A stretch of 64,000 nucleotides of DNA, taken from contig JAJXVH010000001.1 of NCBI GenBank assembly GCA_021782205.1, forward strand, positions 1 through 64,000, in the 5' to 3' direction. Source of the stretch: a bacterium (GTDB taxonomy: Bacteria > Elusimicrobiota > Elusimicrobia > UBA1565 > UBA9628). The position numbers and the translations under genes were made by a program. Of this stretch, positions 1 to 64,000 are shown piece by piece; the first letter of the stretch is position 1; each line of letters opens with the position of its first letter. The notes under the pieces are model-generated. The model was not told the DNA's origin. It saw nothing but the letters and a program-made list of their open reading frames with translations, and searched no databases.

Positions 1-617
1 AAGTCCTTGCCGTACTGCACCGAGCCGCAGTGCAGCGCGCGCGGGTCGTCGACCGGAAAGCGGAAGACCACAACGTCTCCGCGGCCCACGTGTTCAAGAG
101 GCAGTATGTGACGGCCAATGAACGGCACGCGCAGGCCGTAGACGAATTTATTGACGAAGAGGTGGTCGCCGATAAGCAGGGTGTTTTCCATGGAGCTGGA
201 CGGGATCTTGAAGGCCTGCACCACGAACATCATCAACAGGGCCGCGGTGAACGCCGCCTCGAAGACCGTCTGCGCCCATTCCAGATCCTCGGCCAAAAAA
301 TGCCGGCGGCTCTCCACGCTGTCGCCCAACGACCACGCGCGCCAGAATCCCAGCGCGCCCAGCGCCGCCCCCGCGGCGAGCGCGGGGTAGACCTCGCCCA
401 CCGACAGCGCGCGCGCGGCGAAGGAGATAAAGCGCGTCCGCGTCTCCACCGACATCACCACGATCATCGCGATCGAGAAGCCCGTCAGGAAAAGAAACGC
501 CGCGTGCCACAGCGCCGACGGCAGGGGGGCTTTCGGGCCGCCCTCCTCCTGCCAGCCGCGCGAGAACCACGTGTAGGCGCCCATCAGCACGCCGATGAAA
601 AAAAGCCGGTATTCCAT
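1..617 (-). CDS. lepB: signal peptidase I (partial, C-terminus off the left edge)
   Basis: Membrane serine protease that removes signal peptides from exported proteins. Reading leftward from the ATG at 617 gives at least 205 residues. Hydrophobic segments lie at about residues 36-55 and 75-92, with a third at 118-136 just before the catalytic motif IPSSSMENTLLIGD. The nucleophile corresponds to Ser142, the serine directly before Met in the family's PSxSM pattern. The catalytic lysine should lie just beyond the window edge. The N-terminal extension with two extra hydrophobic segments is longer than in minimal LepB proteins. The ATG is one base past the lepA stop, so it is the last visible gene of the raiA-lepA operon. 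Confidence 0.88.
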   Translation of the reverse strand, partial: MEYRLFFIGVLMGAYTWFSRGWQEEGGPKAPLPSALWHAAFLFLTGFSIAMIVVMSVETRTRFISFAARALSVGEVYPALAAGAALGALGFWRAWSLGDSVESRRHFLAEDLEWAQTVFEAAFTAALLMMFVVQAFKIPSSSMENTLLIGDHLFVNKFVYGLRVPFIGRHILPLEHVGRGDVVVFRFPVDDPRALHCGSVQYGKD

Positions 618-618
618 T

Positions 619-2427
619 TTATTCGCCGTCCTCGTCGATCTTGAGCGCGGCGAGGAACGCCTCCTGCGGCACCTCGACCGAGCCGATCATCTTCGCGCGC
701 TTCTTGCCTTCCTTCTGCTTGTTGAGAAGCTTCTTTTTGCGCGTGATGTCGCCGCCGTAGCACTTGGCGATGACGTCCTTGCGCTTGGCGCCCAGGGTCT
801 CGCGCGCGATGACCTTGCCGTTGAGGCTGGCCTGGATGGCGACCTCGAAGTTCTGCCGGTCGATGAGTTCCTTGAGCTTCGCGCACAGCTTGGCGCCCAC
901 CGTGTAGGCCTTGTCGCGGTGGACGATCTGGCTCAGCGCGTCGACGGGCTCCTTGTGGATCAGCACCTCGAGCTTGGCCATGTCCGACTCGCGATAGCCG
1001 ATGGGGTGGTAGTCCAACGTCGCGTAGCCCTTCGACACCGACTTGAGCCGGTCGTAGAAGTTGACCACCATCTCGGCCAGCGGCAGTTCGTATTTGATCA
1101 GCATGCGCGTCGGCGACAAATATTCGATGCCCACGTAGACGCCGCGGCGCTCCTTGATCAGGTTGAGGACCGCCTCTTGATGCTCGATGGGCAGGACGAT
1201 GGTGAGCAGTACGAAGGGCTCCTCGATGGCCTTGATCTCGCCGTGATACGGGAATTTGGCGGGGTTGTCGATGACCGACCACTTGCCGTCCATGGTCTGC
1301 ACTCGGTAGACCACGTTCGGCGCGGTAACGATCAAGTCGAGGTCGAACTCGCGCTGCAACCGCTCTTTGACGATGTCCATGTGCAGAAGCCCGAGAAAAC
1401 CCAGGCGATAGCCAAAGCCAAGCGCCAGCGATGTTTCCGCCGTGTAGTTGAACGAGGAGTCCTCCAGGTTCAGCTTGTCGAGCGCGTATTTGAGCGCGGT
1501 GTACTCGGTCTGGTCGATGGGGAAAATACCGGCGAAGACCACCGGCTTGGCTTCTTTATAGCCCGGCAGGGGCGCGGCCAGCGGCCGGAGCTTTTCCATC
1601 ACCGTGTCACCGACGCGAACCGAGTGGATGTCCTTGATGCCGCAGATCATGTAGCCCGCCTCGCCCGCGGACAATGTCTCGGACGGGATCTGCTTTGGCT
1701 TCAGGAAGCCCACTTCCTCGACCACCGCCTCCGTCGCCGTCGAGAAAAACTTCACCGTCATGCCCTTCTTAAGCGTCCCGTCAACCACGCGCACCAGCAG
1801 GATCACGCCGCGAAACGTCGAGTAGCTGGAGTCGAAGATCAGCGCGGACAGCGGCGCCTGCGGATCTCCCTTCGGCGCGGGAATCTCGCGCACGATCGTG
1901 TCCAGCACGCCCTGGACGCCCTCACCGCTCTTGGCGCTGATCAGCACGGGGTCCTCGATGATCTTGAGCGTGTCGAAGATCTGCTCCAGGGTGCCGTCGA
2001 CGTCCGACGAGGGAAGATCGATCTTGTTGATGACCGGAATCACGCGCAGGCCCACCTGCTGGGCCAGCATCGCGTTGGCCAAGGTCTGCGCCTGCACGCC
2101 CTGCGTGGCGTCGACGACCAGCAAGGCGCCCTCGCACGCGGCCAGGGCGCGGCTGACCTCGTAGGTGAAGTCCACGTGACCCGGCGTGTCGATGAGGTTG
2201 AGCAGCCACTTCTGTCCGTCGGGCGCCGCGTAGTCCATGCGCACGGCCTTGGCCTTGATCGTGATGCCGCGCTCGCGCTCCAGCTCCATGGAGTCCATGA
2301 TCTGCGCCTGCATGTCGCGGCGCGCGATGGTTCCCGTGAGCTCCAGAAGGCGATCGGCGAGCGTCGACTTGCCGTGGTCGATGTGCGCGATGATGGAGAA
2401 GTTGCGGATGCGGGAAGGGTCGGTCAC
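619..2427 (-). CDS. lepA: elongation factor 4 (LepA, ribosome back-translocating GTPase)
   Basis: Translational GTPase acting on stalled or mis-translocated ribosomes. The GTG at 2427 gives 602 residues, the usual LepA length, starting MTDPSRIRNFSIIAHIDHGK. G1 is AHIDHGKST (14-22); DTPGH (G3) and NKID (G4) follow. The C-terminal domain ends with the lysine-rich tail typical of LepA. An upstream ATG at 2643 is in frame but would lie inside ptsI, so it is rejected. The GTG overlaps the ptsI stop as GTGA, indicating translational coupling. Confidence 0.96.
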   Translation of the reverse strand: MTDPSRIRNFSIIAHIDHGKSTLADRLLELTGTIARRDMQAQIMDSMELERERGITIKAKAVRMDYAAPDGQKWLLNLIDTPGHVDFTYEVSRALAACEGALLVVDATQGVQAQTLANAMLAQQVGLRVIPVINKIDLPSSDVDGTLEQIFDTLKIIEDPVLISAKSGEGVQGVLDTIVREIPAPKGDPQAPLSALIFDSSYSTFRGVILLVRVVDGTLKKGMTVKFFSTATEAVVEEVGFLKPKQIPSETLSAGEAGYMICGIKDIHSVRVGDTVMEKLRPLAAPLPGYKEAKPVVFAGIFPIDQTEYTALKYALDKLNLEDSSFNYTAETSLALGFGYRLGFLGLLHMDIVKERLQREFDLDLIVTAPNVVYRVQTMDGKWSVIDNPAKFPYHGEIKAIEEPFVLLTIVLPIEHQEAVLNLIKERRGVYVGIEYLSPTRMLIKYELPLAEMVVNFYDRLKSVSKGYATLDYHPIGYRESDMAKLEVLIHKEPVDALSQIVHRDKAYTVGAKLCAKLKELIDRQNFEVAIQASLNGKVIARETLGAKRKDVIAKCYGGDITRKKKLLNKQKEGKKRAKMIGSVEVPQEAFLAALKIDEDGE

Positions 2428-4145
2428 GAGGCTTGCTCCAAAAGGCGGCGGATCTCGTCGGACTCCGCGCACAGGACCGCCTTGGCGACCAGCTTCTTCA
2501 TCGCCTCGTGCTTGAGGCCGCGCACGGCCTGCTTGACGCGCAGGAACATGCGCGGCGACACCGACATCGCGTCCACGCCCAGGCCGACGAGCAGCGGCAC
2601 CGCGCGCGGATCCGACGTCATCTCCCCGCACACGCCCACCCATTTTCCTTTCGCGTGCGCCGAGCGCACCACGTGGTCGAGCAGGCGGATCACCGCGGGG
2701 TGATAGGGGTCGTAGAGATGGGTCACGTGCTCGTTGATGCGGTCGACGGCAAGCACGTATTGGATCAGATCGTTGGTGCCGATGGACAGGAAGTCGACGT
2801 GCGGCAGGAACGACTCGATCTGGATGGCCGCCGATGGGATCTCGACCATGATACCGAGTTCCAGCTTTTCCGGGAACTGCACGCCCTCGGCCGCCAGCTC
2901 CGCCTGCGCCTGCGCCAGAAGGCGGCGCGACGCGATCACCTCGCCCACCGAGGAGACCATCGGGATCATCACGCGCACGCGCCCTTTCGTCGACGCGCGC
3001 AGAACCGCGCGCAGTTGGGTCTTGAACAGGTCCAGGTGGCGCAGGAATAAACGCACGCCGCGCAGGCCCATGAACGGGTTGGTCTCGTTCTTGGGGCCCT
3101 CGATGCCCAATTGGGAAAGCCGGTCGCCGCCGATGTCCGCGGTGCGGATGACCACCTCACGGTCCTCCAGCGCCTTGACGACCGCGGAGTACGCCCGCGT
3201 CTGTTCCTCCTCGCCGGGCGCGTCGGTTCGGTTTAGAAACAGATACTCGGTGCGAAACAGGCCGATGCCGTCGGGCTGGAGCGCGACCACGTTCTTGAGC
3301 TCTTCCGGGGAGTCCAGGTTCGTCTCCAGCCGGAAGCCGCGGCCGTCCTGCGTGACCGCCGGCACCCCACGCAGGGAGTCAAGCGATTTCTCCTCGGCCA
3401 GCGCTCGCTGCTGGACCTTCTCGTATTTCGCGACGGTCTCGGCGCTGGGAGAGATGATGACCATGCCCTGCTCGCCATCCAGGATCACGGTGTCGCCGGT
3501 CTTCACGCGCCGGCTTACGTCGGAGAGGCCCACGACGGCGGGAATCTCCAGGCTCTGCGCCAGAATCGCGGTATGGGACGTCTTGCCGCCCAGGTCCGTG
3601 GCGAAGCCGATGATCTTCGTTTCCTTGAGGCCCAAGGTGTCCGAGGGAAGCAGATTGCGCGAAATCAGCACGCACTCGTGGTCGATCTCCGAAAGACTGC
3701 GTTTCTGCCGCTTCATCAGATGAAGCAGAAGGCGCTTGCCCACGTCGAAAAGGTCGTGGCGGCGCTCACGGAAAAACTCGTCGTCCATCTTCTCGAACTG
3801 GCGGTTGACCGCCTCCAGCGCCTCGGAGAGCGCGAACTCCGCGTTGACGCCTTCGGCCAGGATGCGCTTGGGCACGTCGCCGGTGATCAGCGAGTCCTTG
3901 AGAATCATGCGGTGGGCGTCGATGAGCTTGGCGTGCTGCTTGCCCAGGACCTTCAGCACCTTCTGCTCGGCCGCGTCCAGGTCGCGCAGCGTCGCCTTCT
4001 GGGCGTACTTGAAGCGCGCGACCTCGTCGCGCAGGCCGTCGCGGGCGATCTCCACACGCTCGACGACGATGTCCTCGTCCTCGACGACGTACGCCTTACC
4101 GATGGAGATACCGGGGCTGGCCGCGATGCCCTTGATGACGATCAT
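2424..4145 (-). CDS. ptsI: PTS enzyme I (PEP-protein phosphotransferase)
   Basis: Cytoplasmic first enzyme of the phosphotransferase system; transfers phosphate from PEP to HPr. 573 residues, full length. The start MIVIKGIAASPG is family-typical. The phosphorylated histidine is His191 in GGKTSHTAILAQ. The C-terminal PEP-binding half carries the GLFRTEYLF and IGTNDLIQY motifs. It lies 69 nt after ptsH and its stop overlaps the lepA GTG start. The gap 4146-4214 holds no clear terminator. Confidence 0.96.
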   Translation of the reverse strand: MIVIKGIAASPGISIGKAYVVEDEDIVVERVEIARDGLRDEVARFKYAQKATLRDLDAAEQKVLKVLGKQHAKLIDAHRMILKDSLITGDVPKRILAEGVNAEFALSEALEAVNRQFEKMDDEFFRERRHDLFDVGKRLLLHLMKRQKRSLSEIDHECVLISRNLLPSDTLGLKETKIIGFATDLGGKTSHTAILAQSLEIPAVVGLSDVSRRVKTGDTVILDGEQGMVIISPSAETVAKYEKVQQRALAEEKSLDSLRGVPAVTQDGRGFRLETNLDSPEELKNVVALQPDGIGLFRTEYLFLNRTDAPGEEEQTRAYSAVVKALEDREVVIRTADIGGDRLSQLGIEGPKNETNPFMGLRGVRLFLRHLDLFKTQLRAVLRASTKGRVRVMIPMVSSVGEVIASRRLLAQAQAELAAEGVQFPEKLELGIMVEIPSAAIQIESFLPHVDFLSIGTNDLIQYVLAVDRINEHVTHLYDPYHPAVIRLLDHVVRSAHAKGKWVGVCGEMTSDPRAVPLLVGLGVDAMSVSPRMFLRVKQAVRGLKHEAMKKLVAKAVLCAESDEIRRLLEQAS

Positions 4146-4214
4146 CAGTCGCCGCTCCGGCCGCCATCAAGCGACCGATGACTTCCCTTCATAAACATCC
4201 GCGATGAGCTCTCT

Positions 4215-4481
4215 TCAATTTTCATCGAAGTTCCGCTCGAAGATGGCGCCCAGCGCGTCCAGGGCCTTAAGCTCATCGGGGCCGTCGGCCTTGACCGTCA
4301 GCCGCGAGCCGCTCTCCGCGGCCAGAAGCATCAGGCCCATCACGCTCTTGCCGTTGACCTCCAACCCATCCTTGACGACGATGATCGAACTTTTGTGATT
4401 GGCCGCTTCCTTGACGAACAGCGCCGCGGGCCGCGCATGCAGGCCCAGCCTGTTCTTGACGACGAAGACGCGCTCGGTCAC
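4215..4481 (-). CDS. ptsH: HPr phosphocarrier protein
   Basis: Small cytoplasmic phosphocarrier between enzyme I and the EIIA domains. From the GTG at 4481 it is 88 residues. His15 sits in GLHARPAALF, and Ser46 sits in NGKSVMGLM, exactly at the canonical numbering. Ser46 is the target of HPr kinase, whose gene is in the same operon, so both phosphorylation routes look intact. The start overlaps the EIID stop as GTGA. The longer in-frame open reading frame upstream is EIID read out of frame and was discarded. Confidence 0.95.
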   Translation of the reverse strand: MTERVFVVKNRLGLHARPAALFVKEAANHKSSIIVVKDGLEVNGKSVMGLMLLAAESGSRLTVKADGPDELKALDALGAIFERNFDEN

Positions 4482-5245
4482 AGCGCCCACCCCAGCACCA
4501 GCGAGGCCGCCGTCCCAAGAAGCCCCGCCGCGGCGACAAGCTTCAGCGGTCCGCCCGCCGCGCGCGAGAACGCCGCCCCGAAGGCCAGCGCCGCCGCGGC
4601 CAGGGCCGCGTGAGCGCGCACTTCCGGGAGCGCCAGCGCGGCCGCGCCGGCGGCCAAAGCCAGGGCCAGGGCCGTTGCGCGCGCCACTCGTATCCAGGCC
4701 TGCGCGGGCAGAGAGCAGGCCTCCAGCGCCGCCGCGTCGCCGGCGGCCAATCCGCGGGCGACTCCCAGCCAACGCGCGGTCAAAGCGGGAGCGTTGAACA
4801 CCAGAAGTCCCGCCGCCGCTGCGATCAGCAACGGCGAAGCGGCGCGCGCCCGGTATAATACGATGCCGACAAATACGGCGGTCGCCGCCGCCAGCGGGCG
4901 CAGCGCGCCCCAGAACAAAGCGTCCGCGCTGCCGGCCAGAGCGGCACCGATCGAATTCTTGAACGCCCGCGCGCGCTCTTCCGCGCCCGCGTCGCCCGCC
5001 GCGGCGCGGCCTTCCAGCGCCGCGCACGCGCCGACGATCAGACCCGCGGCGCAAGGCTGGGTGTTGAATGCTTCCAAATGGCGCAGGCGCGCCGCGCGCA
5101 AACCCGCGGCGTCGCTACGGTAGGCCGCGCGCAGGGCCGGGTCGATGATCCAGGAAAATCCCAGGCCCTGACGCCGCTCGTCGCCGAAACCGGCCTGAAG
5201 AAGCAGGGAGCGCAGGAACAGGCGCGGGCGCAGGCCAACGTTCAC
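4478..5245 (-). CDS. mannose-type PTS system EIID component
   Basis: Integral membrane subunit of a mannose/fructose/sorbose-family PTS permease. 255 residues from a GTG at 5245. The N-terminal region has the EIID-like pattern RSLLLQAGFGDERRQGLGF, followed by several alanine/leucine-rich membrane segments in the C-terminal half. It overlaps EIIC upstream and ptsH downstream by GTGA. The substrate cannot be deduced, since no sugar catabolic gene is adjacent. Sequence quality of the hydrophobic regions (very Ala-rich) is low-complexity, so the assignment rests on the N-terminal motif and gene order. Confidence 0.85.
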   Translation of the reverse strand: MNVGLRPRLFLRSLLLQAGFGDERRQGLGFSWIIDPALRAAYRSDAAGLRAARLRHLEAFNTQPCAAGLIVGACAALEGRAAAGDAGAEERARAFKNSIGAALAGSADALFWGALRPLAAATAVFVGIVLYRARAASPLLIAAAAGLLVFNAPALTARWLGVARGLAAGDAAALEACSLPAQAWIRVARATALALALAAGAAALALPEVRAHAALAAAALAFGAAFSRAAGGPLKLVAAAGLLGTAASLVLGWAL

Positions 5246-5856
5246 GCGCGCCTCCCCAAAGTCGCGGCAAGACCACCGACTCCGATCCACGGCGCGGCGA
5301 AAAAAGCCGAGCTCGCGCCGACGCGCACGCCCTCCGGCAATGCCGCCCACGCCGACGGCAGGACCGCAGCGCCCACGGCCAGGCTTGCGGCGCAAACGGC
5401 GAACGTCGCGGCCGCCTGCGCCGAAAGAGCCGCCGCCAGCCGCGCGCCGAGGCACGGCGCGCGGCCGTCGCGCAGAGCTTGCTCCGCGCCGCGGGCCAGG
5501 GCGCCGCGCGTACCGCGCAGGCGCCGCTCGACGCGCGCTTGAATCCAGCCCGCCGCCAAGCCCGCCAAAAACGCGGCAGGCAACGAAATGCCTGGACTGC
5601 CGCAACCCAGCCAAGCCGCCGTTCCCGCCGCGACGCAGGCCGACAAATCCAGGCGCCCGCCCAACGGCAACTCCGCCAGCGTCAGCGCCTCGAACGCCGC
5701 TCCCAGCGCCGCGCCGGACCACGCGTCGCCGCGCGCCCAACCGATGAGCGGACCGACAACGAACGGGCGCGAAAGCAGGAACGTCCCGATGGAGGCCGCG
5801 TCAAGCTCCAGAACGGCGAGCGCCGCCGCGCCGCCCAGAACCGAGGAGGGGTTCAA
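5242..5856 (-). CDS. mannose-type PTS system EIIC component
   Basis: Membrane channel subunit of the mannose-family PTS. 204 residues from an ATG at 5856, clearly shorter than the usual 250-270 of this family. The proline/glycine pattern near the N-terminus (SRPFVVGPLIGWARGD) and the Leu/Glu-rich segment FEALTLAELPLGG fit EIIC. The start overlaps the EIIB stop as ATGA. Its reduced length may mean a sensory rather than transporting role, as has been proposed for incomplete PTS sets in related gene orders; this is inference. Confidence 0.82.
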   Translation of the reverse strand: MNPSSVLGGAAALAVLELDAASIGTFLLSRPFVVGPLIGWARGDAWSGAALGAAFEALTLAELPLGGRLDLSACVAAGTAAWLGCGSPGISLPAAFLAGLAAGWIQARVERRLRGTRGALARGAEQALRDGRAPCLGARLAAALSAQAAATFAVCAASLAVGAAVLPSAWAALPEGVRVGASSAFFAAPWIGVGGLAATLGRRA

Positions 5857-6335
5857 CGCGCCTCCAGGACTGCGCGCAAATCTTCATCCGGATCGGAAGG
5901 AAGCGGGCGGCCTTCCAGCTTTACTCCGCGCGCGGCGATCGCGCGCAAGGACGCCTTGTCCTTTTCGTCGAGAAACAGCGCGCGCCCGAGCTGCACTTTG
6001 CCGACCGTAAAGTGCAGTCCGCCGACGTTGACGCGGTCCACAGTCAAGCCGGCTTCCAGGAGCGCCAGCGCCTCGCCCGGCCCGGGAACCAAGACCAGCG
6101 CCCGCCGCGCGGTCATCGCCGGAGCCGACAACGCCGCCGCCGCGCCGTCAAGAGCGAGCACCAGCAGGCCGACCGACGGCGGCAGGGCCATCTTCATCAA
6201 CGCGCCCTGAACGGGGTCGGCGGCGGCCGCGTCCGAGACGACGACGACCAAGTCCGCGCGCAGGTGCGGAACCCACCCCTCGACGACCTGGCCGTGGACC
6301 AGGCGGTCGTCGACGCGCAGCAGCGTCACGCCCAT
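5853..6335 (-). CDS. mannose-type PTS system EIIB component
   Basis: Cytoplasmic phosphoryl carrier. 160 residues. The N-terminus MGVTLLRVDDRLVHGQVVEG contains the family's active-site histidine (His14) in RxDxRLxHGQV. The ATG shares its A with the EIIA stop (TGATG), so translation is coupled. EIIA and EIIB are separate genes here, unlike the fused E. coli ManX. Confidence 0.92.
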   Translation of the reverse strand: MGVTLLRVDDRLVHGQVVEGWVPHLRADLVVVVSDAAAADPVQGALMKMALPPSVGLLVLALDGAAAALSAPAMTARRALVLVPGPGEALALLEAGLTVDRVNVGGLHFTVGKVQLGRALFLDEKDKASLRAIAARGVKLEGRPLPSDPDEDLRAVLEAR

Positions 6336-6754
6336 CAGCGCTCACCCGCCGCGGCGAGCAGGAACATGCGGCGCACGTCGCGGATCGACTTCTGCCCGTC
6401 GGCCACGACTTTTTCGACCAGCCGCTCCAGCGTCAGCCGGTCGCGGTTTCCGAACGCGGACACCAGCATGTAGAGATTGACCCCGCTGATCATCTCCGCC
6501 TTCGGCGCGTCCTTGACGAACGGAAACGCCAGGTTGTTCGGCGTGCCGCCGGGAATATCGGTGAAGACGACGATCCCGTCGGGGCCGTCCAGCTCGCGCA
6601 ACGCGCGCGCGATTTTGGCGCGGATCTCAGGCACCGACTGGCGCGAGGACGTGGCGATGGCGCGCACGCCCTGCGGCTGGCGGCCGACGATGCCCTCCGC
6701 CTCGATGAGGTAGGCTCCAAACTCGCCGTGCGTGACGACGATGAAGTTGATCAC
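6335..6754 (-). CDS. mannose-type PTS system EIIA component
   Basis: Cytoplasmic phosphocarrier accepting phosphate from HPr. 139 residues from the GTG at 6754. The active histidine is His9 in VVTHGEFG, and FTDIPGGTPNN is the conserved loop of the EIIA-man fold. The start overlaps the rapZ stop as GTGA. Position directly after hprK-rapZ matches the arrangement known in Deltaproteobacteria, where this PTS is thought to be regulatory. Confidence 0.93.
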   Translation of the reverse strand: MINFIVVTHGEFGAYLIEAEGIVGRQPQGVRAIATSSRQSVPEIRAKIARALRELDGPDGIVVFTDIPGGTPNNLAFPFVKDAPKAEMISGVNLYMLVSAFGNRDRLTLERLVEKVVADGQKSIRDVRRMFLLAAAGER

Positions 6755-7614
6755 GCGGAGATATCCCGGTGGAATTCTTGCACGGGGTGGCCGGAGCTGC
6801 GCAGCTTCTGCGCCAGCCAGCGCGTGCAGAACACGCTGCGGTGGCGGCCCCCGGTGCAGCCGACGGCGATCGTGAGGTAGGACTTTCCCTCCTTGACGTA
6901 ATACGGCAGGAGCATGGTGATCACCCGCCGCCATTCTTCAAGAAAGCGGCGCGCGATGGGCTGGGCCAGAATATATTTCTGTACCGGCGCGTCGAGGCCG
7001 GTCTTGGCGCGCAGTCCCTTGACGTAGTGCGGGTTGGGCAGGAAGCGCACGTCCATCACGATGTCCGCATCGATGGGCATGCCGTTCTTGTAGCCGAAAC
7101 TGACCACCTGCAAAGTCATCTCGCGCGTGCGCGTCAGGCCGATGGTCTCGGATATCTTTTCCTTGAGTTCGCCCAAGGCCAGGTGCGTGGTGTCGATCAC
7201 GCGGTCGGCCGCGGCCTTGATCGGCGCCAGAAGTTTGCGCTCCGCCTTGACCGCGTCGGCCACCTTGCCGCCTAGCGGATGGCGGTGGCGCGTCTCCGAG
7301 AAGCGGCGCACGATCGCGTCGTCGGAGGCGTCAAGAAAGAGCACGTGGACCTTGAGGCCCTGGGCCTTGAGCTCCTTGATCAGCGGCGGCAGTATGGCCA
7401 GCAGGCGTCCTTCGCGCACGTCCATCCCGAGTGCGACGCGCGTCATGCGCGGGGATTTAAGCGCCAGCCGCGCGAATTGGTCCAAAAGAGCGATAGGAAG
7501 GTTGTCGACGCAGAACCAGCCGAAGTCCTCGAAGACCTTCAGCGCCTGGCTCTTGCCGGCGCCGGAGACGCCGGAGATGAAAAAAATTTTCTTTTCGTCG
7601 GACGGCGGGGTCAT
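6751..7614 (-). CDS. rapZ: RNase adapter / nucleotide-binding protein RapZ (YvcJ family)
   Basis: P-loop ATPase/GTPase that in Enterobacteria directs RNase E to a small RNA and in other bacteria has less defined roles. 287 residues, full length. Walker A is GVSGAGKS (15-22). The conserved C-terminal region includes AVGCTGGRHRSVF, the signature of the family's RNA/metabolite-binding domain. The start overlaps the hprK stop as ATGA. The hprK-rapZ-PTS link is widely conserved, so a role in PTS-linked envelope or carbon signalling is plausible. Confidence 0.94.
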   Translation of the reverse strand: MTPPSDEKKIFFISGVSGAGKSQALKVFEDFGWFCVDNLPIALLDQFARLALKSPRMTRVALGMDVREGRLLAILPPLIKELKAQGLKVHVLFLDASDDAIVRRFSETRHRHPLGGKVADAVKAERKLLAPIKAAADRVIDTTHLALGELKEKISETIGLTRTREMTLQVVSFGYKNGMPIDADIVMDVRFLPNPHYVKGLRAKTGLDAPVQKYILAQPIARRFLEEWRRVITMLLPYYVKEGKSYLTIAVGCTGGRHRSVFCTRWLAQKLRSSGHPVQEFHRDISA

Positions 7615-8561
7615 GCGCGTTCCTTGGCGTTCATGCGCTCGATCAAGCGCTGGTTGAACGTTTCCGCCGAGAAATATCCCTGCGTGCGCAGGCGCTGGTT
7701 AAGGGCAGCGACCTCGATGAGCACCGCGAGGTTGCGTCCCGGGCTCACCGGAATGCGGATCAGCGGTATCTCCACGTCAAGGATCGCAATCTTGCGGGTC
7801 TCCAGACCCGTGCGGTCGACGGCCGAGAGCGCGCTCCACGGCTCCAGCCGGATGGCCAGCTCCACGCGTGTGCGGTCCAGGATGGCCCCGATTCCGAACA
7901 GAAGCTTCACGTCGATGACGCCCAGGCCGCGGACTTCCATGTAGTTCTTGAGCGGTTCCGGGCAGGTGCCGCGCAGGTAGGCGCCGCGCCGGTGCTGGAT
8001 CTGGACGACGTCATCGGCAACGAGGATGTGGCCGCGCTTGAGAAGTTCGAGCGCGCACTCGGACTTGCCGATGCCCGCCTCGCCTTGGATCAGCACGCCC
8101 AGGCCGTAAACATCGACGAGCACTCCGTGAATTGTCGTCGTCGCGGCCAGCCGCGCTTCCAGGGACTCCGCGAGTTCCCGTGTCAACGTCGCGGTATCGA
8201 AGGCGGAGCGCAGGAGCGGAACGCCGTGTTTCTTGCAGGCCTGCGCTAGTGCGGCAGGAATCGGCGCGTTATGCGTGACGATCACGCACGGCAGTTCCGG
8301 CGAGGACAACATCGCCGAGAGATCCGCGGCCAAACGTTTGGCTTCCGACTTCTGACAGTAGGCCTGCTCGCCGGCGCCGAACACCTGCACGCGCTCCGCG
8401 CGGAAGCGCTCGAGAAAACCCGATAAAGCCAGGCCGGGGCGGTTCAAATCGGCCACGGAAATGCGCCGGCCGAGGGCTTTTTCACCGGACAGCAATTCGA
8501 GGCGTAGCCTCTCGCCCTGCTCCTTCAGGAGGTCGCCGACGGTCAGTTCCGCGGCCAGCAC
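7611..8561 (-). CDS. hprK: HPr kinase/phosphorylase
   Basis: Bifunctional enzyme that phosphorylates HPr on Ser46 and removes the phosphate. The GTG at 8561 gives 316 residues, matching the usual 310-320, and starts 4 bases after the raiA stop. Walker A is GEAGIGKS (160-167), followed by ADDVVQIQ. The N-terminal DRTGG-like domain covers about 1-130. Two in-frame upstream ATGs (8615 and 8687) would lie inside raiA and lengthen the protein without matching the family, so they were not used. Confidence 0.94.
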   Translation of the reverse strand: MLAAELTVGDLLKEQGERLRLELLSGEKALGRRISVADLNRPGLALSGFLERFRAERVQVFGAGEQAYCQKSEAKRLAADLSAMLSSPELPCVIVTHNAPIPAALAQACKKHGVPLLRSAFDTATLTRELAESLEARLAATTTIHGVLVDVYGLGVLIQGEAGIGKSECALELLKRGHILVADDVVQIQHRRGAYLRGTCPEPLKNYMEVRGLGVIDVKLLFGIGAILDRTRVELAIRLEPWSALSAVDRTGLETRKIAILDVEIPLIRIPVSPGRNLAVLIEVAALNQRLRTQGYFSAETFNQRLIERMNAKERA

Positions 8562-8565
8562 GCCG

Positions 8566-9090
8566 TCAGCGCCTGGTCTTGCGAACCGGCTGGACAACGG
8601 CGAACGTTTCGTCATCGCGGCGATAGACGACGTGAATATTGTCCGAGTCACGGTCCAAGAACGCCAGGAAACGGCCGCCGGCCGCATCCAAATCCTCGAT
8701 GGCGCGCTCCGGAGAGATCGGCTCGACGGGCTGACGCACGACGGCGAAAGTCGTCGTCGCCGGCGGCACGGCCTCCGACATGGTCTCGGAGGTCTTCGCC
8801 TTGTGCCGGGTTTTGACGCGCTCCTTGTGCTTCTTGAGCTGCGCGTCGACCTTGTCCGACGCCAGGTCGATGGCCGAGTACAGATCGGCCGCGGTCGCCA
8901 GCGCGCGGAACGTTTGCCCGGGAGCGTGGACGATCATTTCCGCCTTGTGCAGGCGCTTCTCCACAAATAGGAAGGCCTGGCCCCACACTATGTGGTCGAA
9001 ATATTTTTGCGCCTTGCCCATTTTCTGCTGGACGTACTCGCGCAGGGCTGGCGTGACTTTAAGCTGCTTGGCGGTGAGCTGGATTTCCAT
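8566..9090 (-). CDS. hpf: long-form ribosome hibernation promoting factor (HPF/RaiA)
   Basis: Binds the 30S decoding region and dimerises ribosomes in stationary phase. 174 residues. Residues 1-105 form the RaiA fold (KQLKVTPALREYVQQKMGKA and the AEMIVHAPG strand). A linker leads to the C-terminal dimerisation domain of the long form (about 120-174: FAVVRQPVEPISPERAIEDL). First gene of the leftward PTS operon, with its own near-consensus promoter immediately upstream. Confidence 0.93.
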   Translation of the reverse strand: MEIQLTAKQLKVTPALREYVQQKMGKAQKYFDHIVWGQAFLFVEKRLHKAEMIVHAPGQTFRALATAADLYSAIDLASDKVDAQLKKHKERVKTRHKAKTSETMSEAVPPATTTFAVVRQPVEPISPERAIEDLDAAGGRFLAFLDRDSDNIHVVYRRDDETFAVVQPVRKTRR

Positions 9091-9098
9091 AGGATCAG

Positions 9099-9127
9099 AT
9101 TCTAGCGCTTGCCGCCCATCCTGTCAA
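9099..9127 (-). promoter_or_regulatory. sigma-70 promoter of the raiA-hprK-PTS-lepA operon
   Basis: On the minus strand TTGACA (9127-9122) is separated by 17 bp from TAGAAT (9104-9099). The -10 ends only 8 nt before the raiA ATG, so the leader would be one or two bases or absent. It is one of the best promoter matches in the window and lies at the divergence point with dnaA. Confidence 0.7.
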
Positions 9128-9148
9128 CGCGGTTTCTTGGCCTTGGCG

Positions 9149-9177
9149 TTGACTCGTCGAGAGAAATTCGGTAGTAT
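9149..9177 (+). promoter_or_regulatory. candidate dnaA promoter
   Basis: TTGACT (9149-9154), 17-bp spacer, TAGTAT (9172-9177) on the plus strand. Transcription would begin near 9184, giving a leader of about 140 nt that contains the AT-rich stretch and the DnaA boxes before dnaA, so DnaA could repress its own gene. Confidence 0.5.
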
Positions 9178-9240
9178 GAACTCCGCGCGGCGCGGATGCT
9201 GTTCCGGCGAAATCGGCGGCATGGTATATCGTGGTTTAGC

Positions 9241-9323
9241 TGAATTTTTATATTCAACAATAATATAATAAAAATAATGATTTTTCCTGTGGATAAAAAC
9301 TTATCCACGTTTGTGGAAATCTT
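9241..9323. other. oriC: putative replication origin core: AT-rich unwinding stretch plus DnaA boxes
   Basis: Bases 9241-9285 contain only four G/C in 45 positions in an otherwise GC-rich chromosome. They are followed at once by a perfect reverse DnaA box (TGTGGATAA, 9288-9296) and a forward box with one mismatch (TTATCCACG, 9301-9309), then by a partial TTTGTGGAA. Gene direction flips here: everything to the left runs leftward and the dnaA block runs rightward. A second box cluster follows dnaA. Strand-specific GC skew was not computed. Confidence 0.72.
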
Positions 9324-10673
9324 GTGAACAACACGAGCGCCGCGGAGCTTTGGAGGCAGGCCGTGGATCGCTTGCGCCCGGAGGTGGGCGATGAAAACGC
9401 CGACCTCTGGCTCAAGCCCATTGAGGCCATCGCGTTGGACGGCGGGGTCTTGACGCTAAAAGTGCCCAATAAATTTTTTTCCGAGGGAATCAAGGAACGA
9501 TACCAGAAACGATTGGTGGCAACTTTTCGCGACCTGTCTGGCGTAGAGATCGGTCTCGATTTTCGCGTCGAAAAGGACCTCACGCGCATGCTACCCTCCT
9601 CGGACCCCGTGCCGGAGGCCTCGCCGCAATCCGACTTCGCCCTCTCCGACCTGAACCCGCGCTACACCTTTGAGAATTTCGTCATCGGAGAATCAAACCG
9701 CCTGGCGCGCGCGACGGCCGAGTCGATCGCAAAATCTCCGGGAACTCAATACAACCCATATGTGATCTACGGGGGCGTCGGCCTGGGCAAAACCCATCTG
9801 ATGCACGCCATCGGCAACGCGATGCGGCGCCAGCATCCGAAAGCGCGCGTGCTCTACACCACCAGCGAGCAGTTCGTCAACGAATACATCTCCGCCGTGC
9901 AGAACAACGGCCTGGACGCCTTCCGCGCGAAATACCGCTCCCTCGATTGCCTGCTCATCGACGACATCCAGTTCCTGATCGCCAAGGAACGGTCCGAACA
10001 GGAATTTTTTCACACCTTCAACTCTCTGTTCGACTCACGCAAGCAGATCATCGTCAGCTCGGACCGCTCGCCCAAGGAGATGACCCCCCTGGAGCAGCGC
10101 CTGATTTCCCGGCTGGAATGGGGCTTCATCGCGGACATCAAGCCGCCGGATTTGGAAACGCGCATCGCGATTCTGCGTAAGAAGGGTGAATTGGAGCAGT
10201 TTTCCGTGCCCGACGACGTGATCCTTTTCGTGGCCTCCTCCGTGAAGACCAACGTACGGTCCTTGGAAGGCTCGCTGATCCGCTTGAAGGCATTTCAATC
10301 CATGACCGGCGCGCCTCTATCCGTCGACGAGGCGCGCGACATTCTGAAGGACACGATTGTCTACGACGACTCCAACCCGGTTCGGGCCGAGACCATCCTG
10401 CGCATCGTCGCGCAGAAATATTCGGTGGACGTCAAGGATCTTAAGGGACATCAGCGCACCGCCTCCATCACCTTGCCGCGCCAGGTGGCGATGTATCTTT
10501 CCTGCGTGATGACCGAACTTTCCTCCACGGACATCGGACGCGCATTCGGCGGCAAGGATCACTCGACGGTGCTGCATGCGCGCAAGAAAATAGAGAAGAA
10601 GGTCGAGGAAGATCCTTTCTTTCTTGAACTGATGAATAAATTACAGTCCGACATCAAGGCGGCGGAACGATGA
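9324..10673 (+). CDS. dnaA: chromosomal replication initiator protein DnaA
   Basis: AAA+ initiator that binds DnaA boxes and opens oriC. 449 residues from a GTG. Domain I (1-80) is followed by a short linker. The AAA+ domain has Walker A GGVGLGKTH (about 152-160) and Walker B LLIDDIQFL. The DNA-binding domain IV carries RQVAMYLS and the signature FGGKDHSTVLHA near the C-terminus. It sits directly after the putative origin, as in many bacteria. Confidence 0.98.
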   Translation: MNNTSAAELWRQAVDRLRPEVGDENADLWLKPIEAIALDGGVLTLKVPNKFFSEGIKERYQKRLVATFRDLSGVEIGLDFRVEKDLTRMLPSSDPVPEASPQSDFALSDLNPRYTFENFVIGESNRLARATAESIAKSPGTQYNPYVIYGGVGLGKTHLMHAIGNAMRRQHPKARVLYTTSEQFVNEYISAVQNNGLDAFRAKYRSLDCLLIDDIQFLIAKERSEQEFFHTFNSLFDSRKQIIVSSDRSPKEMTPLEQRLISRLEWGFIADIKPPDLETRIAILRKKGELEQFSVPDDVILFVASSVKTNVRSLEGSLIRLKAFQSMTGAPLSVDEARDILKDTIVYDDSNPVRAETILRIVAQKYSVDVKDLKGHQRTASITLPRQVAMYLSCVMTELSSTDIGRAFGGKDHSTVLHARKKIEKKVEEDPFFLELMNKLQSDIKAAER

Positions 10674-10686
10674 ATTGTGGACTGGC

Positions 10687-10762
10687 TGCGGATAACGGCG
10701 TTCGGCCGTGGACAACGCGCGCGCCTGTGGACGGCGTGGATAAATACGTCGACTTATCCACC
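10687..10762. other. second DnaA-box cluster between dnaA and dnaN
   Basis: The 167-bp gap contains reverse boxes TGCGGATAA (10687-10695) and CGTGGATAA (10735-10743) and a forward box TTATCCACC (10754-10762), each one mismatch from TTATCCACA or its complement. Partial TGTGGAC motifs occur at 10675 and 10726. The gap lacks a long AT-rich stretch, so it may be an accessory part of the origin or a dnaN regulatory region. Confidence 0.55.
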
Positions 10763-10840
10763 GCCGTGTCAGAAGAATACTCCTGCGCGTTGCGCGCTGT
10801 CCCCGCCGTCCCCCGGACGATGAAGAAGAGGACGGACTGA

Positions 10841-11956
10841 ATGAAAATAACCATCAGCAAGGAAGAATTGACGCAAGGAGTCCAGACGATCCAGTCCGCG
10901 CTGAGTTCGCGGACCACTTTGCCCATTCTTTTGAATTTCCTGCTTGAAACGGAGAACCGTCGGGTCAAGGTTGTTTCCACCGACCTAGAGATGGGCGTCA
11001 AGCACTACCTGAAGGCCGAGATTGAAAGCGACGGGGCGATCACGATTCCCGCAAAAAAATTTTCCGACATCCTGCACAGCCTTCCGGACGCGGAGGAGGT
11101 GGAACTGTCGGTGGATGCCGGCGGCAAAATATCCTTAAAGTGCGGGCGTTCTCGTTTCGGTATGGTCGGCGCGCCGAAGTCCGAGTACCCGGTGCTGCCG
11201 GATTTTAATAAAGCCAGTGCTTTTGAACTCCCCGCTTCTCAGATCGGCGAAATGGTGCGTCGGACGATTTTCGCCTCCTCGTCCGATGAGACGCGCCACG
11301 TCTTGAATGGAGTCTTCTGGTCGGCGAAGGCGGGAACGTTAGAGATGGTGGCCACCGACGGCCGTCGTCTGGCGGCCTGCGCAAAAACGATCCCGGCCAA
11401 GGACAAGGACTTCTCGGTGATCGTACCGACGAAAGTGTTATCTGAATTTTTGCGCCTCTTGTCTGTTTTGGACATTAAGGATGGCGACGCCGAGAAGATG
11501 CTGGTGGCCGTGACCGAAAACCAGATCACGTTTCAGTTGAAGGGAACCACGTTGCTGTCTCGCCTGGTCGGCGGCGCTTTTCCCAACTATGAGCAGGTCA
11601 TCCCGACCAAGCGCGAGGTCGTCTTCATCGCGCCGACCAAGGACCTTTTGGCGGTGACCAAACGCGCGGCGTTGTGCGCGGTGGACCGCGGCGGTTCGGT
11701 GAAGTATGCTCTGGGCAAGGGTGTTCTGCACGTGTCTTCCTCCAGCCAGAACAATGAGTTCGCTGAGGACCTAGCCGTCGAATACACGGGTGCCGATTTT
11801 GCCGTGGCTTTTAACCCGGAATTCGTGGTGGACGCGCTCAAGCACGTGGACTCGGATAAGACGTCCGTGGCCATGACGTCGGCCGTCAATCCGGCGCTGT
11901 TTGAGCCGGCTGGGGGCGGGGATTACCGCTTCGTCGTCATGCCGATGAGGCTGTGA
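10841..11956 (+). CDS. dnaN: DNA polymerase III beta sliding clamp
   Basis: Ring-shaped processivity clamp of the replicase. 371 residues with three repeated clamp domains. It begins MKITISKEELTQGVQTIQSA and ends YRFVVMPMRL, the conserved C-terminal VMPM-L. An AAGAGGA-type ribosome site precedes the ATG. The stop overlaps the next start as GTGA. Confidence 0.97.
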   Translation: MKITISKEELTQGVQTIQSALSSRTTLPILLNFLLETENRRVKVVSTDLEMGVKHYLKAEIESDGAITIPAKKFSDILHSLPDAEEVELSVDAGGKISLKCGRSRFGMVGAPKSEYPVLPDFNKASAFELPASQIGEMVRRTIFASSSDETRHVLNGVFWSAKAGTLEMVATDGRRLAACAKTIPAKDKDFSVIVPTKVLSEFLRLLSVLDIKDGDAEKMLVAVTENQITFQLKGTTLLSRLVGGAFPNYEQVIPTKREVVFIAPTKDLLAVTKRAALCAVDRGGSVKYALGKGVLHVSSSSQNNEFAEDLAVEYTGADFAVAFNPEFVVDALKHVDSDKTSVAMTSAVNPALFEPAGGGDYRFVVMPMRL

Positions 11957-12252
11957 GCGGGGCAAAAGACGGTCGCGTTTCGTCCGCGGCGGACCTGGTC
12001 CGAAGTTTTTCGTATCGTTCGGGAATAGTCAACGACCGTTTGGCGCTGTTGAGCGCGGTCTGGGATAAGGAGTGCGGCGCCTTCGCCAAGCATTGGGCGT
12101 TGGTCGGCGTGAAGAAGAGCGTTTTGTACGTGAAGCCGAAAAGTGCCGCCGCCGCGCAGGAGTTGCATATGCGTTCGGAGGGACTTGTGAAGTCCCTTAA
12201 TAAGTATTTCGTCCGGCCGTGGATCGTCGCGGTGAGAACGACGTACCGCTGA
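11953..12252 (+). CDS. dciA: DciA/DUF721 family protein (probable replicative helicase loader)
   Basis: 99 residues from a GTG overlapping the dnaN stop. The pattern LLSAVWDKECGAFAKHW followed by basic and hydrophobic strands (VLYVKPKSAAAAQEL) matches the KH-like DUF721 domain. DciA is the ancestral helicase operator of bacteria lacking DnaC/DnaI and is commonly encoded in the dnaN-gyrB interval. The assignment rests on this weak motif plus strong gene context. Confidence 0.75.
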   Translation: MSGAKDGRVSSAADLVRSFSYRSGIVNDRLALLSAVWDKECGAFAKHWALVGVKKSVLYVKPKSAAAAQELHMRSEGLVKSLNKYFVRPWIVAVRTTYR

Positions 12253-14823
<2,571 letters not shown>

Positions 14824-14844
14824 TTTCCGGAGAGAGAAAAGACC

Positions 14845-17358
<2,514 letters not shown>

Positions 17359-17370
17359 GGACTCGGTGTG

Positions 17371-17886
17371 ATGCGCGTTAGGGTTGTTGTTCTTTCCGCG
17401 GCGCTGGCCGCGGCCGCCGGACGGGCGTCGGCGCAGTTGGCGCTCGATGGTATTCGCTGGCAGGCGGGGCGGGTGGAGCATGGCCGTGTGGCGGCGTGGC
17501 AGGACGTCAAAGTGGTTGCAGAGGCGCCGCCGAAGCTGAACGACCGGCTGCGCGTGCACCTGTTCTTAAAGAACCGCGGAGCGCACGCCGTGGAGGGCGT
17601 TCTCATCCGTTTCAGCATGACGGCGCGCGTGCTTCCCGGCGGCGCGGCCGCGGCGGGGACGTGGGCGATTCCCTTCGCGGTCGATGAGAAGCGCGTTCCG
17701 TTCGTCGCTCCCGGTAAGACCGTGGAAGTCGTGCTCGACTCCAGTCCCGCGCTCGATCTTTACCTGCGCCGCCTGGCGCGCGCGGGCTGGTGGCCGGACC
17801 GCTTGAAGATGCAGGTGATGCTGGAGCCTCATGCGGGATCCGCGTCTCTTCAAACGGCGGAAGACGTGGTGGAGTTTTCAAGATGA
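17371..17886 (+). CDS. secreted protein of unknown function
   Basis: 171 residues from the ATG at 17371 (a GTG lies one codon upstream). Residues 1-22 form a signal peptide (VVVLSAALAAAAGRASAQ). The mature part is beta-rich and has no recognised catalytic motif; the strand pattern RLRVHLFLKNRGAHAVEGVLIRF resembles an immunoglobulin-like or FxLYD-type extracellular domain, which is only an impression. It is co-transcribed with serS (ATGA overlap). Confidence 0.7.
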   Translation: MRVRVVVLSAALAAAAGRASAQLALDGIRWQAGRVEHGRVAAWQDVKVVAEAPPKLNDRLRVHLFLKNRGAHAVEGVLIRFSMTARVLPGGAAAAGTWAIPFAVDEKRVPFVAPGKTVEVVLDSSPALDLYLRRLARAGWWPDRLKMQVMLEPHAGSASLQTAEDVVEFSR

Positions 17887-19184
17887 ACGATCTTGCGGTC
17901 CTGCGCAAGGACCCTGCCGCCGCCCGCCGGTCGCTGGCTTCTCGACACCCGCGTTGGGCGGATGCGTTTGATCAACTGATTTTGATCGACGAGGAACACC
18001 GATCGGCGCTGAAAATCGTCGAGGATATGCGCGCCCGCCGCAACGCGGCATCCCAGGAGATCGGCAAGGCGAAGGCGACCAAGGACGAGACGAAGGCGGC
18101 GGAGTTGATGGCGCAGGTGGGCGAACTGAAGTCGGCGATGGCCGAGAAAGAAACCCGCCTGGCCGTCGTTGAGGGCAAGCTGCGCGCCGCGGCGCTGGAA
18201 CTGCCCAACGCGCCGCACGAGAGCGTTCCCGTCGGCAAGGACGAGAGTGAGAATCCCGAAGTGCGTCGTGCGTTGACGCCGCGCGCGTTCGAGTTCAAGC
18301 CCCTTGACCATCAGGCCGTCGGCGAGAAGTTGGGCATTCTTGATTTCGCGGCCGCGGCCAAGTTGTCCGGGTCGCGTTTCGCGCTGTGGAAGGGTTCCGG
18401 CGCGAAGCTCCTGCGCGCGCTGGGCAACTTCCTGCTCGACCGCCACGAGAAAAATGGCTATCTGGAAGTTCATCCGCCCTACCTGGTTCGCCCCGAGGTC
18501 ATGGAAGGAACCGGCCAGCTTCCGAAGTTTGAAGCCGACATGTATAAGACGGTGAACACCGAAGGTGAGAAGACCACGACGCTGTATCTGATCTCCACGT
18601 CGGAGATCTCCCTGACGAACATGGTGCGCGAGGAGATTTTGCCCGTCGCGCGCCTGCCGCTGAAGCTGACGGCGTTCACGCCGTGCTTCCGCCAGGAGGC
18701 CGGCTCCTACGGCAAGGACGTGCGCGGCGTCATCCGCAATCATCAGTTCGACAAGGTGGAGCTGGTGTGGATCACGAAGCCGGAGGATTCTCTGCCGGCG
18801 CTTGAGCAGTTGACGCGCGACGCGGAGGCCGTCCTCGCGGAGTTGGAGCTTCCGTACCGGACGATACAGCTCTGCACCGGAGACATGGGTTTTTCCTCGC
18901 GCAAGACCTACGACATCGAGGTCTGGCTGCCGTCGGAGGGCCGCTACCGCGAGATTTCCTCCTGCTCGGATTGCTCGGATTTCCAGGCGCGGCGCATGTC
19001 CGCGCGCTTTCGCCGCGACGCGAAGGCCGCGCCGGAATTCGTGCACACCCTCAACGGTTCGGGCGTGGCCGTGGGGCGGTTGGCCGCGGCGGTCCTGGAG
19101 AATTTTCAGCAAGCCGACGGCTCCGTCCTCCTGCCGCGGGCGCTGGCGCCTTTTTTCGGCGCCGAAAGGATCGCGGTTTCCTGA
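17883..19184 (+). CDS. serS: seryl-tRNA synthetase
   Basis: Class II synthetase charging tRNA-Ser. 433 residues from the ATG at 17883. The N-terminal coiled-coil arm (about 30-100, rich in Lys/Glu/Ala) precedes the catalytic core with TSEISLTNM, motif 2 FRQEAGSYGKDVRGVIRNHQ and motif 3 NGSGVAVGRLAAAVLEN. A longer in-frame start at 17790 falls inside the preceding gene and is rejected. Confidence 0.97.
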   Translation: MNDLAVLRKDPAAARRSLASRHPRWADAFDQLILIDEEHRSALKIVEDMRARRNAASQEIGKAKATKDETKAAELMAQVGELKSAMAEKETRLAVVEGKLRAAALELPNAPHESVPVGKDESENPEVRRALTPRAFEFKPLDHQAVGEKLGILDFAAAAKLSGSRFALWKGSGAKLLRALGNFLLDRHEKNGYLEVHPPYLVRPEVMEGTGQLPKFEADMYKTVNTEGEKTTTLYLISTSEISLTNMVREEILPVARLPLKLTAFTPCFRQEAGSYGKDVRGVIRNHQFDKVELVWITKPEDSLPALEQLTRDAEAVLAELELPYRTIQLCTGDMGFSSRKTYDIEVWLPSEGRYREISSCSDCSDFQARRMSARFRRDAKAAPEFVHTLNGSGVAVGRLAAAVLENFQQADGSVLLPRALAPFFGAERIAVS

Positions 19185-19185
19185 T

Positions 19186-19629
19186 ATGGCGCGAGGCCTC
19201 CCCCATCTGCGCAAGGTCGTCGCGCGCCTGGTGTCGCCGCGCGGATGTCCTTGGGACAAGGCCCAGACGCACAAGACGCTGATCCCCTACCTGCGCGAGG
19301 AAGCCAAGGAACTGGAGGAAGCGCTGGCGGGCGGGCGCTGGCACGAGATCGAGGACGAACTGGGAGACATTCTCTTCCACGTTTTTCTACACGCGAAGCT
19401 GGCGCAGAAAGACGGCCATTTCTCCCTGGATGACGTCGCCGAGAGCCAGGCGGTGAAGCTGGAACGCAGGCACCCGCACGTGTTCAAGGGCGACCGCACG
19501 TTCTCCTCGCCCGAGGAAGTTCTGGCGCACTGGAAGACGATCAAGGCCGCGGAGCGCGCCCAGCGCGCGCGCGACGTGGCCGCGCGGTCGCGAGCCGGGA
19601 AGGCGCGGCTCGCGCGCAAGGCGGGATAG
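19186..19629 (+). CDS. mazG: MazG-type nucleoside triphosphate pyrophosphohydrolase
   Basis: All-alpha NTP pyrophosphatase that hydrolyses NTPs to NMP and PPi. 147 residues, one MazG domain rather than the tandem pair of E. coli. Metal-binding motifs are LREEAKELEEAL (36-47) and EIEDELGDILFHV (54-66). CPWDKAQTHKTL near the N-terminus is family-typical. The C-terminal 25 residues are Arg/Ala-rich and probably disordered. One base separates it from serS. Confidence 0.93.
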   Translation: MARGLPHLRKVVARLVSPRGCPWDKAQTHKTLIPYLREEAKELEEALAGGRWHEIEDELGDILFHVFLHAKLAQKDGHFSLDDVAESQAVKLERRHPHVFKGDRTFSSPEEVLAHWKTIKAAERAQRARDVAARSRAGKARLARKAG

Positions 19630-19632
19630 CGG

Positions 19633-20574
19633 ATGTTTTTTGAGGGCCCCGAGAAGAAAGTCGAGCTCTGCCTGGCGCCGGGACAGCCGTCCCTGCGTTC
19701 ACGCGGCGTCGACTACTGGAAAGAAATCGTCGCGAAATCGCGCGCGCAGATATTGTCCTCCGTTTCCAACGAGCACCTGGACGCGCACCTGCTCTCCGAG
19801 TCCAGCCTTTTTGTCGCCGACCAATGGCTGACGATGATCACCTGCGGGCGCACGGACCTGGTGGCCGCGGTTCTTCAGCTATGCGCGGATCTGGGTCCGG
19901 CCCAATTCCAGTACCTGATCTACGAGCGCAAGAACGCCCAGCATCAGGAGTACCAGCCGTCGAACTTCTTCGATGACGCGCGCCGCTTGTCCGAGTCCAT
20001 GCCCGGGAAATCCTTCCGCTTCGGCGACGGCGACGACCACCATGTGTTCTTGTTCCACCTCGACAAGCCCTACGCTCCCGCGGCCGACGACGTCACGCTT
20101 GAGATTTTGATGCACGGCATCGATCCCCAGGCGGCGCGCGTTTTCATGTCCGGCCCGCAGCGCAAGAAGGAGTTCATCCGCGAGAAATCCGGCGTCTGGA
20201 CCTTGCTTGGACCCGGCTTCCAGGTCGACGATCATCTTTTTGAACCGATGGGCTACTCGCTCAACGCCATCCGCGGCGCGCGCTACTACACGGTGCACGT
20301 GACTCCGCAGAAGATCGGCTCCTACGTCAGCTTCGAGACGAACTGCATCGAGGACGACGTCGACGAGACCATCTCGCGCGTGCTCGACGTGTTCAAGCCG
20401 CAGTCCTGCGACGTGGTTTTGTTTCAGCCCCAAGGCGCGCGGCGCAAGGTGCGCTGCCGCTACCCGATCAAGCGCGCGGTCCGTCAAAGCCTGGCCTGCG
20501 GCTACCGCGTGAGCTTCGATCATCATTTTAAGCCCGTCGAGGGCGCGGCCCCGGCCTTTGAGATCGTACTATGA
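19633..20574 (+). CDS. speD: S-adenosylmethionine decarboxylase proenzyme, eukaryotic-type
   Basis: Pyruvoyl enzyme that makes decarboxylated SAM for spermidine synthesis. 313 residues, near the about 330 of the eukaryotic class and more than twice the usual bacterial class 1 enzymes. Self-cleavage motif LLSESSLFV (53-61) places the new pyruvoyl at Ser57. Cys71 in TCGRTD keeps the human Ser68-to-Cys82 spacing of 14. Later FEPMGYSLNAI and YYTVHVTPQKIGSYVSFETN match the human PCGYSMNG and IHITPE...SYVSFETN regions, including the processing serine and histidine. It overlaps speE as ATGA. A eukaryotic-type SpeD in a bacterial chromosome is unusual. Confidence 0.93.
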   Translation: MFFEGPEKKVELCLAPGQPSLRSRGVDYWKEIVAKSRAQILSSVSNEHLDAHLLSESSLFVADQWLTMITCGRTDLVAAVLQLCADLGPAQFQYLIYERKNAQHQEYQPSNFFDDARRLSESMPGKSFRFGDGDDHHVFLFHLDKPYAPAADDVTLEILMHGIDPQAARVFMSGPQRKKEFIREKSGVWTLLGPGFQVDDHLFEPMGYSLNAIRGARYYTVHVTPQKIGSYVSFETNCIEDDVDETISRVLDVFKPQSCDVVLFQPQGARRKVRCRYPIKRAVRQSLACGYRVSFDHHFKPVEGAAPAFEIVL

Positions 20575-21422
20575 ACGCCAAGCCCCGCTGGATCGACGAG
20601 GAGTATCAGGGCATCGTCCGCACCGGCTTTCGCCTTAAAAAGCGCGTGTTCAAGGGCCGCAGCCCGTTCCAGGCCGTCGAGGTCGTGGAGACCGCCGGCC
20701 ACGGCAAGCTCCTGCTCATCGACGGCATGACCATGGTCTCCGAGCGCGACGAGTTCGTCTACCATGAGATGATCGCGCACGTGCCCCTGTTCCTTCATCC
20801 GCGGCCGCGCCGCGTGCTGGTGATCGGCGGCGGCGATGGGGGCAGCGTGCGCGAGGTCCTGCGGCATCGCTCGGTGGAACGCTGCGTGCTGGCTGAAATC
20901 GATCCACTGGTGGTGGAGGCCTCGCGCCGCTACCTGCCCAGCACCGCCGCCAAATTATCCGACAAGCGCTGCGCGGTGAAGATCGGCGACGGCGTGGCGT
21001 TCGTGCGCGAGACGGAGGAGCGCTTTGACGTGGTGATCGTGGACTCGACCGAGCCCTTCGGCCCGGCCAAGGAGCTGTTCGGCCCCGCGTTTTACAAGGA
21101 CGTGCGCCGCGTGCTGACCGAGGACGGCATCGTCGTCAGCCAGGCCGGCTCCCCCTTCTACGAGATCGCCACCATCAAAAACCTGGCGCGCCTGCTCAAG
21201 CCGGTGTTCCCGGTGGTCGACGCCTACCTGTTCACCAACCTGACCTATCCCGGCGGCCTGTGGACGTTCACCTACGCGTCCAAGGGCTTGCGGCCCGTGC
21301 GGGACTTCAAGCCCGCGCGCGTGCGCGCGGCGCGTCTGCCGCTGCGCTGGTACAACGCCGACGTACACGCGGGCGCGTTCGCCCTGCCGCAGTTCTTAAA
21401 AGACGCGCTCGGCCGCCGCTGA
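20571..21422 (+). CDS. speE: spermidine synthase
   Basis: Aminopropyltransferase making spermidine from putrescine and decarboxylated SAM. 283 residues. An N-terminal beta domain is followed by the SAM-binding motif VIGGGDGGSVREVLRH (about 84-99) and AEIDPLVVE. The substrate loop is DSTEPFGPAKELF, with Glu in place of the common Asp of DSTDP. Translation is coupled to speD, which supplies its co-substrate. The stop lies in a small hairpin shared with the convergent gene. Confidence 0.95.
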   Translation: MNAKPRWIDEEYQGIVRTGFRLKKRVFKGRSPFQAVEVVETAGHGKLLLIDGMTMVSERDEFVYHEMIAHVPLFLHPRPRRVLVIGGGDGGSVREVLRHRSVERCVLAEIDPLVVEASRRYLPSTAAKLSDKRCAVKIGDGVAFVRETEERFDVVIVDSTEPFGPAKELFGPAFYKDVRRVLTEDGIVVSQAGSPFYEIATIKNLARLLKPVFPVVDAYLFTNLTYPGGLWTFTYASKGLRPVRDFKPARVRAARLPLRWYNADVHAGAFALPQFLKDALGRR

Positions 21423-21435
21423 GCTTCGCGCTCAG
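21419..21435. terminator. small hairpin shared by the convergent stops of speE and the next gene
   Basis: CTGAGC (21419-21424) and GCTCAG (21430-21435) form a 6-bp stem with a 5-nt TTCGC loop. Both stop codons (plus strand TGA 21420-21422, minus strand TGA 21434-21432) lie inside it. There is no T-run on either side, so termination is uncertain. Confidence 0.3.
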
Positions 21436-22040
21436 TTCGCGCTGTACTCCCCGGACAGATACACGCTCTGGTTGATCCAGGCGAAGCCGCCGGAGACGTA
21501 TTGATTGATGAAAACGTTGCCGGAGAGCTGGGCGTTGCCGACGTAGCGGCCGCCGTTGTAGACCGCGCCGCTGCCGTTGAGAAACACGTTGCCGGAGACG
21601 AAGCCCGCGCCGTTCTGACAGCTGCCGTTGAGGAAGACGGTGCCGGAGACGGGAATGCTTCCCGCGCCGCCGTCGCCGGTGGTGATCTGCACGTTGGCGC
21701 TGAGGTTGATCCAGCCGCTCATGCTGCCCATGCCGGCGGGCCCTCCGGAGCACTGAAGAAAGCCGTTTCCGGTCACGTTCACGTAGCCGGAGAGCGGGCC
21801 GGACGCCGTGCCCGCGGTCATCGTCGCGCCCAGCGGGTCGGCCTTCACCGGCAGCGCGGAATGCACGGGGCCCGCGGCCGCGGCCGGCGGTGCGACGGGA
21901 GCGGCCGGGGCGGCGGCGTTGACGCCGAGGCCCGCGGCCAGCGCTGCGGCATGATCGATCAGCACGGCCGCGGACGGCGCGGCGGACGCGGCGGCGGCGA
22001 GGAAAGTGGCGGCAAGGGCGATTGAGAGGTGTTTGATCAT
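21432..22040 (-). CDS. secreted repeat protein of unknown function
   Basis: 202 residues. Signal peptide at 1-20 (MIKHLSIALAATFLAAAASA), then a Pro/Ala-rich linker to about residue 65. From about 80 onward there are imperfect strand-turn repeats, such as VSGTVFLNGS, VSGNVFLNGS, LSGNVFINQY and VYLSGEYSAN, each about 20-25 residues apart with conserved Ser-Gly and Asn-Gly turns. The pattern suggests a beta-solenoid or filament-like surface protein, but no family is recognised. Two cysteines occur in the repeats. It appears monocistronic with a leaderless-type promoter. Confidence 0.68.
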   Translation of the reverse strand: MIKHLSIALAATFLAAAASAAPSAAVLIDHAAALAAGLGVNAAAPAAPVAPPAAAAGPVHSALPVKADPLGATMTAGTASGPLSGYVNVTGNGFLQCSGGPAGMGSMSGWINLSANVQITTGDGGAGSIPVSGTVFLNGSCQNGAGFVSGNVFLNGSGAVYNGGRYVGNAQLSGNVFINQYVSGGFAWINQSVYLSGEYSAN

Positions 22041-22046
22041 GAAGTT

Positions 22047-22052
22047 ATTTTA
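22047..22052 (-). promoter_or_regulatory. -10 element 6 nt before the secreted repeat protein
   Basis: TAAAAT (22052-22047, minus strand) ends six bases before the ATG at 22040, with no room for a ribosome-binding site if transcription starts 6-8 nt downstream. No convincing -35 hexamer was found. Confidence 0.45.
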
Positions 22053-22081
22053 CCCTAAAGTCCTAGTAAAATGACAGGCCG

Positions 22082-22954
22082 TTAGGGCCAATCGGCAGGA
22101 ATGTCGAGGCGGCGGCGCAGATCGCCGCGCATCGCGGCGAAGCAGGCGCGCACGGAACCCGGCGCGGACGAAGGCAGGCGAAAAAAATCACCCTGTCTTT
22201 CCCAGCCTTTGCGCGCCTGGCCGCGCGCGGCGTAATCGTAATAGAGCGACAGCGCCAAGCCCAGGTATTCCCCCGCGTTCTTCTGCAGGTCGCCGCGCAG
22301 ACGTTCGAGCGCGGCTTCCTTGCGTGCGATCTCCTCGTCGAACAGCCTCGGATGGAGGCCGGTGACCTCGACGAACTTTCCGCGGGACGCGGCGTAGAGC
22401 CGCGTGCGAAACGCCGTCTGCGAGATCGTGCCGAAGCCGGAGCAGCCGACGGACAAGAAGCGCCCGAGCGGGAGGTCACGCGAGAAGATCAAAACGCGGC
22501 CGTCGTCCTGCGCGAAGCGGCCTTCGGAAAAAGAGGCCGCGCGCGTGAAGCGGAAATTTTTATACCGCAAGAGCTCCAAGCTGGACGCGTTCAGCGCGGG
22601 GATGGTCGCGTGATAGGCGATGATGCGCGAGCCGTCGCCGAGCAGATCGTGGAAGCCTCGGCCGGCCGGCGTGATATCGAGCTCCAGCCGGTCTCCGCGC
22701 CCGGGATGGGTATAGCCCAGGTAAGCCGCCGAGCTCACGACGACGTAGGCTTCCAGGCGGTCTCCGGCTCCCGCAGTCGATGCGTAGACCGCGACGGCGA
22801 CGGGAAGACCCCCCACATCGTGGGCGACGCGCTCTTTCAGGGAGTATCCGCGTTCGGCCCACGTCCGGGCCTTCGCCTCTAGCGGGTCGGCGGCGCGGGC
22901 GGACGCCGCGGCGGCGCACAACACGGCGCAGAGAAAGGCGGCGGCCCGGGTCAT
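22082..22954 (-). CDS. secreted protein of unknown function
   Basis: 290 residues from the ATG at 22954. Signal peptide at 1-21 (ALCAAAASARAAD...). The mature protein is mixed alpha/beta with an Arg/Leu-rich helical segment near 205-245 (EEIARKEAALERLRGDLQKN) and no known catalytic motif. Its start overlaps the asd stop as ATGA, so it is the last gene of the parA-parB-asd operon. The much longer in-frame reading upstream runs through asd in the wrong frame. Confidence 0.68.
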   Translation of the reverse strand: MTRAAAFLCAVLCAAAASARAADPLEAKARTWAERGYSLKERVAHDVGGLPVAVAVYASTAGAGDRLEAYVVVSSAAYLGYTHPGRGDRLELDITPAGRGFHDLLGDGSRIIAYHATIPALNASSLELLRYKNFRFTRAASFSEGRFAQDDGRVLIFSRDLPLGRFLSVGCSGFGTISQTAFRTRLYAASRGKFVEVTGLHPRLFDEEIARKEAALERLRGDLQKNAGEYLGLALSLYYDYAARGQARKGWERQGDFFRLPSSAPGSVRACFAAMRGDLRRRLDIPADWP

Positions 22955-24003
22955 CGCGGCACAAGCCAGCGGCGGCGCAGCAACTCCTCGGCGACCTGCA
23001 CGGAGTTGAGCGCCGCGCCTTTCAGCAGATTGTCGGAGACGATCCAAAGTGCGATCTCGCGCGGCCCGGTTCCTTGTCTCACGCGCCCGGCATAGACGGG
23101 ATCCGTGCCCCCCGCCGCGCGCGGCGTTGGATAGTCGCCGGCTTCTGATAGGACAAGTCCCGGCGTCTTGGCCAGAATCGCGCGTGCGCGAGCGACGGAC
23201 ACGGGGCGGGCCAGCGTGAGCCACGCGGCCAGCGCGTGGCCCCGGATCGTCGGTACGCGCACCGCGGTGACCGACGCGCGCAGGCGCGGCGCCGACCAAA
23301 TTTTTCTGAGCTCGTCGCGGACCTTGTTTTCCTCCCCGCTGTAGCCGTCCGCGCCCAGGCGGCCGACCTGCGGCACGACGTTGAAAGCGATCGCGCGCGG
23401 CAGCGCCGAGGCGCGTCCCGGACCCAGGGATGGGGCCCTTCCGTCGGAGAGCAGTTTCGTTCGCGCCAGCGCCCGAGCCTGGGTGAACAGTTCGCCCAGC
23501 GCCGCTTTTCCCGCGCCGGAGACGGCTTGGTATGACGCGACGCGCGCCTCGCGCACGCCGAACTCGCGGTGCAGGCGGCCGGCGGCGACGGCCAGGCCCG
23601 TCATCGTGCAGTTCGGTCCGGCGATCAGTCGTGCGTCGCGGCGCAGGGCGGCCGCGTTGACCTCCGGGATGACCAGGGGCACGCGCGGGTCCTGGCGGAA
23701 GGCGGCGCTGTCGTCGATAGTCCATACGCCGGCCGCGGCCAGGCGCGGGGCCAGCGTCCGGGCGACTTCATCGGAACTCACCAGGAAGGCGATGTCGCAG
23801 GATGAAAGCGCCAAAAAATCCACCGCCGGAGCAGGCAGGCTTCGACCCCGAAAGCGTGCGGCGGCACCCGCGCGACCCGACGAGAATGGGAGCAGTTGCG
23901 CGACGGGAAAGCGGCGATTTTCAAGCAGCCGCAGAAGTTCGCGGCCCACCATGCCGGTGGCTCCGACCATGCCGACGACGAGACCTCTATGGCTGGGGCG
24001 CAT
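22951..24003 (-). CDS. asd: aspartate-semialdehyde dehydrogenase
   Basis: Makes aspartate semialdehyde for lysine, threonine, methionine and diaminopimelate. 350 residues from the ATG at 24003. NADP-binding motif VGATGMVGRELLRLLE sits at 12-27. The catalytic cysteine is in IAGPNCTMTG and the catalytic histidine in RVPTIRGHALAAW. The start overlaps the preceding gene by 17 nt. An in-frame extension to 24156 overlaps that gene much further and is rejected. The residue before the active-site pair is Gly-Pro rather than the common Asn-Pro. Confidence 0.9.
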   Translation of the reverse strand: MRPSHRGLVVGMVGATGMVGRELLRLLENRRFPVAQLLPFSSGRAGAAARFRGRSLPAPAVDFLALSSCDIAFLVSSDEVARTLAPRLAAAGVWTIDDSAAFRQDPRVPLVIPEVNAAALRRDARLIAGPNCTMTGLAVAAGRLHREFGVREARVASYQAVSGAGKAALGELFTQARALARTKLLSDGRAPSLGPGRASALPRAIAFNVVPQVGRLGADGYSGEENKVRDELRKIWSAPRLRASVTAVRVPTIRGHALAAWLTLARPVSVARARAILAKTPGLVLSEAGDYPTPRAAGGTDPVYAGRVRQGTGPREIALWIVSDNLLKGAALNSVQVAEELLRRRWLVPR

Positions 24004-25000
24004 AAGGGATGATGGCCGGATCGGAGTAGCCGATGGCTCCGGAAATGTCGCGCGCCGCACCGCGCAGGTACATGCCGGGCGCGAGCGCATGCTCCAACGG
24101 CAGAGCGAAGACGTAGGGCGGACGCCGCTGATAGCGCGAAACGCGCTCCCAGTCAAGGCGGTCGCGCGAGGACTCCACCCACGCCTCGGTGACGTCCTCG
24201 CCGGCGGCGGAGAAGCGGACCAAGGCGCGGTGTCCGGCGCGGGCGAGAGTGAGGTCGTCGACGGTCACGGCGGGTTCATCGGGCGCAGGGGGGACCAACT
24301 TGATGGCGATGGCTGGGGCGATGTTGCTGATCGGGGTTTCCAGCGATAGCGCGGGCGATCTTGGCGGCACGCCCAGAATCGAACGGTTATTCCAGGCCCG
24401 CGTGTGGCCGGAGTCGTCGGGTGCGTCGGCCGCCGCAAGTATGGGCGCGCTGGACGCGGAAACAAAGTAGTCCGTTGGAGACCAAACCACGAGGTAGTTC
24501 GCTACGGTGGAGCTGACCAAGGAAAGCGGCACCTCCGCCCAGAACCATTCGGCGGCACCGATGCCGTCCACGCGGTCTTGTGGGTCGGCCTCCGCAGGGA
24601 TATCGGAGGTCTCGGCCAGAAAAAAGCTCTGCTCGGAGCTCCATGCCGGCGTTTGCGATAGCCCGATGTATACTTTTCCGGGAATGATTTCGCGTAGCCA
24701 GGGCTTGTCTGGATTCGGGCGCGTCTTAGCGCGGCCGATCTTGGCGCCAATGAACGCGCGCTGGAACTCGCCCGGAGGCGCCGGGGGTAGCTTCACGATC
24801 CAGGCGTTGTTGAAGCCGATGTACCAGTTCGCGTCGGGACCACCGTCGGCGAAGCGCGTGTATTCATGGACGGTCGGGGCGAGCGTCAAATAGGTCGGAA
24901 CCACGACGCTGGTCGACAATGCCGGTGGTAGCCCGTCGGCGGGGAGCGCGCGCGCTGGCGCCGCCCCAGAAATGAGCGAGGAAATTAATAAAAAAATCAT
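23987..25000 (-). CDS. secreted protein of unknown function
   Basis: 337 residues. A short signal peptide (MIFLLISSLISGAAPARA, 1-18) precedes a beta-rich mature protein with many Trp and Pro residues. The last 90 residues (VTVDDLTLARAGHRALVRFS onward) look like a fibronectin type III-like module, judged only by its strand pattern. The start shares its A with the parB stop (TAATG), so expression is tied to parAB. No family recognised. Confidence 0.66.
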   Translation of the reverse strand: MIFLLISSLISGAAPARALPADGLPPALSTSVVVPTYLTLAPTVHEYTRFADGGPDANWYIGFNNAWIVKLPPAPPGEFQRAFIGAKIGRAKTRPNPDKPWLREIIPGKVYIGLSQTPAWSSEQSFFLAETSDIPAEADPQDRVDGIGAAEWFWAEVPLSLVSSTVANYLVVWSPTDYFVSASSAPILAAADAPDDSGHTRAWNNRSILGVPPRSPALSLETPISNIAPAIAIKLVPPAPDEPAVTVDDLTLARAGHRALVRFSAAGEDVTEAWVESSRDRLDWERVSRYQRRPPYVFALPLEHALAPGMYLRGAARDISGAIGYSDPAIIPYAPQP

Positions 25001-25899
25001 TATTTTTTAATGATTTTTATGATTCTATCGAAGTCGTCGAAGCTGAAGTAGTGAATGGTCAGGGAGCCCTTGGCGGGATTTTTCCGCGTACGGATTTCCA
25101 CCTTCGTCCCCAAGAGATGCTGAAGTGATTCTTCCAGAGCGACCAGGTCGGCCGACTTCGGGACAAGAGCTGGCCGCACGAGTTTCGGCTCAACGGGAAT
25201 GTCTCCCGACTCGATTTGCTTGGCAAGGGTCTCCGTCTCTCGAACCGATAACTTTTCTTCCGTGATCTTTAAAAAAGCTTCATGGCGGCGGATCGGATCC
25301 GTGATGGTCAGCAGGGCGCGGCCGTGCCCTTCACTGATCTGGCCGAATTGAAGAGACTTTTGAATTTCCTCGGACAGTTCCAGCAGCCGCAATGTGTTCG
25401 AAATGCCGGATTTTGATTTTCCCACTTCTTGGCCTAGTTCCGATTGATTGATGCCGAATTCCTTCATCAGGCGCAAATAGCCAAGAGCCACTTCGATAGG
25501 ATTGAGGTCCTCACGCTGAAGATTCTCGATGAGCGCGATAGCCATGCGCTGCTGATCATCCTTGGGCGTTCGCACCACGACTTCAATTTCATTGAATCCG
25601 GCCAATTGAGTCGCGCGCCAACGGCGCTCGCCGGCGATCAATTCGTAAGAGCGAGTTGTGGCGTCGTATGAAACGACGATGGGTTGAGCAAGGCCATGCT
25701 GTTTTATCGAAGAGGCGAGCTCGCTCAACGCCGCTGAATCAAAATGGCGTCGGGGTTGTAAATGGTTCGGACGGACTTTATCGATGGGCACCTTGAGCGG
25801 GCGCCCGTCCGATTCAGAACCTGCCGCGTAGAGAGGGCTTTGTGCGGGTGCTTCGGGGATAAGCGCCGAAAGGCCGCGGCCGAGTGCTTTTCTGCTCAT
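25000..25899 (-). CDS. parB: chromosome partitioning protein ParB
   Basis: CTPase/DNA-binding protein that loads at parS and spreads. 299 residues. The N-terminal ParB domain includes RPNHLQPRRHFD and GERRWRATQLAG (the box II GERRxRA motif). The central helix-turn-helix region is NQSELGQEVGKSKSGISNTLRLLEL. The C-terminal dimerisation segment ends in a Lys-rich IIKIIKK. It overlaps parA as ATGA. Base composition is lower in GC than neighbouring genes. Confidence 0.96.
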   Translation of the reverse strand: MSRKALGRGLSALIPEAPAQSPLYAAGSESDGRPLKVPIDKVRPNHLQPRRHFDSAALSELASSIKQHGLAQPIVVSYDATTRSYELIAGERRWRATQLAGFNEIEVVVRTPKDDQQRMAIALIENLQREDLNPIEVALGYLRLMKEFGINQSELGQEVGKSKSGISNTLRLLELSEEIQKSLQFGQISEGHGRALLTITDPIRRHEAFLKITEEKLSVRETETLAKQIESGDIPVEPKLVRPALVPKSADLVALEESLQHLLGTKVEIRTRKNPAKGSLTIHYFSFDDFDRIIKIIKK

Positions 25900-26714
25900 G
25901 CGGGATTCTCCGTGGATAGTTCATTTTCAGTCAGTTGCGGGGGTTGTGCCATGCCGCGCCGCGCGAGAAATTCACGTGCGAAATTGAGATATGCTTCCGC
26001 ACCACGGGACTTCGGGTCATACTGAAAAATGCTTTGGCCAAACCCGGGCGCTTCAGCCAATCGAATATTACGGGGTATGATCGACTGGAACATTTTTGGC
26101 CCAAAAAAGCGCATGACTTCGTCTTTGACTTGATTCGAGAGGGTCATGCGTGAGTCAAACATGGTGAGTACCCCCCCTTCGATTTCTAGGCGCGTATTCA
26201 GAGCATTCTTCACTTTATCCACAGCGCTTGTGAATTGTGCCAATCCCTCCATGGAGTAGTATTCTCCTTGAATGGGTATGATAATCCGGTCTGCCGCGTT
26301 GAGCGCATTCACCGTCAAAAGGCCAAGTGATGGGGGACAATCGACAATTATGAACTTAAACCGTTGTTTAACGGCCGAGACGGCTCCCTTAAGGCGGCTT
26401 TCTCTGGCTAAAGCCGAAACTAGCTCAATTTCGGCACCAGCAAGGTCATTGTTCGCCCCAGAGACGTGGAGTTTATTAAGCTTGGTTTCTTTGATGGTCT
26501 TTTCAAGTGGGAGAAGGTCGACAAGAACATCGTATAGGTTTGGATCGTATTCCCGCTTATCAAAGCCAAGACCCGATGTGGCATTTCCTTGTGGGTCCAT
26601 GTCTATAAGTAAAGTTTCGTGGCCAAGTGTGGCCAGGGCTGCCGCCAAAGATACGGCCGTGGTGGTTTTCCCCACCCCACCTTTTTGATTCGCGATCGCT
26701 ATGATTTCGCCCAT
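25896..26714 (-). CDS. parA: chromosome partitioning ATPase ParA/Soj
   Basis: Deviant Walker ATPase that moves origins with ParB. The ATG at 26714 gives 272 residues; an in-frame TTG three codons upstream is the alternative. Deviant Walker A KGGVGKTTT occurs at about 11-19, and LIDMDPQGNATSGLG and IIVDCPPSLG follow. Its promoter and a parS-like palindrome are directly upstream. Confidence 0.96.
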   Translation of the reverse strand: MGEIIAIANQKGGVGKTTTAVSLAAALATLGHETLLIDMDPQGNATSGLGFDKREYDPNLYDVLVDLLPLEKTIKETKLNKLHVSGANNDLAGAEIELVSALARESRLKGAVSAVKQRFKFIIVDCPPSLGLLTVNALNAADRIIIPIQGEYYSMEGLAQFTSAVDKVKNALNTRLEIEGGVLTMFDSRMTLSNQVKDEVMRFFGPKMFQSIIPRNIRLAEAPGFGQSIFQYDPKSRGAEAYLNFAREFLARRGMAQPPQLTENELSTENPA

Positions 26715-26753
26715 AAAGTTCAAACGTGAAAACTTTTCCTCGAAACAAAGACT

Positions 26754-26769
26754 GTTTTCACGTGAAAAC
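26754..26769. promoter_or_regulatory. parS: parS-like palindrome in the parAB promoter
   Basis: GTTTTCACGTGAAAAC is a perfect 16-bp palindrome whose central 12 bases equal the core of the parS consensus (TTTCACGTGAAA). A half-matching copy, with the same right half, lies at 26718-26733 next to the parA start. The palindrome covers the predicted parA transcription start, so it could serve both as centromere and as autorepression operator. Confidence 0.65.
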
Positions 26770-26771
26770 TG

Positions 26772-26800
26772 ACTTTAGCAGGTTGTTGTCACGATGTCAA
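26772..26800 (-). promoter_or_regulatory. parA-parB promoter
   Basis: Minus-strand TTGACA (26800-26795), 17-bp spacer, TAAAGT (26777-26772). The expected start near 26765 falls inside the parS-like palindrome, leaving a leader of about 50 nt before parA. Confidence 0.65.
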
Positions 26801-26891
26801 GCCAAAACCTGAATCCATATATAATTGTATAACACCGTTAAATACTATATTGCATCGTTTGTTGTCATTAATCGTCGTGTGCGCGTCAGGC

Positions 26892-26920
26892 TGGACAGCG
26901 CGGCGTCGTTTTCTTACACT
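26892..26920 (+). promoter_or_regulatory. leaderless-type promoter of the glutamine synthetase gene
   Basis: TGGACA (26892-26897), 17-bp spacer, TACACT (26915-26920), then exactly 6 nt to the ATG at 26927. Transcription would start at or within a base or two of the start codon. Confidence 0.6.
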
Positions 26921-26926
26921 CAAGCC

Positions 26927-28285
26927 ATGACCGACAACAATAGAGCGCAGGCGCTTTTTCTAGGCGAGATCAAGAAGGGACACCTTCACACGGTGATCGT
27001 CGCCATGCCCGACATGCAAGGCCGTCTTGTTGGCAAGCGCATGACCGCGCGCCATTTTGCGGCGGCGGTGGCCGCCCATGGTACGCACGCCTGCGCGTAT
27101 CTTTTGACGGTCGACATGGAAATGGAGCCCATCCCCGGTTTCGCGCTCACCAGTTGGTCCAAGGGCTATCAAGATTTCACCCTCGCGCCGGATTATGCCA
27201 CGTGGCGCGCCTTGCCTTGGCAGCCCGGAACCGCGTTGGTTCTGGCGGACGCCGTCGACGAATCTCTCGGCCCGGTCAAGGTCGCGCCGCGCCAGGTGCT
27301 CAAAGACCAGGTGTCCCGCGCGAAAGCGCGCGGGTTCTCGTTGAAGATGGCCTCGGAGTTGGAGTTCTATCTGTTCCGCGAGACGTATGAGAGCGCGCAG
27401 AAAAAAAACTGGACCGCGTTGGAGCATCACGGGACTTATATCGAGGACTATCACATTCTGCAAGGCACGCGCGAGGAGCATGTGATCGGCGAGATCCGCA
27501 ATCAGATGGAGGCCGCCGGCATCCCCGTCGAATGCTCGAAAGGCGAGTGGGGCCCCGGTCAGCACGAGATCAACCTGGAGTACTCCACGCCGGTGGACAT
27601 GGCCGACCGCCACGTCGTCTACAAGCACGGCGCCAAGGAGATCGCCATGCAGAAAGGCTGCGCGCTGACCTTCATGGCGAAGTTCGACTCGCGCCTGGCC
27701 GGCTCTTCTTGCCACATCCACGCCAGCCTTTGGGACGCGGCCGGGAAAAAATCCGCGTTCTGGGAGGGGGGCAAGCCCACCAACAATTTCCGCTGGTTCC
27801 TGGGCGGGACCATGGCACTGGCTCGGGAGTTCTCCCTGCTGTTCGCGCCGACAACCAACTCCTATAAAAGATATCAGGCCGCGACGTTCGCGCCCACCCG
27901 CATCGCTTGGGCGCGCGACAACCGCACCTGCGGTTTCCGGGTGGTGGGAGAGAGAAACTCCCTGCGCGTCGAAAACCGCATCCCGGGCGCGGACGCCAAT
28001 CCCTATCTGGCCTTCGCCGCGACGATCGCGGCCGGACTGCACGGCCTCCAGCACAAAATCGAGCCGCCGCCCGCGCTGGAGGGCAACGCCTATGAGTCCT
28101 CCGTTCAGCCCGTGCCCAAGACTCTGGCCGAGGCTGTCGCGCTTTTCGAGGGTTCGCGCGCGGCGCGCGCGGCGTTCGGCGAGGAGGTTTTTGCGCATTA
28201 CCTGCACGCCGCCAAGGCGGAACTGGCCGCGCACGACCGCGCCGTCACCGATTGGGAAAAAGGCCGCCTGTTCGAACGCATCTGA
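26927..28285 (+). CDS. glutamine synthetase family protein, PuuA-like
   Basis: ATP-dependent ligase of the glutamine synthetase fold. 452 residues from the ATG at 26927. The core has ASELEFYLF, the metal/glutamate region GPGQHEINLEY, FMAKF...GSSCHIHASLWD, and the C-terminal NSYKRY and NRIPGADANPYLA. These resemble gamma-glutamylpolyamine synthetases and related type-III-like enzymes more than housekeeping GlnA, which is inference. Agmatinase and other polyamine enzymes nearby support a polyamine substrate. It shares its final base with the next gene (TGATG). Confidence 0.82.
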   Translation: MTDNNRAQALFLGEIKKGHLHTVIVAMPDMQGRLVGKRMTARHFAAAVAAHGTHACAYLLTVDMEMEPIPGFALTSWSKGYQDFTLAPDYATWRALPWQPGTALVLADAVDESLGPVKVAPRQVLKDQVSRAKARGFSLKMASELEFYLFRETYESAQKKNWTALEHHGTYIEDYHILQGTREEHVIGEIRNQMEAAGIPVECSKGEWGPGQHEINLEYSTPVDMADRHVVYKHGAKEIAMQKGCALTFMAKFDSRLAGSSCHIHASLWDAAGKKSAFWEGGKPTNNFRWFLGGTMALAREFSLLFAPTTNSYKRYQAATFAPTRIAWARDNRTCGFRVVGERNSLRVENRIPGADANPYLAFAATIAAGLHGLQHKIEPPPALEGNAYESSVQPVPKTLAEAVALFEGSRAARAAFGEEVFAHYLHAAKAELAAHDRAVTDWEKGRLFERI

Positions 28286-29139
28286 TGCGAGAAAAAATCG
28301 TGCCGGAGGCGCGGAAATACGCGGCGTTGTCGGCGTTCGCGCTGGCCGTTCTCGGCGGATGCGCGTCCGCCCCGGCTCTGCCCGACTGGACGTCCCAGCC
28401 CGCGCGCGTGGTCGACAACGGCTACATCGTCTACACCGGCAGCGGCCTGGAGGGCGACCCAGGCGCGGCGCAGCTCGCGGCCGACGGGACGGCCATTCAG
28501 GACCTGGCCAACGAGTGCTCTTTCGTGCCGAAGGGAGCCCGCGTCGAGAACCAGTTCCGGGTTAAAGCGAAGGGCGGCTTCGAGGCCTACGCCAGCGTCG
28601 CCGTCGATTTTCAAACGTGCGAAGAGGCTCAGCAGGCGGTCCAGCCCGCGGACATCAAAAAGCTGGCCAGCGCGCCGTTCACGGATGAGCTGAGGAGGTA
28701 TCAGGAGCTCATCGACAACGCGTCGGAGGTGGTGAGCGCCGGCGGCTCCGCCGAGAATGCGGCCCCGCAATCCGCCCAAAATCCCGCCGCACCCCCGGTC
28801 GTGTCGAACGACGTCGATTTCTTCCTCGCCCGCCAGTACGTGTTTTACCAAAAGCAGGTCGTGATCCTCTCGCCGCCCGGCGCCTACGCGCCCGGCTCCT
28901 ACGAGACCCAGGTCTATCTCCGCAACGTCACGCCGGTGATTCGGCCGATGCAGGTCTACTACGCGCGCAATCCGCGCCTGCGCTCAACGCCGGCGACGTG
29001 GTCGGTTTTCGAGCCCAAGGTTCGGCGGCGCTATCCGCGGGCGTTCCGGACGCCGATCCAGCGCGTGCGCCCGCACATCAGGCCCTACCATCGACCCCTG
29101 AAAAAAGCGCGCCGGCGCCGCTGGCGGCGGCAGCAGTAG
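28285..29139 (+). CDS. lipoprotein of unknown function
   Basis: 284 residues from the ATG at 28285 (TGATG with the glutamine synthetase stop). The lipobox is AVLGGC with the lipidated cysteine at residue 26, so it is membrane-anchored. Residues about 50-110 resemble an LPP20/DUF4384-like fold only faintly (QLAADGTAIQDLANECSF). The C-terminal 60 residues are extremely Arg-rich with many Tyr/Pro (RRRYPRAF... ending RRRRWRRQQ), suggesting binding to a polyanion such as lipopolysaccharide or nucleic acid. Confidence 0.7.
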   Translation: MREKIVPEARKYAALSAFALAVLGGCASAPALPDWTSQPARVVDNGYIVYTGSGLEGDPGAAQLAADGTAIQDLANECSFVPKGARVENQFRVKAKGGFEAYASVAVDFQTCEEAQQAVQPADIKKLASAPFTDELRRYQELIDNASEVVSAGGSAENAAPQSAQNPAAPPVVSNDVDFFLARQYVFYQKQVVILSPPGAYAPGSYETQVYLRNVTPVIRPMQVYYARNPRLRSTPATWSVFEPKVRRRYPRAFRTPIQRVRPHIRPYHRPLKKARRRRWRRQQ

Positions 29140-29145
29140 CGCGGC

Positions 29146-30201
29146 CTAGCCGCGGCGAGGGCGGCACAGACCGCGACTGACGAAGGTCCAGGCGGCCAGC
29201 TTGTAGAGCAGGCGCATGCCCACGTTGGCGTCCCACTCGTCGCGGCCGCCGGGGGCGGGGGCGACTTCCACCAGATCGAAGCCCAGTATGGTGCGGCCCG
29301 AACGTGCCAGCAGGGACAGGATGTGCCCGACCTGGGCCAGGTCCAGACCGCCGGGCACTGGCGTGCCGGTGTGCGGACAGAGCTTAGGATCCAGGCCGTC
29401 GATGTCGAAGGTGATCCAGACCTTGTCGGGAAGGTCCTCGACGATCTCGGCGGCGGTCTGCGACCACGGGTGGCCCTTGAAGCGGCGCTCATCCAGGTCG
29501 CGGTCGAAGAAGACGCGCGCGCGCGGGCCCAGGGCGCGGAGGAACTCGTGCTCCTGCTCGCAGTAATCGCGGATGCCCACCTGCACGATCTTGGAAATGT
29601 TCGGAATGTTCTCCAGGGCGTTGTACATGATCGAGGCGTGGGACCAGGTCAGGCCCTCGTAGGCCACGCGCGTGTCCGAGTGCGCGTCGAAATGCAGGAG
29701 ACCGAACGGACCGTGCGCCTCGGCCGCGGCGCGAAAGGCGCCGTAAGGCACCGAGTGATCGCCGCCGACCACGCCGACGATCTTTCCCGCGCCCAGCAGG
29801 GCTTTGGTCTCCGCGTAGACCCAGCCGTTGAGCGCGCCGCCCAAGTCATTGGCGGTCTTCAGTGCCTTTTGCAGGGCAGGTTTTCCGCCGGTCCGTCCGC
29901 CGGCGCGCAGCACTTTCCGCGCGGCGGACTTCGCTTTTGAGTTCCACGCGCGCACCTGCTTCGATTCCGGCCGCAGAAAAATTCCCGGCTCGTATGGCTT
30001 GATCACGTCGCCGTCGAACAGATCGATCTGCCCGCTGGCCGCCAAGATCGCCGCCGGGCCTTTCGACGTGCCGCCGCCGTAGGACGTCGTCGCCTCCCAC
30101 GGCACGGGCAGCAGCACCAGCGCGGCGTCTTTTTCGCGGTGGGGGAGTCCGAAGATTCCGGCGTCCTCTCCGGGCGCGGCGTTGGGGTCGAAGTCGAGCA
30201 T
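29146..30201 (-). CDS. speB: agmatinase/ureohydrolase family enzyme
   Basis: Binuclear manganese hydrolase of the arginase fold, most likely converting agmatine to putrescine. 351 residues, about 40 more than typical SpeB because of an insert near 88-120. Metal ligands lie in GGDHS, HFDAHSDT and DIDGLDP. Convergent with the upstream lipoprotein gene. Putrescine from this enzyme would feed SpeE at 20.6 kb. Formiminoglutamase or guanidinobutyrase are alternatives within the family. Confidence 0.87.
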   Translation of the reverse strand: MLDFDPNAAPGEDAGIFGLPHREKDAALVLLPVPWEATTSYGGGTSKGPAAILAASGQIDLFDGDVIKPYEPGIFLRPESKQVRAWNSKAKSAARKVLRAGGRTGGKPALQKALKTANDLGGALNGWVYAETKALLGAGKIVGVVGGDHSVPYGAFRAAAEAHGPFGLLHFDAHSDTRVAYEGLTWSHASIMYNALENIPNISKIVQVGIRDYCEQEHEFLRALGPRARVFFDRDLDERRFKGHPWSQTAAEIVEDLPDKVWITFDIDGLDPKLCPHTGTPVPGGLDLAQVGHILSLLARSGRTILGFDLVEVAPAPGGRDEWDANVGMRLLYKLAAWTFVSRGLCRPRRG

Positions 30202-30207
30202 GGGGGG

Positions 30208-30213
30208 ATTTTA
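30208..30213 (-). promoter_or_regulatory. -10 element 6 nt before speB
   Basis: TAAAAT (30213-30208) is followed by six C residues and the ATG at 30201 on the minus strand. The spacing leaves no leader; there is no clear -35 match. Confidence 0.45.
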
Positions 30214-30320
30214 GCAAACCGCCCGTTGCCTTGCCCCGACCTTATCTTATGGGCAAAAGCCATAAACCTGCGCCACTGGTTGCTTTCGGCGGGGCGTATC
30301 ATTTCAGGTTGACGCCAGTT

Positions 30321-30349
30321 TTGACTGCCCAGGGCGGTCCTACTATCAT
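30321..30349 (+). promoter_or_regulatory. candidate promoter of the exonuclease fusion gene
   Basis: TTGACT (30321-30326), 17-bp spacer, TATCAT (30344-30349), 76 nt before the ATG. The intergenic region (30202-30425) is lower in GC than its surroundings and holds no other recognised element. Confidence 0.5.
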
Positions 30350-30425
30350 AAAATCGACGTTGCACCAAAGGCTAATCAGGCAAAGCTAAGATCGCAACGC
30401 TCAAAACCGACTGAAATTATAATCC

Positions 30426-31751
30426 ATGAAGCCCCGCCTATATCTGGTCGACGCACACGCTTACCTCCATAGGGCCTATCACGCGCTTCCCCCGCTGACG
30501 AACTCCCGGGGGGAGCCGGTCGGTGTCTTGTACGGCTTTGCGCGCACTTTGATCCAGTTTCTGCGCCGCGACAAGCCCGAGGGCGTGGCCGTCTGCTTCG
30601 ACGTCCCGGGCCCGACGTTTCGCAACAAGATGTACAAAAAATATAAGGCGACGCGCCAGGAGATCGACGGCGACTTGATTGCGCAACTCAAGCAGGCGCG
30701 GCCGCTGGCGGAGACGCTTGGCTTCAAGTGCCTGGAGAAGCAGGGCTTCGAGGCCGACGACGTGATGGCGACCATGGCGCGCAAGGCGGTGAAGCACGGC
30801 TGGGACGCGGTGCTGGTCACCGGCGAAAAGGATGCGCTCCAATTGGTCGGCCCAGGCATACGCGTATTCAACGTCTTGAAGAACCTCTGGATGGACCCGC
30901 CCCAGGTCGAGGAGAAGTTTGGCATCGCCCCGTCCTCCGTGCGAGACTATCTGGCGATCGTTGGCGACAACTCGGATGATGTGCCGGGCGTCAAGGGCGT
31001 GGGCCCGGTGAAGGCAGTGAAGCTGATCAAGGCCTATGGCTCGCTCCAGGGTGCGATTACGGCGGCCAAGAATGGAGATGCGGCTCTGACACCAAAGCTG
31101 GCTCAGGCGCTTAAGGACGGGGAAAAGATGGCCGCGCTCGCGCTTAAGCTCATCGCACTGGACGATAAAGTCCCACTCGACGTCGAGCCCGAGGACTGCC
31201 GCGCGACCGCACCCGATCCGGAGACGCTCGGCGCGGGACTGGAGCGCTGGGAGTTCCGTGCGTTGGCGCGGGAGTTGGGTGCGAAGTCCACTCCTGTGCA
31301 TGAGTCAATAAAAAAACAGCAGCAATTACTGGCAGCACCTTTCGCAGACAGAAAACCATCCCAAGTAACCCAAGCACGTTGGATATATGCGATTCCAAAA
31401 AAAGGGCGATATCATGCAGCTACGGGCCGTAGCGGGAAATGGCTTGTTTTCGTTCATTTAGATAAAGTGGATGAAGTTTGGGCATACATAAAAAAAGCCA
31501 CAGAAGAAGGTCGGCTGGGCGATTCCGCGAAAACTTCCACAGCTCAGCCAAGCATACATGGGAACTCAGATGAAAAAGTCATTTGCGTCTATACCTATGA
31601 CTGGCAAGATAAAACTGATGTCATGAGAATTCGAGGAGAGCTTCGATCTCTTGGCGTCACAAAAAAGATTCCGTATAAATCGGACGAAGATACGATGGCC
31701 AGGAGGTATCGTGTCGCGGGAGATGCGAATATCAGCAAATACTACGAATAG
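30426..31751 (+). CDS. Pol I-type 5'-3' exonuclease (FEN) domain fused to a low-GC DUF1917-like domain
   Basis: 441 residues. Residues 1-290 are a complete 5'-3' exonuclease domain of the DNA polymerase I N-terminal type: Asp9 in LYLVDAHAYLH, EADDVMATMA, VTGEKDALQLV, and the helix-hairpin-helix GDNSDDVPGVKGVGPVKA. No 3'-5' exonuclease or polymerase domain follows. From about residue 292 (31301) the sequence changes to a different domain with WLVFVHLDKVDEVWAYIKKA, DEKVICVYTYDW and IPYKSDEDTMARRY, resembling the DUF1917/BLES03 group (sometimes annotated putative phosphothreonine lyase); this is from memory and moderate at best. Hand-counted GC of 31321-31500 is about 44% against 67% in the exonuclease part. 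It is therefore either a true fusion or a polA fragment joined to acquired DNA. Confidence 0.82.
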   Translation: MKPRLYLVDAHAYLHRAYHALPPLTNSRGEPVGVLYGFARTLIQFLRRDKPEGVAVCFDVPGPTFRNKMYKKYKATRQEIDGDLIAQLKQARPLAETLGFKCLEKQGFEADDVMATMARKAVKHGWDAVLVTGEKDALQLVGPGIRVFNVLKNLWMDPPQVEEKFGIAPSSVRDYLAIVGDNSDDVPGVKGVGPVKAVKLIKAYGSLQGAITAAKNGDAALTPKLAQALKDGEKMAALALKLIALDDKVPLDVEPEDCRATAPDPETLGAGLERWEFRALARELGAKSTPVHESIKKQQQLLAAPFADRKPSQVTQARWIYAIPKKGRYHAATGRSGKWLVFVHLDKVDEVWAYIKKATEEGRLGDSAKTSTAQPSIHGNSDEKVICVYTYDWQDKTDVMRIRGELRSLGVTKKIPYKSDEDTMARRYRVAGDANISKYYE

Positions 31752-31754
31752 TAT

Positions 31755-32609
31755 TTAAAAAAATCCGTTCAGGAAGCTTTCCACGATCTTGGGCAGGTCC
31801 TCGGAGTAGCCGCCTTCGAGTACGGCGAAGCGCGGCAGGCGCGTGGAGGCCAACAGACCGCCGATGTCGCGGAACGTGGAACGGTCGAGCTTCAGTCCGG
31901 CGAGAGGATCGTTTTTGTAGGCGTCGAACCCGGCGGAGACGGCCAGCAGGTCCGGCTTGGAGGCCAGCGCGGCCTCCAGCGCGGGCTCGAAGGCCAGAAG
32001 GTAGCGGTCGCCGTCGGTGCCGGCGGGCAGGGGAACGTTGACGCAGTTGCCGAGGCTTTCGCGGCCGGTACCCGGATAGAGGGGGAACTGGTGCAGGGAG
32101 ACGAAGGTGGTGTTCTCTCGTCCCAGCACGAGGGATTGGGTGCCGTCGCCGTGGTGCACGTCGAAATCCACGATCGCGATCTTGAGGCCGGGTTTTTTCT
32201 TTTGCAGCCGCGCGCAGGCGAGGGCCACATTGTTGAGATAACAGAACCCAGCCACGCGGTCCTTGCCGGCGTGGTGGCCCGGCGGCCGCATCAAAGAGAA
32301 AGCGGGGTCTCCCGCCAAAGCCGCGTCGGCGGCCGACAGCGCACCGGAGAGGCTGATCAGGGCGACGTCGTCCATGCCGGGTTCGGCGGAGGTGTCGGGA
32401 TCGTCGAAGGTCCCGCCGGCGATGGACGCCAGATGCCCGGCGCCGTGAAGCAAAGCGGCGTCCGCGGCACCGGCGCGCACCGGCGGCAATTCCGGGGCCA
32501 ACCCCGCGGCTAAAAGGCGTTCGTGGGTGCGCCGTACGCGAAACGGCGCCTCGGGGTGTCCCGGGGCGCCGTAGCGCGCGGTCTTCAGGTCGCAGAAGAC
32601 CTTGGCCAC
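31755..32609 (-). CDS. histone-deacetylase-family amidohydrolase (possible acetylpolyamine deacylase)
   Basis: Zinc hydrolase of the arginase/deacetylase fold. 284 residues. Active-site histidines are at 112-113 (RPPGHHAG). Zinc ligands are Asp150 and His152 (DFDVHHGDG) and Asp229 (SAGFDAYKNDP). The transition-state tyrosine is Tyr268 (EGGYSE). All key residues are present. It lies 10 nt after the deoxyhypusine-synthase-like gene, and polyamine enzymes are near, so acetylpolyamine is a reasonable substrate; other acyl substrates cannot be excluded. Confidence 0.87.
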   Translation of the reverse strand: MAKVFCDLKTARYGAPGHPEAPFRVRRTHERLLAAGLAPELPPVRAGAADAALLHGAGHLASIAGGTFDDPDTSAEPGMDDVALISLSGALSAADAALAGDPAFSLMRPPGHHAGKDRVAGFCYLNNVALACARLQKKKPGLKIAIVDFDVHHGDGTQSLVLGRENTTFVSLHQFPLYPGTGRESLGNCVNVPLPAGTDGDRYLLAFEPALEAALASKPDLLAVSAGFDAYKNDPLAGLKLDRSTFRDIGGLLASTRLPRFAVLEGGYSEDLPKIVESFLNGFF

Positions 32610-32619
32610 GACGGAAGGC

Positions 32620-33678
32620 TCAGCGCGTGGCGGCCGGAGCGGCGGCGCGCGCGTCGTTGAGCAGGGCGTTGAAGCGCCGCTCGCGGCGCTTCTTCCAGTT
32701 GCCCTTGTGATAGGCGTAGGAGGCGAGGATAGGCAGGGCCAAGGTCGCCTCGGCGTAGACCATCTGCTCGTCGACCACGTCCACCTTGCCCCAGGAGCAC
32801 GCCTCGCGCAGCGTGGAGCCCGACAGCGCGCCGTCGCGCTCGTCGGCCACGGTGATCTGCACCGCGTATTTGTGCATGGCCGTGTCCAGGCCCAGCATCT
32901 CCGCGCCCACGGTGACGTCCTGGGCGAAGTTCTTGGGCACGCCGCCGCCGATCATGAGCAGGCCAGAGTCCTTGGACTCCACTTTCAGGCGCACCAGCTC
33001 GCGGAAATCCTTGGCGGAATCGATGGAGACGTGCTCGTCGGGGTTGTGCCACTGGTGGTGCAGCAGCCCGAAGCCGGCGGAGCAGTCGGAGAACGCCGGG
33101 ATGAAGATGGGCACGCCCTTCTTGTAAGCGGACAGGACGATGGAGTCCTTGACCTTGGAGTTCTTGAGCAGGTGCTTGCCCATTTCCTCCATGAACTCGC
33201 GCGACGAGTAGGGCTTGGGCTTGAGCGAGCCCGCGATGTCGGCGATGGTCTGGTCGCACTCGCCCAGTTCGTCCTCGTCGATGAACGTGTCGTAGATGCG
33301 GTCCACGCGCGCGCCGCGCAGGGCCTTGTCGTCGACCCACTTCGAGCCCTTGTAGTGCTTGTAGCCCAGCGCCTCGAAGAAATCTTGATCGACCATGTTC
33401 GCCCCGGTGGAGACGATCGCGTCGACCATGTTGCTTTCGACCAACTGCCACAGCGTCTTCTTGAGCCCCGCGGAAATCAGGGAGCCGGCCAGGCACAGGA
33501 TGACGGAGCAGTCCTTGTCGGCGAGCATGCGGTCGTAGATGTCGCTGGCCCGCGCCAGGTCGCGGGCGGAGAAAGCCATCTTCGAATACGCGTCGACCAG
33601 CGGACGCGCGTCGAACTTGGCGATATCGATGTGCTCGATGGGTTCCTTCAATAGTTCCGACTTCTTCAGGCTGGCCAT
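32620..33678 (-). CDS. deoxyhypusine-synthase-like protein
   Basis: NAD-dependent aminobutyl-transfer family. 352 residues from the ATG at 33678, chosen for its GGAGG ribosome site; an in-frame ATG at 33717 has none. STGANMVDQDFFEALG (90-105), LMIGGGVPKNF (241-251) and REACSWGKVD (291-300) match the NAD/spermidine site of deoxyhypusine synthase, and Lys298 aligns with the catalytic lysine (human Lys329, in EAVSWGK). Bacteria lack the usual eIF5A substrate, so it may make homospermidine or another polyamine, or modify another protein. It is co-directional with the HDAC-family gene. Confidence 0.88.
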   Translation of the reverse strand: MASLKKSELLKEPIEHIDIAKFDARPLVDAYSKMAFSARDLARASDIYDRMLADKDCSVILCLAGSLISAGLKKTLWQLVESNMVDAIVSTGANMVDQDFFEALGYKHYKGSKWVDDKALRGARVDRIYDTFIDEDELGECDQTIADIAGSLKPKPYSSREFMEEMGKHLLKNSKVKDSIVLSAYKKGVPIFIPAFSDCSAGFGLLHHQWHNPDEHVSIDSAKDFRELVRLKVESKDSGLLMIGGGVPKNFAQDVTVGAEMLGLDTAMHKYAVQITVADERDGALSGSTLREACSWGKVDVVDEQMVYAEATLALPILASYAYHKGNWKKRRERRFNALLNDARAAAPAATR

Positions 33679-33738
33679 GGCGGTTCGTCCTCCGTCGAAA
33701 TTGAACGTCCGTCGCATTTTATAACATTCGCCGCGCCG

Positions 33739-33768
33739 TTGACAGAGGCCTGCCCCATGCGCTAAAGT
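33739..33768 (+). promoter_or_regulatory. promoter of the 103-residue protein and SDR genes
   Basis: TTGACA (33739-33744), 18-bp spacer, TAAAGT (33763-33768), then a short leader with GAAGGAGAG before the ATG at 33795. On the opposite strand a TATAAA at 33724-33719 could serve the deoxyhypusine-synthase-like gene. Confidence 0.55.
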
Positions 33769-33794
33769 GACCGTCCGCCGAGAAGGAGAGTCCT

Positions 33795-34106
33795 ATGCCC
33801 GAAAAACCGAAGACGGACCAGGAATACGAGGTCGGCGACCTTTTTGTCACCGGCAGCGCGCTCACGCTCAAGCTGATGCCCAGCCGCAAAAGCGGCACCG
33901 TGCCCATCAATTGGTTCGGGGGCAGCGGCGTGACCAACGTGCGCCGCGCGGCCAAGGACATCCAGGCGCTCGTCGGAAAGATCCAGGGCAACCGCATCCG
34001 CGTGCGCGGCCTCAACGTGACCACCGACCGCGGCCTGGACACCGACCTGGTAACCACGCGCCTGCACGAGGCCGTCGCGAAAGCCGGTTTCGAAGTGATC
34101 GCGTGA
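33795..34106 (+). CDS. small conserved-looking protein of unknown function
   Basis: 103 residues with a good ribosome site (AAGGAGAG). No signal peptide or membrane segment, mixed alpha/beta composition, and basic (TLKLMPSRKSGTVPINWFGG; VRRAAKDIQALVGKIQGNRI). No cysteine and no recognised domain. Its stop overlaps the SDR start as GTGA, so the two are translated together. Confidence 0.65.
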   Translation: MPEKPKTDQEYEVGDLFVTGSALTLKLMPSRKSGTVPINWFGGSGVTNVRRAAKDIQALVGKIQGNRIRVRGLNVTTDRGLDTDLVTTRLHEAVAKAGFEVIA

Positions 34107-34876
34107 GCGGACGCCTGGACGGGAAGGTCGCGCTGATCACGGGTGCCGCCTCCGGCATGGGCCGGGCCGCGACGGTGCGCTTCGCCCGCGAGGGCGCGCG
34201 CGTGATCGCCTGCGACCTGGACCTGGACGCCACGCGCGAGTCCGTGGCCATGGCCGAGGCCGCCGGCGGCCGCGCCCTGGCCGTGCGCGCCGACGTCTCC
34301 AAGGAGGCGGAAGTGCGCGAGGCGGTGCGCGCGGGCATCAAGGCCTACGGCAAGCTCGACGTGCTCTACAACAACGCCGGCATTTTTCCATCCGCGGACC
34401 ACTCCGTCGTCGACACCGACGAGACGGTCTGGGACAAGGTGCTCGCGGTCAACGTCAAGGGCGTCTACCTGGTCTGCAAGCACGGCATTCCGGAGCTGCT
34501 CGCGGCGGGAGGCGGTTCGGTCATCAACGTGGCGTCTTTCGTCGCACTCGTCGGCTGTTCCGTGCCGCAGGACGCCTACACGGCCTCGAAGGGCGCGGTG
34601 ATCGCGCTGACCAAGTCCCTGGCGGTGCAGTTCGGCCCCAAGGGCGTGCGCGCCAACGCCATCTGCCCCGGTCCCATCGAGACGCCCCTGCTCAGCGCCT
34701 GGCTTTTCAAGGAGCCCGCCGAGAAGGCCAAGCGCCTCAACCGCATCCCGATGAACCGCTTCGGCAAGTCCGAGGACATCGTCAACACGGCCCTGTTCCT
34801 GGCCAGCGACGAGTCGTCGTGGACGAACGGCGCCGCCCTCGTCGTTGACGGCGGCATTACTTCCAATTATTTTTGA
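34103..34876 (+). CDS. short-chain dehydrogenase/reductase
   Basis: NAD(P)-dependent oxidoreductase of the classical SDR family. 257 residues from the GTG at 34103. Cofactor motif TGAASGMGRA (about 12-21), NNAG at about 90 and catalytic Tyr-Lys in YTASKGA. The Asp in CDLDLD after beta-2 suggests NAD preference. The substrate is unknown. An aldehyde dehydrogenase follows 73 nt downstream and may act in the same pathway. Confidence 0.9.
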   Translation: MSGRLDGKVALITGAASGMGRAATVRFAREGARVIACDLDLDATRESVAMAEAAGGRALAVRADVSKEAEVREAVRAGIKAYGKLDVLYNNAGIFPSADHSVVDTDETVWDKVLAVNVKGVYLVCKHGIPELLAAGGGSVINVASFVALVGCSVPQDAYTASKGAVIALTKSLAVQFGPKGVRANAICPGPIETPLLSAWLFKEPAEKAKRLNRIPMNRFGKSEDIVNTALFLASDESSWTNGAALVVDGGITSNYF

Positions 34877-34949
34877 CGGAGCCCCGGCGAGGGAATGGTT
34901 TCGTTCCGATGTCCGCGGGAAAGACAACCATGACGGCGAGAAGGACAAA

Positions 34950-36398
34950 ATGACCGCTCTTAAAACCTGGAAGCTCTGGATCGGCGGCAAGTCCGTTCCC
35001 GCCGCGTCGGGCCGTACCTACGACGCGATCAATCCCGCCGACGGCAAGCCCGTCGCGCGCGTCGCCGAGGGCGGGACGGCGGACATCGACGCGGCGGTGC
35101 GCGCCGCCGCCGAGGCGGCCACGGGCCCGTGGTCTCGTCTGACCCCTCGCGCGCGCGGCAAGATTCTGTTGCGCCTGGCGACGCTGATCCGAGAAAACCT
35201 GGACGAGCTGGCGTTGCTGGAAACGCGCAACGCCGGCAAGCCGCTAGCGGACTCGCGCGACGAGATCGGTTTGGCGGCCGACGTGTTCGAGTATTACGCC
35301 GGCGCGGCCAACAAGCAGTTCGGCGAAACGATTCCCGTCGGCCCCGCGGGCGTCTCCTTCACGCTGCGCGAGCCGGTGGGCGTGTGCGGCCTGATCGTGC
35401 CGTGGAATTTTCCGCTGGTGATCGCGACCTGGAAGCTGGGTCCGGCGCTGGCCTGCGGCAACACCGTCGTGCTCAAGCCCTCGCCCGAGACGCCGCTGAC
35501 CGCCCTGCGTTTGGCGGAGCTTGCCGCCGAGGCGGGCCTTCCCGAGGGCGTGCTCAACGTGGTCCCCGGCCCCGGTCCCGGCTGCGGCTCGGCCTTGGTC
35601 GAGCATCCGCTGGTGCGCAAGATATCCTTTACCGGTTCCACTAAGACCGGCACGTGGATCGCGAAGGCGGCCGCCGACACCATGAAGCGCGTGTCGTTGG
35701 AGCTGGGGGGGAAATCCCCGAACATCGTCTTCGACGACGCGGACCTGGACCTGTGCGTGGAAAAATCGGTTTGGTCCGTGTTCGGCAACGCGGGCCAGGA
35801 TTGCTGCGCGCGCTCCCGCGCGCTCGTGCACCGAAAGGTCTACGATAAATTCGTCGCGCGCTTCGTCGCCCGGACCAAGAAGATCGTCTTGGGCCCGCCG
35901 GAGAAGAAGGGCAGTCAGATCGGACCGCTGATCTCCCTGCATCAACGCGAGCGCGTGTGCCGCTACATCGACATCGGCGAGACCGAGGGCGCGGAACTTT
36001 TGTGCGGCGGCAAGCTTCCGGGCGGCGCGCTGGCGAAGGGGTTTTACCTGACGCCGGCGGTGTTCGCGGGCGCCGCGGCGAACATGAAGATCACGCGCGA
36101 GGAAATTTTCGGGCCCGTCGTCGCGATACAGCCCTTCAGGGACGAGGACGAGGCGATCGCGCTGGCCAACGATTCCCCCTACGGCTTGTCGGGGTCCCTG
36201 TGGACGCGCGACGTCGGCCGCGTCCTGCGCGTCAGCCGCGCGGTGCAGACCGGCGTGCTCTCCGTCAACTCCAGCTCCAGCGTCCATCTGGAAGCCCCGT
36301 TCGGCGGCTACAAGTCCTCGGGCGTGGGCCGCGAGCTGGGACTCAAGGCGCTCGACCTCTATACCGAGATCAAGAGCGTCTTCGTTTCGGGCGTCTAG
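34950..36398 (+). CDS. aldehyde dehydrogenase family protein
   Basis: NAD(P)-dependent aldehyde oxidation. 482 residues from the ATG at 34950, which has a GAGAAGGA ribosome site; the upstream in-frame start at 34845 lies in the SDR gene. PWNFPL and the glutamate motif LELGGKSPN are present. The catalytic cysteine lies in NAGQDCCARSR, followed by EEIFGPVVAI and the C-terminal PFGGYKSSG. It is closest in feel to betaine-aldehyde or aminoaldehyde dehydrogenases, which would fit polyamine breakdown, but specificity is inferred. Confidence 0.92.
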   Translation: MTALKTWKLWIGGKSVPAASGRTYDAINPADGKPVARVAEGGTADIDAAVRAAAEAATGPWSRLTPRARGKILLRLATLIRENLDELALLETRNAGKPLADSRDEIGLAADVFEYYAGAANKQFGETIPVGPAGVSFTLREPVGVCGLIVPWNFPLVIATWKLGPALACGNTVVLKPSPETPLTALRLAELAAEAGLPEGVLNVVPGPGPGCGSALVEHPLVRKISFTGSTKTGTWIAKAAADTMKRVSLELGGKSPNIVFDDADLDLCVEKSVWSVFGNAGQDCCARSRALVHRKVYDKFVARFVARTKKIVLGPPEKKGSQIGPLISLHQRERVCRYIDIGETEGAELLCGGKLPGGALAKGFYLTPAVFAGAAANMKITREEIFGPVVAIQPFRDEDEAIALANDSPYGLSGSLWTRDVGRVLRVSRAVQTGVLSVNSSSSVHLEAPFGGYKSSGVGRELGLKALDLYTEIKSVFVSGV

Positions 36399-36404
36399 GC
36401 GGCC

Positions 36405-38258
36405 GTGAGAGGCGGACCCCAGAAGGACGCGCCACCGAAGTCCTGGTCCGAGCGCTGGAAAGAGGCGCGCGAGGCGCTGGGCAACGTGCCGCGCGCGTTC
36501 GCCCTGCTCTGGGAGGCCGACCGCACGAGCGCGTCCTTGCTGGCGGTGATCACGGCGGTCAATTCGGCGATCGCGCCGGCGCAGGCGTGGGTGGCCAAGC
36601 TCATCCTCGACGGGGTGGTGACGTCCATTAAGCTTGGCCGCGCGCCGGCCGCGGGCCTGCGCGCGCTCGTGCCGTACATCATCGTGGAGCTGGCGCTGGC
36701 GCTGACCAGCGCCGCGGTCAACCAGGGCTTCCAGCTTCTCTACGGACTGATCGACCTGCGCCTGGGCTACCTCGTCACCAGCCGCATCGTGCGCAAGGCG
36801 ATCTCGCTTGAGACGCGCTGGTTCGAGGACGCGGAGTTCTACGACAAGCTGCAGAACGCGCGCCGGCAGTCGGAATACCGCGCCACGGCGGCGGTGCGCC
36901 ACGGCTTCTTCGCCCTGCAGAACGCGCTGACCCTGGTCTCCATCGCGGCCATTTTGATCGCGTTCAACCCGTGGATCGCTCTGGCGCTGTGCGCGGCGGC
37001 GGCGCCCACGTTCGTGGTGCAGACGCGCTACAGCCGCCTGCTCTTCCGCCTGCAGACCTGGCGCGCGCCGGAGACGCGCGAGATGAACTACATCGAGCAG
37101 CTGCTGACGCAGGACGACGCGGTCAAGGAGGTGAAGCTGTTTGAATTAGGCGAGCCGCTGCTGAAGTCCCACCGCGACGTCTTCGAGCGCGTCTATCAGG
37201 AAGACGCGGCGCTGGCGCGCCGGCGCTCCGCGCTCAGCGTGGCCTGGGGCTCGCTGTCGACGTTGAGCTATTACGGCGCGTGGGCCTGGATCGTGCGGCG
37301 CACGCTCGCGGGCGCGCTGACGCTCGGCGGCATGACGTTCTATCTGTCGCTGTTTCATCAGAGCCAAAGCGCGTTCCAGGGCCTCCTCAACGACGTCGGC
37401 GAGCTCTACGAAAACGGTCTTTTTCTCAAGAATCTGTTCGATTTTCTGGCCATCCCCGCGGAGAAAAAAGTCGTGGACGCGTCGCCGCGTCCGCCCGAGG
37501 ACCGCGCGCGCGGCGTGGAGTTCGAGAACGTGTCCTTCCGTTATCCGGGCGCGACGGACTGGATTCTGGAGGACTTCTCGCTCCAGATCGCGCCGGGAGA
37601 GAAGCTGGCGCTGGTGGGCGAGAACGGCGCGGGCAAGACGACCTTGATCAAGCTGCTGACCGGACTCTACGAGCCGACGAGCGGCGTCATCCGCCTCAAC
37701 GGCGTGGACCTGCGTCGCTTCACCGTCGAGGAACTGCACCGCCGCATCGGCGCCATCTTCCAGGATTTCGTCCACTACCAGCGAAGCCTCCGCGAGAACG
37801 TGGGCTTCGGCGACGTGGGGCGCGTCGAGGACCGGGCGGCGGTGGAGGCGGCGGGGGTCAAGGGCGGCGCGGACGCGGTCGCGCGGTCCTTTGCCAAGGG
37901 CTATGACGCGCGCCTGGGCCGCTGGTTCGAGGACGGCCAACAGCTTTCCGGCGGACAGTGGCAAAAAGTCGCGCTGAGCCGGGCGTTCATGCGCGACGCC
38001 GATCTTCTCATCTTGGATGAGCCGACCTCGGCGCTGGATGCCGAGGCGGAGTTCGAGGTGTTCCAGCGCCTGCGCCGCCTCAGCGAGGGCCGCACGGCCC
38101 TGCTGGTCTCCCACCGTTTCAGCACGGTGCGCATGGCCGACCGCATCCTGGTGCTGAAAAAAGGACGCATCGAAGAGCTGGGAACACACGCGGAGTTGGT
38201 CGGCCGCGGCGGCACGTACGCGCGCCTCTTCGAGCTCCAGGCGCGCGGCTACCGCTGA
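36405..38258 (+). CDS. ABC exporter, fused membrane and ATPase domains
   Basis: 617 residues from a GTG six bases after the ALDH stop. The N-terminal half (about 30-330) has six membrane segments of type IV exporter style. The ATPase domain has Walker A GENGAGKTT (about 405-413), ABC signature LSGGQWQKVALSRA, Walker B LLILDEPTSALD and the H-loop SHR. All catalytic motifs are intact, so it should act as a homodimer. Substrate unknown. Confidence 0.92.
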   Translation: MRGGPQKDAPPKSWSERWKEAREALGNVPRAFALLWEADRTSASLLAVITAVNSAIAPAQAWVAKLILDGVVTSIKLGRAPAAGLRALVPYIIVELALALTSAAVNQGFQLLYGLIDLRLGYLVTSRIVRKAISLETRWFEDAEFYDKLQNARRQSEYRATAAVRHGFFALQNALTLVSIAAILIAFNPWIALALCAAAAPTFVVQTRYSRLLFRLQTWRAPETREMNYIEQLLTQDDAVKEVKLFELGEPLLKSHRDVFERVYQEDAALARRRSALSVAWGSLSTLSYYGAWAWIVRRTLAGALTLGGMTFYLSLFHQSQSAFQGLLNDVGELYENGLFLKNLFDFLAIPAEKKVVDASPRPPEDRARGVEFENVSFRYPGATDWILEDFSLQIAPGEKLALVGENGAGKTTLIKLLTGLYEPTSGVIRLNGVDLRRFTVEELHRRIGAIFQDFVHYQRSLRENVGFGDVGRVEDRAAVEAAGVKGGADAVARSFAKGYDARLGRWFEDGQQLSGGQWQKVALSRAFMRDADLLILDEPTSALDAEAEFEVFQRLRRLSEGRTALLVSHRFSTVRMADRILVLKKGRIEELGTHAELVGRGGTYARLFELQARGYR

Positions 38259-38286
38259 CGCGGCCGCGGACGACCCGGACCGGCCC

Positions 38287-38328
38287 TTGACGCGGGGTGG
38301 TGCGGGGGGGTATCATTTTGATATCAAA
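38287..38328 (+). promoter_or_regulatory. marR-pirin promoter with MarR-type operator
   Basis: TTGACG (38287-38292), 18-bp spacer, TATCAT (38311-38316), followed immediately by the perfect 12-bp palindrome TTTGATATCAAA (38317-38328). The predicted transcription start (about 38323) lies in the palindrome, a classic position for autorepression by the MarR protein encoded next. Confidence 0.65.
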
Positions 38329-38333
38329 TTAAT

Positions 38334-38786
38334 ATGGGAACCCGATACAAAGGCGGCGCGGCGGATGTGCGCGCGCTGAACGCGTTCATCACACTGACGC
38401 GCGCGGCGGACGCGGTCATCGCGCGCTCGCACTCGGCGCTGGCGGCCGCGGGCCTGACCACCAGCCAATTCGGCGCGCTGGAGGCGCTGTATCACTGCGG
38501 TCCGTTGTGCCCCGGGGACTTGGCGGGCAAGGTGATGCGCAGCAACGGCAGCGTGACCTCGGTGGCCGACGGCCTGGTGCGCAAGGGCTTGGTCGCGCGC
38601 GCGAAGGCGGGCCGCGACCGGCGCTACACGACGTTGAGCTTGACCGCGCGCGGCCGAGCGCTGGTCGGCAAGATCCTGCCCGGCCACGTGCGCCGCATCC
38701 GCGCGCAATTCGACGTGCTGAGCGCCGAGGAGCAGGAGCGCCTGCGGGTTCTGTGTCGCACGCTCGGCAAGGGGGCGCCATGCTGA
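38334..38786 (+). CDS. MarR-family transcriptional regulator
   Basis: 150 residues with the winged-helix core of MarR: LTTSQFGALEALYH, CPGDLAGKVMRSNGSVTSVADGL (recognition helix region) and RDRRYTTLSLTARGRAL (wing). MarR proteins usually respond to phenolic or oxidative signals. It overlaps the pirin gene by 7 nt, and the palindrome at 38317-38328 is its probable operator. Confidence 0.9.
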   Translation: MGTRYKGGAADVRALNAFITLTRAADAVIARSHSALAAAGLTTSQFGALEALYHCGPLCPGDLAGKVMRSNGSVTSVADGLVRKGLVARAKAGRDRRYTTLSLTARGRALVGKILPGHVRRIRAQFDVLSAEEQERLRVLCRTLGKGAPC

Positions 38787-39652
38787 GAAGCGTCGAGAAG
38801 GTGTTTTCGGGCGCGCCGTTCCACATGGTCGGAGACGGCTTTCGCGTGAGCAATCATTTCCCGGCCGTCAGCGACCTGCTCAAGCGGATGAGCCCGTTTT
38901 TCCTGCTCGACTATCATCCGCCTTTCGAGTACCCGCAGACGTCAGACGAGCGCCGCGGCGTAGGACCGCATCCGCACCGCGGCTTCGAGACGGTGACGCT
39001 CGCCTATGAAGGTGCCGTCGCCCACCACGACAGCGCGGGCAACGGGGGCGTGATCCGGCCCGGCGACGTGCAGTGGATGACGGCCGGATCCGGCGTCCTG
39101 CACAGCGAGTATCACGAGAAATCCTTCGCAAGTTCGGGCGGCCCCCTGCACGTGGTCCAGATTTGGGTGAACTTGCCCCGGAAGTACAAGATGCACGCGC
39201 CGCGCTATCAGGCCGTGCTGGACGCGGATATTCCGCGCGTGGAGTTGTCCGGCGAGGCGGGCACGGCGCGCGTGATCTCTGGCGCGCTCGATGACGCGCA
39301 GGGTCCGGCGGCCACGTTCAGCCCCGCGCGTATGATCGACGCGCGCCTGAAGGCGGGCAAATCCGCGCGCTTCGCCATTGAGCGCGGCCATAATGCCGCG
39401 GTTCTGGCGTTGGAAGGCGCGGTCGTCGTCGATGGCGCGCGCGCGTCCGCGGGAGAATCGGTCCTCCTGAAGAACGACGGCGACGAGTTGGTGGTCGCGG
39501 CCGAGACGGACGCGGCGGTCCTCTTGCTCGACGGCGCGCCCATCGAGGAGCCGCTGTATCATTATGGACCGTTCCTGATGAACACGCGCGACGAGATCAA
39601 CCAGGCCGTCGAGGACTACCAGGCGGGCAAGTTCGGCCGCCTGCGCGACTGA
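38780..39652 (+). CDS. pirin family protein
   Basis: Bicupin metalloprotein; some members are quercetinases or redox-sensing regulators. 290 residues from the ATG at 38780. The metal motif GPHPHRGFETVTL (about 57-69) and the second pair HSEYHEK provide three His and one Glu. The C-terminal cupin ends in PIEEPLYHYGPFLMN. Co-transcribed with marR, so it is probably induced by the same signal. Confidence 0.9.
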   Translation: MLRSVEKVFSGAPFHMVGDGFRVSNHFPAVSDLLKRMSPFFLLDYHPPFEYPQTSDERRGVGPHPHRGFETVTLAYEGAVAHHDSAGNGGVIRPGDVQWMTAGSGVLHSEYHEKSFASSGGPLHVVQIWVNLPRKYKMHAPRYQAVLDADIPRVELSGEAGTARVISGALDDAQGPAATFSPARMIDARLKAGKSARFAIERGHNAAVLALEGAVVVDGARASAGESVLLKNDGDELVVAAETDAAVLLLDGAPIEEPLYHYGPFLMNTRDEINQAVEDYQAGKFGRLRD

Positions 39653-39655
39653 CGC

Positions 39656-40450
39656 TCAGGGCCAGCCGTACAAGGCGGCGGCGTTGGCCGAGGTGCGGCG
39701 TGCGACTTCCTCCAACGGCATATCCCAAACCGCGGCCAGAGCCGCGGCGATCTCCGGAATGGCGCTCGGCTCGTTGCGCTTGCCGCGCGCGCTTTGCGGC
39801 GGCAGGTAGGGCGAGTCGGTCTCCAGAACCACGGCGTCCGGTCCGGCGCGGCGCAGGCCTTCGCGCAGAGCGTCGTTCTTTTTATAGGTCACCGGGCCGT
39901 CGGCGCCCAGCGCGAAGCCCAGCGCCGCGCAGTCCTGCGCCTGCTCCGGCGTTCCGGAGAAGCAATGCACGACGCCGTGGAAGCGACGCCGCGTCGGCGG
40001 TCCGGAGAATGCATCGCGCAGCATGGGCAGAAGATCGGCGTAGGCATCGCGGCAGTGGATCACCACCGGCATATTCCAATCGCGTGCGGCCGCGAGCACC
40101 GCGGAGAAGGCCCGGCGCTGGGCGTCGGCCGGCACCTGGGCCTTCGCGTAGTCCAGGCCGATCTCGCCGATGGCGACGGCTTGCGGGGCCGCGTCCAGCG
40201 CGGCGCGCAGACGACCCAAAAATCCGTCATCGTAACGATCCGCATAATACGGGTGTAGGCCCAGCGCGCAGCGCGCGGCGTTGGGATGCGCGCGGGCCAA
40301 CGCGGCGGCGCGCGCCCAGTCGTCGGGGCTGTCGGCGATTTCCACGAAACGCGCCACGCCCGCGGCGGCGGCGCGCGCGATCACCGCGTCGCGGTCCGCG
40401 TCGAAGGCGGCGTCGCACAGGTGCGCGTGCGTGTCGACGAACGCGCTCAC
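39656..40450 (-). CDS. tatD: TatD-family metal-dependent hydrolase/DNase
   Basis: TIM-barrel hydrolase with DNase activity in studied members. 264 residues from the GTG at 40450. Metal ligands appear in FVDTHAHLCD, IGEIGLDY, VIHCRDAY, VHCFSG and LETDSPYL. The start overlaps the TPR gene stop as GTGA. In-frame sequence upstream to 40798 lies in that gene and was excluded. Confidence 0.92.
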   Translation of the reverse strand: MSAFVDTHAHLCDAAFDADRDAVIARAAAAGVARFVEIADSPDDWARAAALARAHPNAARCALGLHPYYADRYDDGFLGRLRAALDAAPQAVAIGEIGLDYAKAQVPADAQRRAFSAVLAAARDWNMPVVIHCRDAYADLLPMLRDAFSGPPTRRRFHGVVHCFSGTPEQAQDCAALGFALGADGPVTYKKNDALREGLRRAGPDAVVLETDSPYLPPQSARGKRNEPSAIPEIAAALAAVWDMPLEEVARRTSANAAALYGWP

Positions 40451-41895
40451 CGAGGGAGAACCGAGGCGCGGCGCACGAACTCGACGACCGCGGCGTCTTT
40501 TTCCGCGGCCAGCGCGCGGGCGCGGGCGCGCGCCGCCTGCGGCACGCGCGCGTAATAGTGGTCCAGCACCATGACGATGGCGTAGGCGCGCACGCCGGGG
40601 TCGGGATCGTCCAGCGCCTTGAGCGCGCGCGGCAGGGCGTTCATCCCGTCCAGGTCGGCGAAAAGGTTCAGCGCGCGAATGCGCGTCAGCGGTTTGTCCG
40701 AGCCCAGCCACTCGTCGCGGCGCGCGCGCACGGCGTCGGGCTGGACTTGGCCGATCTCGTAGAGCGCGTAGTCGGCGTTGCGGCGCACGATCTCGCAATC
40801 ATCGTCCAGCAGACCTCCCAGCGCGTCGATCCAGCGCGGGTCTTTGAACCGAGCGGCGCGCAGGGCGGCCTGCGCGCGCAGGGACGCGTCGTCCAAATCA
40901 AAGCGTCCGCCCAGGCCGGCGACCGTCGCACCCTTGAGCAGGCGCTCGCGCCGCGCGTCCAGCGCCTCGCGGATGCGCGTCTCGATGAGTTCGCCGTTCT
41001 CCGCGTAATAGGGATTCTCGCGGTAGAGCGCCAGATAGAATGGCAGGGCCGCCTCGGGGTCGCCCAGGCGCTTGTCGTAGATCTCGGCCAGCTTGGCGGC
41101 GCTGTAGAGATCGGCGGCGTCGTGCTCCCACGCCGCGTCCAGCCAGCGGCGCGCGCCGTCGTAGTCGCGCTTCTTGAGGGCGAGCTCGCCCAGCACGTGC
41201 GCGGCCCCGGGACTGGAAGGATCCCGATTCAAATCCTCACGCGCGAAGGCTTCCGCCTGGGCGTCCTCGCCGCGCGCGATCAGCGCGTCGCCCAAGGACT
41301 CCAGCGCCGCCGCATTCTTGGGCTGCCCTGTGTGAAGGTCCTGGAGCGCGGTGAGCGCCAGCGCCGCGGGCTGTCCGCCGGCCCCGTCCGGATCGCCCGA
41401 CGCCAGGCGGGCGAGCTGTTCCAGCGAGTCGCGCCCTTCCGGGCTGTCGGGGTAGTCGCGCGCGGTCTCCGCGTGGATGGGGATGGCCAGGGCCGGATCG
41501 CCCAGGCCCTTGAGCCGAGCGCGCGACTGCGCCGCGGGACCGCCCGCGCCGACCACGATCCCCGCCTGGGCGCGGCGAAAATCATCTTCCGAAAAGAGTT
41601 GGCGCGCGGCATACATCACGTAAAAAGAGTCGATGGGGCGCCCGGCCCGCCACAGAGCCTGCGACAGGCGCAGATGCGCGTCGACGTCCAAGAGGCGGTC
41701 GCGATAGTCCCGGCGCGCGTCTTCGAGCGCCTGCGCGGAGGCGGCGCGGTCGGCGGAAACGGACGCCGCGGGCGCGGTCTCGGTCGCGGGACCGGAGAAC
41801 CAGCGCAGCACCAAGCCCGCGTAGGCCGCGAAGGCCGCGGCGATCAGCAGCAAGGACGCGGCGATGACCAGGTTCGTGCGGCGGGATTCGCGCAT
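40447..41895 (-). CDS. membrane-anchored TPR/HEAT-repeat protein
   Basis: 482 residues. An N-terminal membrane segment (9-31) probably anchors it with the rest outside the cytoplasm. The middle (about 60-300) shows TPR-like helix pairs, such as GDALIARGEDAQAEAFARED and ELALKKRDYDGARRWLDAAW. The C-terminal 150 residues show HEAT-like repeats (RRNADYALYEIG, PDPGVRAYAIVMVL). No enzymatic motif. It is translationally coupled to tatD. Confidence 0.8.
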   Translation of the reverse strand: MRESRRTNLVIAASLLLIAAAFAAYAGLVLRWFSGPATETAPAASVSADRAASAQALEDARRDYRDRLLDVDAHLRLSQALWRAGRPIDSFYVMYAARQLFSEDDFRRAQAGIVVGAGGPAAQSRARLKGLGDPALAIPIHAETARDYPDSPEGRDSLEQLARLASGDPDGAGGQPAALALTALQDLHTGQPKNAAALESLGDALIARGEDAQAEAFAREDLNRDPSSPGAAHVLGELALKKRDYDGARRWLDAAWEHDAADLYSAAKLAEIYDKRLGDPEAALPFYLALYRENPYYAENGELIETRIREALDARRERLLKGATVAGLGGRFDLDDASLRAQAALRAARFKDPRWIDALGGLLDDDCEIVRRNADYALYEIGQVQPDAVRARRDEWLGSDKPLTRIRALNLFADLDGMNALPRALKALDDPDPGVRAYAIVMVLDHYYARVPQAARARARALAAEKDAAVVEFVRRASVLPR

Positions 41896-41901
41896 GGGAT
41901 T

Positions 41902-41907
41902 ATTATA
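41902..41907 (-). promoter_or_regulatory. -10 element 6 nt before the TPR/HEAT gene
   Basis: A consensus TATAAT (41907-41902, minus strand) ends six bases before the ATG at 41895, consistent with leaderless transcription. The T-rich tail of the upstream terminator overlaps this region. Confidence 0.5.
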
Positions 41908-41914
41908 GAAAAGG

Positions 41915-41947
41915 GCCCGCCCCCGGCGGGCGACTCCGGGGGCGGGC
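41915..41947 (-). terminator. strong rho-independent terminator
   Basis: A perfect 12-bp GC stem: GCCCGCCCCCGG (41915-41926) and its complement CCGGGGGCGGGC (41936-41947), with a 9-nt loop. On the minus strand it is followed by CCTTTTCTATA, so it ends the transcript of the 88-residue gene just upstream. Confidence 0.75.
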
Positions 41948-41966
41948 GGCGGCGGCGCGCGGCGCG

Positions 41967-42233
41967 CTACTTCGAAAAATACTTCCAGCGCCGGTCCTGA
42001 TCGGCGCTGACGCGCGTCAGAAGGTGCTCCTCAACGCGCGTCCAGGTCTCGTCGCCCTCGGGCGCGGCGGTCATGCGTGCCCAGGCGCGTTCGCTCTCCT
42101 CGATGCGCTGGCTGAGAGCTTCCAGGTGCGCGACCTCCTCGGGCGTCGTCTCGACGGCTCGCGGACGGCGTGCGGGGCTGCGCGCGGCGGAAAGAGACTT
42201 GGGCCTCGCGGCCTTTTGCGTCTTCTTTTTCAT
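41967..42233 (-). CDS. small basic protein of unknown function
   Basis: 88 residues from the ATG at 42233, which has an AGGGAGG ribosome site; the longer in-frame form from 42317 has none. The N-terminal third is Lys/Arg-rich (MKKKTQKAARPKSLSAARS). The rest is a charged helix (EEVAHLEALSQRIEESERAW) with no Cys. It might bind nucleic acid. A strong terminator follows. Confidence 0.6.
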   Translation of the reverse strand: MKKKTQKAARPKSLSAARSPARRPRAVETTPEEVAHLEALSQRIEESERAWARMTAAPEGDETWTRVEEHLLTRVSADQDRRWKYFSK

Positions 42234-42440
42234 GCGATAAGCCTCCCTGCCCGGACTCGCGGCGCTGATGCGCCGCGGGGGCGTTTGAAGTGTAAGCCGC
42301 GAACCCGGTTTTCGCAAGGGGCGTCGGTTGGAAAAATTCCTATCTTGTATCTTGGTCCGCGTCGACCGAGCCCCCGCGCTCTCAGAGCGGGTGAAACGGC
42401 CGGCTTGAGGCCCGCGGCGGCCGCTCTACCGAGCGCAGAG

Positions 42441-43271
42441 CTATTCCAGGCGGGCGATGCACTCGCCGGCCGCGTCCGACTTGGGCAGGCTCTTCGAGTA
42501 GATGGCGTAGCAGGCGTCGAAGTTCGCGTTGTCGACGAAGCTGAAGCTGCGAGACCGATGGATGCACTCGCCGGCCGCGTCCGACTTGGGCAGGCTCTCC
42601 GAGTAGATGGCGTAGCAGGCGTCGAAGTTCGCGTTGTCGACGAAGCTGAAGCTGCGCGCCTGCTGAAGGCACTCGTCGGCCGCGTCGGATGACGCCAGTG
42701 AGTTGCTGTAGATCGAGAGGCACTTCAGGAAATTCGGGTCGCGGAAGATGGACGTCCGCGCCGGCGTCGGAGGGGGCACCGGGGCCGGGGTCTCCGAGCA
42801 ATCCGCAACGTCCGAGGGGCCGGTCGCGAGCAGACGGTCGACGGCGGCGGCGAGATAATCGGGCGACAGATCGCGGCAATGGAGCGCATCCAGATCCCCG
42901 AAGGCGGCGCGAAGGGCGGGAATCTCCTCGTCGAGGTGCTCCGCGAGCGCGTCTGGAACCCGAACCTGAGCCTCGTTCTTCGCCCGCCAGACGGCGTAGT
43001 CGGCGCAGGCTTCGGCGCTGCGCGAGGGGTCCGGAAAGTCCTTTTTCTTGCAACCGGACGTCTTCGCTGGCGGCTCCGCGGGAGACGAGGACGGTTCGTC
43101 GACGCCGCCCTGGGAGGGGAAGCCGATCGTCGTGGGCGCGAAGTCCTGGGTGCCGCCGGCGACGACGGCCTGCATCCTGGATCGGACGTCCGCCATCGTG
43201 CCCGCCGCGGCGGACGAGGCGATCAGAACGGGACCGACCATCAACAGGAGGAAGGAGTTCGTGTTCTTCAT
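42441..43271 (-). CDS. secreted Cys-containing repeat protein
   Basis: 276 residues from the ATG at 43271, giving a clean signal peptide (NSFLLLMVGPVLIASSAAAG). An in-frame ATG at 43421 is preceded 7 nt upstream by TATAAT, but it would bury the signal peptide behind 50 residues, so it is the less likely start. The C-terminal third consists of 35-residue repeats, each with FDACYAIYS and SDAAGECI, so two Cys per unit. Other cysteines occur in the middle (SGCKKKDFPDP). It is probably disulfide-bonded outside the cytoplasm. No family recognised. Confidence 0.68.
   Translation of the reverse strand: MKNTNSFLLLMVGPVLIASSAAAGTMADVRSRMQAVVAGGTQDFAPTTIGFPSQGGVDEPSSSPAEPPAKTSGCKKKDFPDPSRSAEACADYAVWRAKNEAQVRVPDALAEHLDEEIPALRAAFGDLDALHCRDLSPDYLAAAVDRLLATGPSDVADCSETPAPVPPPTPARTSIFRDPNFLKCLSIYSNSLASSDAADECLQQARSFSFVDNANFDACYAIYSESLPKSDAAGECIHRSRSFSFVDNANFDACYAIYSKSLPKSDAAGECIARLE
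42456..42665. repeat. tandem 105-bp coding repeat (two near-identical copies plus a diverged third)
   Basis: Copies begin at 42456 and 42561 with the same GATGCACTCGCCGGCCGCGT and stay nearly identical for about 98 bp. A diverged third copy occupies about 42666-42740. The period of 105 bp equals 35 codons, so copy number can change without frameshift. Confidence 0.85.
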
Positions 43272-43467
43272 GATAATTGAGGATATTGCGGGAACGCGGC
43301 GCGTGCCAGGGAACTTCGGCCTAGGCGCGCGGACCGTTGGGCCCGCGGAGAGGTGGGCCCAATGAGGCGCAAGCCTGCGGGGCGAAAAATTTAATTCTTC
43401 ATCTGAATAGTTTCCATTCACACATTGAATTATAAGTCACCAGCGCCCGGAGCGCACGGACCTCCGC

Positions 43468-44223
43468 TCAGTTTTCGGAGTGCGCGTCGCGCAGGCTGAG
43501 GACGATCGCGCGCCAAATCTCGTCTTCCTGGCCGCCGTAAAAGAAATACAGCTCGTTCTGGCCCAGGACGTAGGTCTCGATGTGCGGGGTGGGCGACAAG
43601 ATGTTGGCCTGCACGCCGGGCAAGGTCGCGATCTGTATATTCTTGGTGGTGAACTTGGTGTTGCGCAGTTTTCTGGCGACGGCTTGGGAGAGGCGGGCCA
43701 GGCCCGCGGGGTTGGGCGGAAACTCGCTGGGCGCGGCCTCCAGGCGCACGATGCCCATCTGGCCGAACAGCTCCTTGTCGATGAAATTGGTGGGGTCCGT
43801 GCCGCGCGGGCAAAAATGCACGACCTCGTCCGTTTTTTCCGCGTCGCGATAGGCGCTGACGCCGACGTAGTTGGGCGGCAGACGCACCACCCAGCCCGCG
43901 TGTCCCACGTAGCCGGATTCGCCGGAGGACGCCGCGGCGGCGGGCTTCTCCGTCGCGGGCTTCATCATCATCATCGCGGCCAGAACCAGCAGAAGGACGG
44001 AGCCCAGCGCGGCGGCCAGGATCATCGCCTTCTTGCGGTCGGGCGGCGCCTTCAGGCGTACGGTCGGCGCGGGCGGCGCTTTGGGATTGCTGCGGGCGAC
44101 CGCCAGGCTGTCCTGAAAATCCTGTTCACTGATGCCCTCTTCGCGGAGTTGAAGGCGCAGGTCCTCCGCGTCGAAAGTGGGCAGATGGGCGCGAAGATAG
44201 TCGACGACCTGGGGCAGGACCAT
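43468..44223 (-). CDS. single-pass membrane protein of unknown function
   Basis: 251 residues. Residues 1-45 form a small acidic helical domain, then a Pro-rich basic linker (APPAPTVRLKAPPDRKK). One membrane segment at about 67-86 ends in five methionines (AAMMMMK). The remaining 155 residues are outside, mixed alpha/beta, and begin GYVGHAGWVVRLPPNYVGVSA. No recognised domain. A weak AT-rich element precedes the ATG. Confidence 0.68.
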   Translation of the reverse strand: MVLPQVVDYLRAHLPTFDAEDLRLQLREEGISEQDFQDSLAVARSNPKAPPAPTVRLKAPPDRKKAMILAAALGSVLLLVLAAMMMMKPATEKPAAAASSGESGYVGHAGWVVRLPPNYVGVSAYRDAEKTDEVVHFCPRGTDPTNFIDKELFGQMGIVRLEAAPSEFPPNPAGLARLSQAVARKLRNTKFTTKNIQIATLPGVQANILSPTPHIETYVLGQNELYFFYGGQEDEIWRAIVLSLRDAHSEN

Positions 44224-44285
44224 TCGCGTTTAGGTTAGGGCCGCGGGGTCGGTGTTGTCAAGACGCGCGCGATGAAGATCCGGCG

Positions 44286-47030
44286 TCAACGCGGCTTCAG
44301 CTGGTCGATGATGAATTGACGCAGTTCGACCTTGGTCTTGGGGTCGGCCACGGTGCCGGTGACCGCCACGTCGATGGGCGCCACGCGGCCCACCTGGGCG
44401 GTGACCACCAGGTCCAAAAGCTCCCGGGGCAGGTCGATGGTGCCCCGCGCGGAGACTTGCGCGGCGTCGGAGTCCATTTCCGAGCGGCGCAACGTCATCA
44501 CGCCGTCCTTGAAGGAATACTCGCCGACGATCTGGTGGAGCGTGATGTCGTTGAAGTTCGGGAACAGATGCAGGCCGCCGAGGCGGCCCAGCTTCTGCAC
44601 GACCAGCAGAGGGAAAATCAGCACCTTCACCAGTTTCGACTCCGTGGTCATGTCGCCCACGGAGCGCACCCGGCCGCCGCCCACCTGCAGGCGCGCGTCG
44701 CCGTCCAGGCCGCCCAGGTCCGGCGACAGGCCGCGCAGGTCCCAGCCTACCGCCACGTTCTCGACCGTCGCGTTCGGGTGGATGAGCGTGCCGACGCGGA
44801 AGTGGCCGCGCGTGGCGATCACCGGCGGTTTGCCCGCCGTACCCGGCGCCGTCTTTTCTCTCGCGGCTTGGCGGTCGGCCTGGACCTGGCTTTTGGCGGT
44901 CAGCCAGCGGCCCAGGTCGAAGCGGTCCAGGGACGCCTCCAACTGGATCTCGGGCGCGCGCGCGTAATCCTTCACGGTCAGGTCCATTTTCAACGCGCCG
45001 TCGTCGACGCGGCCCGTCAGGTTGGGCACGTCGACGCGCGTCTGGTCGAAGGAGACCGTCCCGGCGAATCCGGAAAGCGGAAGCCCCGCCACCGTCGCGC
45101 CTAGACCTTGAAAACGGAGCTTGCCGGCGTAGACCGGGTGCGTCTTGGCTCCGGTCACCGACAGCGCGAAAAATCCCGTGCCGCCGGGCTTGAGAGCCCG
45201 CGTGCGCGGCGTCAGGTCCGCCAACTCGTCAAGCGAAAACGAGCGGCACTTGACCAGCAGGTCCAGCCCGGCGCGGCCGACGGGATCTGCGACCGCGCCG
45301 GAGACGTCCACGTCGTTGTGGCCCGCGATCAGGCGCAGGGTGCGGATTTTCACCTCGCGCGCGGAGTAGGAGGCGTCCAGGCTCCAATGGGCGGCGGGAG
45401 CGCGCAGGCCGGCGGGCACGCCCGCAAACGGCAGGTCGCGGTCGGTGAGCGGCGGCAGGGACGCATCGGCTTTCACGGCCAAGTTCGGCCGAGGCGCGCC
45501 GGCCAAGGCGTTGGCCACCAGGCCGTCGAGCTGGACGGCCGCGTTTTTCATTTTGACGCGCAGGCCGTCCAATTGCACGTCGTCGCCGCGAAGGCGCACC
45601 GTGCCGTCCACGCGCGAGGCCGGAACCGTCAACGACGGGGGCAAGGACTCGACGGCAAAAGGCAGGTCGGCGGCCGTGAAGGCGGGCAGGTCCAGCGCCA
45701 GCATCGCGGTCGCGTCGGCCGCGGGCTTGGCCGAGCGCAGGCCGCGCACCGTCCCCGTCACCGCGACGCTGCCGGCCTTCAGCGCCGCCTTGAGCGCGGT
45801 GACCGTCAGAGTGTCGCCAGACAGCGCCAAATCCCCGTCCACGCGCGCCGCCGGCAGATGAAGCTTCGGCGGCAGGCGCAAAAACGGATACTCGCCGGGA
45901 TGAATCTCTGGAACATCGACGCCGATGGTCGCTTTCCCGTCGAAGCGCGGCGACGGCCCGCCCGCGCCGCGCAGGGCGCCGGAGCCGGATATTTTTCCCG
46001 CGGGCCAGGACGCGCGCAGCGCGCGTAGCTCAAGGGATCCCGGCGCATAGCGCGCGGAGACCGACAGTTCCACGGGCGGCAGTTGGAACGCGGCAATTCC
46101 CGCTTTCGGGATCAGCGCGGCCAGAAAGTCCGTGTTCAGTCCGGGGGTGCGGGCTTTTATATCGGCGTCCGCGGCCGCCCCAAGCGTGGCGGTGCCCTGG
46201 GCGCTCAGCAGTTCTCGGCCGGCGGCCGACAGCGCCGCGTCGAAGTCGATTTTCGGCGCGTCCAGTCCCGCGACTTTCCCGGACGCGGACAAAGCCAGGC
46301 CCTCCGCCGTCACCGTCAGGCGCGCGATCGTGGTCCGGAACGCCGCGCGCGAGCCGTCGGCCAGGTCCACGCGGCCCGAGAAATTCACCGCCGCGTCGAC
46401 CGGCCGCGCGCCGGCCTTGCCGCGCACGCGCGCGGAGGCGTCCGCCGAAAACGCGGACAGCGCGTGAAAATCATGCAGATTCATGTCCAACCCCGTCGCG
46501 GACCAGGCGGCGCCGCCGGCGCGGTCCTGGTAGTCGACGGCTCCGCGCGTCACGCGGATTTCTTTGACGTCGAGCGCGGGTTCGGCAGAGGCACCGGCGG
46601 CGGGCGCGGCCGCCGGCGCCGCGGCGGCGGACGATAGGAGCGACTCGTAGTTGAAGCGCCCGCCGTTTTCCTTGATGACGCGCACCGCCAACCCGTCGGC
46701 GACGACGCTGGCCACCACCAGGCGGCGGCGCAGAAGCGCCTTCCACGACGGCCGCAGACGCAGCGACTCGACGCGCACGAAGGTCCCCGCCGCGAAATCC
46801 GGCTTCTCGGAGATCTCCAGTCCGCGCAAGGCCAGCCCGCCCAGGCCCGCGTCGGCGCCGGCCAGGCGCACCTCGCGCCCTAGCTTTTGGTGCGCGGCGT
46901 CGACCGCCATCGCCCGCAGTTTCGCTTCCGGAAAATACGCGTGCAGGAGCACCGCCGCCGCCAGCGCGCCCAGCGCGCCCAAAGCGGCGGCCGCGGCCGC
47001 CGCCTTCAGCCAGAATCGAGCGCGCTTCAT
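44286..47030 (-). CDS. AsmA-family protein (probable lipid transport/outer-membrane biogenesis)
   Basis: 914 residues. N-terminal membrane anchor (about 8-31) followed by an AsmA-like opening (AVDAAHQKLGREVRLAGADAG) and a long beta-rich body of alternating strands, as in AsmA/YhdP/TamB-type proteins that bridge inner and outer membranes in diderms. The C-terminal region (DARLQVGGGRVRSVGDMTTE and VTGTVADPKTKVELRQF) is the usual AsmA ending. Its presence supports a two-membrane cell. Confidence 0.85.
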   Translation of the reverse strand: MKRARFWLKAAAAAAALGALGALAAAVLLHAYFPEAKLRAMAVDAAHQKLGREVRLAGADAGLGGLALRGLEISEKPDFAAGTFVRVESLRLRPSWKALLRRRLVVASVVADGLAVRVIKENGGRFNYESLLSSAAAAPAAAPAAGASAEPALDVKEIRVTRGAVDYQDRAGGAAWSATGLDMNLHDFHALSAFSADASARVRGKAGARPVDAAVNFSGRVDLADGSRAAFRTTIARLTVTAEGLALSASGKVAGLDAPKIDFDAALSAAGRELLSAQGTATLGAAADADIKARTPGLNTDFLAALIPKAGIAAFQLPPVELSVSARYAPGSLELRALRASWPAGKISGSGALRGAGGPSPRFDGKATIGVDVPEIHPGEYPFLRLPPKLHLPAARVDGDLALSGDTLTVTALKAALKAGSVAVTGTVRGLRSAKPAADATAMLALDLPAFTAADLPFAVESLPPSLTVPASRVDGTVRLRGDDVQLDGLRVKMKNAAVQLDGLVANALAGAPRPNLAVKADASLPPLTDRDLPFAGVPAGLRAPAAHWSLDASYSAREVKIRTLRLIAGHNDVDVSGAVADPVGRAGLDLLVKCRSFSLDELADLTPRTRALKPGGTGFFALSVTGAKTHPVYAGKLRFQGLGATVAGLPLSGFAGTVSFDQTRVDVPNLTGRVDDGALKMDLTVKDYARAPEIQLEASLDRFDLGRWLTAKSQVQADRQAAREKTAPGTAGKPPVIATRGHFRVGTLIHPNATVENVAVGWDLRGLSPDLGGLDGDARLQVGGGRVRSVGDMTTESKLVKVLIFPLLVVQKLGRLGGLHLFPNFNDITLHQIVGEYSFKDGVMTLRRSEMDSDAAQVSARGTIDLPRELLDLVVTAQVGRVAPIDVAVTGTVADPKTKVELRQFIIDQLKPR

Positions 47031-47036
47031 CGCCGG

Positions 47037-47042
47037 ATTTTA
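47037..47042 (-). promoter_or_regulatory. -10 element 6 nt before the AsmA-like gene
   Basis: TAAAAT (47042-47037) followed by six bases and the ATG at 47030 on the minus strand. Same geometry as at speB and the TPR gene; no clear -35. Confidence 0.42.
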
Positions 47043-47095
47043 CTTCTTCCGCGCGTCCTACTGGAGTGCCGGCTATCGAGCGCGTCGGAGAAGGA

Positions 47096-48625
47096 TCAGC
47101 GGGTCAGCGCCAGCCAGCGGGACAAAATCGAACGGGCCGTGGGAGTCAGACGCGTACGGTTGTAGGCGTCACCCAGTTTGCGGATCGCCTCGGACTGGGT
47201 CGGATAGGGATGGATGGTCGCCCCGATACCCGCCAGACCCACGCCGTTGTTCATCGCCACGGAAATCTCGCCGATCATGTCGCCGGCGTGGGCTGTGACG
47301 ACGGTCGCGCCCAGGATATTGTCGCCGCCGTCTTCGACCATGATCTTGACGAAGCCCTCGGTCTCACCATCCAGGACGGCTCGGTCCACTTCGTCTAGTT
47401 TCTGGACGAAGGTCCGAACCTTCAAACCTTTGGCCAGCGCTTCTTTTTCGTACAGCCCGACGTGCGCGATCTCGGGGTCGGTGTAGGTGCACCACGGGAT
47501 CGTCAGCGCGCTGAAGCGCTTGCGCCCGAGAAACAGCGCGTTTTGGATGACGATCCGTGCCGAAAAATCGGCGGTGTGCGTGAATTTTTGCGCCAAACAG
47601 ATGTCGCCAGCGGCGTAGATTTTTGGATTAGCGGTACGCAGATGGTCGTCGACCTTGACGCCGAACTTGTCGTAAGCCACCCCGACCTTGTCCAGATCCA
47701 AGCCTTCCACGTTGGGCGCTCGCCCAACGCCGACCAGGATCGCGTCGAACTCCTTCGTGCCGGGGGGGGCGTGCTTGCTCTTGAAACCGACTGTTTTGGC
47801 GTCGCCCGTTTTTTTCACGCTCTCGATGTCGACGCAGCATTGGAATTCGACGCCGTCGCGCGCCAGCGCCTTGCGCACGATCTCGGCTGCGTCTTGGTCT
47901 TCGCGTGTCAGCAGCCCGTGCATGGCCTCGAACAGAGTCACGCGCGAACCCAGACGCGCGAAGGCCTGAGCCAACTCCACGCCGATGGGGCCGGCGCCAA
48001 TGACGAGCAGGCGCTGGGGCAATTCGGTCAGGTTGAACACCGTCTCGTTGGTGAGCGCGCCGGCCGCCATAAGACCCGGGATGGGCAAGGCGACGGCGCG
48101 CGCGCCGGTAGCGATCACGGCTTTGGCGAAGCGCAAGGTCTTGCCCCCGACGGCGACGCCGTCGCCGCCCGTGAAGCGGCCTTGACCGACGAACACGTCC
48201 ACGCCCAGGCGTTTATAGCGCGCCGCCGAATCGTTTCCGCTGATCTGCGCGCGCAAGCGGCGCAGGCGTTCCATGACCGCCGGGAAATCGACGCGTACCC
48301 CGTCCACCTTGACGCCGTAGGCTTGCGCGCCGCGCGCCTGGGCGGCGGCGCGCGAGGCGCGGATCAGCGCCTTGGACGGAACGCAGCCTGCGTTGAGGCA
48401 GTCGCCGCCCATCAGATGCCGCTCTATCAAGGCGACCTTGGCGCCCAGACCCGCCGCACCGACGGCCGTCACAAGTCCCGCGGTGCCTCCGCCGATGACG
48501 ACCATATTGTAGCGGCCCGCCGGTTCGGGGTTCACCCAGCCTCCAGGGTGGACGTTGGCAAGCAGCGTGCGGTTATGTTCGTCCAGGGGCGAGATGAGAT
48601 CGGCGGCGTTCGTTTCTTGAGACAT
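47096..48625 (-). CDS. MerA-like FAD/NAD(P)-dependent disulfide oxidoreductase
   Basis: 509 residues from the ATG at 48625. FAD motif VVIGGGTAGLVTA, redox-active disulfide GGDCLNAGCVPSKALI, NAD(P) motif VIGAGPIGVELAQAFARLGS and HPYPTQSEAIR near the C-terminus. It resembles mercuric reductase, but lacks an N-terminal HMA domain and the C-terminal Cys-Cys pair that MerA needs to receive Hg(II); it ends SILSRWLALTR. It is therefore probably the VTT-associated MerA-like flavoprotein often found in rSAM/selenodomain or arsenosugar neighbourhoods. Coupled to the VTT gene by TGATG; last gene of the merR operon. Confidence 0.88.
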   Translation of the reverse strand: MSQETNAADLISPLDEHNRTLLANVHPGGWVNPEPAGRYNMVVIGGGTAGLVTAVGAAGLGAKVALIERHLMGGDCLNAGCVPSKALIRASRAAAQARGAQAYGVKVDGVRVDFPAVMERLRRLRAQISGNDSAARYKRLGVDVFVGQGRFTGGDGVAVGGKTLRFAKAVIATGARAVALPIPGLMAAGALTNETVFNLTELPQRLLVIGAGPIGVELAQAFARLGSRVTLFEAMHGLLTREDQDAAEIVRKALARDGVEFQCCVDIESVKKTGDAKTVGFKSKHAPPGTKEFDAILVGVGRAPNVEGLDLDKVGVAYDKFGVKVDDHLRTANPKIYAAGDICLAQKFTHTADFSARIVIQNALFLGRKRFSALTIPWCTYTDPEIAHVGLYEKEALAKGLKVRTFVQKLDEVDRAVLDGETEGFVKIMVEDGGDNILGATVVTAHAGDMIGEISVAMNNGVGLAGIGATIHPYPTQSEAIRKLGDAYNRTRLTPTARSILSRWLALTR

Positions 48626-49254
48626 CAGCCCTCCTTTTGATTCTTCGGCACCTTGGCGGACAGCGCGCGCTTGGCCGTGTGGCCCACCAGCCACGCCGCG
48701 ACCGCGGTGGCGACCAGGCCCGCGGCATACAGCGCCCACTCGGCGGGGGTGCGTGCGCGCGCGCCCGCGCCCGCGCGCGCGGCTTCGCCCGCGGCCGCGC
48801 CCAGATAGACGAATAAAAAAGTGCCCGGCATCATGCCGATCCAGGACGCGAGCGTGTACTCGCCGGCACCCACCGAAGTCAGGCCGTAGGCGTAGTTGAG
48901 CAGGCTAAACGGCAGCACCGGCGACAGGCGCGTCAGCAGCACCACTTTCCAGCCTTCATGGCCAACGGCCCCGGCGACCGCTGCGAACGCGGGAATATTT
49001 TCCAGACGCCTCGACACCCAGCCGCGCAGGAGGTGGCGGCCCGTCATGAACGAGGCCCACGCGCCCAGAGTCGAGCCGACGGAAACCAGGAAAAACCCCC
49101 TCCACAGTCCGAACGCCGCCCCCGCTCCCAGCGTCAGCACCGACCCGGGAAGCAACGCCACGCAGGCCAGGACATAGAGTCCCACGAAGGCCGCCCAGCC
49201 CGCGGGGCCCGCTGCGGCCGTCCACGCCAAGGCCGACGCGAGCGACGCCTTCAT
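48625..49254 (-). CDS. VTT/TVP38-TMEM64 family membrane protein
   Basis: 209 residues from the ATG at 49254, which overlaps the DUF547 stop as ATGA. About five hydrophobic segments. The VTT-domain motif appears as LPGSVLTLGAGAAFGLWRGF and the conserved LTRLSPVLPFSLLNYAYGLT, then GMMPGTFLFVYLG. The family includes lipid scramblase-like proteins; pairing with a MerA-like flavoprotein is a known bacterial neighbourhood. Confidence 0.9.
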   Translation of the reverse strand: MKASLASALAWTAAAGPAGWAAFVGLYVLACVALLPGSVLTLGAGAAFGLWRGFFLVSVGSTLGAWASFMTGRHLLRGWVSRRLENIPAFAAVAGAVGHEGWKVVLLTRLSPVLPFSLLNYAYGLTSVGAGEYTLASWIGMMPGTFLFVYLGAAAGEAARAGAGARARTPAEWALYAAGLVATAVAAWLVGHTAKRALSAKVPKNQKEG

Positions 49255-49985
49255 CTCTTGTCCTCGTTGAGCGACCAGTCGTAATCGGTCCATGAGACGC
49301 CCCAATCTTCTTCAACGGGCAGCCACTTCTTGACGAACCGCAGGACCGACTTCCGCGAGCCGCCGAAGTCGGCCATATACCACTTGAAGATCGGCGATAG
49401 GTGGGCTGTGCGATTTTTCGCATCCGCCCGGTTCTTCCCGTTCTGCGAAAGAAACGCGCGCGCCTGATCGTCGAGTTGCGCGTCGAGCCGCGTCCCGATG
49501 TACGGTTCGCCGCGCAACGGAGGGCAACCCTTCGCCGCGCAGACCAGCGCGAAGTGGACGCGCGGCTGCGCGTATTGCGGCCGGATCACGCCTTGCTCCA
49601 ACTCGTCTAGGGTTATCGTCCGGCCGAACAGGCGAACGACCGGCAGGCGCCACGGTCCCTTCAGGTCCCAGAACGCGCCGACCTTGCGTATCGAGGCGAT
49701 CGGATAGTGATCTATGACCAAGCGTAGAGTCGTCGCGTTGTAGACATTGATCAGGAGCGCGAGCCGCCGCGCGCGCGGCCATTCGTCGAACCTCTTTTGA
49801 GGCACCGACGCTGCCCAAACCAGCCAGGCATCAAGGTCGGTGCGATGGTGCTTGAGGCTGGCATAGTCGACGCGGCCGTCGTGAACCCGCGCGCGAAGGA
49901 CCGCCGCAAGGTCGTTTTCGCGCGAGGTGGCCGCGGCCGGAGCCGCGACAAACACCGCAGCAAGCAGAACGGGAAGCATGCTCAT
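49251..49985 (-). CDS. DUF547 domain protein, exported
   Basis: 244 residues from the ATG at 49985. Signal peptide MSMLPVLLAAVFVAAPAAA. The DUF547 core is visible as ALLINVYNATTLRLVIDHYP, RLFGRTITLDELEQGVIRP and RVHFALVCAAKGCPPLRGEPY, where the single Cys sits in the conserved Cys-Pro loop. Function unknown; some see a papain-like fold in the family. It is often found with radical-SAM/selenodomain clusters like the one across the divide. Confidence 0.88.
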   Translation of the reverse strand: MSMLPVLLAAVFVAAPAAATSRENDLAAVLRARVHDGRVDYASLKHHRTDLDAWLVWAASVPQKRFDEWPRARRLALLINVYNATTLRLVIDHYPIASIRKVGAFWDLKGPWRLPVVRLFGRTITLDELEQGVIRPQYAQPRVHFALVCAAKGCPPLRGEPYIGTRLDAQLDDQARAFLSQNGKNRADAKNRTAHLSPIFKWYMADFGGSRKSVLRFVKKWLPVEEDWGVSWTDYDWSLNEDKR

Positions 49986-50022
49986 GAGGGTCAGTCTCGC
50001 CGCGGCCCTCAACGTTACACTT

Positions 50023-50514
50023 TCAGGCCGACAACTCGCGGCAGGCCCGGCGGAAATCCTCGGGATCGACCGCGGACAGATGGTGCTTAAAGAGGATTCG
50101 ACCGCCTCCATCGAGGATGTACACGTTGCGCAAAGGGCAGACTCCCGGCGGATGAATCTGACCGAGTTTGCGGCCGACCACATCCTGCGGGTCAAGCAGG
50201 ATTGGGAAGGGGCAGGCGGGCCCGATCTCGCGCGGCAAAGGGTCGTCGACGGTAAGGATGCTGACCGCGAGCACGCGAAGCTTGCCTGCGGAGGCGCGCG
50301 CCAGTTCCTCGAGAAGCGGGATTTTGGCGCGGCAATCCTCGCACAAATTTGTCAGCCACAGGACCGTCTTCACGCCCGGCGCGGCCGCGTAAAGGGAGTG
50401 CGTCTTTCCCTCCAAGTCCCGCAAACGGAAGTCTGGGAAGCATCCGCCGACCTCGGTACCCGGCGATAGTCGGGAACGCAGCGGCCACAGAAGACGCCAG
50501 AGCCAAATGGGCAT
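50023..50514 (-). CDS. thioredoxin-fold (AhpC/TlpA-like) protein
   Basis: 163 residues. GCFPDFRLRDLEGKTHSLY is the peroxiredoxin/TlpA opening, and LWLTNLCEDCRAKIPLLEEL carries a CxxC (CEDC) at the thioredoxin active-site position. Two further Cys occur later (PACPFP, GVCPLRN). There is no cleavable signal peptide, though the start is hydrophobic (MPIWLWRLLWPL). It probably reduces a thiol or metal-bound partner of the operon. Gap of 37 nt to the next gene. Confidence 0.82.
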   Translation of the reverse strand: MPIWLWRLLWPLRSRLSPGTEVGGCFPDFRLRDLEGKTHSLYAAAPGVKTVLWLTNLCEDCRAKIPLLEELARASAGKLRVLAVSILTVDDPLPREIGPACPFPILLDPQDVVGRKLGQIHPPGVCPLRNVYILDGGGRILFKHHLSAVDPEDFRRACRELSA

Positions 50515-50529
50515 GTCACCCCCGCCGCC

Positions 50530-50787
50530 CTAGATCGAGCGCAGCCGCTCCAGGATGCGGCTCTTCAAGGCGTCGGCGCCCGGCGCGGCCGACGGCACCC
50601 AGGCGGCGCGAAGCGCCCGCGAGATCACGCGCAATTGGCGCGCGAAGCGCGAGCAATGCGCGCACATCGACAGATGCAGGCGCACGAGAAGGCGCTTCAT
50701 GCGGGGAACGGACTCAAGCTCCCCGGACGCGAGCAAGCCCGTCACCTCTCGGCACGAAGGCATGAGGCGCGCCATCAAGTTCATCAT
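50530..50787 (-). CDS. zinc-finger anti-sigma-like protein
   Basis: 85 residues from the ATG at 50787, overlapping the sigma gene stop as ATGA. CREVTGLLASGEL followed by HLSMCAHCSRF gives the HxxxCxxC zinc motif of ZAS anti-sigma factors. There is no membrane segment, so it should be a soluble sensor holding the adjacent ECF sigma factor; thiol-reactive metals would be expected to release it (inference). Confidence 0.82.
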   Translation of the reverse strand: MMNLMARLMPSCREVTGLLASGELESVPRMKRLLVRLHLSMCAHCSRFARQLRVISRALRAAWVPSAAPGADALKSRILERLRSI

Positions 50788-51395
50788 CGCGGCTTCTTTT
50801 CCCAATTCTTTTCCAGGCACTCCCGCAGCTTGAGCTTGGCCCGGTGCAGGAGCACCCGCAAGTTTGTCGCCGAGATCCGCAAAGCGTTACAGATCGCCTC
50901 CGGCACCTCACCCTCGACCTCTCTGAGAAAAAAGACCGCGCGTTGATCGTCGGAGAGCCCTTCGGCGCAACGCTCCACCCAGGCGCGGATCTCGCCGTCG
51001 AGCGCCGCGGCTTCCGGCCCGCGCGGAGGCCGCGCCCACATCCCGGCCGCGTCGAAGCGCGCGTCGAGCACCGCTTCGATGTCGTCGTGACTCTCCTCGC
51101 GCCGCGCTTTGGCGCGCAGGTTCGACGCCTTGTGATAAAGAATGCCGAACAGATAGGTGCGCACGCTCGACCGGCCCTCGAAACGGTCGAGCCCGGAAAG
51201 AAACGCGACGAAGGTCTCCTGGACGACCTCCTCGGCGTCGGAGCGGGAGAGGCCGATGGCCAAAGCGCCCGCCAGCAGCGTCGGGAGATTCTCGGAAACG
51301 AGCGCGTCGAGCGCCCCGGCCCGACGCGCTTTCAGATCCGCAACGCTCCACTCCCCCGTCTTTTGATCCGGCATGCCGCCGATGTTAGCATTCAC
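50784..51395 (-). CDS. ECF-type RNA polymerase sigma factor
   Basis: 203 residues from the GTG at 51395, which overlaps the preceding stop as GTGA; an ATG at 51374 is an alternative. Region 2 reads SDAEEVVQETFVAFLSGLDRFEGRSSVRTYLFGILYHKA (about 50-88, given here as the span; key DAEEVVQETF and TYLFGI). Region 4 contains LSDDQRAVFFLREVEG and SATNLRVLLHRAKLKLRECL. Its anti-sigma partner follows directly. An ECF pair inside a mer-type operon is unusual. Confidence 0.9.
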   Translation of the reverse strand: MNANIGGMPDQKTGEWSVADLKARRAGALDALVSENLPTLLAGALAIGLSRSDAEEVVQETFVAFLSGLDRFEGRSSVRTYLFGILYHKASNLRAKARREESHDDIEAVLDARFDAAGMWARPPRGPEAAALDGEIRAWVERCAEGLSDDQRAVFFLREVEGEVPEAICNALRISATNLRVLLHRAKLKLRECLEKNWEKKPR

Positions 51396-51871
51396 GCTCT
51401 CGTTTTGCGTTCCGCAGCGAGCCGCTTCACCTCCGCGGCCACGTTGCCCAGGCAGCAGGCGCCTTGCGGGTTCATGCGCTCGCAGTCGCAGCGTCCCGCG
51501 TCGATCTCATGCTTGATGCGGACCGGAATGTCCGTGACACTGCGCGCGGCCAAGTCGCGGCGGATGTCGCCGCGCTTGAAGTCGAAGCAATAGCAGACGT
51601 TGACCTCGTCTCCCGGGTCTTTCTGGGTCACGGCGCGAAGGGTCTCGCCTTTGCGCACGATGGCACCGCCCGAAAAATAGACGACCGCGCAATCGGGGTT
51701 GGCGCAGAAGCCCGCCACGTCGCCGAATTTGGCGCGCGCGTCCGGCGCGAGCTGGCGGTCCAAGGTCTCCCGGCCCACCGTTCGACCGCGCTTCGCGCAG
51801 TCAGGGCATGTCCGCGCGGCGGCGGGCAGGCCGCAGCACGCCTCGTGTTCATCAGGAGCGTGGTTTTCCAT
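51392..51871 (-). CDS. CopZ-like iron-sulfur/zinc metallochaperone domain protein
   Basis: 159 residues with 12 or more cysteines. N-terminal HEACCGLPAAARTCPDCAKRG, then FCANPDCAVVYF, VNVCYCFDF and CDCERMNPQGACCLGNV. This pattern matches the N-terminal [2Fe-2S]/zinc domain of CopZ-type metallochaperones (as in Archaeoglobus), here without the HMA domain. The HMA domain it lacks is present in the neighbouring MerT fusion, so the two may act together. The start overlaps that gene by 20 nt. Confidence 0.85.
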   Translation of the reverse strand: MENHAPDEHEACCGLPAAARTCPDCAKRGRTVGRETLDRQLAPDARAKFGDVAGFCANPDCAVVYFSGGAIVRKGETLRAVTQKDPGDEVNVCYCFDFKRGDIRRDLAARSVTDIPVRIKHEIDAGRCDCERMNPQGACCLGNVAAEVKRLAAERKTRA

Positions 51872-52454
51872 GGTTTCCTCCGTCCCCGAGCAGTTCGGCC
51901 TTGTAGCCCGCGGCCGCGACGGCCGCGATTACGGCGTGGGCGTCGGCCTTGCCGTCGGAGACGACGCTGGCGCTTCCCGCGGAGAAATCGACGCTCGCGG
52001 AAAGCACGCCCGGGACCTTGTCCAAGGCGCGCTCGATTTCCGGAACGCACGCCGCGCAGTCCATGCCCGAGACCTTGAACGCGAGGACTTGCGCTCCGAC
52101 AGGGACCGCGGGGCGGCCGCCGGCGAACAGTCGCGCCGACCAGTTCGGGAACGTGGCCAGCGCCGCGGCCAGAACGGCCGTCGCCCAGAGACCGGCCTTC
52201 ACGCCCGCGCCGGTGGAGCGCCGTTCGCAGCTTTCAGCGGCGCAGGAAACCTTTCGCTTGCGGTAGGCCTGATAGAACGTGACGGCCAGCAGCACTCCGG
52301 TCATCGCCAGGAAAAGCGGTCGGTATTTGGCCAGACCCGCGGCCAGTCCCAAGCTTCCCAGCCCCAGACCGGTCAGAAGCAGCGGGCCCAGGCAGCAGGC
52401 CGAGGCGAGCCCGGCCGAAGCCAGCGCCGCCATGACGGAGAATTTTCTATCCAT
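51852..52454 (-). CDS. merT: MerT-like mercuric ion transporter fused to an HMA domain
   Basis: Inner-membrane Hg(II) uptake protein with a built-in MerP-like domain. 200 residues. The first membrane helix carries the Cys20-Cys21 pair (ASACCLGPLLL). A cytoplasmic loop has Cys71 and Cys76. A third hydrophobic helix lies at about 85-102. The C-terminal HMA domain (about 122-190) has GMDCAACVPEI with Cys133 and Cys136. The fusion replaces separate merT and merP. It overlaps merR by 8 nt. Confidence 0.9.
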   Translation of the reverse strand: MDRKFSVMAALASAGLASACCLGPLLLTGLGLGSLGLAAGLAKYRPLFLAMTGVLLAVTFYQAYRKRKVSCAAESCERRSTGAGVKAGLWATAVLAAALATFPNWSARLFAGGRPAVPVGAQVLAFKVSGMDCAACVPEIERALDKVPGVLSASVDFSAGSASVVSDGKADAHAVIAAVAAAGYKAELLGDGGNHGKPRS

Positions 52455-52866
52455 GGGACGGCCTCCCTAACTCGAGACTTTCCAGTATCGGGCACAAGTC
52501 CGTGGTTCCGCGCACGGCGCAGGTCTTGAGCAGGCGCCGCAGAGTGCTTTCGATCGCCCTCAATCCCGCGATCTTCTCGCGCACCATCGCAAGCCGCGCC
52601 CGGGCCTGCCCCTGGACCGACGCGCAGCGGCTTTTCCGGTCGACGCGCAGGCGCAGGAGCTTGGATATTTCATCGAGGGTGAACCCCAGCGCTTGAGCGC
52701 TCTTGACAAAGCGGATGACTTGCACGGCCTGCGGCCCATAGAGCCGATAGCCCGACTGAGTGCGTCGCTCGGGTGTCAGGAGCCCGCGCTTCTCGTAATA
52801 CCGGACGGTCTGAAGATTGACTCCGGCCAGGCGCGCGACGCGGCCGACGGTCAGTGGTTCGCTCAC
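52447..52866 (-). CDS. merR: MerR, mercury-responsive regulator
   Basis: 139 residues from the GTG at 52866. The winged helix is TVGRVARLAGVNLQTVRYYE followed by GYRLYGPQAVQVIRFVKSAQ. Cys81, Cys116 and Cys125 reproduce the spacing of the three Hg-binding cysteines of Tn501 MerR (82, 117, 126), including SRCASV and DLCPILESLE. It is therefore probably a true Hg(II) sensor. Unlike classical mer operons, merR is here the first gene of the structural operon. It starts 6 nt after its -10 element. Confidence 0.93.
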   Translation of the reverse strand: MSEPLTVGRVARLAGVNLQTVRYYEKRGLLTPERRTQSGYRLYGPQAVQVIRFVKSAQALGFTLDEISKLLRLRVDRKSRCASVQGQARARLAMVREKIAGLRAIESTLRRLLKTCAVRGTTDLCPILESLELGRPSHG

Positions 52867-52872
52867 AGCCTC

Positions 52873-52904
52873 ATTATAGACCCTATACCCAGGTATCGGG
52901 TCAA
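52873..52904 (-). promoter_or_regulatory. MerR-type promoter of the merR operon (20-bp spacer)
   Basis: Minus-strand TTGACC (52904-52899), 20-bp spacer, TATAAT (52878-52873), then 6 nt to the GTG. The stretched spacer is the hallmark of MerR-activated promoters. It contains GATACC and GGGTCTA as an imperfect inverted pair, in the same positions as in the divergent promoter. Confidence 0.8.
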
Positions 52905-52940
52905 TGGGTGATTTTTAGGAATTGTGGGGATAAACGGGTC

Positions 52941-52972
52941 TTGACTTGATACCAAGGTCCGGGGTCTACAAT
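52941..52972 (+). promoter_or_regulatory. second MerR-type promoter, driving the 28-residue Cys-rich gene
   Basis: Plus-strand TTGACT (52941-52946), 20-bp spacer, TACAAT (52967-52972). Aligned with the merR promoter, both have TTGAC, GATACC starting at position 8 and GGGTCTA ending at position 28 of a 32-bp element. The start site should be near 52979, leaving a 45-nt leader with a GGAGG ribosome site. Confidence 0.8.
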
Positions 52973-53023
52973 GCCGGCAGGCCCCGCCAGTCCCGCGACG
53001 CGGAGGGTCAGGAGGTGATTGCG

Positions 53024-53110
53024 ATGACTGAATCCAAATGCTGCTGCCGAGACGGCTGCCGGTGTTGCGAGACGTACTCGTGCTGCCGCGAAAGCGAAAA
53101 GAAGGCCTGA
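53024..53110 (+). CDS. 28-residue Cys-rich metallothionein-like microprotein
   Basis: Translates as 28 residues, MTESKCCCRDGCRCCETYSC followed by CRESEKKA, with cysteines at 6, 7, 8, 12, 14, 15, 20 and 21 (29% Cys). A strong GGAGG ribosome site (53011-53015) sits 8 nt before the ATG, a MerR-type promoter lies upstream and a 13-bp hairpin follows, so this looks like a complete small transcription unit. CCC, CRCC and CC clusters are those expected of a soft-metal (Hg, As, Cu, Cd) binding peptide; the flanks are charged, with no signal peptide. I recognise no family. It is too short for most gene callers. Confidence 0.72.
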   Translation: MTESKCCCRDGCRCCETYSCCRESEKKA

Positions 53111-53117
53111 GTTGCGC

Positions 53118-53151
53118 GGGAGCGCCGGCGGCTTCTTTCGCCGGCGCTCCC
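53118..53151 (+). terminator. hairpin after the Cys-rich microprotein gene
   Basis: A perfect 13-bp stem pairs GGGAGCGCCGGCG (53118-53130) with CGCCGGCGCTCCC (53139-53151) around an 8-nt loop GCTTCTTT. Only a weak T content follows (GTCTCAA), so it may end or attenuate transcription and protect the short mRNA. The following 140 nt to the PiT gene hold no clear gene. Confidence 0.6.
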
Positions 53152-53291
53152 GTCTCAACGGTGATCGCCGGCGGTTCATCGAGCTTAAGCGTGTAAACTC
53201 CGCTGCTACAGTCGACTCCTATAGCCCAGCCAAGCAGCCGTAACAAAATCCGATTTCCCGGGACAGACATGCCGAAGAGCGGGAGGCGATC

Positions 53292-54278
53292 ATGAACGCG
53301 GCGACGGGTCTGGGCCTTGCGGCGGCGACGGGACTTGCCTTCGTCAACGGAGCCAACGACATCTCGAAGTCGATCGCCACGCTGGTCGGCAGCGGCGAGT
53401 CGAGCTACCGGCGCGCCGTCGTCTTGACGGCCCTGGCGACCGCGGCCGGAGCCGTGCTCGCCTCGGCCTGGGCGGTCAAGCTGACTCTGCTGTTCACGCA
53501 CGGTATGCTGTCGCCGCAGGTCCAGCTCAATGAGCTCTTCGCCATGGCGGTGCTGGCCGGAGCCATCGGCTGGGTGGCGCTGGCCAGCCGTTTCGGCTGG
53601 CCGGTGTCGACCACGCACGCGATAGTCGGCAGCGTGGTTCTCACCGGAGCGTACGCCTTCGGCTTCGACAGCGTGTTATGGTCCAGCCTGACCCGGAAGG
53701 TCGCGGTTCCCTTGCTGCTGTCTCCGCTCGTCGCCTACGGCGTGTCGATTCTTTTCTTCCGGGGTCTGAACTGGATTTGCCGCGAAAGATACTGCCTGAA
53801 TTGTCATTGGTCTCACTGGATGAGCGCGATGACAAGCGGTTTCGCGCGCGGACTCAACGACACCCCGAAGATCGCCGCGCTGGGACTGGCGTTCTATGGC
53901 TTGGCGGATGCGGCCGCGAGCGTGGCCCTGCGCTGGTTCTTCCTGGCGCTGGCAGCCGCGATGGCAGCCGGCGCGATCACGATGGGATTCAAGACGACCG
54001 AGACCCTTGCCGTCGAAGTGATCGCGATGGACCACCTTGAGGGCTTCGCCGCCAATTTATCGACGACGCTTCTCGTCGTCTTCGGTGCGACGCAGGGTTG
54101 GCCCATGTCCACCACGCATGTCGCCGGCGGCGGGATCATGGGCATCGGCGCGCGCCGGGGCGGCAAGGCCCTGCGCTGGAAAACGGTTGCCGAGATCGCC
54201 TTCGCCTGGGCGCTCACGGTGCCCGCGGCGGGACTGCTTGGCGTTGCCTCCTACTGGCTGCTTCGCCGCTGCGGCTGA
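53292..54278 (+). CDS. PiT-family phosphate (arsenate) permease
   Basis: Membrane Pi:cation symporter family. 328 residues, about ten hydrophobic segments. The two inverted signature repeats are FVNGANDISKSIATLVGSG (18-36) and RGLNDTPKIAALGLAFYG, each followed by WPVSTTHA or WPMSTTHV. PiT genes with this layout are found beside arsM-arsS, where they may import arsenate or phosphate. Cys-rich ICRERYCLNC in the central loop is unusual and could bind metal. Confidence 0.9.
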   Translation: MNAATGLGLAAATGLAFVNGANDISKSIATLVGSGESSYRRAVVLTALATAAGAVLASAWAVKLTLLFTHGMLSPQVQLNELFAMAVLAGAIGWVALASRFGWPVSTTHAIVGSVVLTGAYAFGFDSVLWSSLTRKVAVPLLLSPLVAYGVSILFFRGLNWICRERYCLNCHWSHWMSAMTSGFARGLNDTPKIAALGLAFYGLADAAASVALRWFFLALAAAMAAGAITMGFKTTETLAVEVIAMDHLEGFAANLSTTLLVVFGATQGWPMSTTHVAGGGIMGIGARRGGKALRWKTVAEIAFAWALTVPAAGLLGVASYWLLRRCG

Positions 54279-54346
54279 TCCAGCGGACCTCACCCGCCAT
54301 TGCTCTGCTGTGAAGCCATGAAAGCTGGAAGCCGGACGGAGGAGAC

Positions 54347-54514
54347 ATGGAAGACAATGCACTGACCTGCAGCCGCTGCAACATGAATGCGGAATCCGGC
54401 CAGACGGGCTGGAAAAAATGCGATAAATGCGGAGAATTGTGGTGTCCAAAGTGCGCCCCGGTCGAGGACCGGTGCTCGAACTGCATCGGTGGAATCCTAA
54501 GACCCACGCCATGA
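54347..54514 (+). CDS. 55-residue four-CxxC zinc-ribbon microprotein
   Basis: 55 residues from the ATG at 54347 with a GGAGGAGA ribosome site. Four CxxC pairs are visible: CSRC (8-11), CDKC (25-28), CPKC (34-37) and CSNC (45-48), enough for two zinc ribbons or one iron-sulfur site. The pairs are well spaced (GWKKCDKCGELWCPKC), unlike the clustered cysteines of the 28-residue protein. It lies between PiT and the aquaporin in the same direction. No family named with confidence. Confidence 0.75.
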   Translation: MEDNALTCSRCNMNAESGQTGWKKCDKCGELWCPKCAPVEDRCSNCIGGILRPTP

Positions 54515-54590
54515 ACGGCCGGCGCAGGCACCCGTTGTAACGGATCGCCTCCGGCGCGGACATATTGCGGACGGCGGAGGGAGGAAGCGG

Positions 54591-55268
54591 ATGAACGACG
54601 GTGGGATACTAAGGCGCGGCGCGAGCGAGTTCATTGGAACCGGACTTTTGCTGGCGGCCGTGGTCGGATCCGGCATCATGGGGCAGGCCCTATCCGGAGG
54701 AAGCGCCGCCCTGGCGCTTCTCGCCAACTCCGTCGCGACCGGGGCCTCGCTCATCGTTCTGATCACGATATTCGGCCCCGTCTCAGGCGCTCACTTCAAT
54801 CCGGCCGTGACCATGGTCTTCCTGCTTAGACGCGAAATCCGCGCGACGGACGCGGCGGTCTACGCCGCGGCGCAAATCACGGGAGGCGTACTCGGGGTCT
54901 TGGAGGCGCACGTCATGTTCGCCGAATCCTTGGTGCAAATGTCGACCAAGCTGCGCGGCGGGTCCGCCCAAGGCTTTTCAGAATTCGTCGCCACGTTCGG
55001 CCTCATCGCCACGATCATCGGAACGCTGCGCTCAAAAACGGGCTCCGTTCCGATTATGGTCGGCCTCTACATCACCTCCGCATACTGGTTTACCGCGTCG
55101 ACGGCCTTCGCCAACCCAGCGGTGACGCTGGCCCGCACGCTGACCAACACGTTCGCCGGGATAGCCCCAACCTCCGCGCCGCTTTTCATCGCAGCGCAGC
55201 TTGCGGGAGCGCTCGCCGCTGCGGCCTTCTGCTCTTGGTTGTTCCCGGCGGGAGAACCTCTCCGATGA
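54591..55268 (+). CDS. MIP-family aquaglyceroporin (arsenic-linked type)
   Basis: Channel protein, 225 residues, six membrane helices with two pore motifs: HFNPAVTM and FANPAVTLAR. The Arg after the second NPA is part of the selectivity filter. Its stop overlaps the arsS start (ATGA), so it belongs to the arsenosugar operon. Such AqpS-like channels move arsenite or methylated/organic arsenicals in other clusters; direction and substrate are inferred. Confidence 0.9.
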   Translation: MNDGGILRRGASEFIGTGLLLAAVVGSGIMGQALSGGSAALALLANSVATGASLIVLITIFGPVSGAHFNPAVTMVFLLRREIRATDAAVYAAAQITGGVLGVLEAHVMFAESLVQMSTKLRGGSAQGFSEFVATFGLIATIIGTLRSKTGSVPIMVGLYITSAYWFTASTAFANPAVTLARTLTNTFAGIAPTSAPLFIAAQLAGALAAAAFCSWLFPAGEPLR

Positions 55269-56281
55269 ACGAGCGCAAGACGCCCATTGCCGTCAGGCGC
55301 GAGGCGAAATCCGACTTCGAGCGGACGCTCGCGGGGCATTCTCTCGACATCCGACGCATGGCCGTCTCGACAGTGCAGGTCAACACCGGCAGATTGTGCA
55401 ACCAGGCTTGCGCCCACTGCCATGTGGAGGCGGGCCCGCTACGGCGCGAATTGATGCAGAAGCGAACGATCGACCGCGTCCTCCAACTACTGGAGCATTC
55501 GCCGACGGTCTTGGAAGTCGACATCACCGGTGGAGCGCCCGAGCTGAATCCGCATTTCCGCTTTTTAGTTCAAGCCTCGCGCCGGTCCGGGAAGTCGGTG
55601 ATCGACCGCTGCAACCTGACCGTCCTCTTCGAGCCGGGACAGGAGGACACCGCGGAGTTCCTCGCGGCGCACCGCGTGCGGATCGTCGCGTCTCTGCCGT
55701 GCTACCTGGAAGACAACGTCGACGCCCAGCGCGGCCACGGCGTCTTCGAGAAAAGTCTCGCGGCGCTGCGGCGTCTCAATACTCTGGGCTACGGCAGGCC
55801 GGAAAGCGGGCTTGATTTGAATCTCGTCTACAACCCCATCGGCGCTGGACTGCCTCCGCCCCAACCGGCGCTCCAAGCCGCGTATCGCGAACATCTAGGC
55901 GATGAATATGGGATCGTCTTCAACGAACTCATCGCGATGACGAACATGCCCATCAAGCGCTTCGCGCGCGCGCTGGAGCGCGAGGGTAAGGCCGAAAGCT
56001 ATCGGTGCCTGCTGGCGGAAAACTTCAACCCCGCAGCTGCGGCGCGCGTGATGTGCGCAAGCCTCGTGTCCGTCTCATGGGACGGAACCCTGCACGACTG
56101 CGACTTCAATCAGATGCTCGAGATTCCACTAGGCCGTCGTGCGAGAAGCATCTGGAACATCGATTCCTTCGAAGCGGTCGGACCCGGCATCGCTTTCGCC
56201 GATCATTGCTTCGGCTGCACGGCCGGCGCGGGAAGCTCCTGCGGCGGCGCTTTGACTTCCAAAACAGGAGAAGAATCATGA
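55265..56281 (+). CDS. arsS: radical SAM arsenosugar biosynthesis protein ArsS
   Basis: Radical SAM enzyme thought to link the deoxyadenosyl group to dimethylated arsenic. 338 residues from the ATG at 55265; the in-frame start at 55235 overlaps the aquaporin gene more. The 4Fe-4S motif is CNQACAHC (45, 49, 52), followed by ITGGAPELNPHF. The C-terminal Cys-rich tail contains LHDCDFNQML and DHCFGCTAGAGSSCGG, characteristic of the selenodomain-associated rSAM/Cys-rich family to which ArsS belongs. Overlaps arsM by ATGA. Confidence 0.92.
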   Translation: MNERKTPIAVRREAKSDFERTLAGHSLDIRRMAVSTVQVNTGRLCNQACAHCHVEAGPLRRELMQKRTIDRVLQLLEHSPTVLEVDITGGAPELNPHFRFLVQASRRSGKSVIDRCNLTVLFEPGQEDTAEFLAAHRVRIVASLPCYLEDNVDAQRGHGVFEKSLAALRRLNTLGYGRPESGLDLNLVYNPIGAGLPPPQPALQAAYREHLGDEYGIVFNELIAMTNMPIKRFARALEREGKAESYRCLLAENFNPAAAARVMCASLVSVSWDGTLHDCDFNQMLEIPLGRRARSIWNIDSFEAVGPGIAFADHCFGCTAGAGSSCGGALTSKTGEES

Positions 56282-57333
56282 GCGAGACCGCGGACGCCGT
56301 CAAGAAGGGCGTACAGCAATATTATGGGGAAGTGCTACGGAGCAGCGCCGACTTGAAAACCGGTGCCTGCTGCGCGACGGAGTCGATGCCGAGCCATCTT
56401 CGCCCTCTCCTGGGAAAGATTCATCCCGAAATCCAGGATCGGTTCTACGGCTGCGGTTCGCCCATCCCGCCCGCGCTGGACGGCAAGGCCGTCATCGATT
56501 TGGGCTGCGGCACGGGACGGGACGTGTACTTGATCGCGCAGTTGGTGGGTGAGGCGGGGAAAGTCGTCGGCATCGACATGACCAAGGGCCAACTCGCCTT
56601 AGCCCAGCGCCACCTTCAAGATCAAATGAGCGCGTTCCACTACTCGCGCACGAACGTCGAGTTCCATCACGGTTACATCGAGGACCTCCGGAGTCTGGCC
56701 GTCGCCGACGCATCCATGGACGTCGTGGTCTCGAACTGCGTCATCAACCTCTCGCCGGACAAGAAAGCCGTGTTCCGGGAAATATTCCGGGTCCTCAAGC
56801 CCGGCGGAGAGCTCTATTTCTCGGACGTGTTCGCCGGACGCAGACTGCCGCAGGCGCTGCAGCGCGACCGAGAGCTGATCGGCGAATGCCTGGGCGGCGC
56901 CATGTACATCGAGGATTTCCGCCGAACGCTGCGAGACATCGGCTGCCTGGATTACCGGGTGATGAGCCGGCGGCGCGTCGGCCTCGATGATCCGGACATC
57001 GAGCGCAAGGCGGGCATGGTGGATTTCCACTCGATGACCGTACGAGCCTTCAAGCTGGACCTCGAGGACCTCTGCGAGGACTACGGACACGTCGCGACCT
57101 ACAAAGGGACGATCGCCGAGGCGCCGCACGCCTTCCACCTGGACGATCATCATTTGTTCCGAACCGGGATGCCCGAACGCGTCTGCGGCAACACCTACAA
57201 GATGCTCGCCGAGACGCGCTTCGCCCCGCATTTCGCCTTCAGCGGCGATTTCTCGACCCACTACGGCGCGTTCCCCTGCGGTCCCGCGCATCCCGCGGCG
57301 TCCTCGACGCCCGCGGCAGGGGCCTGCTGCTGA
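56278..57333 (+). CDS. arsM: arsenite S-adenosylmethionine methyltransferase
   Basis: Methylates As(III) to mono- and dimethyl species. 351 residues from the ATG at 56278; sequence upstream in the same frame lies in arsS. SAM motif VIDLGCGTGRDVYLIAQ (72-88). Arsenic-binding cysteines: Cys59 (FYGCGSP), Cys154 (VSNCVINL) and Cys204 (GECLGG). The last two are 50 residues apart, as in the well-studied algal enzyme. An N-terminal Cys31-Cys32 pair and a C-terminal AGACC tail add thiols. Coupled to arsS. Confidence 0.93.
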   Translation: MSETADAVKKGVQQYYGEVLRSSADLKTGACCATESMPSHLRPLLGKIHPEIQDRFYGCGSPIPPALDGKAVIDLGCGTGRDVYLIAQLVGEAGKVVGIDMTKGQLALAQRHLQDQMSAFHYSRTNVEFHHGYIEDLRSLAVADASMDVVVSNCVINLSPDKKAVFREIFRVLKPGGELYFSDVFAGRRLPQALQRDRELIGECLGGAMYIEDFRRTLRDIGCLDYRVMSRRRVGLDDPDIERKAGMVDFHSMTVRAFKLDLEDLCEDYGHVATYKGTIAEAPHAFHLDDHHLFRTGMPERVCGNTYKMLAETRFAPHFAFSGDFSTHYGAFPCGPAHPAASSTPAAGACC

Positions 57334-57337
57334 CGCC

Positions 57338-58027
57338 GTGAGACTCTCCGTGATCGTGCCGTTGGCCGACGGCGAGGACGCGTGGCGTGCGCTTCTCGCC
57401 GACTTGTCGGCGCTTTCCGAAGACGACGAGATCATTCTTGCCGCTTCCGAGGGCGCGCCGATGCTCCCCTTGCCGGCTCCTGGCCTGCGCGCGTGCGTGA
57501 GGCAGACGCGCGAGGGCCGCGGCCGGGCCCGGCAGATGAACGCCGGTGCACGCGCCGCGCGTGGGGAATTCCTGTGGTTTCTTCATGCCGATTCGCGGCT
57601 TGCCGCCGCGACGACGCTGGCGCTGCTGCGAACGGCCACGGAGCATCCGGACCACCTGCTCTACGCCGACCTCGTCTTCGCGCGCGACGCGACGCCTCTG
57701 ATGCGGCTCAACCAGGCCGGGGCGTGGATCCGCTCGCGCCTTCTCGGCTTGCCTTTCGGCGACCAGGGATTGTGCCTATCCAAGAGCGCGTTCGATGATC
57801 TCGGCGGCTATCCGGAGGATGCCTCGTACGGAGAAGATCATCTGCTGGTTTGGCGCGCCCGGCGCAGCGGCCGAAAGCTACAGCCCATCCGCGCGCCGCT
57901 TCTGACGAGCGCGCGAAAATATCGGACGGGCGGCTGGCTGAGCACCACGCGCCTTCATTTCGCGCGAACTCTCGTCCAGGCTTGGCCGCAATGGCGTAAG
58001 TCTCTTGCGACATGGGGCGCCCGATGA
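57338..58027 (+). CDS. glycosyltransferase family 2, rSAM/selenodomain-associated (TIGR04283-like)
   Basis: 229 residues from a GTG 4 nt after arsM. The GT2 start LSVIVPLADGEDAW, the diphosphate region GRGRARQMNAGARAARGEFL and the DxS motif FLHADSRL identify the family. FGDQGLCLSKSAFDDLGGYPE is its characteristic acceptor region. In this cluster it would attach a sugar to the arsenical. No membrane helix is visible. Confidence 0.88.
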   Translation: MRLSVIVPLADGEDAWRALLADLSALSEDDEIILAASEGAPMLPLPAPGLRACVRQTREGRGRARQMNAGARAARGEFLWFLHADSRLAAATTLALLRTATEHPDHLLYADLVFARDATPLMRLNQAGAWIRSRLLGLPFGDQGLCLSKSAFDDLGGYPEDASYGEDHLLVWRARRSGRKLQPIRAPLLTSARKYRTGGWLSTTRLHFARTLVQAWPQWRKSLATWGAR

Positions 58028-58704
58028 GCGCCGCCCTGGCGATCTTCGCCAAGACGCCGGGACTTTCGCCCGTCAAAACCCGCCTTGGCAGGCAGCTCGG
58101 CGAGAGGACGGCCGCGGAGTTTTACCGCCGCAGCGTCGGCTGTATGGAGGAACTCGCACGGGAAGTCCACGCCCTCAGTGGCGGCGACATCGTCCCCTGT
58201 TGGGCCGTCGCCGAACGCGAGGCGCTGGAGCATTCAATCTGGGCGGGTCTTGATAGAATTTGGACGGGTGAAGGGGGACTGGGAGAGCGTCAGAACCGCG
58301 TCTACTCGACACTCCTCCATCGGCACCGACCGGTGATCCTCATCGGTACCGACAGCCCTCAATTGGAAGCCGCGCGCATACTCGGCGCGCACCGAACTCT
58401 TCAGGAGAAAGCCGGAGCGGTGATCGGACCAGCCGAAGACGGGGGCTACTACCTTTTCGGGGCTCAAGAACCGATCGAAGAGAAACTGTGGACCTCGATT
58501 CGCTACAGCGCGGCGACGACCTGCGCCGACCTCATCGCCCAGCTCCGCGAACGGGGACCAGTGACGGCGCTCGAGACCGATTTCGACGTGGACGTCGCGG
58601 CCGACTTGCGAAAACTCCGCGGCCACGCGGCGCTGACGCGCGGGCGCGCGCGGCGCGAACTGCTCGAATGGCTCGACGCCTCAACGGATACGACGCGCCC
58701 TTGA
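58024..58704 (+). CDS. DUF2064 nucleotidyltransferase-like protein (TIGR04282-like, arsenosugar-associated)
   Basis: 226 residues from the ATG at 58024, overlapping the glycosyltransferase stop as ATGA. LAIFAKTPGLSPVKTRLG at the N-terminus, LIGTDSPQL and GPAEDGGYYLFG are typical of the family, which resembles CofC/MobA nucleotidyltransferases. It usually accompanies the preceding glycosyltransferase, so it may make the activated sugar donor. Last gene of the rightward metalloid operon; convergent with rfbA. Confidence 0.87.
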   Translation: MSAALAIFAKTPGLSPVKTRLGRQLGERTAAEFYRRSVGCMEELAREVHALSGGDIVPCWAVAEREALEHSIWAGLDRIWTGEGGLGERQNRVYSTLLHRHRPVILIGTDSPQLEAARILGAHRTLQEKAGAVIGPAEDGGYYLFGAQEPIEEKLWTSIRYSAATTCADLIAQLRERGPVTALETDFDVDVAADLRKLRGHAALTRGRARRELLEWLDASTDTTRP

Positions 58705-58729
58705 CCGCCGGGCGTGTTTACCCGCGGGT

Positions 58730-59614
58730 CTAACGGCCTTCGTCGGCGACGCGCAGCAGGTAGCGGCCGTAGTCGTTGTTGCGCATGGGCTGGGCCAGCG
58801 CGCGCAATTGGTCGGCGTCGATGTAGCCCAGGCCGAAGGCGATCTCCTCCAGGCAGGCGACCTTCAGCCCTTGGCGTTCCTCGATGACTTGGATGAAGGT
58901 GGAGGCCTGAAGAAGCGCGTCGTGCGTGCCGGTGTCCAGCCACGCCACGCCGCGGCCCAGCTTCTCGACGTGAAGGCGTTTCTGGTCCAGGTAGACGCGG
59001 TTGAGGTCGGTGATCTCCAGCTCCCCGCGCGGCGAGGGCTTGAGCCGGGCGGCGATGTCCAGCACGGAGTTGTCGTAAAAGTAAAGTCCGGTGACGGCGT
59101 AGTTGGACTTGGGCGCGGAGGGTTTTTCCTCCAGGCTGGTCGCGCGGCCTTGCGCGTCGAAGCCGACCACGCCGTAGCGCTGAGGATCGCGCACCTGATA
59201 GGCGAAGACGGTGGCGCCCTGCGCGCGCCCGGCCGCCGCGCGCAGGCGTTCGGGCAGGCCGTGGCCGTAGAAGATGTTGTCGCCCAGGGCCAGCGCGGCG
59301 CGGTGGGCGCCGACGAAGTCGCGGCCGATCCGAAACGCCTGCGCCAAGCCCTCGGGCTTGGGCTGGACCGCGTAGGAAATCCGCAGTCCCAGCGGCGCGC
59401 CGTCGCCCAACAGGCGCTGAAAGGCGGACTGATCCTCCGGCGTGGTGATGACCAGCACGTCGCGGATGCCGGCCAGCATCAAGGTCGACAGCGGGTAGTA
59501 GATCATCGGCTTGTCGTGCACCGGCACCAACTGCTTGCTGATCGCCCGCGTGACCGGGTACAGCCGCGTGCCGGAGCCGCCGGCCAGGATGATTCCCTTG
59601 AGGGTGTCGCTCAT
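58730..59614 (-). CDS. rfbA: glucose-1-phosphate thymidylyltransferase
   Basis: Makes dTDP-glucose for O-antigen/rhamnose-type sugars. 294 residues. [20 protein letters not shown] (7-26), [14 protein letters not shown] and [12 protein letters not shown] match RfbA/RmlA. The upstream region has TACAAT (59636-59631) and a GGAGA ribosome site, so it is leadered, unlike several neighbours. RfbB-D are not in this window. Confidence 0.95.
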
Positions 59615-59648
59615 GTCTGTCTCCGCGCGAATTGTAGCAAAGCCCCGG

Positions 59649-60383
59649 CTACCGGCCTCCCCATAGCCGCGGCAGTCCGGTGACGGAGAGCACGGCTCCG
59701 TATTGAAAGCCCAGGCCGTCGGCGCGTGCGCCCAGGTCTCGGCCCATGAAATCGAACAGTCCCACCTCCGGAATCAGGCTGATCTGCGACGTCAGCGGAA
59801 TCTTAAGGCCCCAGTCGTTTCCGGCGGCGTGCAGGTACGTGTTCGCCGCACCCCCAGGCGCGCTGTCGACGGCGGCGTAGAGGTAGCGCAGTTCGGTGAA
59901 CAGGCGCGCGTCGCGCCATGCCAGAGGCCGGCTGAAGACCAGGTCCAATCCCGGGCTCCAGGCGTTTTTGGCAACGCCGCCGATCGTCACGTAGCCGTAG
60001 GCCACCGTCGGCACCACGGCCGCCTGCCACAGCGACGTCTTGGCCGTCAGCCGCCACTTCACGTCCGCCTCGGAGGCGAGCGTGGGCCCGGCGGCGCTGA
60101 ACGGCAGCGCCACCTGCACCAGCCGGTAGCCCGCGTCCACGTCGTCGCTCAAGCCCAGACGAATGCCCGCGTGCGCCAGCGACGGGGTGTAGCTGGTCTT
60201 GTCCGGCGGTCCGACCGAGGTCAACTGCCCGCCGGTGCCGGAGATGAACCCCAGCTCCCCGGCCGGCAGCGTGTCCGCCGGCGAAAACCCCAACAGCCAG
60301 AACGCGCGCGCCGGGGCGCACCACAGAATCAATCCTGCCGCGAGTGCCGCGGCCCGCGCCCGGCGGTACACACCTCGTTTCAT
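59649..60383 (-). CDS. exported beta-barrel-like protein of unknown function
   Basis: 244 residues from the ATG at 60383; an in-frame extension to 60440 would run through the tRNA and is rejected. Signal peptide about 1-30 ([18 protein letters not shown]). The mature part alternates short strands and Gly/Ala turns ([38 protein letters not shown]) and resembles an outer-membrane barrel. It lies just downstream of the tRNA on the same strand. Confidence 0.68.
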
Positions 60384-60409
60384 TGCGCTCGCGCCGCCTG
60401 GTAAAAAGT

Positions 60410-60483
60410 TGCCCCCGGCTGGGCTCGAACCAGCGACCAACCCGTTATGAGCAGGCTGCTCTGACCAACTGAGCTACGGGGGC
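60410..60483 (-). tRNA. tRNA with CAT anticodon (Met elongator, or Ile2 after lysidine)
   Basis: 74 nt folding into a full cloverleaf on the minus strand: 7-bp acceptor GCCCCCG/CGGGGGC, D-arm GCTC...GAGC, anticodon stem GCCTG/CGGGT (one G-U wobble at its base) with loop CTCATAA, T-arm GCTGG TTCGAGC CCAGC, discriminator A. CCA is not encoded and a T-run follows. Pair 1-72 is G-C, so it is not an initiator. The T-arm sequence resembles E. coli Ile2 tRNA from memory, so Ile2 is possible. Confidence 0.92.
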
Positions 60484-60559
60484 GTCGGGGAATTCTACGA
60501 CACTTGCGGGCCGCGCATCGCGTTCATCGCCAGGTTGGACGCAGACCGACAAGCCGTTT

Positions 60560-60766
60560 TCAGTTGGCGCAACCGCCGCCGCCGCAGCACCCACCGCCGC
60601 CATTGTCGCAGGAGGACGGGGATTCGCCGCAGGGCAGGGAGCCGCCCTTGGAGGCGACTTTCGGCGTTCGGTCGCTGACGCGCACGACTTGGCCGGTGGC
60701 GCGGTCGTAGCGGTAGGTGCCGGTGATGGATTCGTCGGACGGTTTGGGCGTTTTGGCTTTGGACAT
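60560..60766 (-). CDS. small protein with Cys/Gly-rich tail
   Basis: 68 residues with an AGAGG-type ribosome site. The N-terminal half is polar and basic (ITGTYRYDRATGQVVRVSD). The tail carries five cysteines among glycines (SLPCGESPSSCDNGGGGCCG then GGGCAN), resembling putative zinc or FmdB-like tails, but the N-terminal zinc ribbon of FmdB is missing. It follows the methyltransferase gene by 20 nt. Function unknown. Confidence 0.6.
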   Translation of the reverse strand: MSKAKTPKPSDESITGTYRYDRATGQVVRVSDRTPKVASKGGSLPCGESPSSCDNGGGGCCGGGGCAN

Positions 60767-60786
60767 AATGACCTCTGTTTGATTGA

Positions 60787-61506
60787 TCAGTTGCGGCGCA
60801 ACACGGCGACCAAGGACAGGCCGAACGGGGGGCGGATCAGGCGCTCGGCGCGGGAGGCGAAGGGCAGAACGGCGTTCATCAGGGCGTAGTTGTCGTCGGT
60901 CTGGGCTTTGGCGCGCAGGACGCGGCCTTTCAAGAACCAGCCGAAGGACGCGGGCGCGTTGAAGTGGTAGAGGTCGAGGATTTCCGTCTTGTCGCCGTCG
61001 GCGCGCGCCACGAGCGCGCGCAGGGAGGCCTTCGTGTAGCGGCGAAAGTGGCCGTCCAGCGCGTCGAGCGTGCCGTATAAGAACGGGTGCGCGGGAACCA
61101 GCAGGCCGATTCGGCCGCCGGGCTCCACGCCTTCGATCATGTGCTTGAGCGCCAGGTCGTCGCGCTGGATGTGCTCCAGCACGTTGACGCTGAAGGCGAA
61201 GTCCGTGCGCGCCGCGCGCAGTTCCTCGATCAGCCGCGGATCGGTGGCGTCGACCACGCGCGAAAGGCCGACGCGCGGGTCGCGGTGGCGGGCGCTGAAG
61301 CGCGCGCGCAGGTCCGCGTCGGGCTCGACGCCCAGGTAGCTCTCCACGCCGGCGTCCAGGAAGTGCGGCACGAAGCTGCCCAGCGCGCAGCCCACGTCCG
61401 CGACGCGCCGTCCCAGGTAGGGCTTGAACTGGGCGAACTGCCAGGCGAAATACGGCCGCGCCGCGGCCGACCAGCGCTCGTAAAACTCGGAGTGCGTCTC
61501 GGTCAT
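60787..61506 (-). CDS. SAM-dependent methyltransferase
   Basis: Class I fold. 239 residues from the ATG at 61506, overlapping the glycosyltransferase stop as ATGA; the in-frame extension to 61941 lies in that gene. SAM motif VADVGCALGSFVPHFLDAG (about 35-53), FSVNVLEHIQRDDLALKHM and GGRIGLLVPAHPFLYGTLDA. This layout is common for sugar or lipid-linked methyltransferases beside dolichyl-phosphate-mannose-like GT2 enzymes, so the substrate is probably a surface glycan precursor. Confidence 0.83.
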   Translation of the reverse strand: MTETHSEFYERWSAAARPYFAWQFAQFKPYLGRRVADVGCALGSFVPHFLDAGVESYLGVEPDADLRARFSARHRDPRVGLSRVVDATDPRLIEELRAARTDFAFSVNVLEHIQRDDLALKHMIEGVEPGGRIGLLVPAHPFLYGTLDALDGHFRRYTKASLRALVARADGDKTEILDLYHFNAPASFGWFLKGRVLRAKAQTDDNYALMNAVLPFASRAERLIRPPFGLSLVAVLRRN

Positions 61507-62660
61507 TTGACGCGCAAGGTCAGCAGGCCCAGCGCGAAGGAGGCGAACGCGCACTGCACGCCGGTCAGGACCGCGGCGATGGCGAGCACGGCCAGGTCCA
61601 GGCGCAGAGCCTCGCCGCCGCGCGGCAGCAGGTTCGTATAAAAGGAAATCGGGAAATAGGCCAGCGCCAGCAGTCCCGCCGCGCTCAAAGCCGCGCCCAG
61701 GATCAGGCCGCGCTCCAGCCGGAAGGTCTTGTGCAGGAAGCGCGCCACCGCGTTGCCCGCGTCGAAGCGCTCTTGATAGTCCGCCTCCTGCGCGACCGCG
61801 CCCAGACCCAGCACGCTGGTCCCCGTCAGCCAGAGCAGAAGCCCGGTCAGCGCGTGGCGCGAGCCCAGCCACGCGGCCGCGTCCGGCGCCAGCGCGTCGC
61901 GCCCGGTCACCGCGAGCAGCGTCAGCGCGCCCAGCGCGCACAGCGCGGCCCCCGGCGCCAGGAACGTGCCCGTCGGGGAAAACAGCAGCATGAAGCGCAG
62001 GTGCCGCCAGCCGTCGCGCCAGCGGCGCAGGTGCGGCGGACGCCCGCGCAGGTCCTTGGCCAGAGGGCAGGGAACCTCGGCGATGCTCAGGCCCAGCAGC
62101 GAGGCCTTGACCACCATCTCCGTGGCGAACTCCATGCCGTCGGCCTTCAATCCCAGGCGCGCGAAGGCTTCCTTGGTCAGGCCGCGCATCCCGCAGTTGA
62201 CGTCGCCGATGCCGGTGGAAAAAAGCAGGTTCATCACCCCGGTCAGCACCGGCGTGCCCAGGTAGCGGTTGAGAAAGGGCATGGCGCCGGGCGCGATGCC
62301 GCCTTCATAGCGGTTGCCGATCACGAAATCCCGGCCCGCGCGCAGCTCTTCGACGAAGCGCGGCGCCTGCGCGAAATCGTAGGAGCCGTCGGCGTCGGCC
62401 ATCACCAGGTATTTGCCGCGCGCCGCGGAAAACCCACCGCGCAACGCGCGTCCGTAGCCCCGGCCTTCGACGGCCACCACGCGCGCGCCCAGGCTTTCGG
62501 CGATGGAGCGCGTGCGGTCGGTGGAGCCGTTGTCGGCCACCAGAACTTCCCCGCGGCCGCCCAGCGCCGCGACCGCCGCCAAGGCTTTTTCGACGCAATG
62601 GGCGATGGTGCGCTCCTCGTCGAGCGCGGGAATCACCACGGACAGTTCGAGCTCCGTCAC
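61503..62660 (-). CDS. family 2 glycosyltransferase with C-terminal membrane segments
   Basis: 385 residues from the GTG at 62660; an in-frame ATG at 62690 would precede the -10 element TACAAT. LSVVIPALDEERTIAHCVEK, the DxD site MADADGSYDF and GIGDVNCGMRGLTKEAF resemble polyprenyl-phosphate mannose/glucose transferases. Four or more membrane helices follow from about residue 235. Coupled to the methyltransferase gene. Confidence 0.87.
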   Translation of the reverse strand: MTELELSVVIPALDEERTIAHCVEKALAAVAALGGRGEVLVADNGSTDRTRSIAESLGARVVAVEGRGYGRALRGGFSAARGKYLVMADADGSYDFAQAPRFVEELRAGRDFVIGNRYEGGIAPGAMPFLNRYLGTPVLTGVMNLLFSTGIGDVNCGMRGLTKEAFARLGLKADGMEFATEMVVKASLLGLSIAEVPCPLAKDLRGRPPHLRRWRDGWRHLRFMLLFSPTGTFLAPGAALCALGALTLLAVTGRDALAPDAAAWLGSRHALTGLLLWLTGTSVLGLGAVAQEADYQERFDAGNAVARFLHKTFRLERGLILGAALSAAGLLALAYFPISFYTNLLPRGGEALRLDLAVLAIAAVLTGVQCAFASFALGLLTLRVK

Positions 62661-62668
62661 GGCGGCGA

Positions 62669-62713
62669 TTGTAGCATTCCCTTCCCGCACGGCTTGAGGC
62701 GAATTGCTAGAAT
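62669..62713. promoter_or_regulatory. divergent promoter region with two short-leader -10 elements
   Basis: Minus strand: TACAAT (62674-62669) ends 8 nt before the glycosyltransferase GTG at 62660. Plus strand: TAGAAT (62708-62713) ends 9 nt before the epimerase GTG at 62723. Neither gene has a Shine-Dalgarno sequence, so both may be near-leaderless. No shared -35 was found. Confidence 0.42.
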
Positions 62714-62722
62714 CGCGGCCGC

Positions 62723-63700
62723 GTGGGCTATTGGGACCGCAAGAAAGTTCTGGTCACGGGCGGCGGCGGCTTCATCGGCAGCCACGTCGTCGAGCGGCTG
62801 TTGGCCGCCGGTCGCGGCGTGCGCGTGAGCGTGGCCGACCGGCCCTCGCCGATCAAGCGCCGCAATTTGGCGGCGGTTTGGAAGGACGTGCGCTTTATCG
62901 CCGCGGACCTGACCGACGCGCAAGACGTGCGGCGAGCCTACCGCGGCCAGGACGTGGTGCTCAACCTCGCGGCCTCCGTGGGCGGCGTGGGCTGGAACAG
63001 CGTCCATCACGGCTCCCTGTTCCGCGACAACATGAACGTGGCCGTGCTGGCGCTGGAGGCGGCGCGCCGCGCCGGCGTGGGCCGCTTCCTGGTCGTCAGC
63101 TCCGCCTGCGTCTACCCGCGCGACTGCGCCATCCCCACGCCGGAAAGCGAGGGCTTCCGCGACGCGCCGGAGCGCACCAACGAGGGCTACGGCTGGGCCA
63201 AGCGCATGGCCGAGTATTTGGGCCGTGCCTATCACGAGGAATTCGGCCTGGAAGTCGCCGTGGCCCGTCCCTACAACGCCTACGGCCCGCGCGACCACTT
63301 CGACCCCGAGCGCTCGCACGTGATCGCGGCGCTCATCAAGCGCGTCTGCGACGGCGAGAACCCGCTGCGCGTCTGGGGCGACGGGAGCGCGACGCGCTCG
63401 TTTTTATACGTGGAGGACTTCGCGCGCGGCTTGGTGGAGGTGGCCGAGAAGCATCCGAAGCCCGACGCGCTGAACGTCGGCGCCGACGAGGAAATTTCCA
63501 TCGGCGCGCTGGCCAAGTCGGTCGTCCGCCTGGCCGGCACCGGCGCGCGCCTGGTCTTCGATCCGTCCAAACCCTCCGGTCAGCCGCGGCGACGCTGCGA
63601 CACGACGAAGACCCGCCGCGCGATCGGCTTTCAGGCACGGGTCGGCCTGGAGGAGGGCCTGGCCAAGACCATCGCCTGGTATCGTGAACATGAAGCTTAG
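62723..63700 (+). CDS. NAD-dependent sugar epimerase/dehydratase
   Basis: Extended SDR, 325 residues from a GTG. Cofactor motif VLVTGGGGFIGSHVVERL (9-26), catalytic SSACVYPRDC and YGWAKRM (Tyr-x-x-x-Lys), then RPYNAYGPRDHFDPERSHVI. The opening and the ACVYP motif resemble GDP-fucose synthase/GDP-mannose epimerase relatives. The last residues are shared with the next gene by an 11-nt overlap. Confidence 0.88.
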   Translation: MGYWDRKKVLVTGGGGFIGSHVVERLLAAGRGVRVSVADRPSPIKRRNLAAVWKDVRFIAADLTDAQDVRRAYRGQDVVLNLAASVGGVGWNSVHHGSLFRDNMNVAVLALEAARRAGVGRFLVVSSACVYPRDCAIPTPESEGFRDAPERTNEGYGWAKRMAEYLGRAYHEEFGLEVAVARPYNAYGPRDHFDPERSHVIAALIKRVCDGENPLRVWGDGSATRSFLYVEDFARGLVEVAEKHPKPDALNVGADEEISIGALAKSVVRLAGTGARLVFDPSKPSGQPRRRCDTTKTRRAIGFQARVGLEEGLAKTIAWYREHEA

Positions 63701-64000
63701 GCGCGCGCTGGTCCTGCTCACGTTCAACGAGATCGAGGCCCTGCCCAAGCTCTTCGACCGCATTCCGCTCTCGGCCGCCGACGAGGTCTTCGCCGTCGAC
63801 GGCGGCTCCCAGGACGGCACCGTCGAGTATTTGCAGTCGAAGGGCGTGCGCGTGCTGGGCCAGCCGCGCCGCGGCCGCGGCTGCGCGTTCCAGGTCGCGC
63901 TGGACGCCACGTCGGCGGACGTGCTGTGCTACTACAGCCCCGACGGCAACGAGGACCCCGGCGACATCCCGAAGGTCTTCGCGAAGCTAGAGGAAGGCGG
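63690..64000 (+). CDS. family 2 glycosyltransferase (partial, runs off the right edge)
   Basis: At least 103 residues from the ATG at 63690, overlapping the epimerase stop. LLTFNEIEALPKLFDRIPLS is the GT-A start, followed by VFAVDGGSQDGTVEYLQSKG and SPDGNEDPGD with the metal-binding acidic residues. The acceptor and C-terminal part are outside the window. Confidence 0.85.
   Translation, partial: MKLRRALVLLTFNEIEALPKLFDRIPLSAADEVFAVDGGSQDGTVEYLQSKGVRVLGQPRRGRGCAFQVALDATSADVLCYYSPDGNEDPGDIPKVFAKLEEG

Follow-up and report, generated by a model that had tools for sequence, protein, structure and literature searches.

A mercury-type MerR regulator probably acts on two back-to-back promoters in the genome of a bacterium of the Elusimicrobia (UBA9628), one in front of its own operon and one in front of a gene for a cysteine-rich microprotein, and the arsenosugar genes beyond the latter would be transcribed from promoters of their own, of the type recognised by ECF sigma factors. 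The window analysed is a stretch of 64,000 nucleotides (contig JAJXVH010000001.1, positions 1 to 64,000), and coordinates refer to it unless a locus of another genome is named. According to the proposed mechanism, a single Hg-type MerR would control both promoters with 20-bp spacers: the apo-protein, sitting between the -35 and -10 hexamers, would keep RNA polymerase inactive, and the metal-bound form would untwist the over-long spacer and so activate transcription. Operator 1 would serve merR, merTP and the gene of a CopZ-type chaperone and, probably, via overlapping genes, the ECF sigma/anti-sigma pair and the genes beyond it. Operator 2, the weaker and lineage-specific one, would serve only the 28-aa cysteine-rich microprotein, its transcript being ended at a strong hairpin.

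Two divergent MerR-type elements

Two 32-bp elements that point away from each other were located upstream of merR:

52873-52904, minus strand: MerR promoter/operator 1, of the merR operon; TTGACC-N20-TATAAT with the 24-bp near-perfect palindrome GACCCgATACCtgGGTATaGGGTC
52941-52972, plus strand: MerR promoter/operator 2; TTGACT-N20-TACAAT with an intact left half-site and a right half-site whose core is degenerate

Operator 1, read from 52904 to 52873, is TTGACCCGATACCTGGGTATAGGGTCTATAAT, and operator 2, read from 52941 to 52972, is TTGACTTGATACCAAGGTCCGGGGTCTACAAT. The two are identical at 24 of the 32 positions, sharing TTGAC at positions 1-5, GATACC at 8-13 and GGGTCTA at 22-28, and the spacer is exactly 20 bp in both. 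The original prediction was thus exact as to the place of the elements, their common motifs and their spacers; its description of the half-sites as matching is right as far as the left halves and the outer GGGTC go, whereas the right halves have different cores, GTAT in operator 1 and GTCC in operator 2. The likeness is confined to the 32 bp, and the flanks do not resemble each other.

A search of the whole 3.09-Mb genome with up to three mismatches returned these two elements as sole matches, and none in a reversed control. With a scoring matrix that drew on 27 merR promoters from other genomes, the genome's own element being excluded, the per-position chance was 1.3e-16 for operator 1 and 9.8e-12 for operator 2, the latter corresponding to 6e-5 expected per genome. 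When the hexamers were removed and only the operator columns (8-25) were scored, operator 2 had p = 3e-6 per position, with about 8e-4 matches expected in the 119-bp intergenic region. A good promoter whose spacer happens to be 20 bp long would thus not explain operator 2.

Comparison with relatives (294 genomes in a protein search, the 56 genomes of the order in a pattern search) supports operator 1 as a conserved MerR promoter/operator and as the strong, ancestral site of the pair. The element occurs in 24 of the 56 genomes, this one included, and the 29 sites of this type in the other 23 all lie upstream of merR, which is truncated in G112. Its consensus in the order is TTGACTCTATACYTAGGTATAGGGTYTATACT, a 9-4-9 palindrome within the 20-bp spacer that is kept together with the regulator gene; in the window 10 of the 12 pairs around the operator centre are retained, and merR promoters score 50.8-61.5 bits with the matrix. 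The expectation that the merR operon stands under its own MerR promoter is supported by the same element preceding merR in those 23 genomes and by the predicted Hg type of the regulator. In G112, positions 9679-10268(-) of locus L066 hold a MerR box and, behind it, an N-terminal merR fragment that continues directly as the C-terminal part of a PiT gene, which is either a deletion junction or an assembly artefact.

In Tn501, too, merR and merTPCAD are transcribed divergently from a single intergenic region under MerR control. There, one operator with a 19-bp spacer is shared, whereas here there are two separate operators with 20-bp spacers, their dyad centres 64 bp apart, and merR lies on the activated side.

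The second operator and the cysteine-rich microprotein

Operator 2 is followed by a compact unit, in which the predicted transcription start (near 52979), the ribosome binding site, the reading frame and a hairpin fall within 180 bp:

53010-53015, plus strand: Shine-Dalgarno sequence AGGAGG, 8 nt ahead of the ATG at 53024, read directly from the DNA
53024-53110, plus strand: cysteine-rich microprotein of 28 aa, MTESKCCCRDGCRCCETYSCCRESEKKA, with 8 cysteines (29% Cys)
53117-53152, plus strand: hairpin with a 14-bp perfect stem, 6 nt past the microprotein stop, with no U-tract; putative terminator or insulator

The hairpin (z -4.5) is the longest perfect one in the window, and transcription is predicted to terminate there. 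The microprotein had no match in Pfam and NCBIfam and no convincing homologue in the 294 genomes or plasmids. Reading frames preceded by a Shine-Dalgarno sequence and encoding at least 6 cysteines and at least 15% Cys were sought in the DNA around MerR loci. The 0.155 Mb of strand lying up to 4 kb downstream of a MerR box, on the strand of the box, holds three of them, and the other 1.16 Mb holds none (p = 0.0016, a value calculated once the first case, one of the three, was known). Besides the microprotein gene of the window, the cysteine-rich frames are:

L044, 3925-4098, plus strand: 57 aa, between merTP and merA in G160
L046, 12458-12535, plus strand: 25 aa, after merA in G094
L049, 8983-9081, minus strand: a fourth frame, outside the count behind the p-value, downstream of merR in G094

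These products and that of the window are too short and too different to be called homologous, but their position supports the view that the mer units of this group recurrently include cysteine-rich microproteins, and those of the relatives might possibly be metallothionein-like mer accessory proteins. As two other genomes have such microproteins in their mer units, a metallothionein-like peptide is likely to be under MerR control, and the microprotein of the window is most likely a metallothionein-like, presumably metal-binding scavenger of a thiophilic metal. A comparable arrangement is found in Pseudomonas aeruginosa, where CadR activates the small cysteine-rich, metallothionein-like Zrd from its own MerR-type promoter, besides a transport gene (PMC12301328). 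Both systems would combine a MerR-family sensor with a small cysteine-rich protein under its own MerR-type promoter, here a predicted one. However, zrd, which encodes two zinc ribbons and is Cd/Zn-responsive, lies elsewhere in its genome (PMC12301328), whereas the gene of the window adjoins merR, its 28 residues form mostly CC and CCC motifs, and the metal is presumed to be Hg.

Operator 2 scores 29.9 bits, about 20 bits under the merR promoters, because the core of its right half-site is GTCC and not GTAT, a departure from every relative. Six of its 12 pairs around the operator centre are retained, the ACC-NN-GGT core is kept, and its 20-bp spacer separates a good -35 from a good -10 hexamer. 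Among the remaining 55 genomes of the order the pattern search revealed no second element, and the intergenic DNA, when searched against the order, gave only short chance matches besides its own. When 84,980 species were scanned for a strong element accompanied by a divergent GTCAA at 15-45 bp, two candidates came up, and both were rejected as paired elements on inspection: the first, next to an ArsR-type gene, does not have the half-site, and the second is an ordinary promoter whose spacing is roughly 17-18 bp. Operator 2 and the microprotein form a lineage-specific unit, present in one genome only. G187 and G299 have the order merR-merTP-copZ-..-sigma without operator 2, in G299 with the gene order of the window matched through the sigma gene, and no cysteine-rich reading frame was found in either. 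Paired promoters were thus not found in relatives; since the relatives without operator 2 are also without the microprotein at this place, this is not the loss from genomes keeping the genes that the original prediction had named as speaking against it.

The low score and the deviating core may reflect poor binding or a decaying duplicate. In the latter case operator 2 would be a non-functional or fading copy of the merR promoter, and the cysteine-rich frame would be transcribed weakly, constitutively or not at all. The occurrence in a single genome, the degenerate right core and the gap between 29.9 bits and the range of the merR promoters fit such decay, but the similarity stops at the edges of the 32 bp, and the hexamers, the 20-bp spacing, the left half-site and the outer GGGTC have been retained amid other changes, which is the pattern of a promoter that is being kept. 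It also leads to a reading frame with an ideal Shine-Dalgarno sequence and a terminator-like hairpin, of a kind recurrent in mer units, and we regard decay as unlikely. Activation of operator 2 by MerR, and with it a response of the microprotein together with the merR operon, is plausible from the matrix match, the Shine-Dalgarno sequence, the hairpin and the association of microORFs with MerR boxes, all of them features of sequence.

The regulator, its operon and the probable metal

The genes predicted to be served by operator 1 are as follows:

52447-52866, minus strand: merR, 139 aa, with a GTG start and three metal-binding cysteines (81, 116, 125)
51852-52454, minus strand: merT-HMA (merTP-like) fusion, overlapping merR
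51392-51871, minus strand: CopZ N-terminal-type metallochaperone (NF047645, above cut-off), overlapping merTP
50784-51395, minus strand: ECF sigma factor, its start codon overlapping the stop of the CopZ-type gene (GTGA)
50530-50820, minus strand: anti-sigma factor with HxxxCxxC, the zinc anti-sigma motif

The GTG start of merR lies 6 nt past the -10 hexamer (52864-52878(-)), and the merR mRNA is probably leaderless. Most relatives, unlike the window and L033 (G158), have a merR leader with a Shine-Dalgarno sequence. The ECF sigma gene is probably carried on the merR transcript because of its GTGA overlap with the CopZ-type gene.

The regulator possesses the MerR-type N-terminal HTH and the dimerisation helix, and the closest solved regulators by sequence are the MerR proteins of Tn501 (5crl) and Bacillus (4ua1). 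Its C81, C116 and C125 align with C82, C117 and C126 of Tn501 MerR, as well as with the Bacillus protein, and are kept in relatives. A link to mer functions is also given by the adjoining merT-HMA fusion. The regulator is most likely MerR-like and of the Hg type, with mercury as presumed effector. It scored 122.1 bits against TIGR02051, which is below the curated cut-off of 150.85 and still the best among MerR-family equivalogs. MerA above the curated cut-off is encoded in the operons of the four relatives checked, and profile scoring of the own genome gave none above it. As MerA is missing above cut-off here and MerR stays below that of TIGR02051, mercury is the most likely metal rather than a proven one. 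The product of 47096-48739(-), a possible mercuric reductase, was rejected as MerA (376 vs a cut-off of 454) and fits the FAD oxidoreductase NF004991 (778 vs 620). Close homologues of this oxidoreductase occur in relatives near sigma, Trx, DUF547 and VTT genes.

The MerT-type partner gene, the MerA encoded in the operons of relatives with the same operator, the cysteine pattern and CPI motif as in Hg MerR, and the even-centred 9-4-9 geometry as in Firmicute MerR all speak for mercury. They make it distinctly unlikely that the regulator is instead a ZntR-like or broad thiophilic-metal sensor, which would leave the architecture the same, even though the NCBIfam scores for MerR (122 bits) and ZntR (115-119 bits) are close and all below cut-off, the genome is without MerA, and the outer operator GACTC..GGGT is like published CadR sites (PMC12301328).

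As a mercury regulator, the protein would belong to a system close to the Firmicute type of mer operon (Bacillus RC607, S. aureus pI258 type), in which merR is likewise first in its own, autoregulated operon and has three metal-binding cysteines. The operator of that type, ACCGTGTAC-4-GTACAGGGT, is also a 9-4-9 palindrome inside a 20-bp spacer (PMC1526738). In contrast to that type, the half-site core is GTAT instead of GTAC, the operon continues to a CopZ-type chaperone and an ECF sigma pair in a genome with no merA, and there is a second, divergent MerR-type promoter.

The arsenosugar genes and their predicted promoters

Beyond the microprotein gene, the plus strand encodes a PiT transporter, an aquaporin, ArsS, a methyltransferase and two glycosyltransferases. 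The features that bear on their transcription are:

53292-54278, plus strand: PiT-family transporter, the first gene on the arsenosugar side, outside the MerR unit
53239-53267, plus strand: predicted ECF-type promoter CGTAACA-N16-GACAGA, upstream of the PiT gene
54536-54564, plus strand: predicted ECF-type promoter TGTAACG-N16-GACATA, upstream of aquaporin-arsS
49991-50019, minus strand: predicted ECF-type promoter TGTAACG-N16-GACTGA, upstream of DUF547-type/VTT/FAD-oxidoreductase genes
50863-50891, minus strand: a further match to the motif, within the sigma gene at its 3' end, recurring in relatives

The last match was not counted as a promoter, as it may merely reflect conserved coding of sigma region 4. 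A 55-aa zinc-finger-like protein without a family match is encoded at 54347-54514(+) and is 62-70% conserved in L042, L045, L047 and L061.

The pattern BGTAACR-N16-GACWNA has exactly four matches in the genome (53239, 54536, 50019(-) and 50891(-)), all of them in this locus. A stricter ECF motif gave 23 sites in 10 of the 56 genomes, mostly on contigs with sigma or arsenosugar genes, and one match overall in the reversed control; relatives' sites of the motif TGTAACR-N16-GACTYA are at L187, L191-L193, L034, L045, L048 and L054. DNA resembling TGTAAC-N17-GACTCA stands upstream of PiT here and in most close relatives, and the PiT homologues of relatives are preceded by the ECF-type promoter and by no MerR box. 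In G222 and G283 the sigma and PiT genes are direct divergent neighbours, with no merR between them. The simplest reading is that the merR cassette sits inside a pre-existing sigma/arsenosugar locus. The sigma factor encoded at 50784-51395 appears to be the one that uses the ECF-type sites as promoters, and the arsenosugar genes are almost certainly driven by a separate, sigma-factor-dependent promoter. A literature search found no description of an ECF sigma regulon of arsenosugar loci.

The extension of the operator 2 response to the arsenosugar genes, which had been offered as a possibility, is not supported because of the 14-bp hairpin after the microprotein and the genes' own ECF-type promoters, conserved in relatives, and direct co-induction from operator 2 is unlikely. 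It is very improbable that operator 2 drives both the microprotein and the PiT/arsenosugar genes by read-through, with mercury directly inducing arsenosugar synthesis, since PiT, for all that it starts on the same strand 182 bp past the end of the microprotein frame, lies behind that hairpin, has an ECF-type promoter as aquaporin-arsS does, and shares this promoter, without a MerR box, with its homologues in relatives. In the preferred reading, the arsenosugar operon would be transcribed from its own ECF-sigma promoters, and MerR would influence it only indirectly, through a presumed induction of the sigma gene at the end of the merR operon. Sigma levels could thereby rise in response to mercury, though sigma activity would still be gated by the anti-sigma factor encoded alongside.

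A broader proposal, which we put forward tentatively, is that the mercury MerR regulons of this lineage have taken in metallothionein-like microproteins (25-57 aa) repeatedly, here via a newly evolved second divergent MerR promoter, together with a merR-operon ECF sigma factor governing the arsenosugar locus, so that a cascade might run from mercury via MerR and the ECF sigma factor to arsenic metabolism. The locus would represent a MerR regulon that has gained a second promoter ahead of a previously undescribed cysteine-rich microprotein, and thus a testable case of the recruitment of a metal-scavenging peptide into the mercury response. Two layers of control, MerR for the mercury genes and an ECF sigma factor for the arsenosugar genes, would be physically interlocked in it.

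Follow-up and report, generated by a model that had tools for sequence, protein, structure and literature searches.

A candidate 28-residue metallothionein-like peptide gene with its own MerR box in a mercury locus

The stretch of DNA analysed here (64,000 nucleotides, hereafter the window) contains at 53024-53110 a frame that we consider rather likely to be a genuine gene, controlled by MerR and translated into a minimal metallothionein-like peptide that would bind or buffer the Hg(II) imported by MerTP. As far as the sequence allows one to judge, it seems probable that its 28-residue product is a metal-binding protein of very small size, since two related bacteria have comparable tiny Cys-rich peptides in mercury operons. 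The gene and the elements surrounding it are as follows.

53024..53110, plus strand: peptide gene, 28 residues, 8 Cys, MTESKCCCRDGCRCCETYSCCRESEKKA (translation of the frame)
53010..53019, plus strand: Shine-Dalgarno sequence AGGAGGTGAT, near-perfect
52941..52972, plus strand: second MerR box and promoter, oriented toward the peptide, TTGACTTGATACCAAGGTCCGGGGTCTACAAT, 29.6 bits
52873..52904, minus strand: MerR box and promoter of the merR-merTP operon, 49.1 bits
53117..53152, plus strand: perfect hairpin of 14 bp with an 8-nt loop, beginning 7 nt past the peptide stop; putative transcript end or stabiliser
52901-53179 and 52863-53618, minus strand: overlapping ORFs across the peptide site

The ORF, its coordinates, and the eight Cys positions given in a preliminary description of this DNA (residues 6, 7, 8, 12, 14, 15, 20, and 21) were all exact on translation. 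With 8 Cys among 28 residues (29%), grouped as CCC, CxCC, and CC, and a single Tyr, the peptide has the composition that characterizes metallothioneins (short, Cys-rich, with CC/CxC clusters and few aromatic residues), as had been proposed. The strong GGAGG site reported in front of it was also found: the 10-mer AGGAGGTGAT occurs only once in the window, both strands considered, and its AGGAGG stops 8 nt short of the peptide ATG. No Pfam or NCBIfam family, including the catalogued metallothionein families, matched the peptide, no relative was found in the PDB (best E value 3.2), and the one match obtained with Rfam was far under the gathering score.

The preliminary description had also placed a MerR-type promoter upstream of the peptide. 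A weight matrix was derived from 25 boxes located upstream of merR in relatives from the phylum. It was applied to the window and to the merR loci, with 660 kb of other DNA of the phylum as control. The top score in the control DNA was 12.3 bits, as compared with 29.6 bits at 52941-52972, where a MerR operator with −35 and −10 elements and a spacer of about 20 bp lies upstream of the peptide in the correct orientation. This second box is weaker than that of merR itself (29.6 versus 49.1 bits). Transcription from it would be expected to start about 45 nt upstream of the peptide start, at about 52979. In the other merR loci, every similarly scoring site was either the box of merR itself or its reverse complement, so that the second box is peculiar to the window locus; the matrix scan found no independent second MerR box in the other loci among the 41 merR loci. 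The peptide gene is linked to the mer genes, with 158 nt to merR and then merTP, and its possession of a second MerR box of its own lends support to the mercury-regulated position that had been assigned to it.

The mercury genes and their neighbours in the window are listed below.

52447..52866, minus strand: merR, Hg-type (C-x8-C plus an upstream Cys); best family TIGR02051, 122 bits, under the curated cut-off of 151
51852..52454, minus strand: merTP-like gene, MerT membrane domain fused to an HMA domain; Pfam MerT and HMA above cut-off, NF033556 below
51392..51871, minus strand: CopZ-N-type putative Fe-S metallochaperone; NF047645, 103.6 bits, above cut-off
47096..48739, minus strand: FAD disulfide oxidoreductase, MerA-like, not MerA; NF004991 above cut-off, TIGR02053 below
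53292..54278, plus strand: Pho4/PiT-type transporter (PF01384), first gene beyond the hairpin

To the left of the peptide, a minus-strand run comprises merR, the merTP-like gene, the gene of the CopZ-N-type chaperone, and more genes up to that of the FAD oxidoreductase. The C-x8-C segment of MerR reads CAVRGTTDLC and is accompanied by a Cys upstream, which we take to be the pattern of Hg-type MerR proteins. No MerA above the TIGR02053 cut-off was found in the genome to which the window belongs (95.6% complete), the best score being 376 bits versus 454; the oxidoreductase at 47096-48739 ends in SRWLALTR, without such a pair. These results agree with the earlier remark that a standard reductase is missing. 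The same gene run also holds, at 50530-51395, an ECF sigma factor and a zf-HC2-like partner, a pair that is divergent from the transporter gene in several relatives. On the other side, positions 53292-57333 form an arsenosugar-type cluster consisting of the Pho4-type transporter, a 55-aa zinc-ribbon-like ORF (62-70% conservation in other genomes), an aquaporin, an ArsS-like radical SAM protein, and an ArsM-like protein. For the arsenic role that had been offered as an option for the peptide, no support was found apart from these neighbouring arsenosugar-like genes.

Conservation was analysed in 341 genomes of the phylum, in which a MerR search returned 41 mercury-type merR loci in 34 genomes (E <= 1e-25); the DNA around all 41 was examined. 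An orthologue of the peptide, looked for in close relatives as the preliminary description had advised, was found in no other genome of this set. In a protein search of 58 relatives, eleven weak matches were obtained (E 0.1-3.4), and scanning of those loci for a Shine-Dalgarno sequence plus Cys residues gave no convincing mini-gene. The 8-Cys pattern was also looked for as exact DNA in 295 genomes, a search that was discarded, as nearly all of its matches were TGC/TGT repeats; viral contigs contained matches to the pattern as well. In the nearest relative, G012 (MerR 86%), homology to the window reaches only just past the box of merR, and another gene lies at that place; neither the peptide nor the second MerR box is present. 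The outcome that the preliminary description had named as evidence for a noncoding transcript, i.e., loss of the ORF while the promoter is kept, was therefore not observed, because this relative lacks the second promoter along with the ORF.

Comparable genes were found when, as had also been suggested, the neighbourhoods of merR were searched for short Cys-rich ORFs: two further genomes, G026 and G031, carry three of them in their mer loci. The scan retained ORFs of <=60 aa with >=5 Cys, >=16% Cys, and a Shine-Dalgarno sequence, thresholds that were set after the first matches had been seen. It gave 4 matches in the 592 kb examined around merR loci, a total that takes in the entire window, versus 0 in 660 kb of control DNA, the numbers of matches being small overall, and all 4 are located inside or beside mer operons. 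The three matches from the other genomes are as follows, the last two both from G031.

Locus L229, 3925-4098: mini-gene, 57 aa, 10 Cys, strong Shine-Dalgarno sequence, between merTP and merA
Locus L230, 10958-11035: mini-gene, 25 aa, 8 Cys, strong Shine-Dalgarno sequence, MNEENAKTCGCGCSCCSSEKCCCSK, directly behind merA
Locus L247, 7983-8054: mini-gene, 23 aa, 7 Cys, strong Shine-Dalgarno sequence, MEEKNCCKSCCENCYTDDCCKKS, second gene after merR

The TGA of the L229 mini-gene overlaps the probable merA ATG, and the MerA of L230 ends in KLSCCAE; the MerA proteins of both loci pass TIGR02053. In L247, the mini-gene is preceded by merR and a gene of 104 aa whose match to the DF (seleno)protein family falls under the cut-off. 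None of the four peptides belongs to a family catalogued in Pfam or NCBIfam. When the peptides were compared with each other, the window-L247 pair stood out clearly, its score being reached by 13 of 2000 shuffles of the same composition, and the score of the L230-L229 pair was marginal (86 of 2000). The remaining pairs did no better than shuffles, so that the likeness among the four is mostly one of composition and common descent of all of them is not established. A profile made from three of the four peptides, run against the 341 genomes, recovered only these peptides above background; such a profile would miss peptides as divergent as the one of 57 aa. The other 37 of the 41 merR loci, including many merTP loci without a nearby MerA, have no Cys-rich mini-gene, and its presence in only 4 of 41 implies that it is dispensable.

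These data bear on whether the frame is a gene at all. A chance ORF within a short non-coding transcript or a promoter remnant would account for its occurrence in one genome only and for its lack of conservation in close relatives, but it would leave unexplained the near-perfect Shine-Dalgarno sequence at the right spacing, the independent MerR box, and the restriction of comparable mini-genes to mer loci relative to the control DNA; we regard this reading as very improbable. They also bear on the metal. A real peptide might bind copper, arsenite, or zinc, or serve as a thiol carrier that passes Hg(II) among MerTP, the CopZ-N-type chaperone, and a reductase. A CopZ-N-type metallochaperone is indeed encoded in the same operon, arsM, arsS, and aquaporin genes lie downstream, and the direct adjacency of a mini-gene to a true merA in two genomes is as expected of a carrier. 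However, the MerR protein is most like the Hg-type, merTP adjoins it, and no feature specific to another metal was found, and another metal or role thus appears improbable.

The idea of a scavenging peptide in a pathway that has no standard reductase, put forward in the preliminary description, fared unevenly: the lack of a MerA above the cut-off in the genome of the window speaks for it, whereas two of the counterparts sit with a true MerA, and the peptide is therefore not simply a substitute for the reductase. As no MerA is available in the genome of the window, the peptide may act there as a sink for Hg(II), while the peptides that accompany MerA in G026 and G031 may hold Hg(II) for reduction.

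A downstream hairpin had been reported as a stem of 13 bp; it is present, but 14 perfect pairs were counted. The structure at 53117-53152 (−40 kcal/mol, z −5.6) is the longest perfect stem of the window among those with loops of 3-9 nt. No U-tract follows it, the terminator scan did not pick it up, and no competing antiterminator or alternative structure appeared in the predicted fold around it. The main rival reading takes the frame as a leader peptide of an attenuator, in which the eight Cys codons would sense charged Cys-tRNA or the depletion of thiols by Hg, and the hairpin would gate the transporter and arsenosugar-like genes. The frame is the first ORF after the promoter, its eight Cys codons are clustered in runs, and a very stable hairpin begins just past its stop; there is also a precedent, as polycysteine leader ORFs are described as cysteine-responsive attenuators in mycobacteria (Canestrari et al. 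2020, as cited in PMC9094748). However, an attenuator agrees poorly with a stem that lacks both a U-tract and an antiterminator, and the next gene, 181 nt further on, encodes a transporter and not a protein of cysteine metabolism. Of the counterparts, those of L229 and L230 are internal to operons, placed between mer genes and behind one, respectively, and that of L247 comes second behind merR. As no counterpart is a leader, this reading is weakened, and we hold it to be unlikely.

The mer loci of the phylum yielded further observations. A Cys-rich thioredoxin-like protein of about 85-92 aa with 8-10 Cys is conserved in many of them, though not beside the merR of the window; its motif is FTAGCPVC...CPNCEVV.YDLNKGC.TNEC...LLDCC, and its best NCBIfam match was far under the cut-off. 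Its copies were located as follows.

L250:10791-11069, L251:5175-5453, L252:6328-6585, L255:9071-9325, L257:2044-2301: copies of the thioredoxin-like protein
L353:3594-3845, L358:1864-2121, L246:9149-9400, L215:16028-16225: further copies of the same protein

In two genomes, a BufA2-like bufferin metallophore is encoded close behind the mer operon (L250:11322-11522, L251:4722-4922), the L250 copy scoring 59.5 bits with NF050166 versus a cut-off of 60. Operons with merR, merTP, and a CopZ-N-type gene for which no adjacent MerA was seen occur in L213, L214, L215, L223, L224, L226, L227, L228, L246, and L259; the whole-genome MerA check covered G000, G012, G026, and G031.

Comparison outside the phylum rests essentially on six annotated plasmid mer operons (Pseudomonadota), in which a similar scan found no Cys-rich mini-ORF. 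A tblastn search against plasmids with the peptide of the window and the 57-aa peptide gave no convincing match. An alignment of MerTP against named genomes was rejected as a mer survey, since its 80 loci were mainly HMA domains.

The nearest known kinds in function are SmtA and MymT, which have other regulators, and the CadR-activated Zrd. SmtA/BmtA and MymT of Mycobacterium tuberculosis are also small and Cys-rich, and they are found in a metal-responsive setting, as the peptide of the window may be; the peptide differs from them by being about half as long, by having no detectable sequence similarity to them, by its presumed regulation by an Hg-type MerR, and by being a putative metal binder. 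MymT had likewise been a small ORF missing from annotations, and copper resistance depends on its up-regulation (PMC7558416). Zrd of Pseudomonas aeruginosa, a zinc-ribbon, metallothionein-like protein activated by the metal-sensing MerR-family regulator CadR (PMC12301328), resembles the peptide in its metallothionein-like nature and in the control by the MerR family that is predicted for the peptide, but has a zinc-ribbon fold and mononuclear sites, and responds to Zn/Cd rather than Hg. Mycobacterial polycysteine leader ORFs are also very short and precede another gene, and their Cys codons are clustered; these are leaderless regulators, whereas the peptide has a strong Shine-Dalgarno sequence and a MerR box, and none of its counterparts is a leader. 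With the classical mer operon (merT, P, C, E, F, A, B, D, R), the window locus has in common a MerR-type promoter and adjacent merR and merTP, but the classical genes include no metallothionein-like peptide. In the main text of a survey of mer genes, metallothionein is not mentioned (PMC8261052).

In the reading that we prefer, a metallothionein-like peptide under MerR control, MerR carrying Hg(II) would sit on the second box and activate a short transcript that stops at the hairpin, around 53150. The eight thiols of the peptide, in their CCC, CxCC, and CC groups, would then bind the Hg(II) imported by MerTP, and the peptide would buffer it or keep it for a partner. Translation, induction by Hg, Hg(II) binding, and the buffering role are all steps that we infer. 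A wider proposal, which we advance only tentatively and think less probable than its negation, is that of a mercury regulon that has no reductase: Hg(II) would enter through MerTP, and the peptide, on its own second MerR promoter, would be the sink. Among bacterial metallothioneins the peptide would then be one of the smallest, and several such peptides would have arisen independently in the mer operons of the phylum.

In the textbook account of mercury resistance, the metal is imported and then reduced by MerA. In many loci of the phylum, merTP is found without a MerA seen nearby, which raises the question of where the imported Hg(II) goes. A recurrent MerR-linked mini-metallothionein, if true, would be a testable answer for some of these loci. 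The finding also suggests that a class of mer genes escapes gene callers because its members are shorter than 60 codons.
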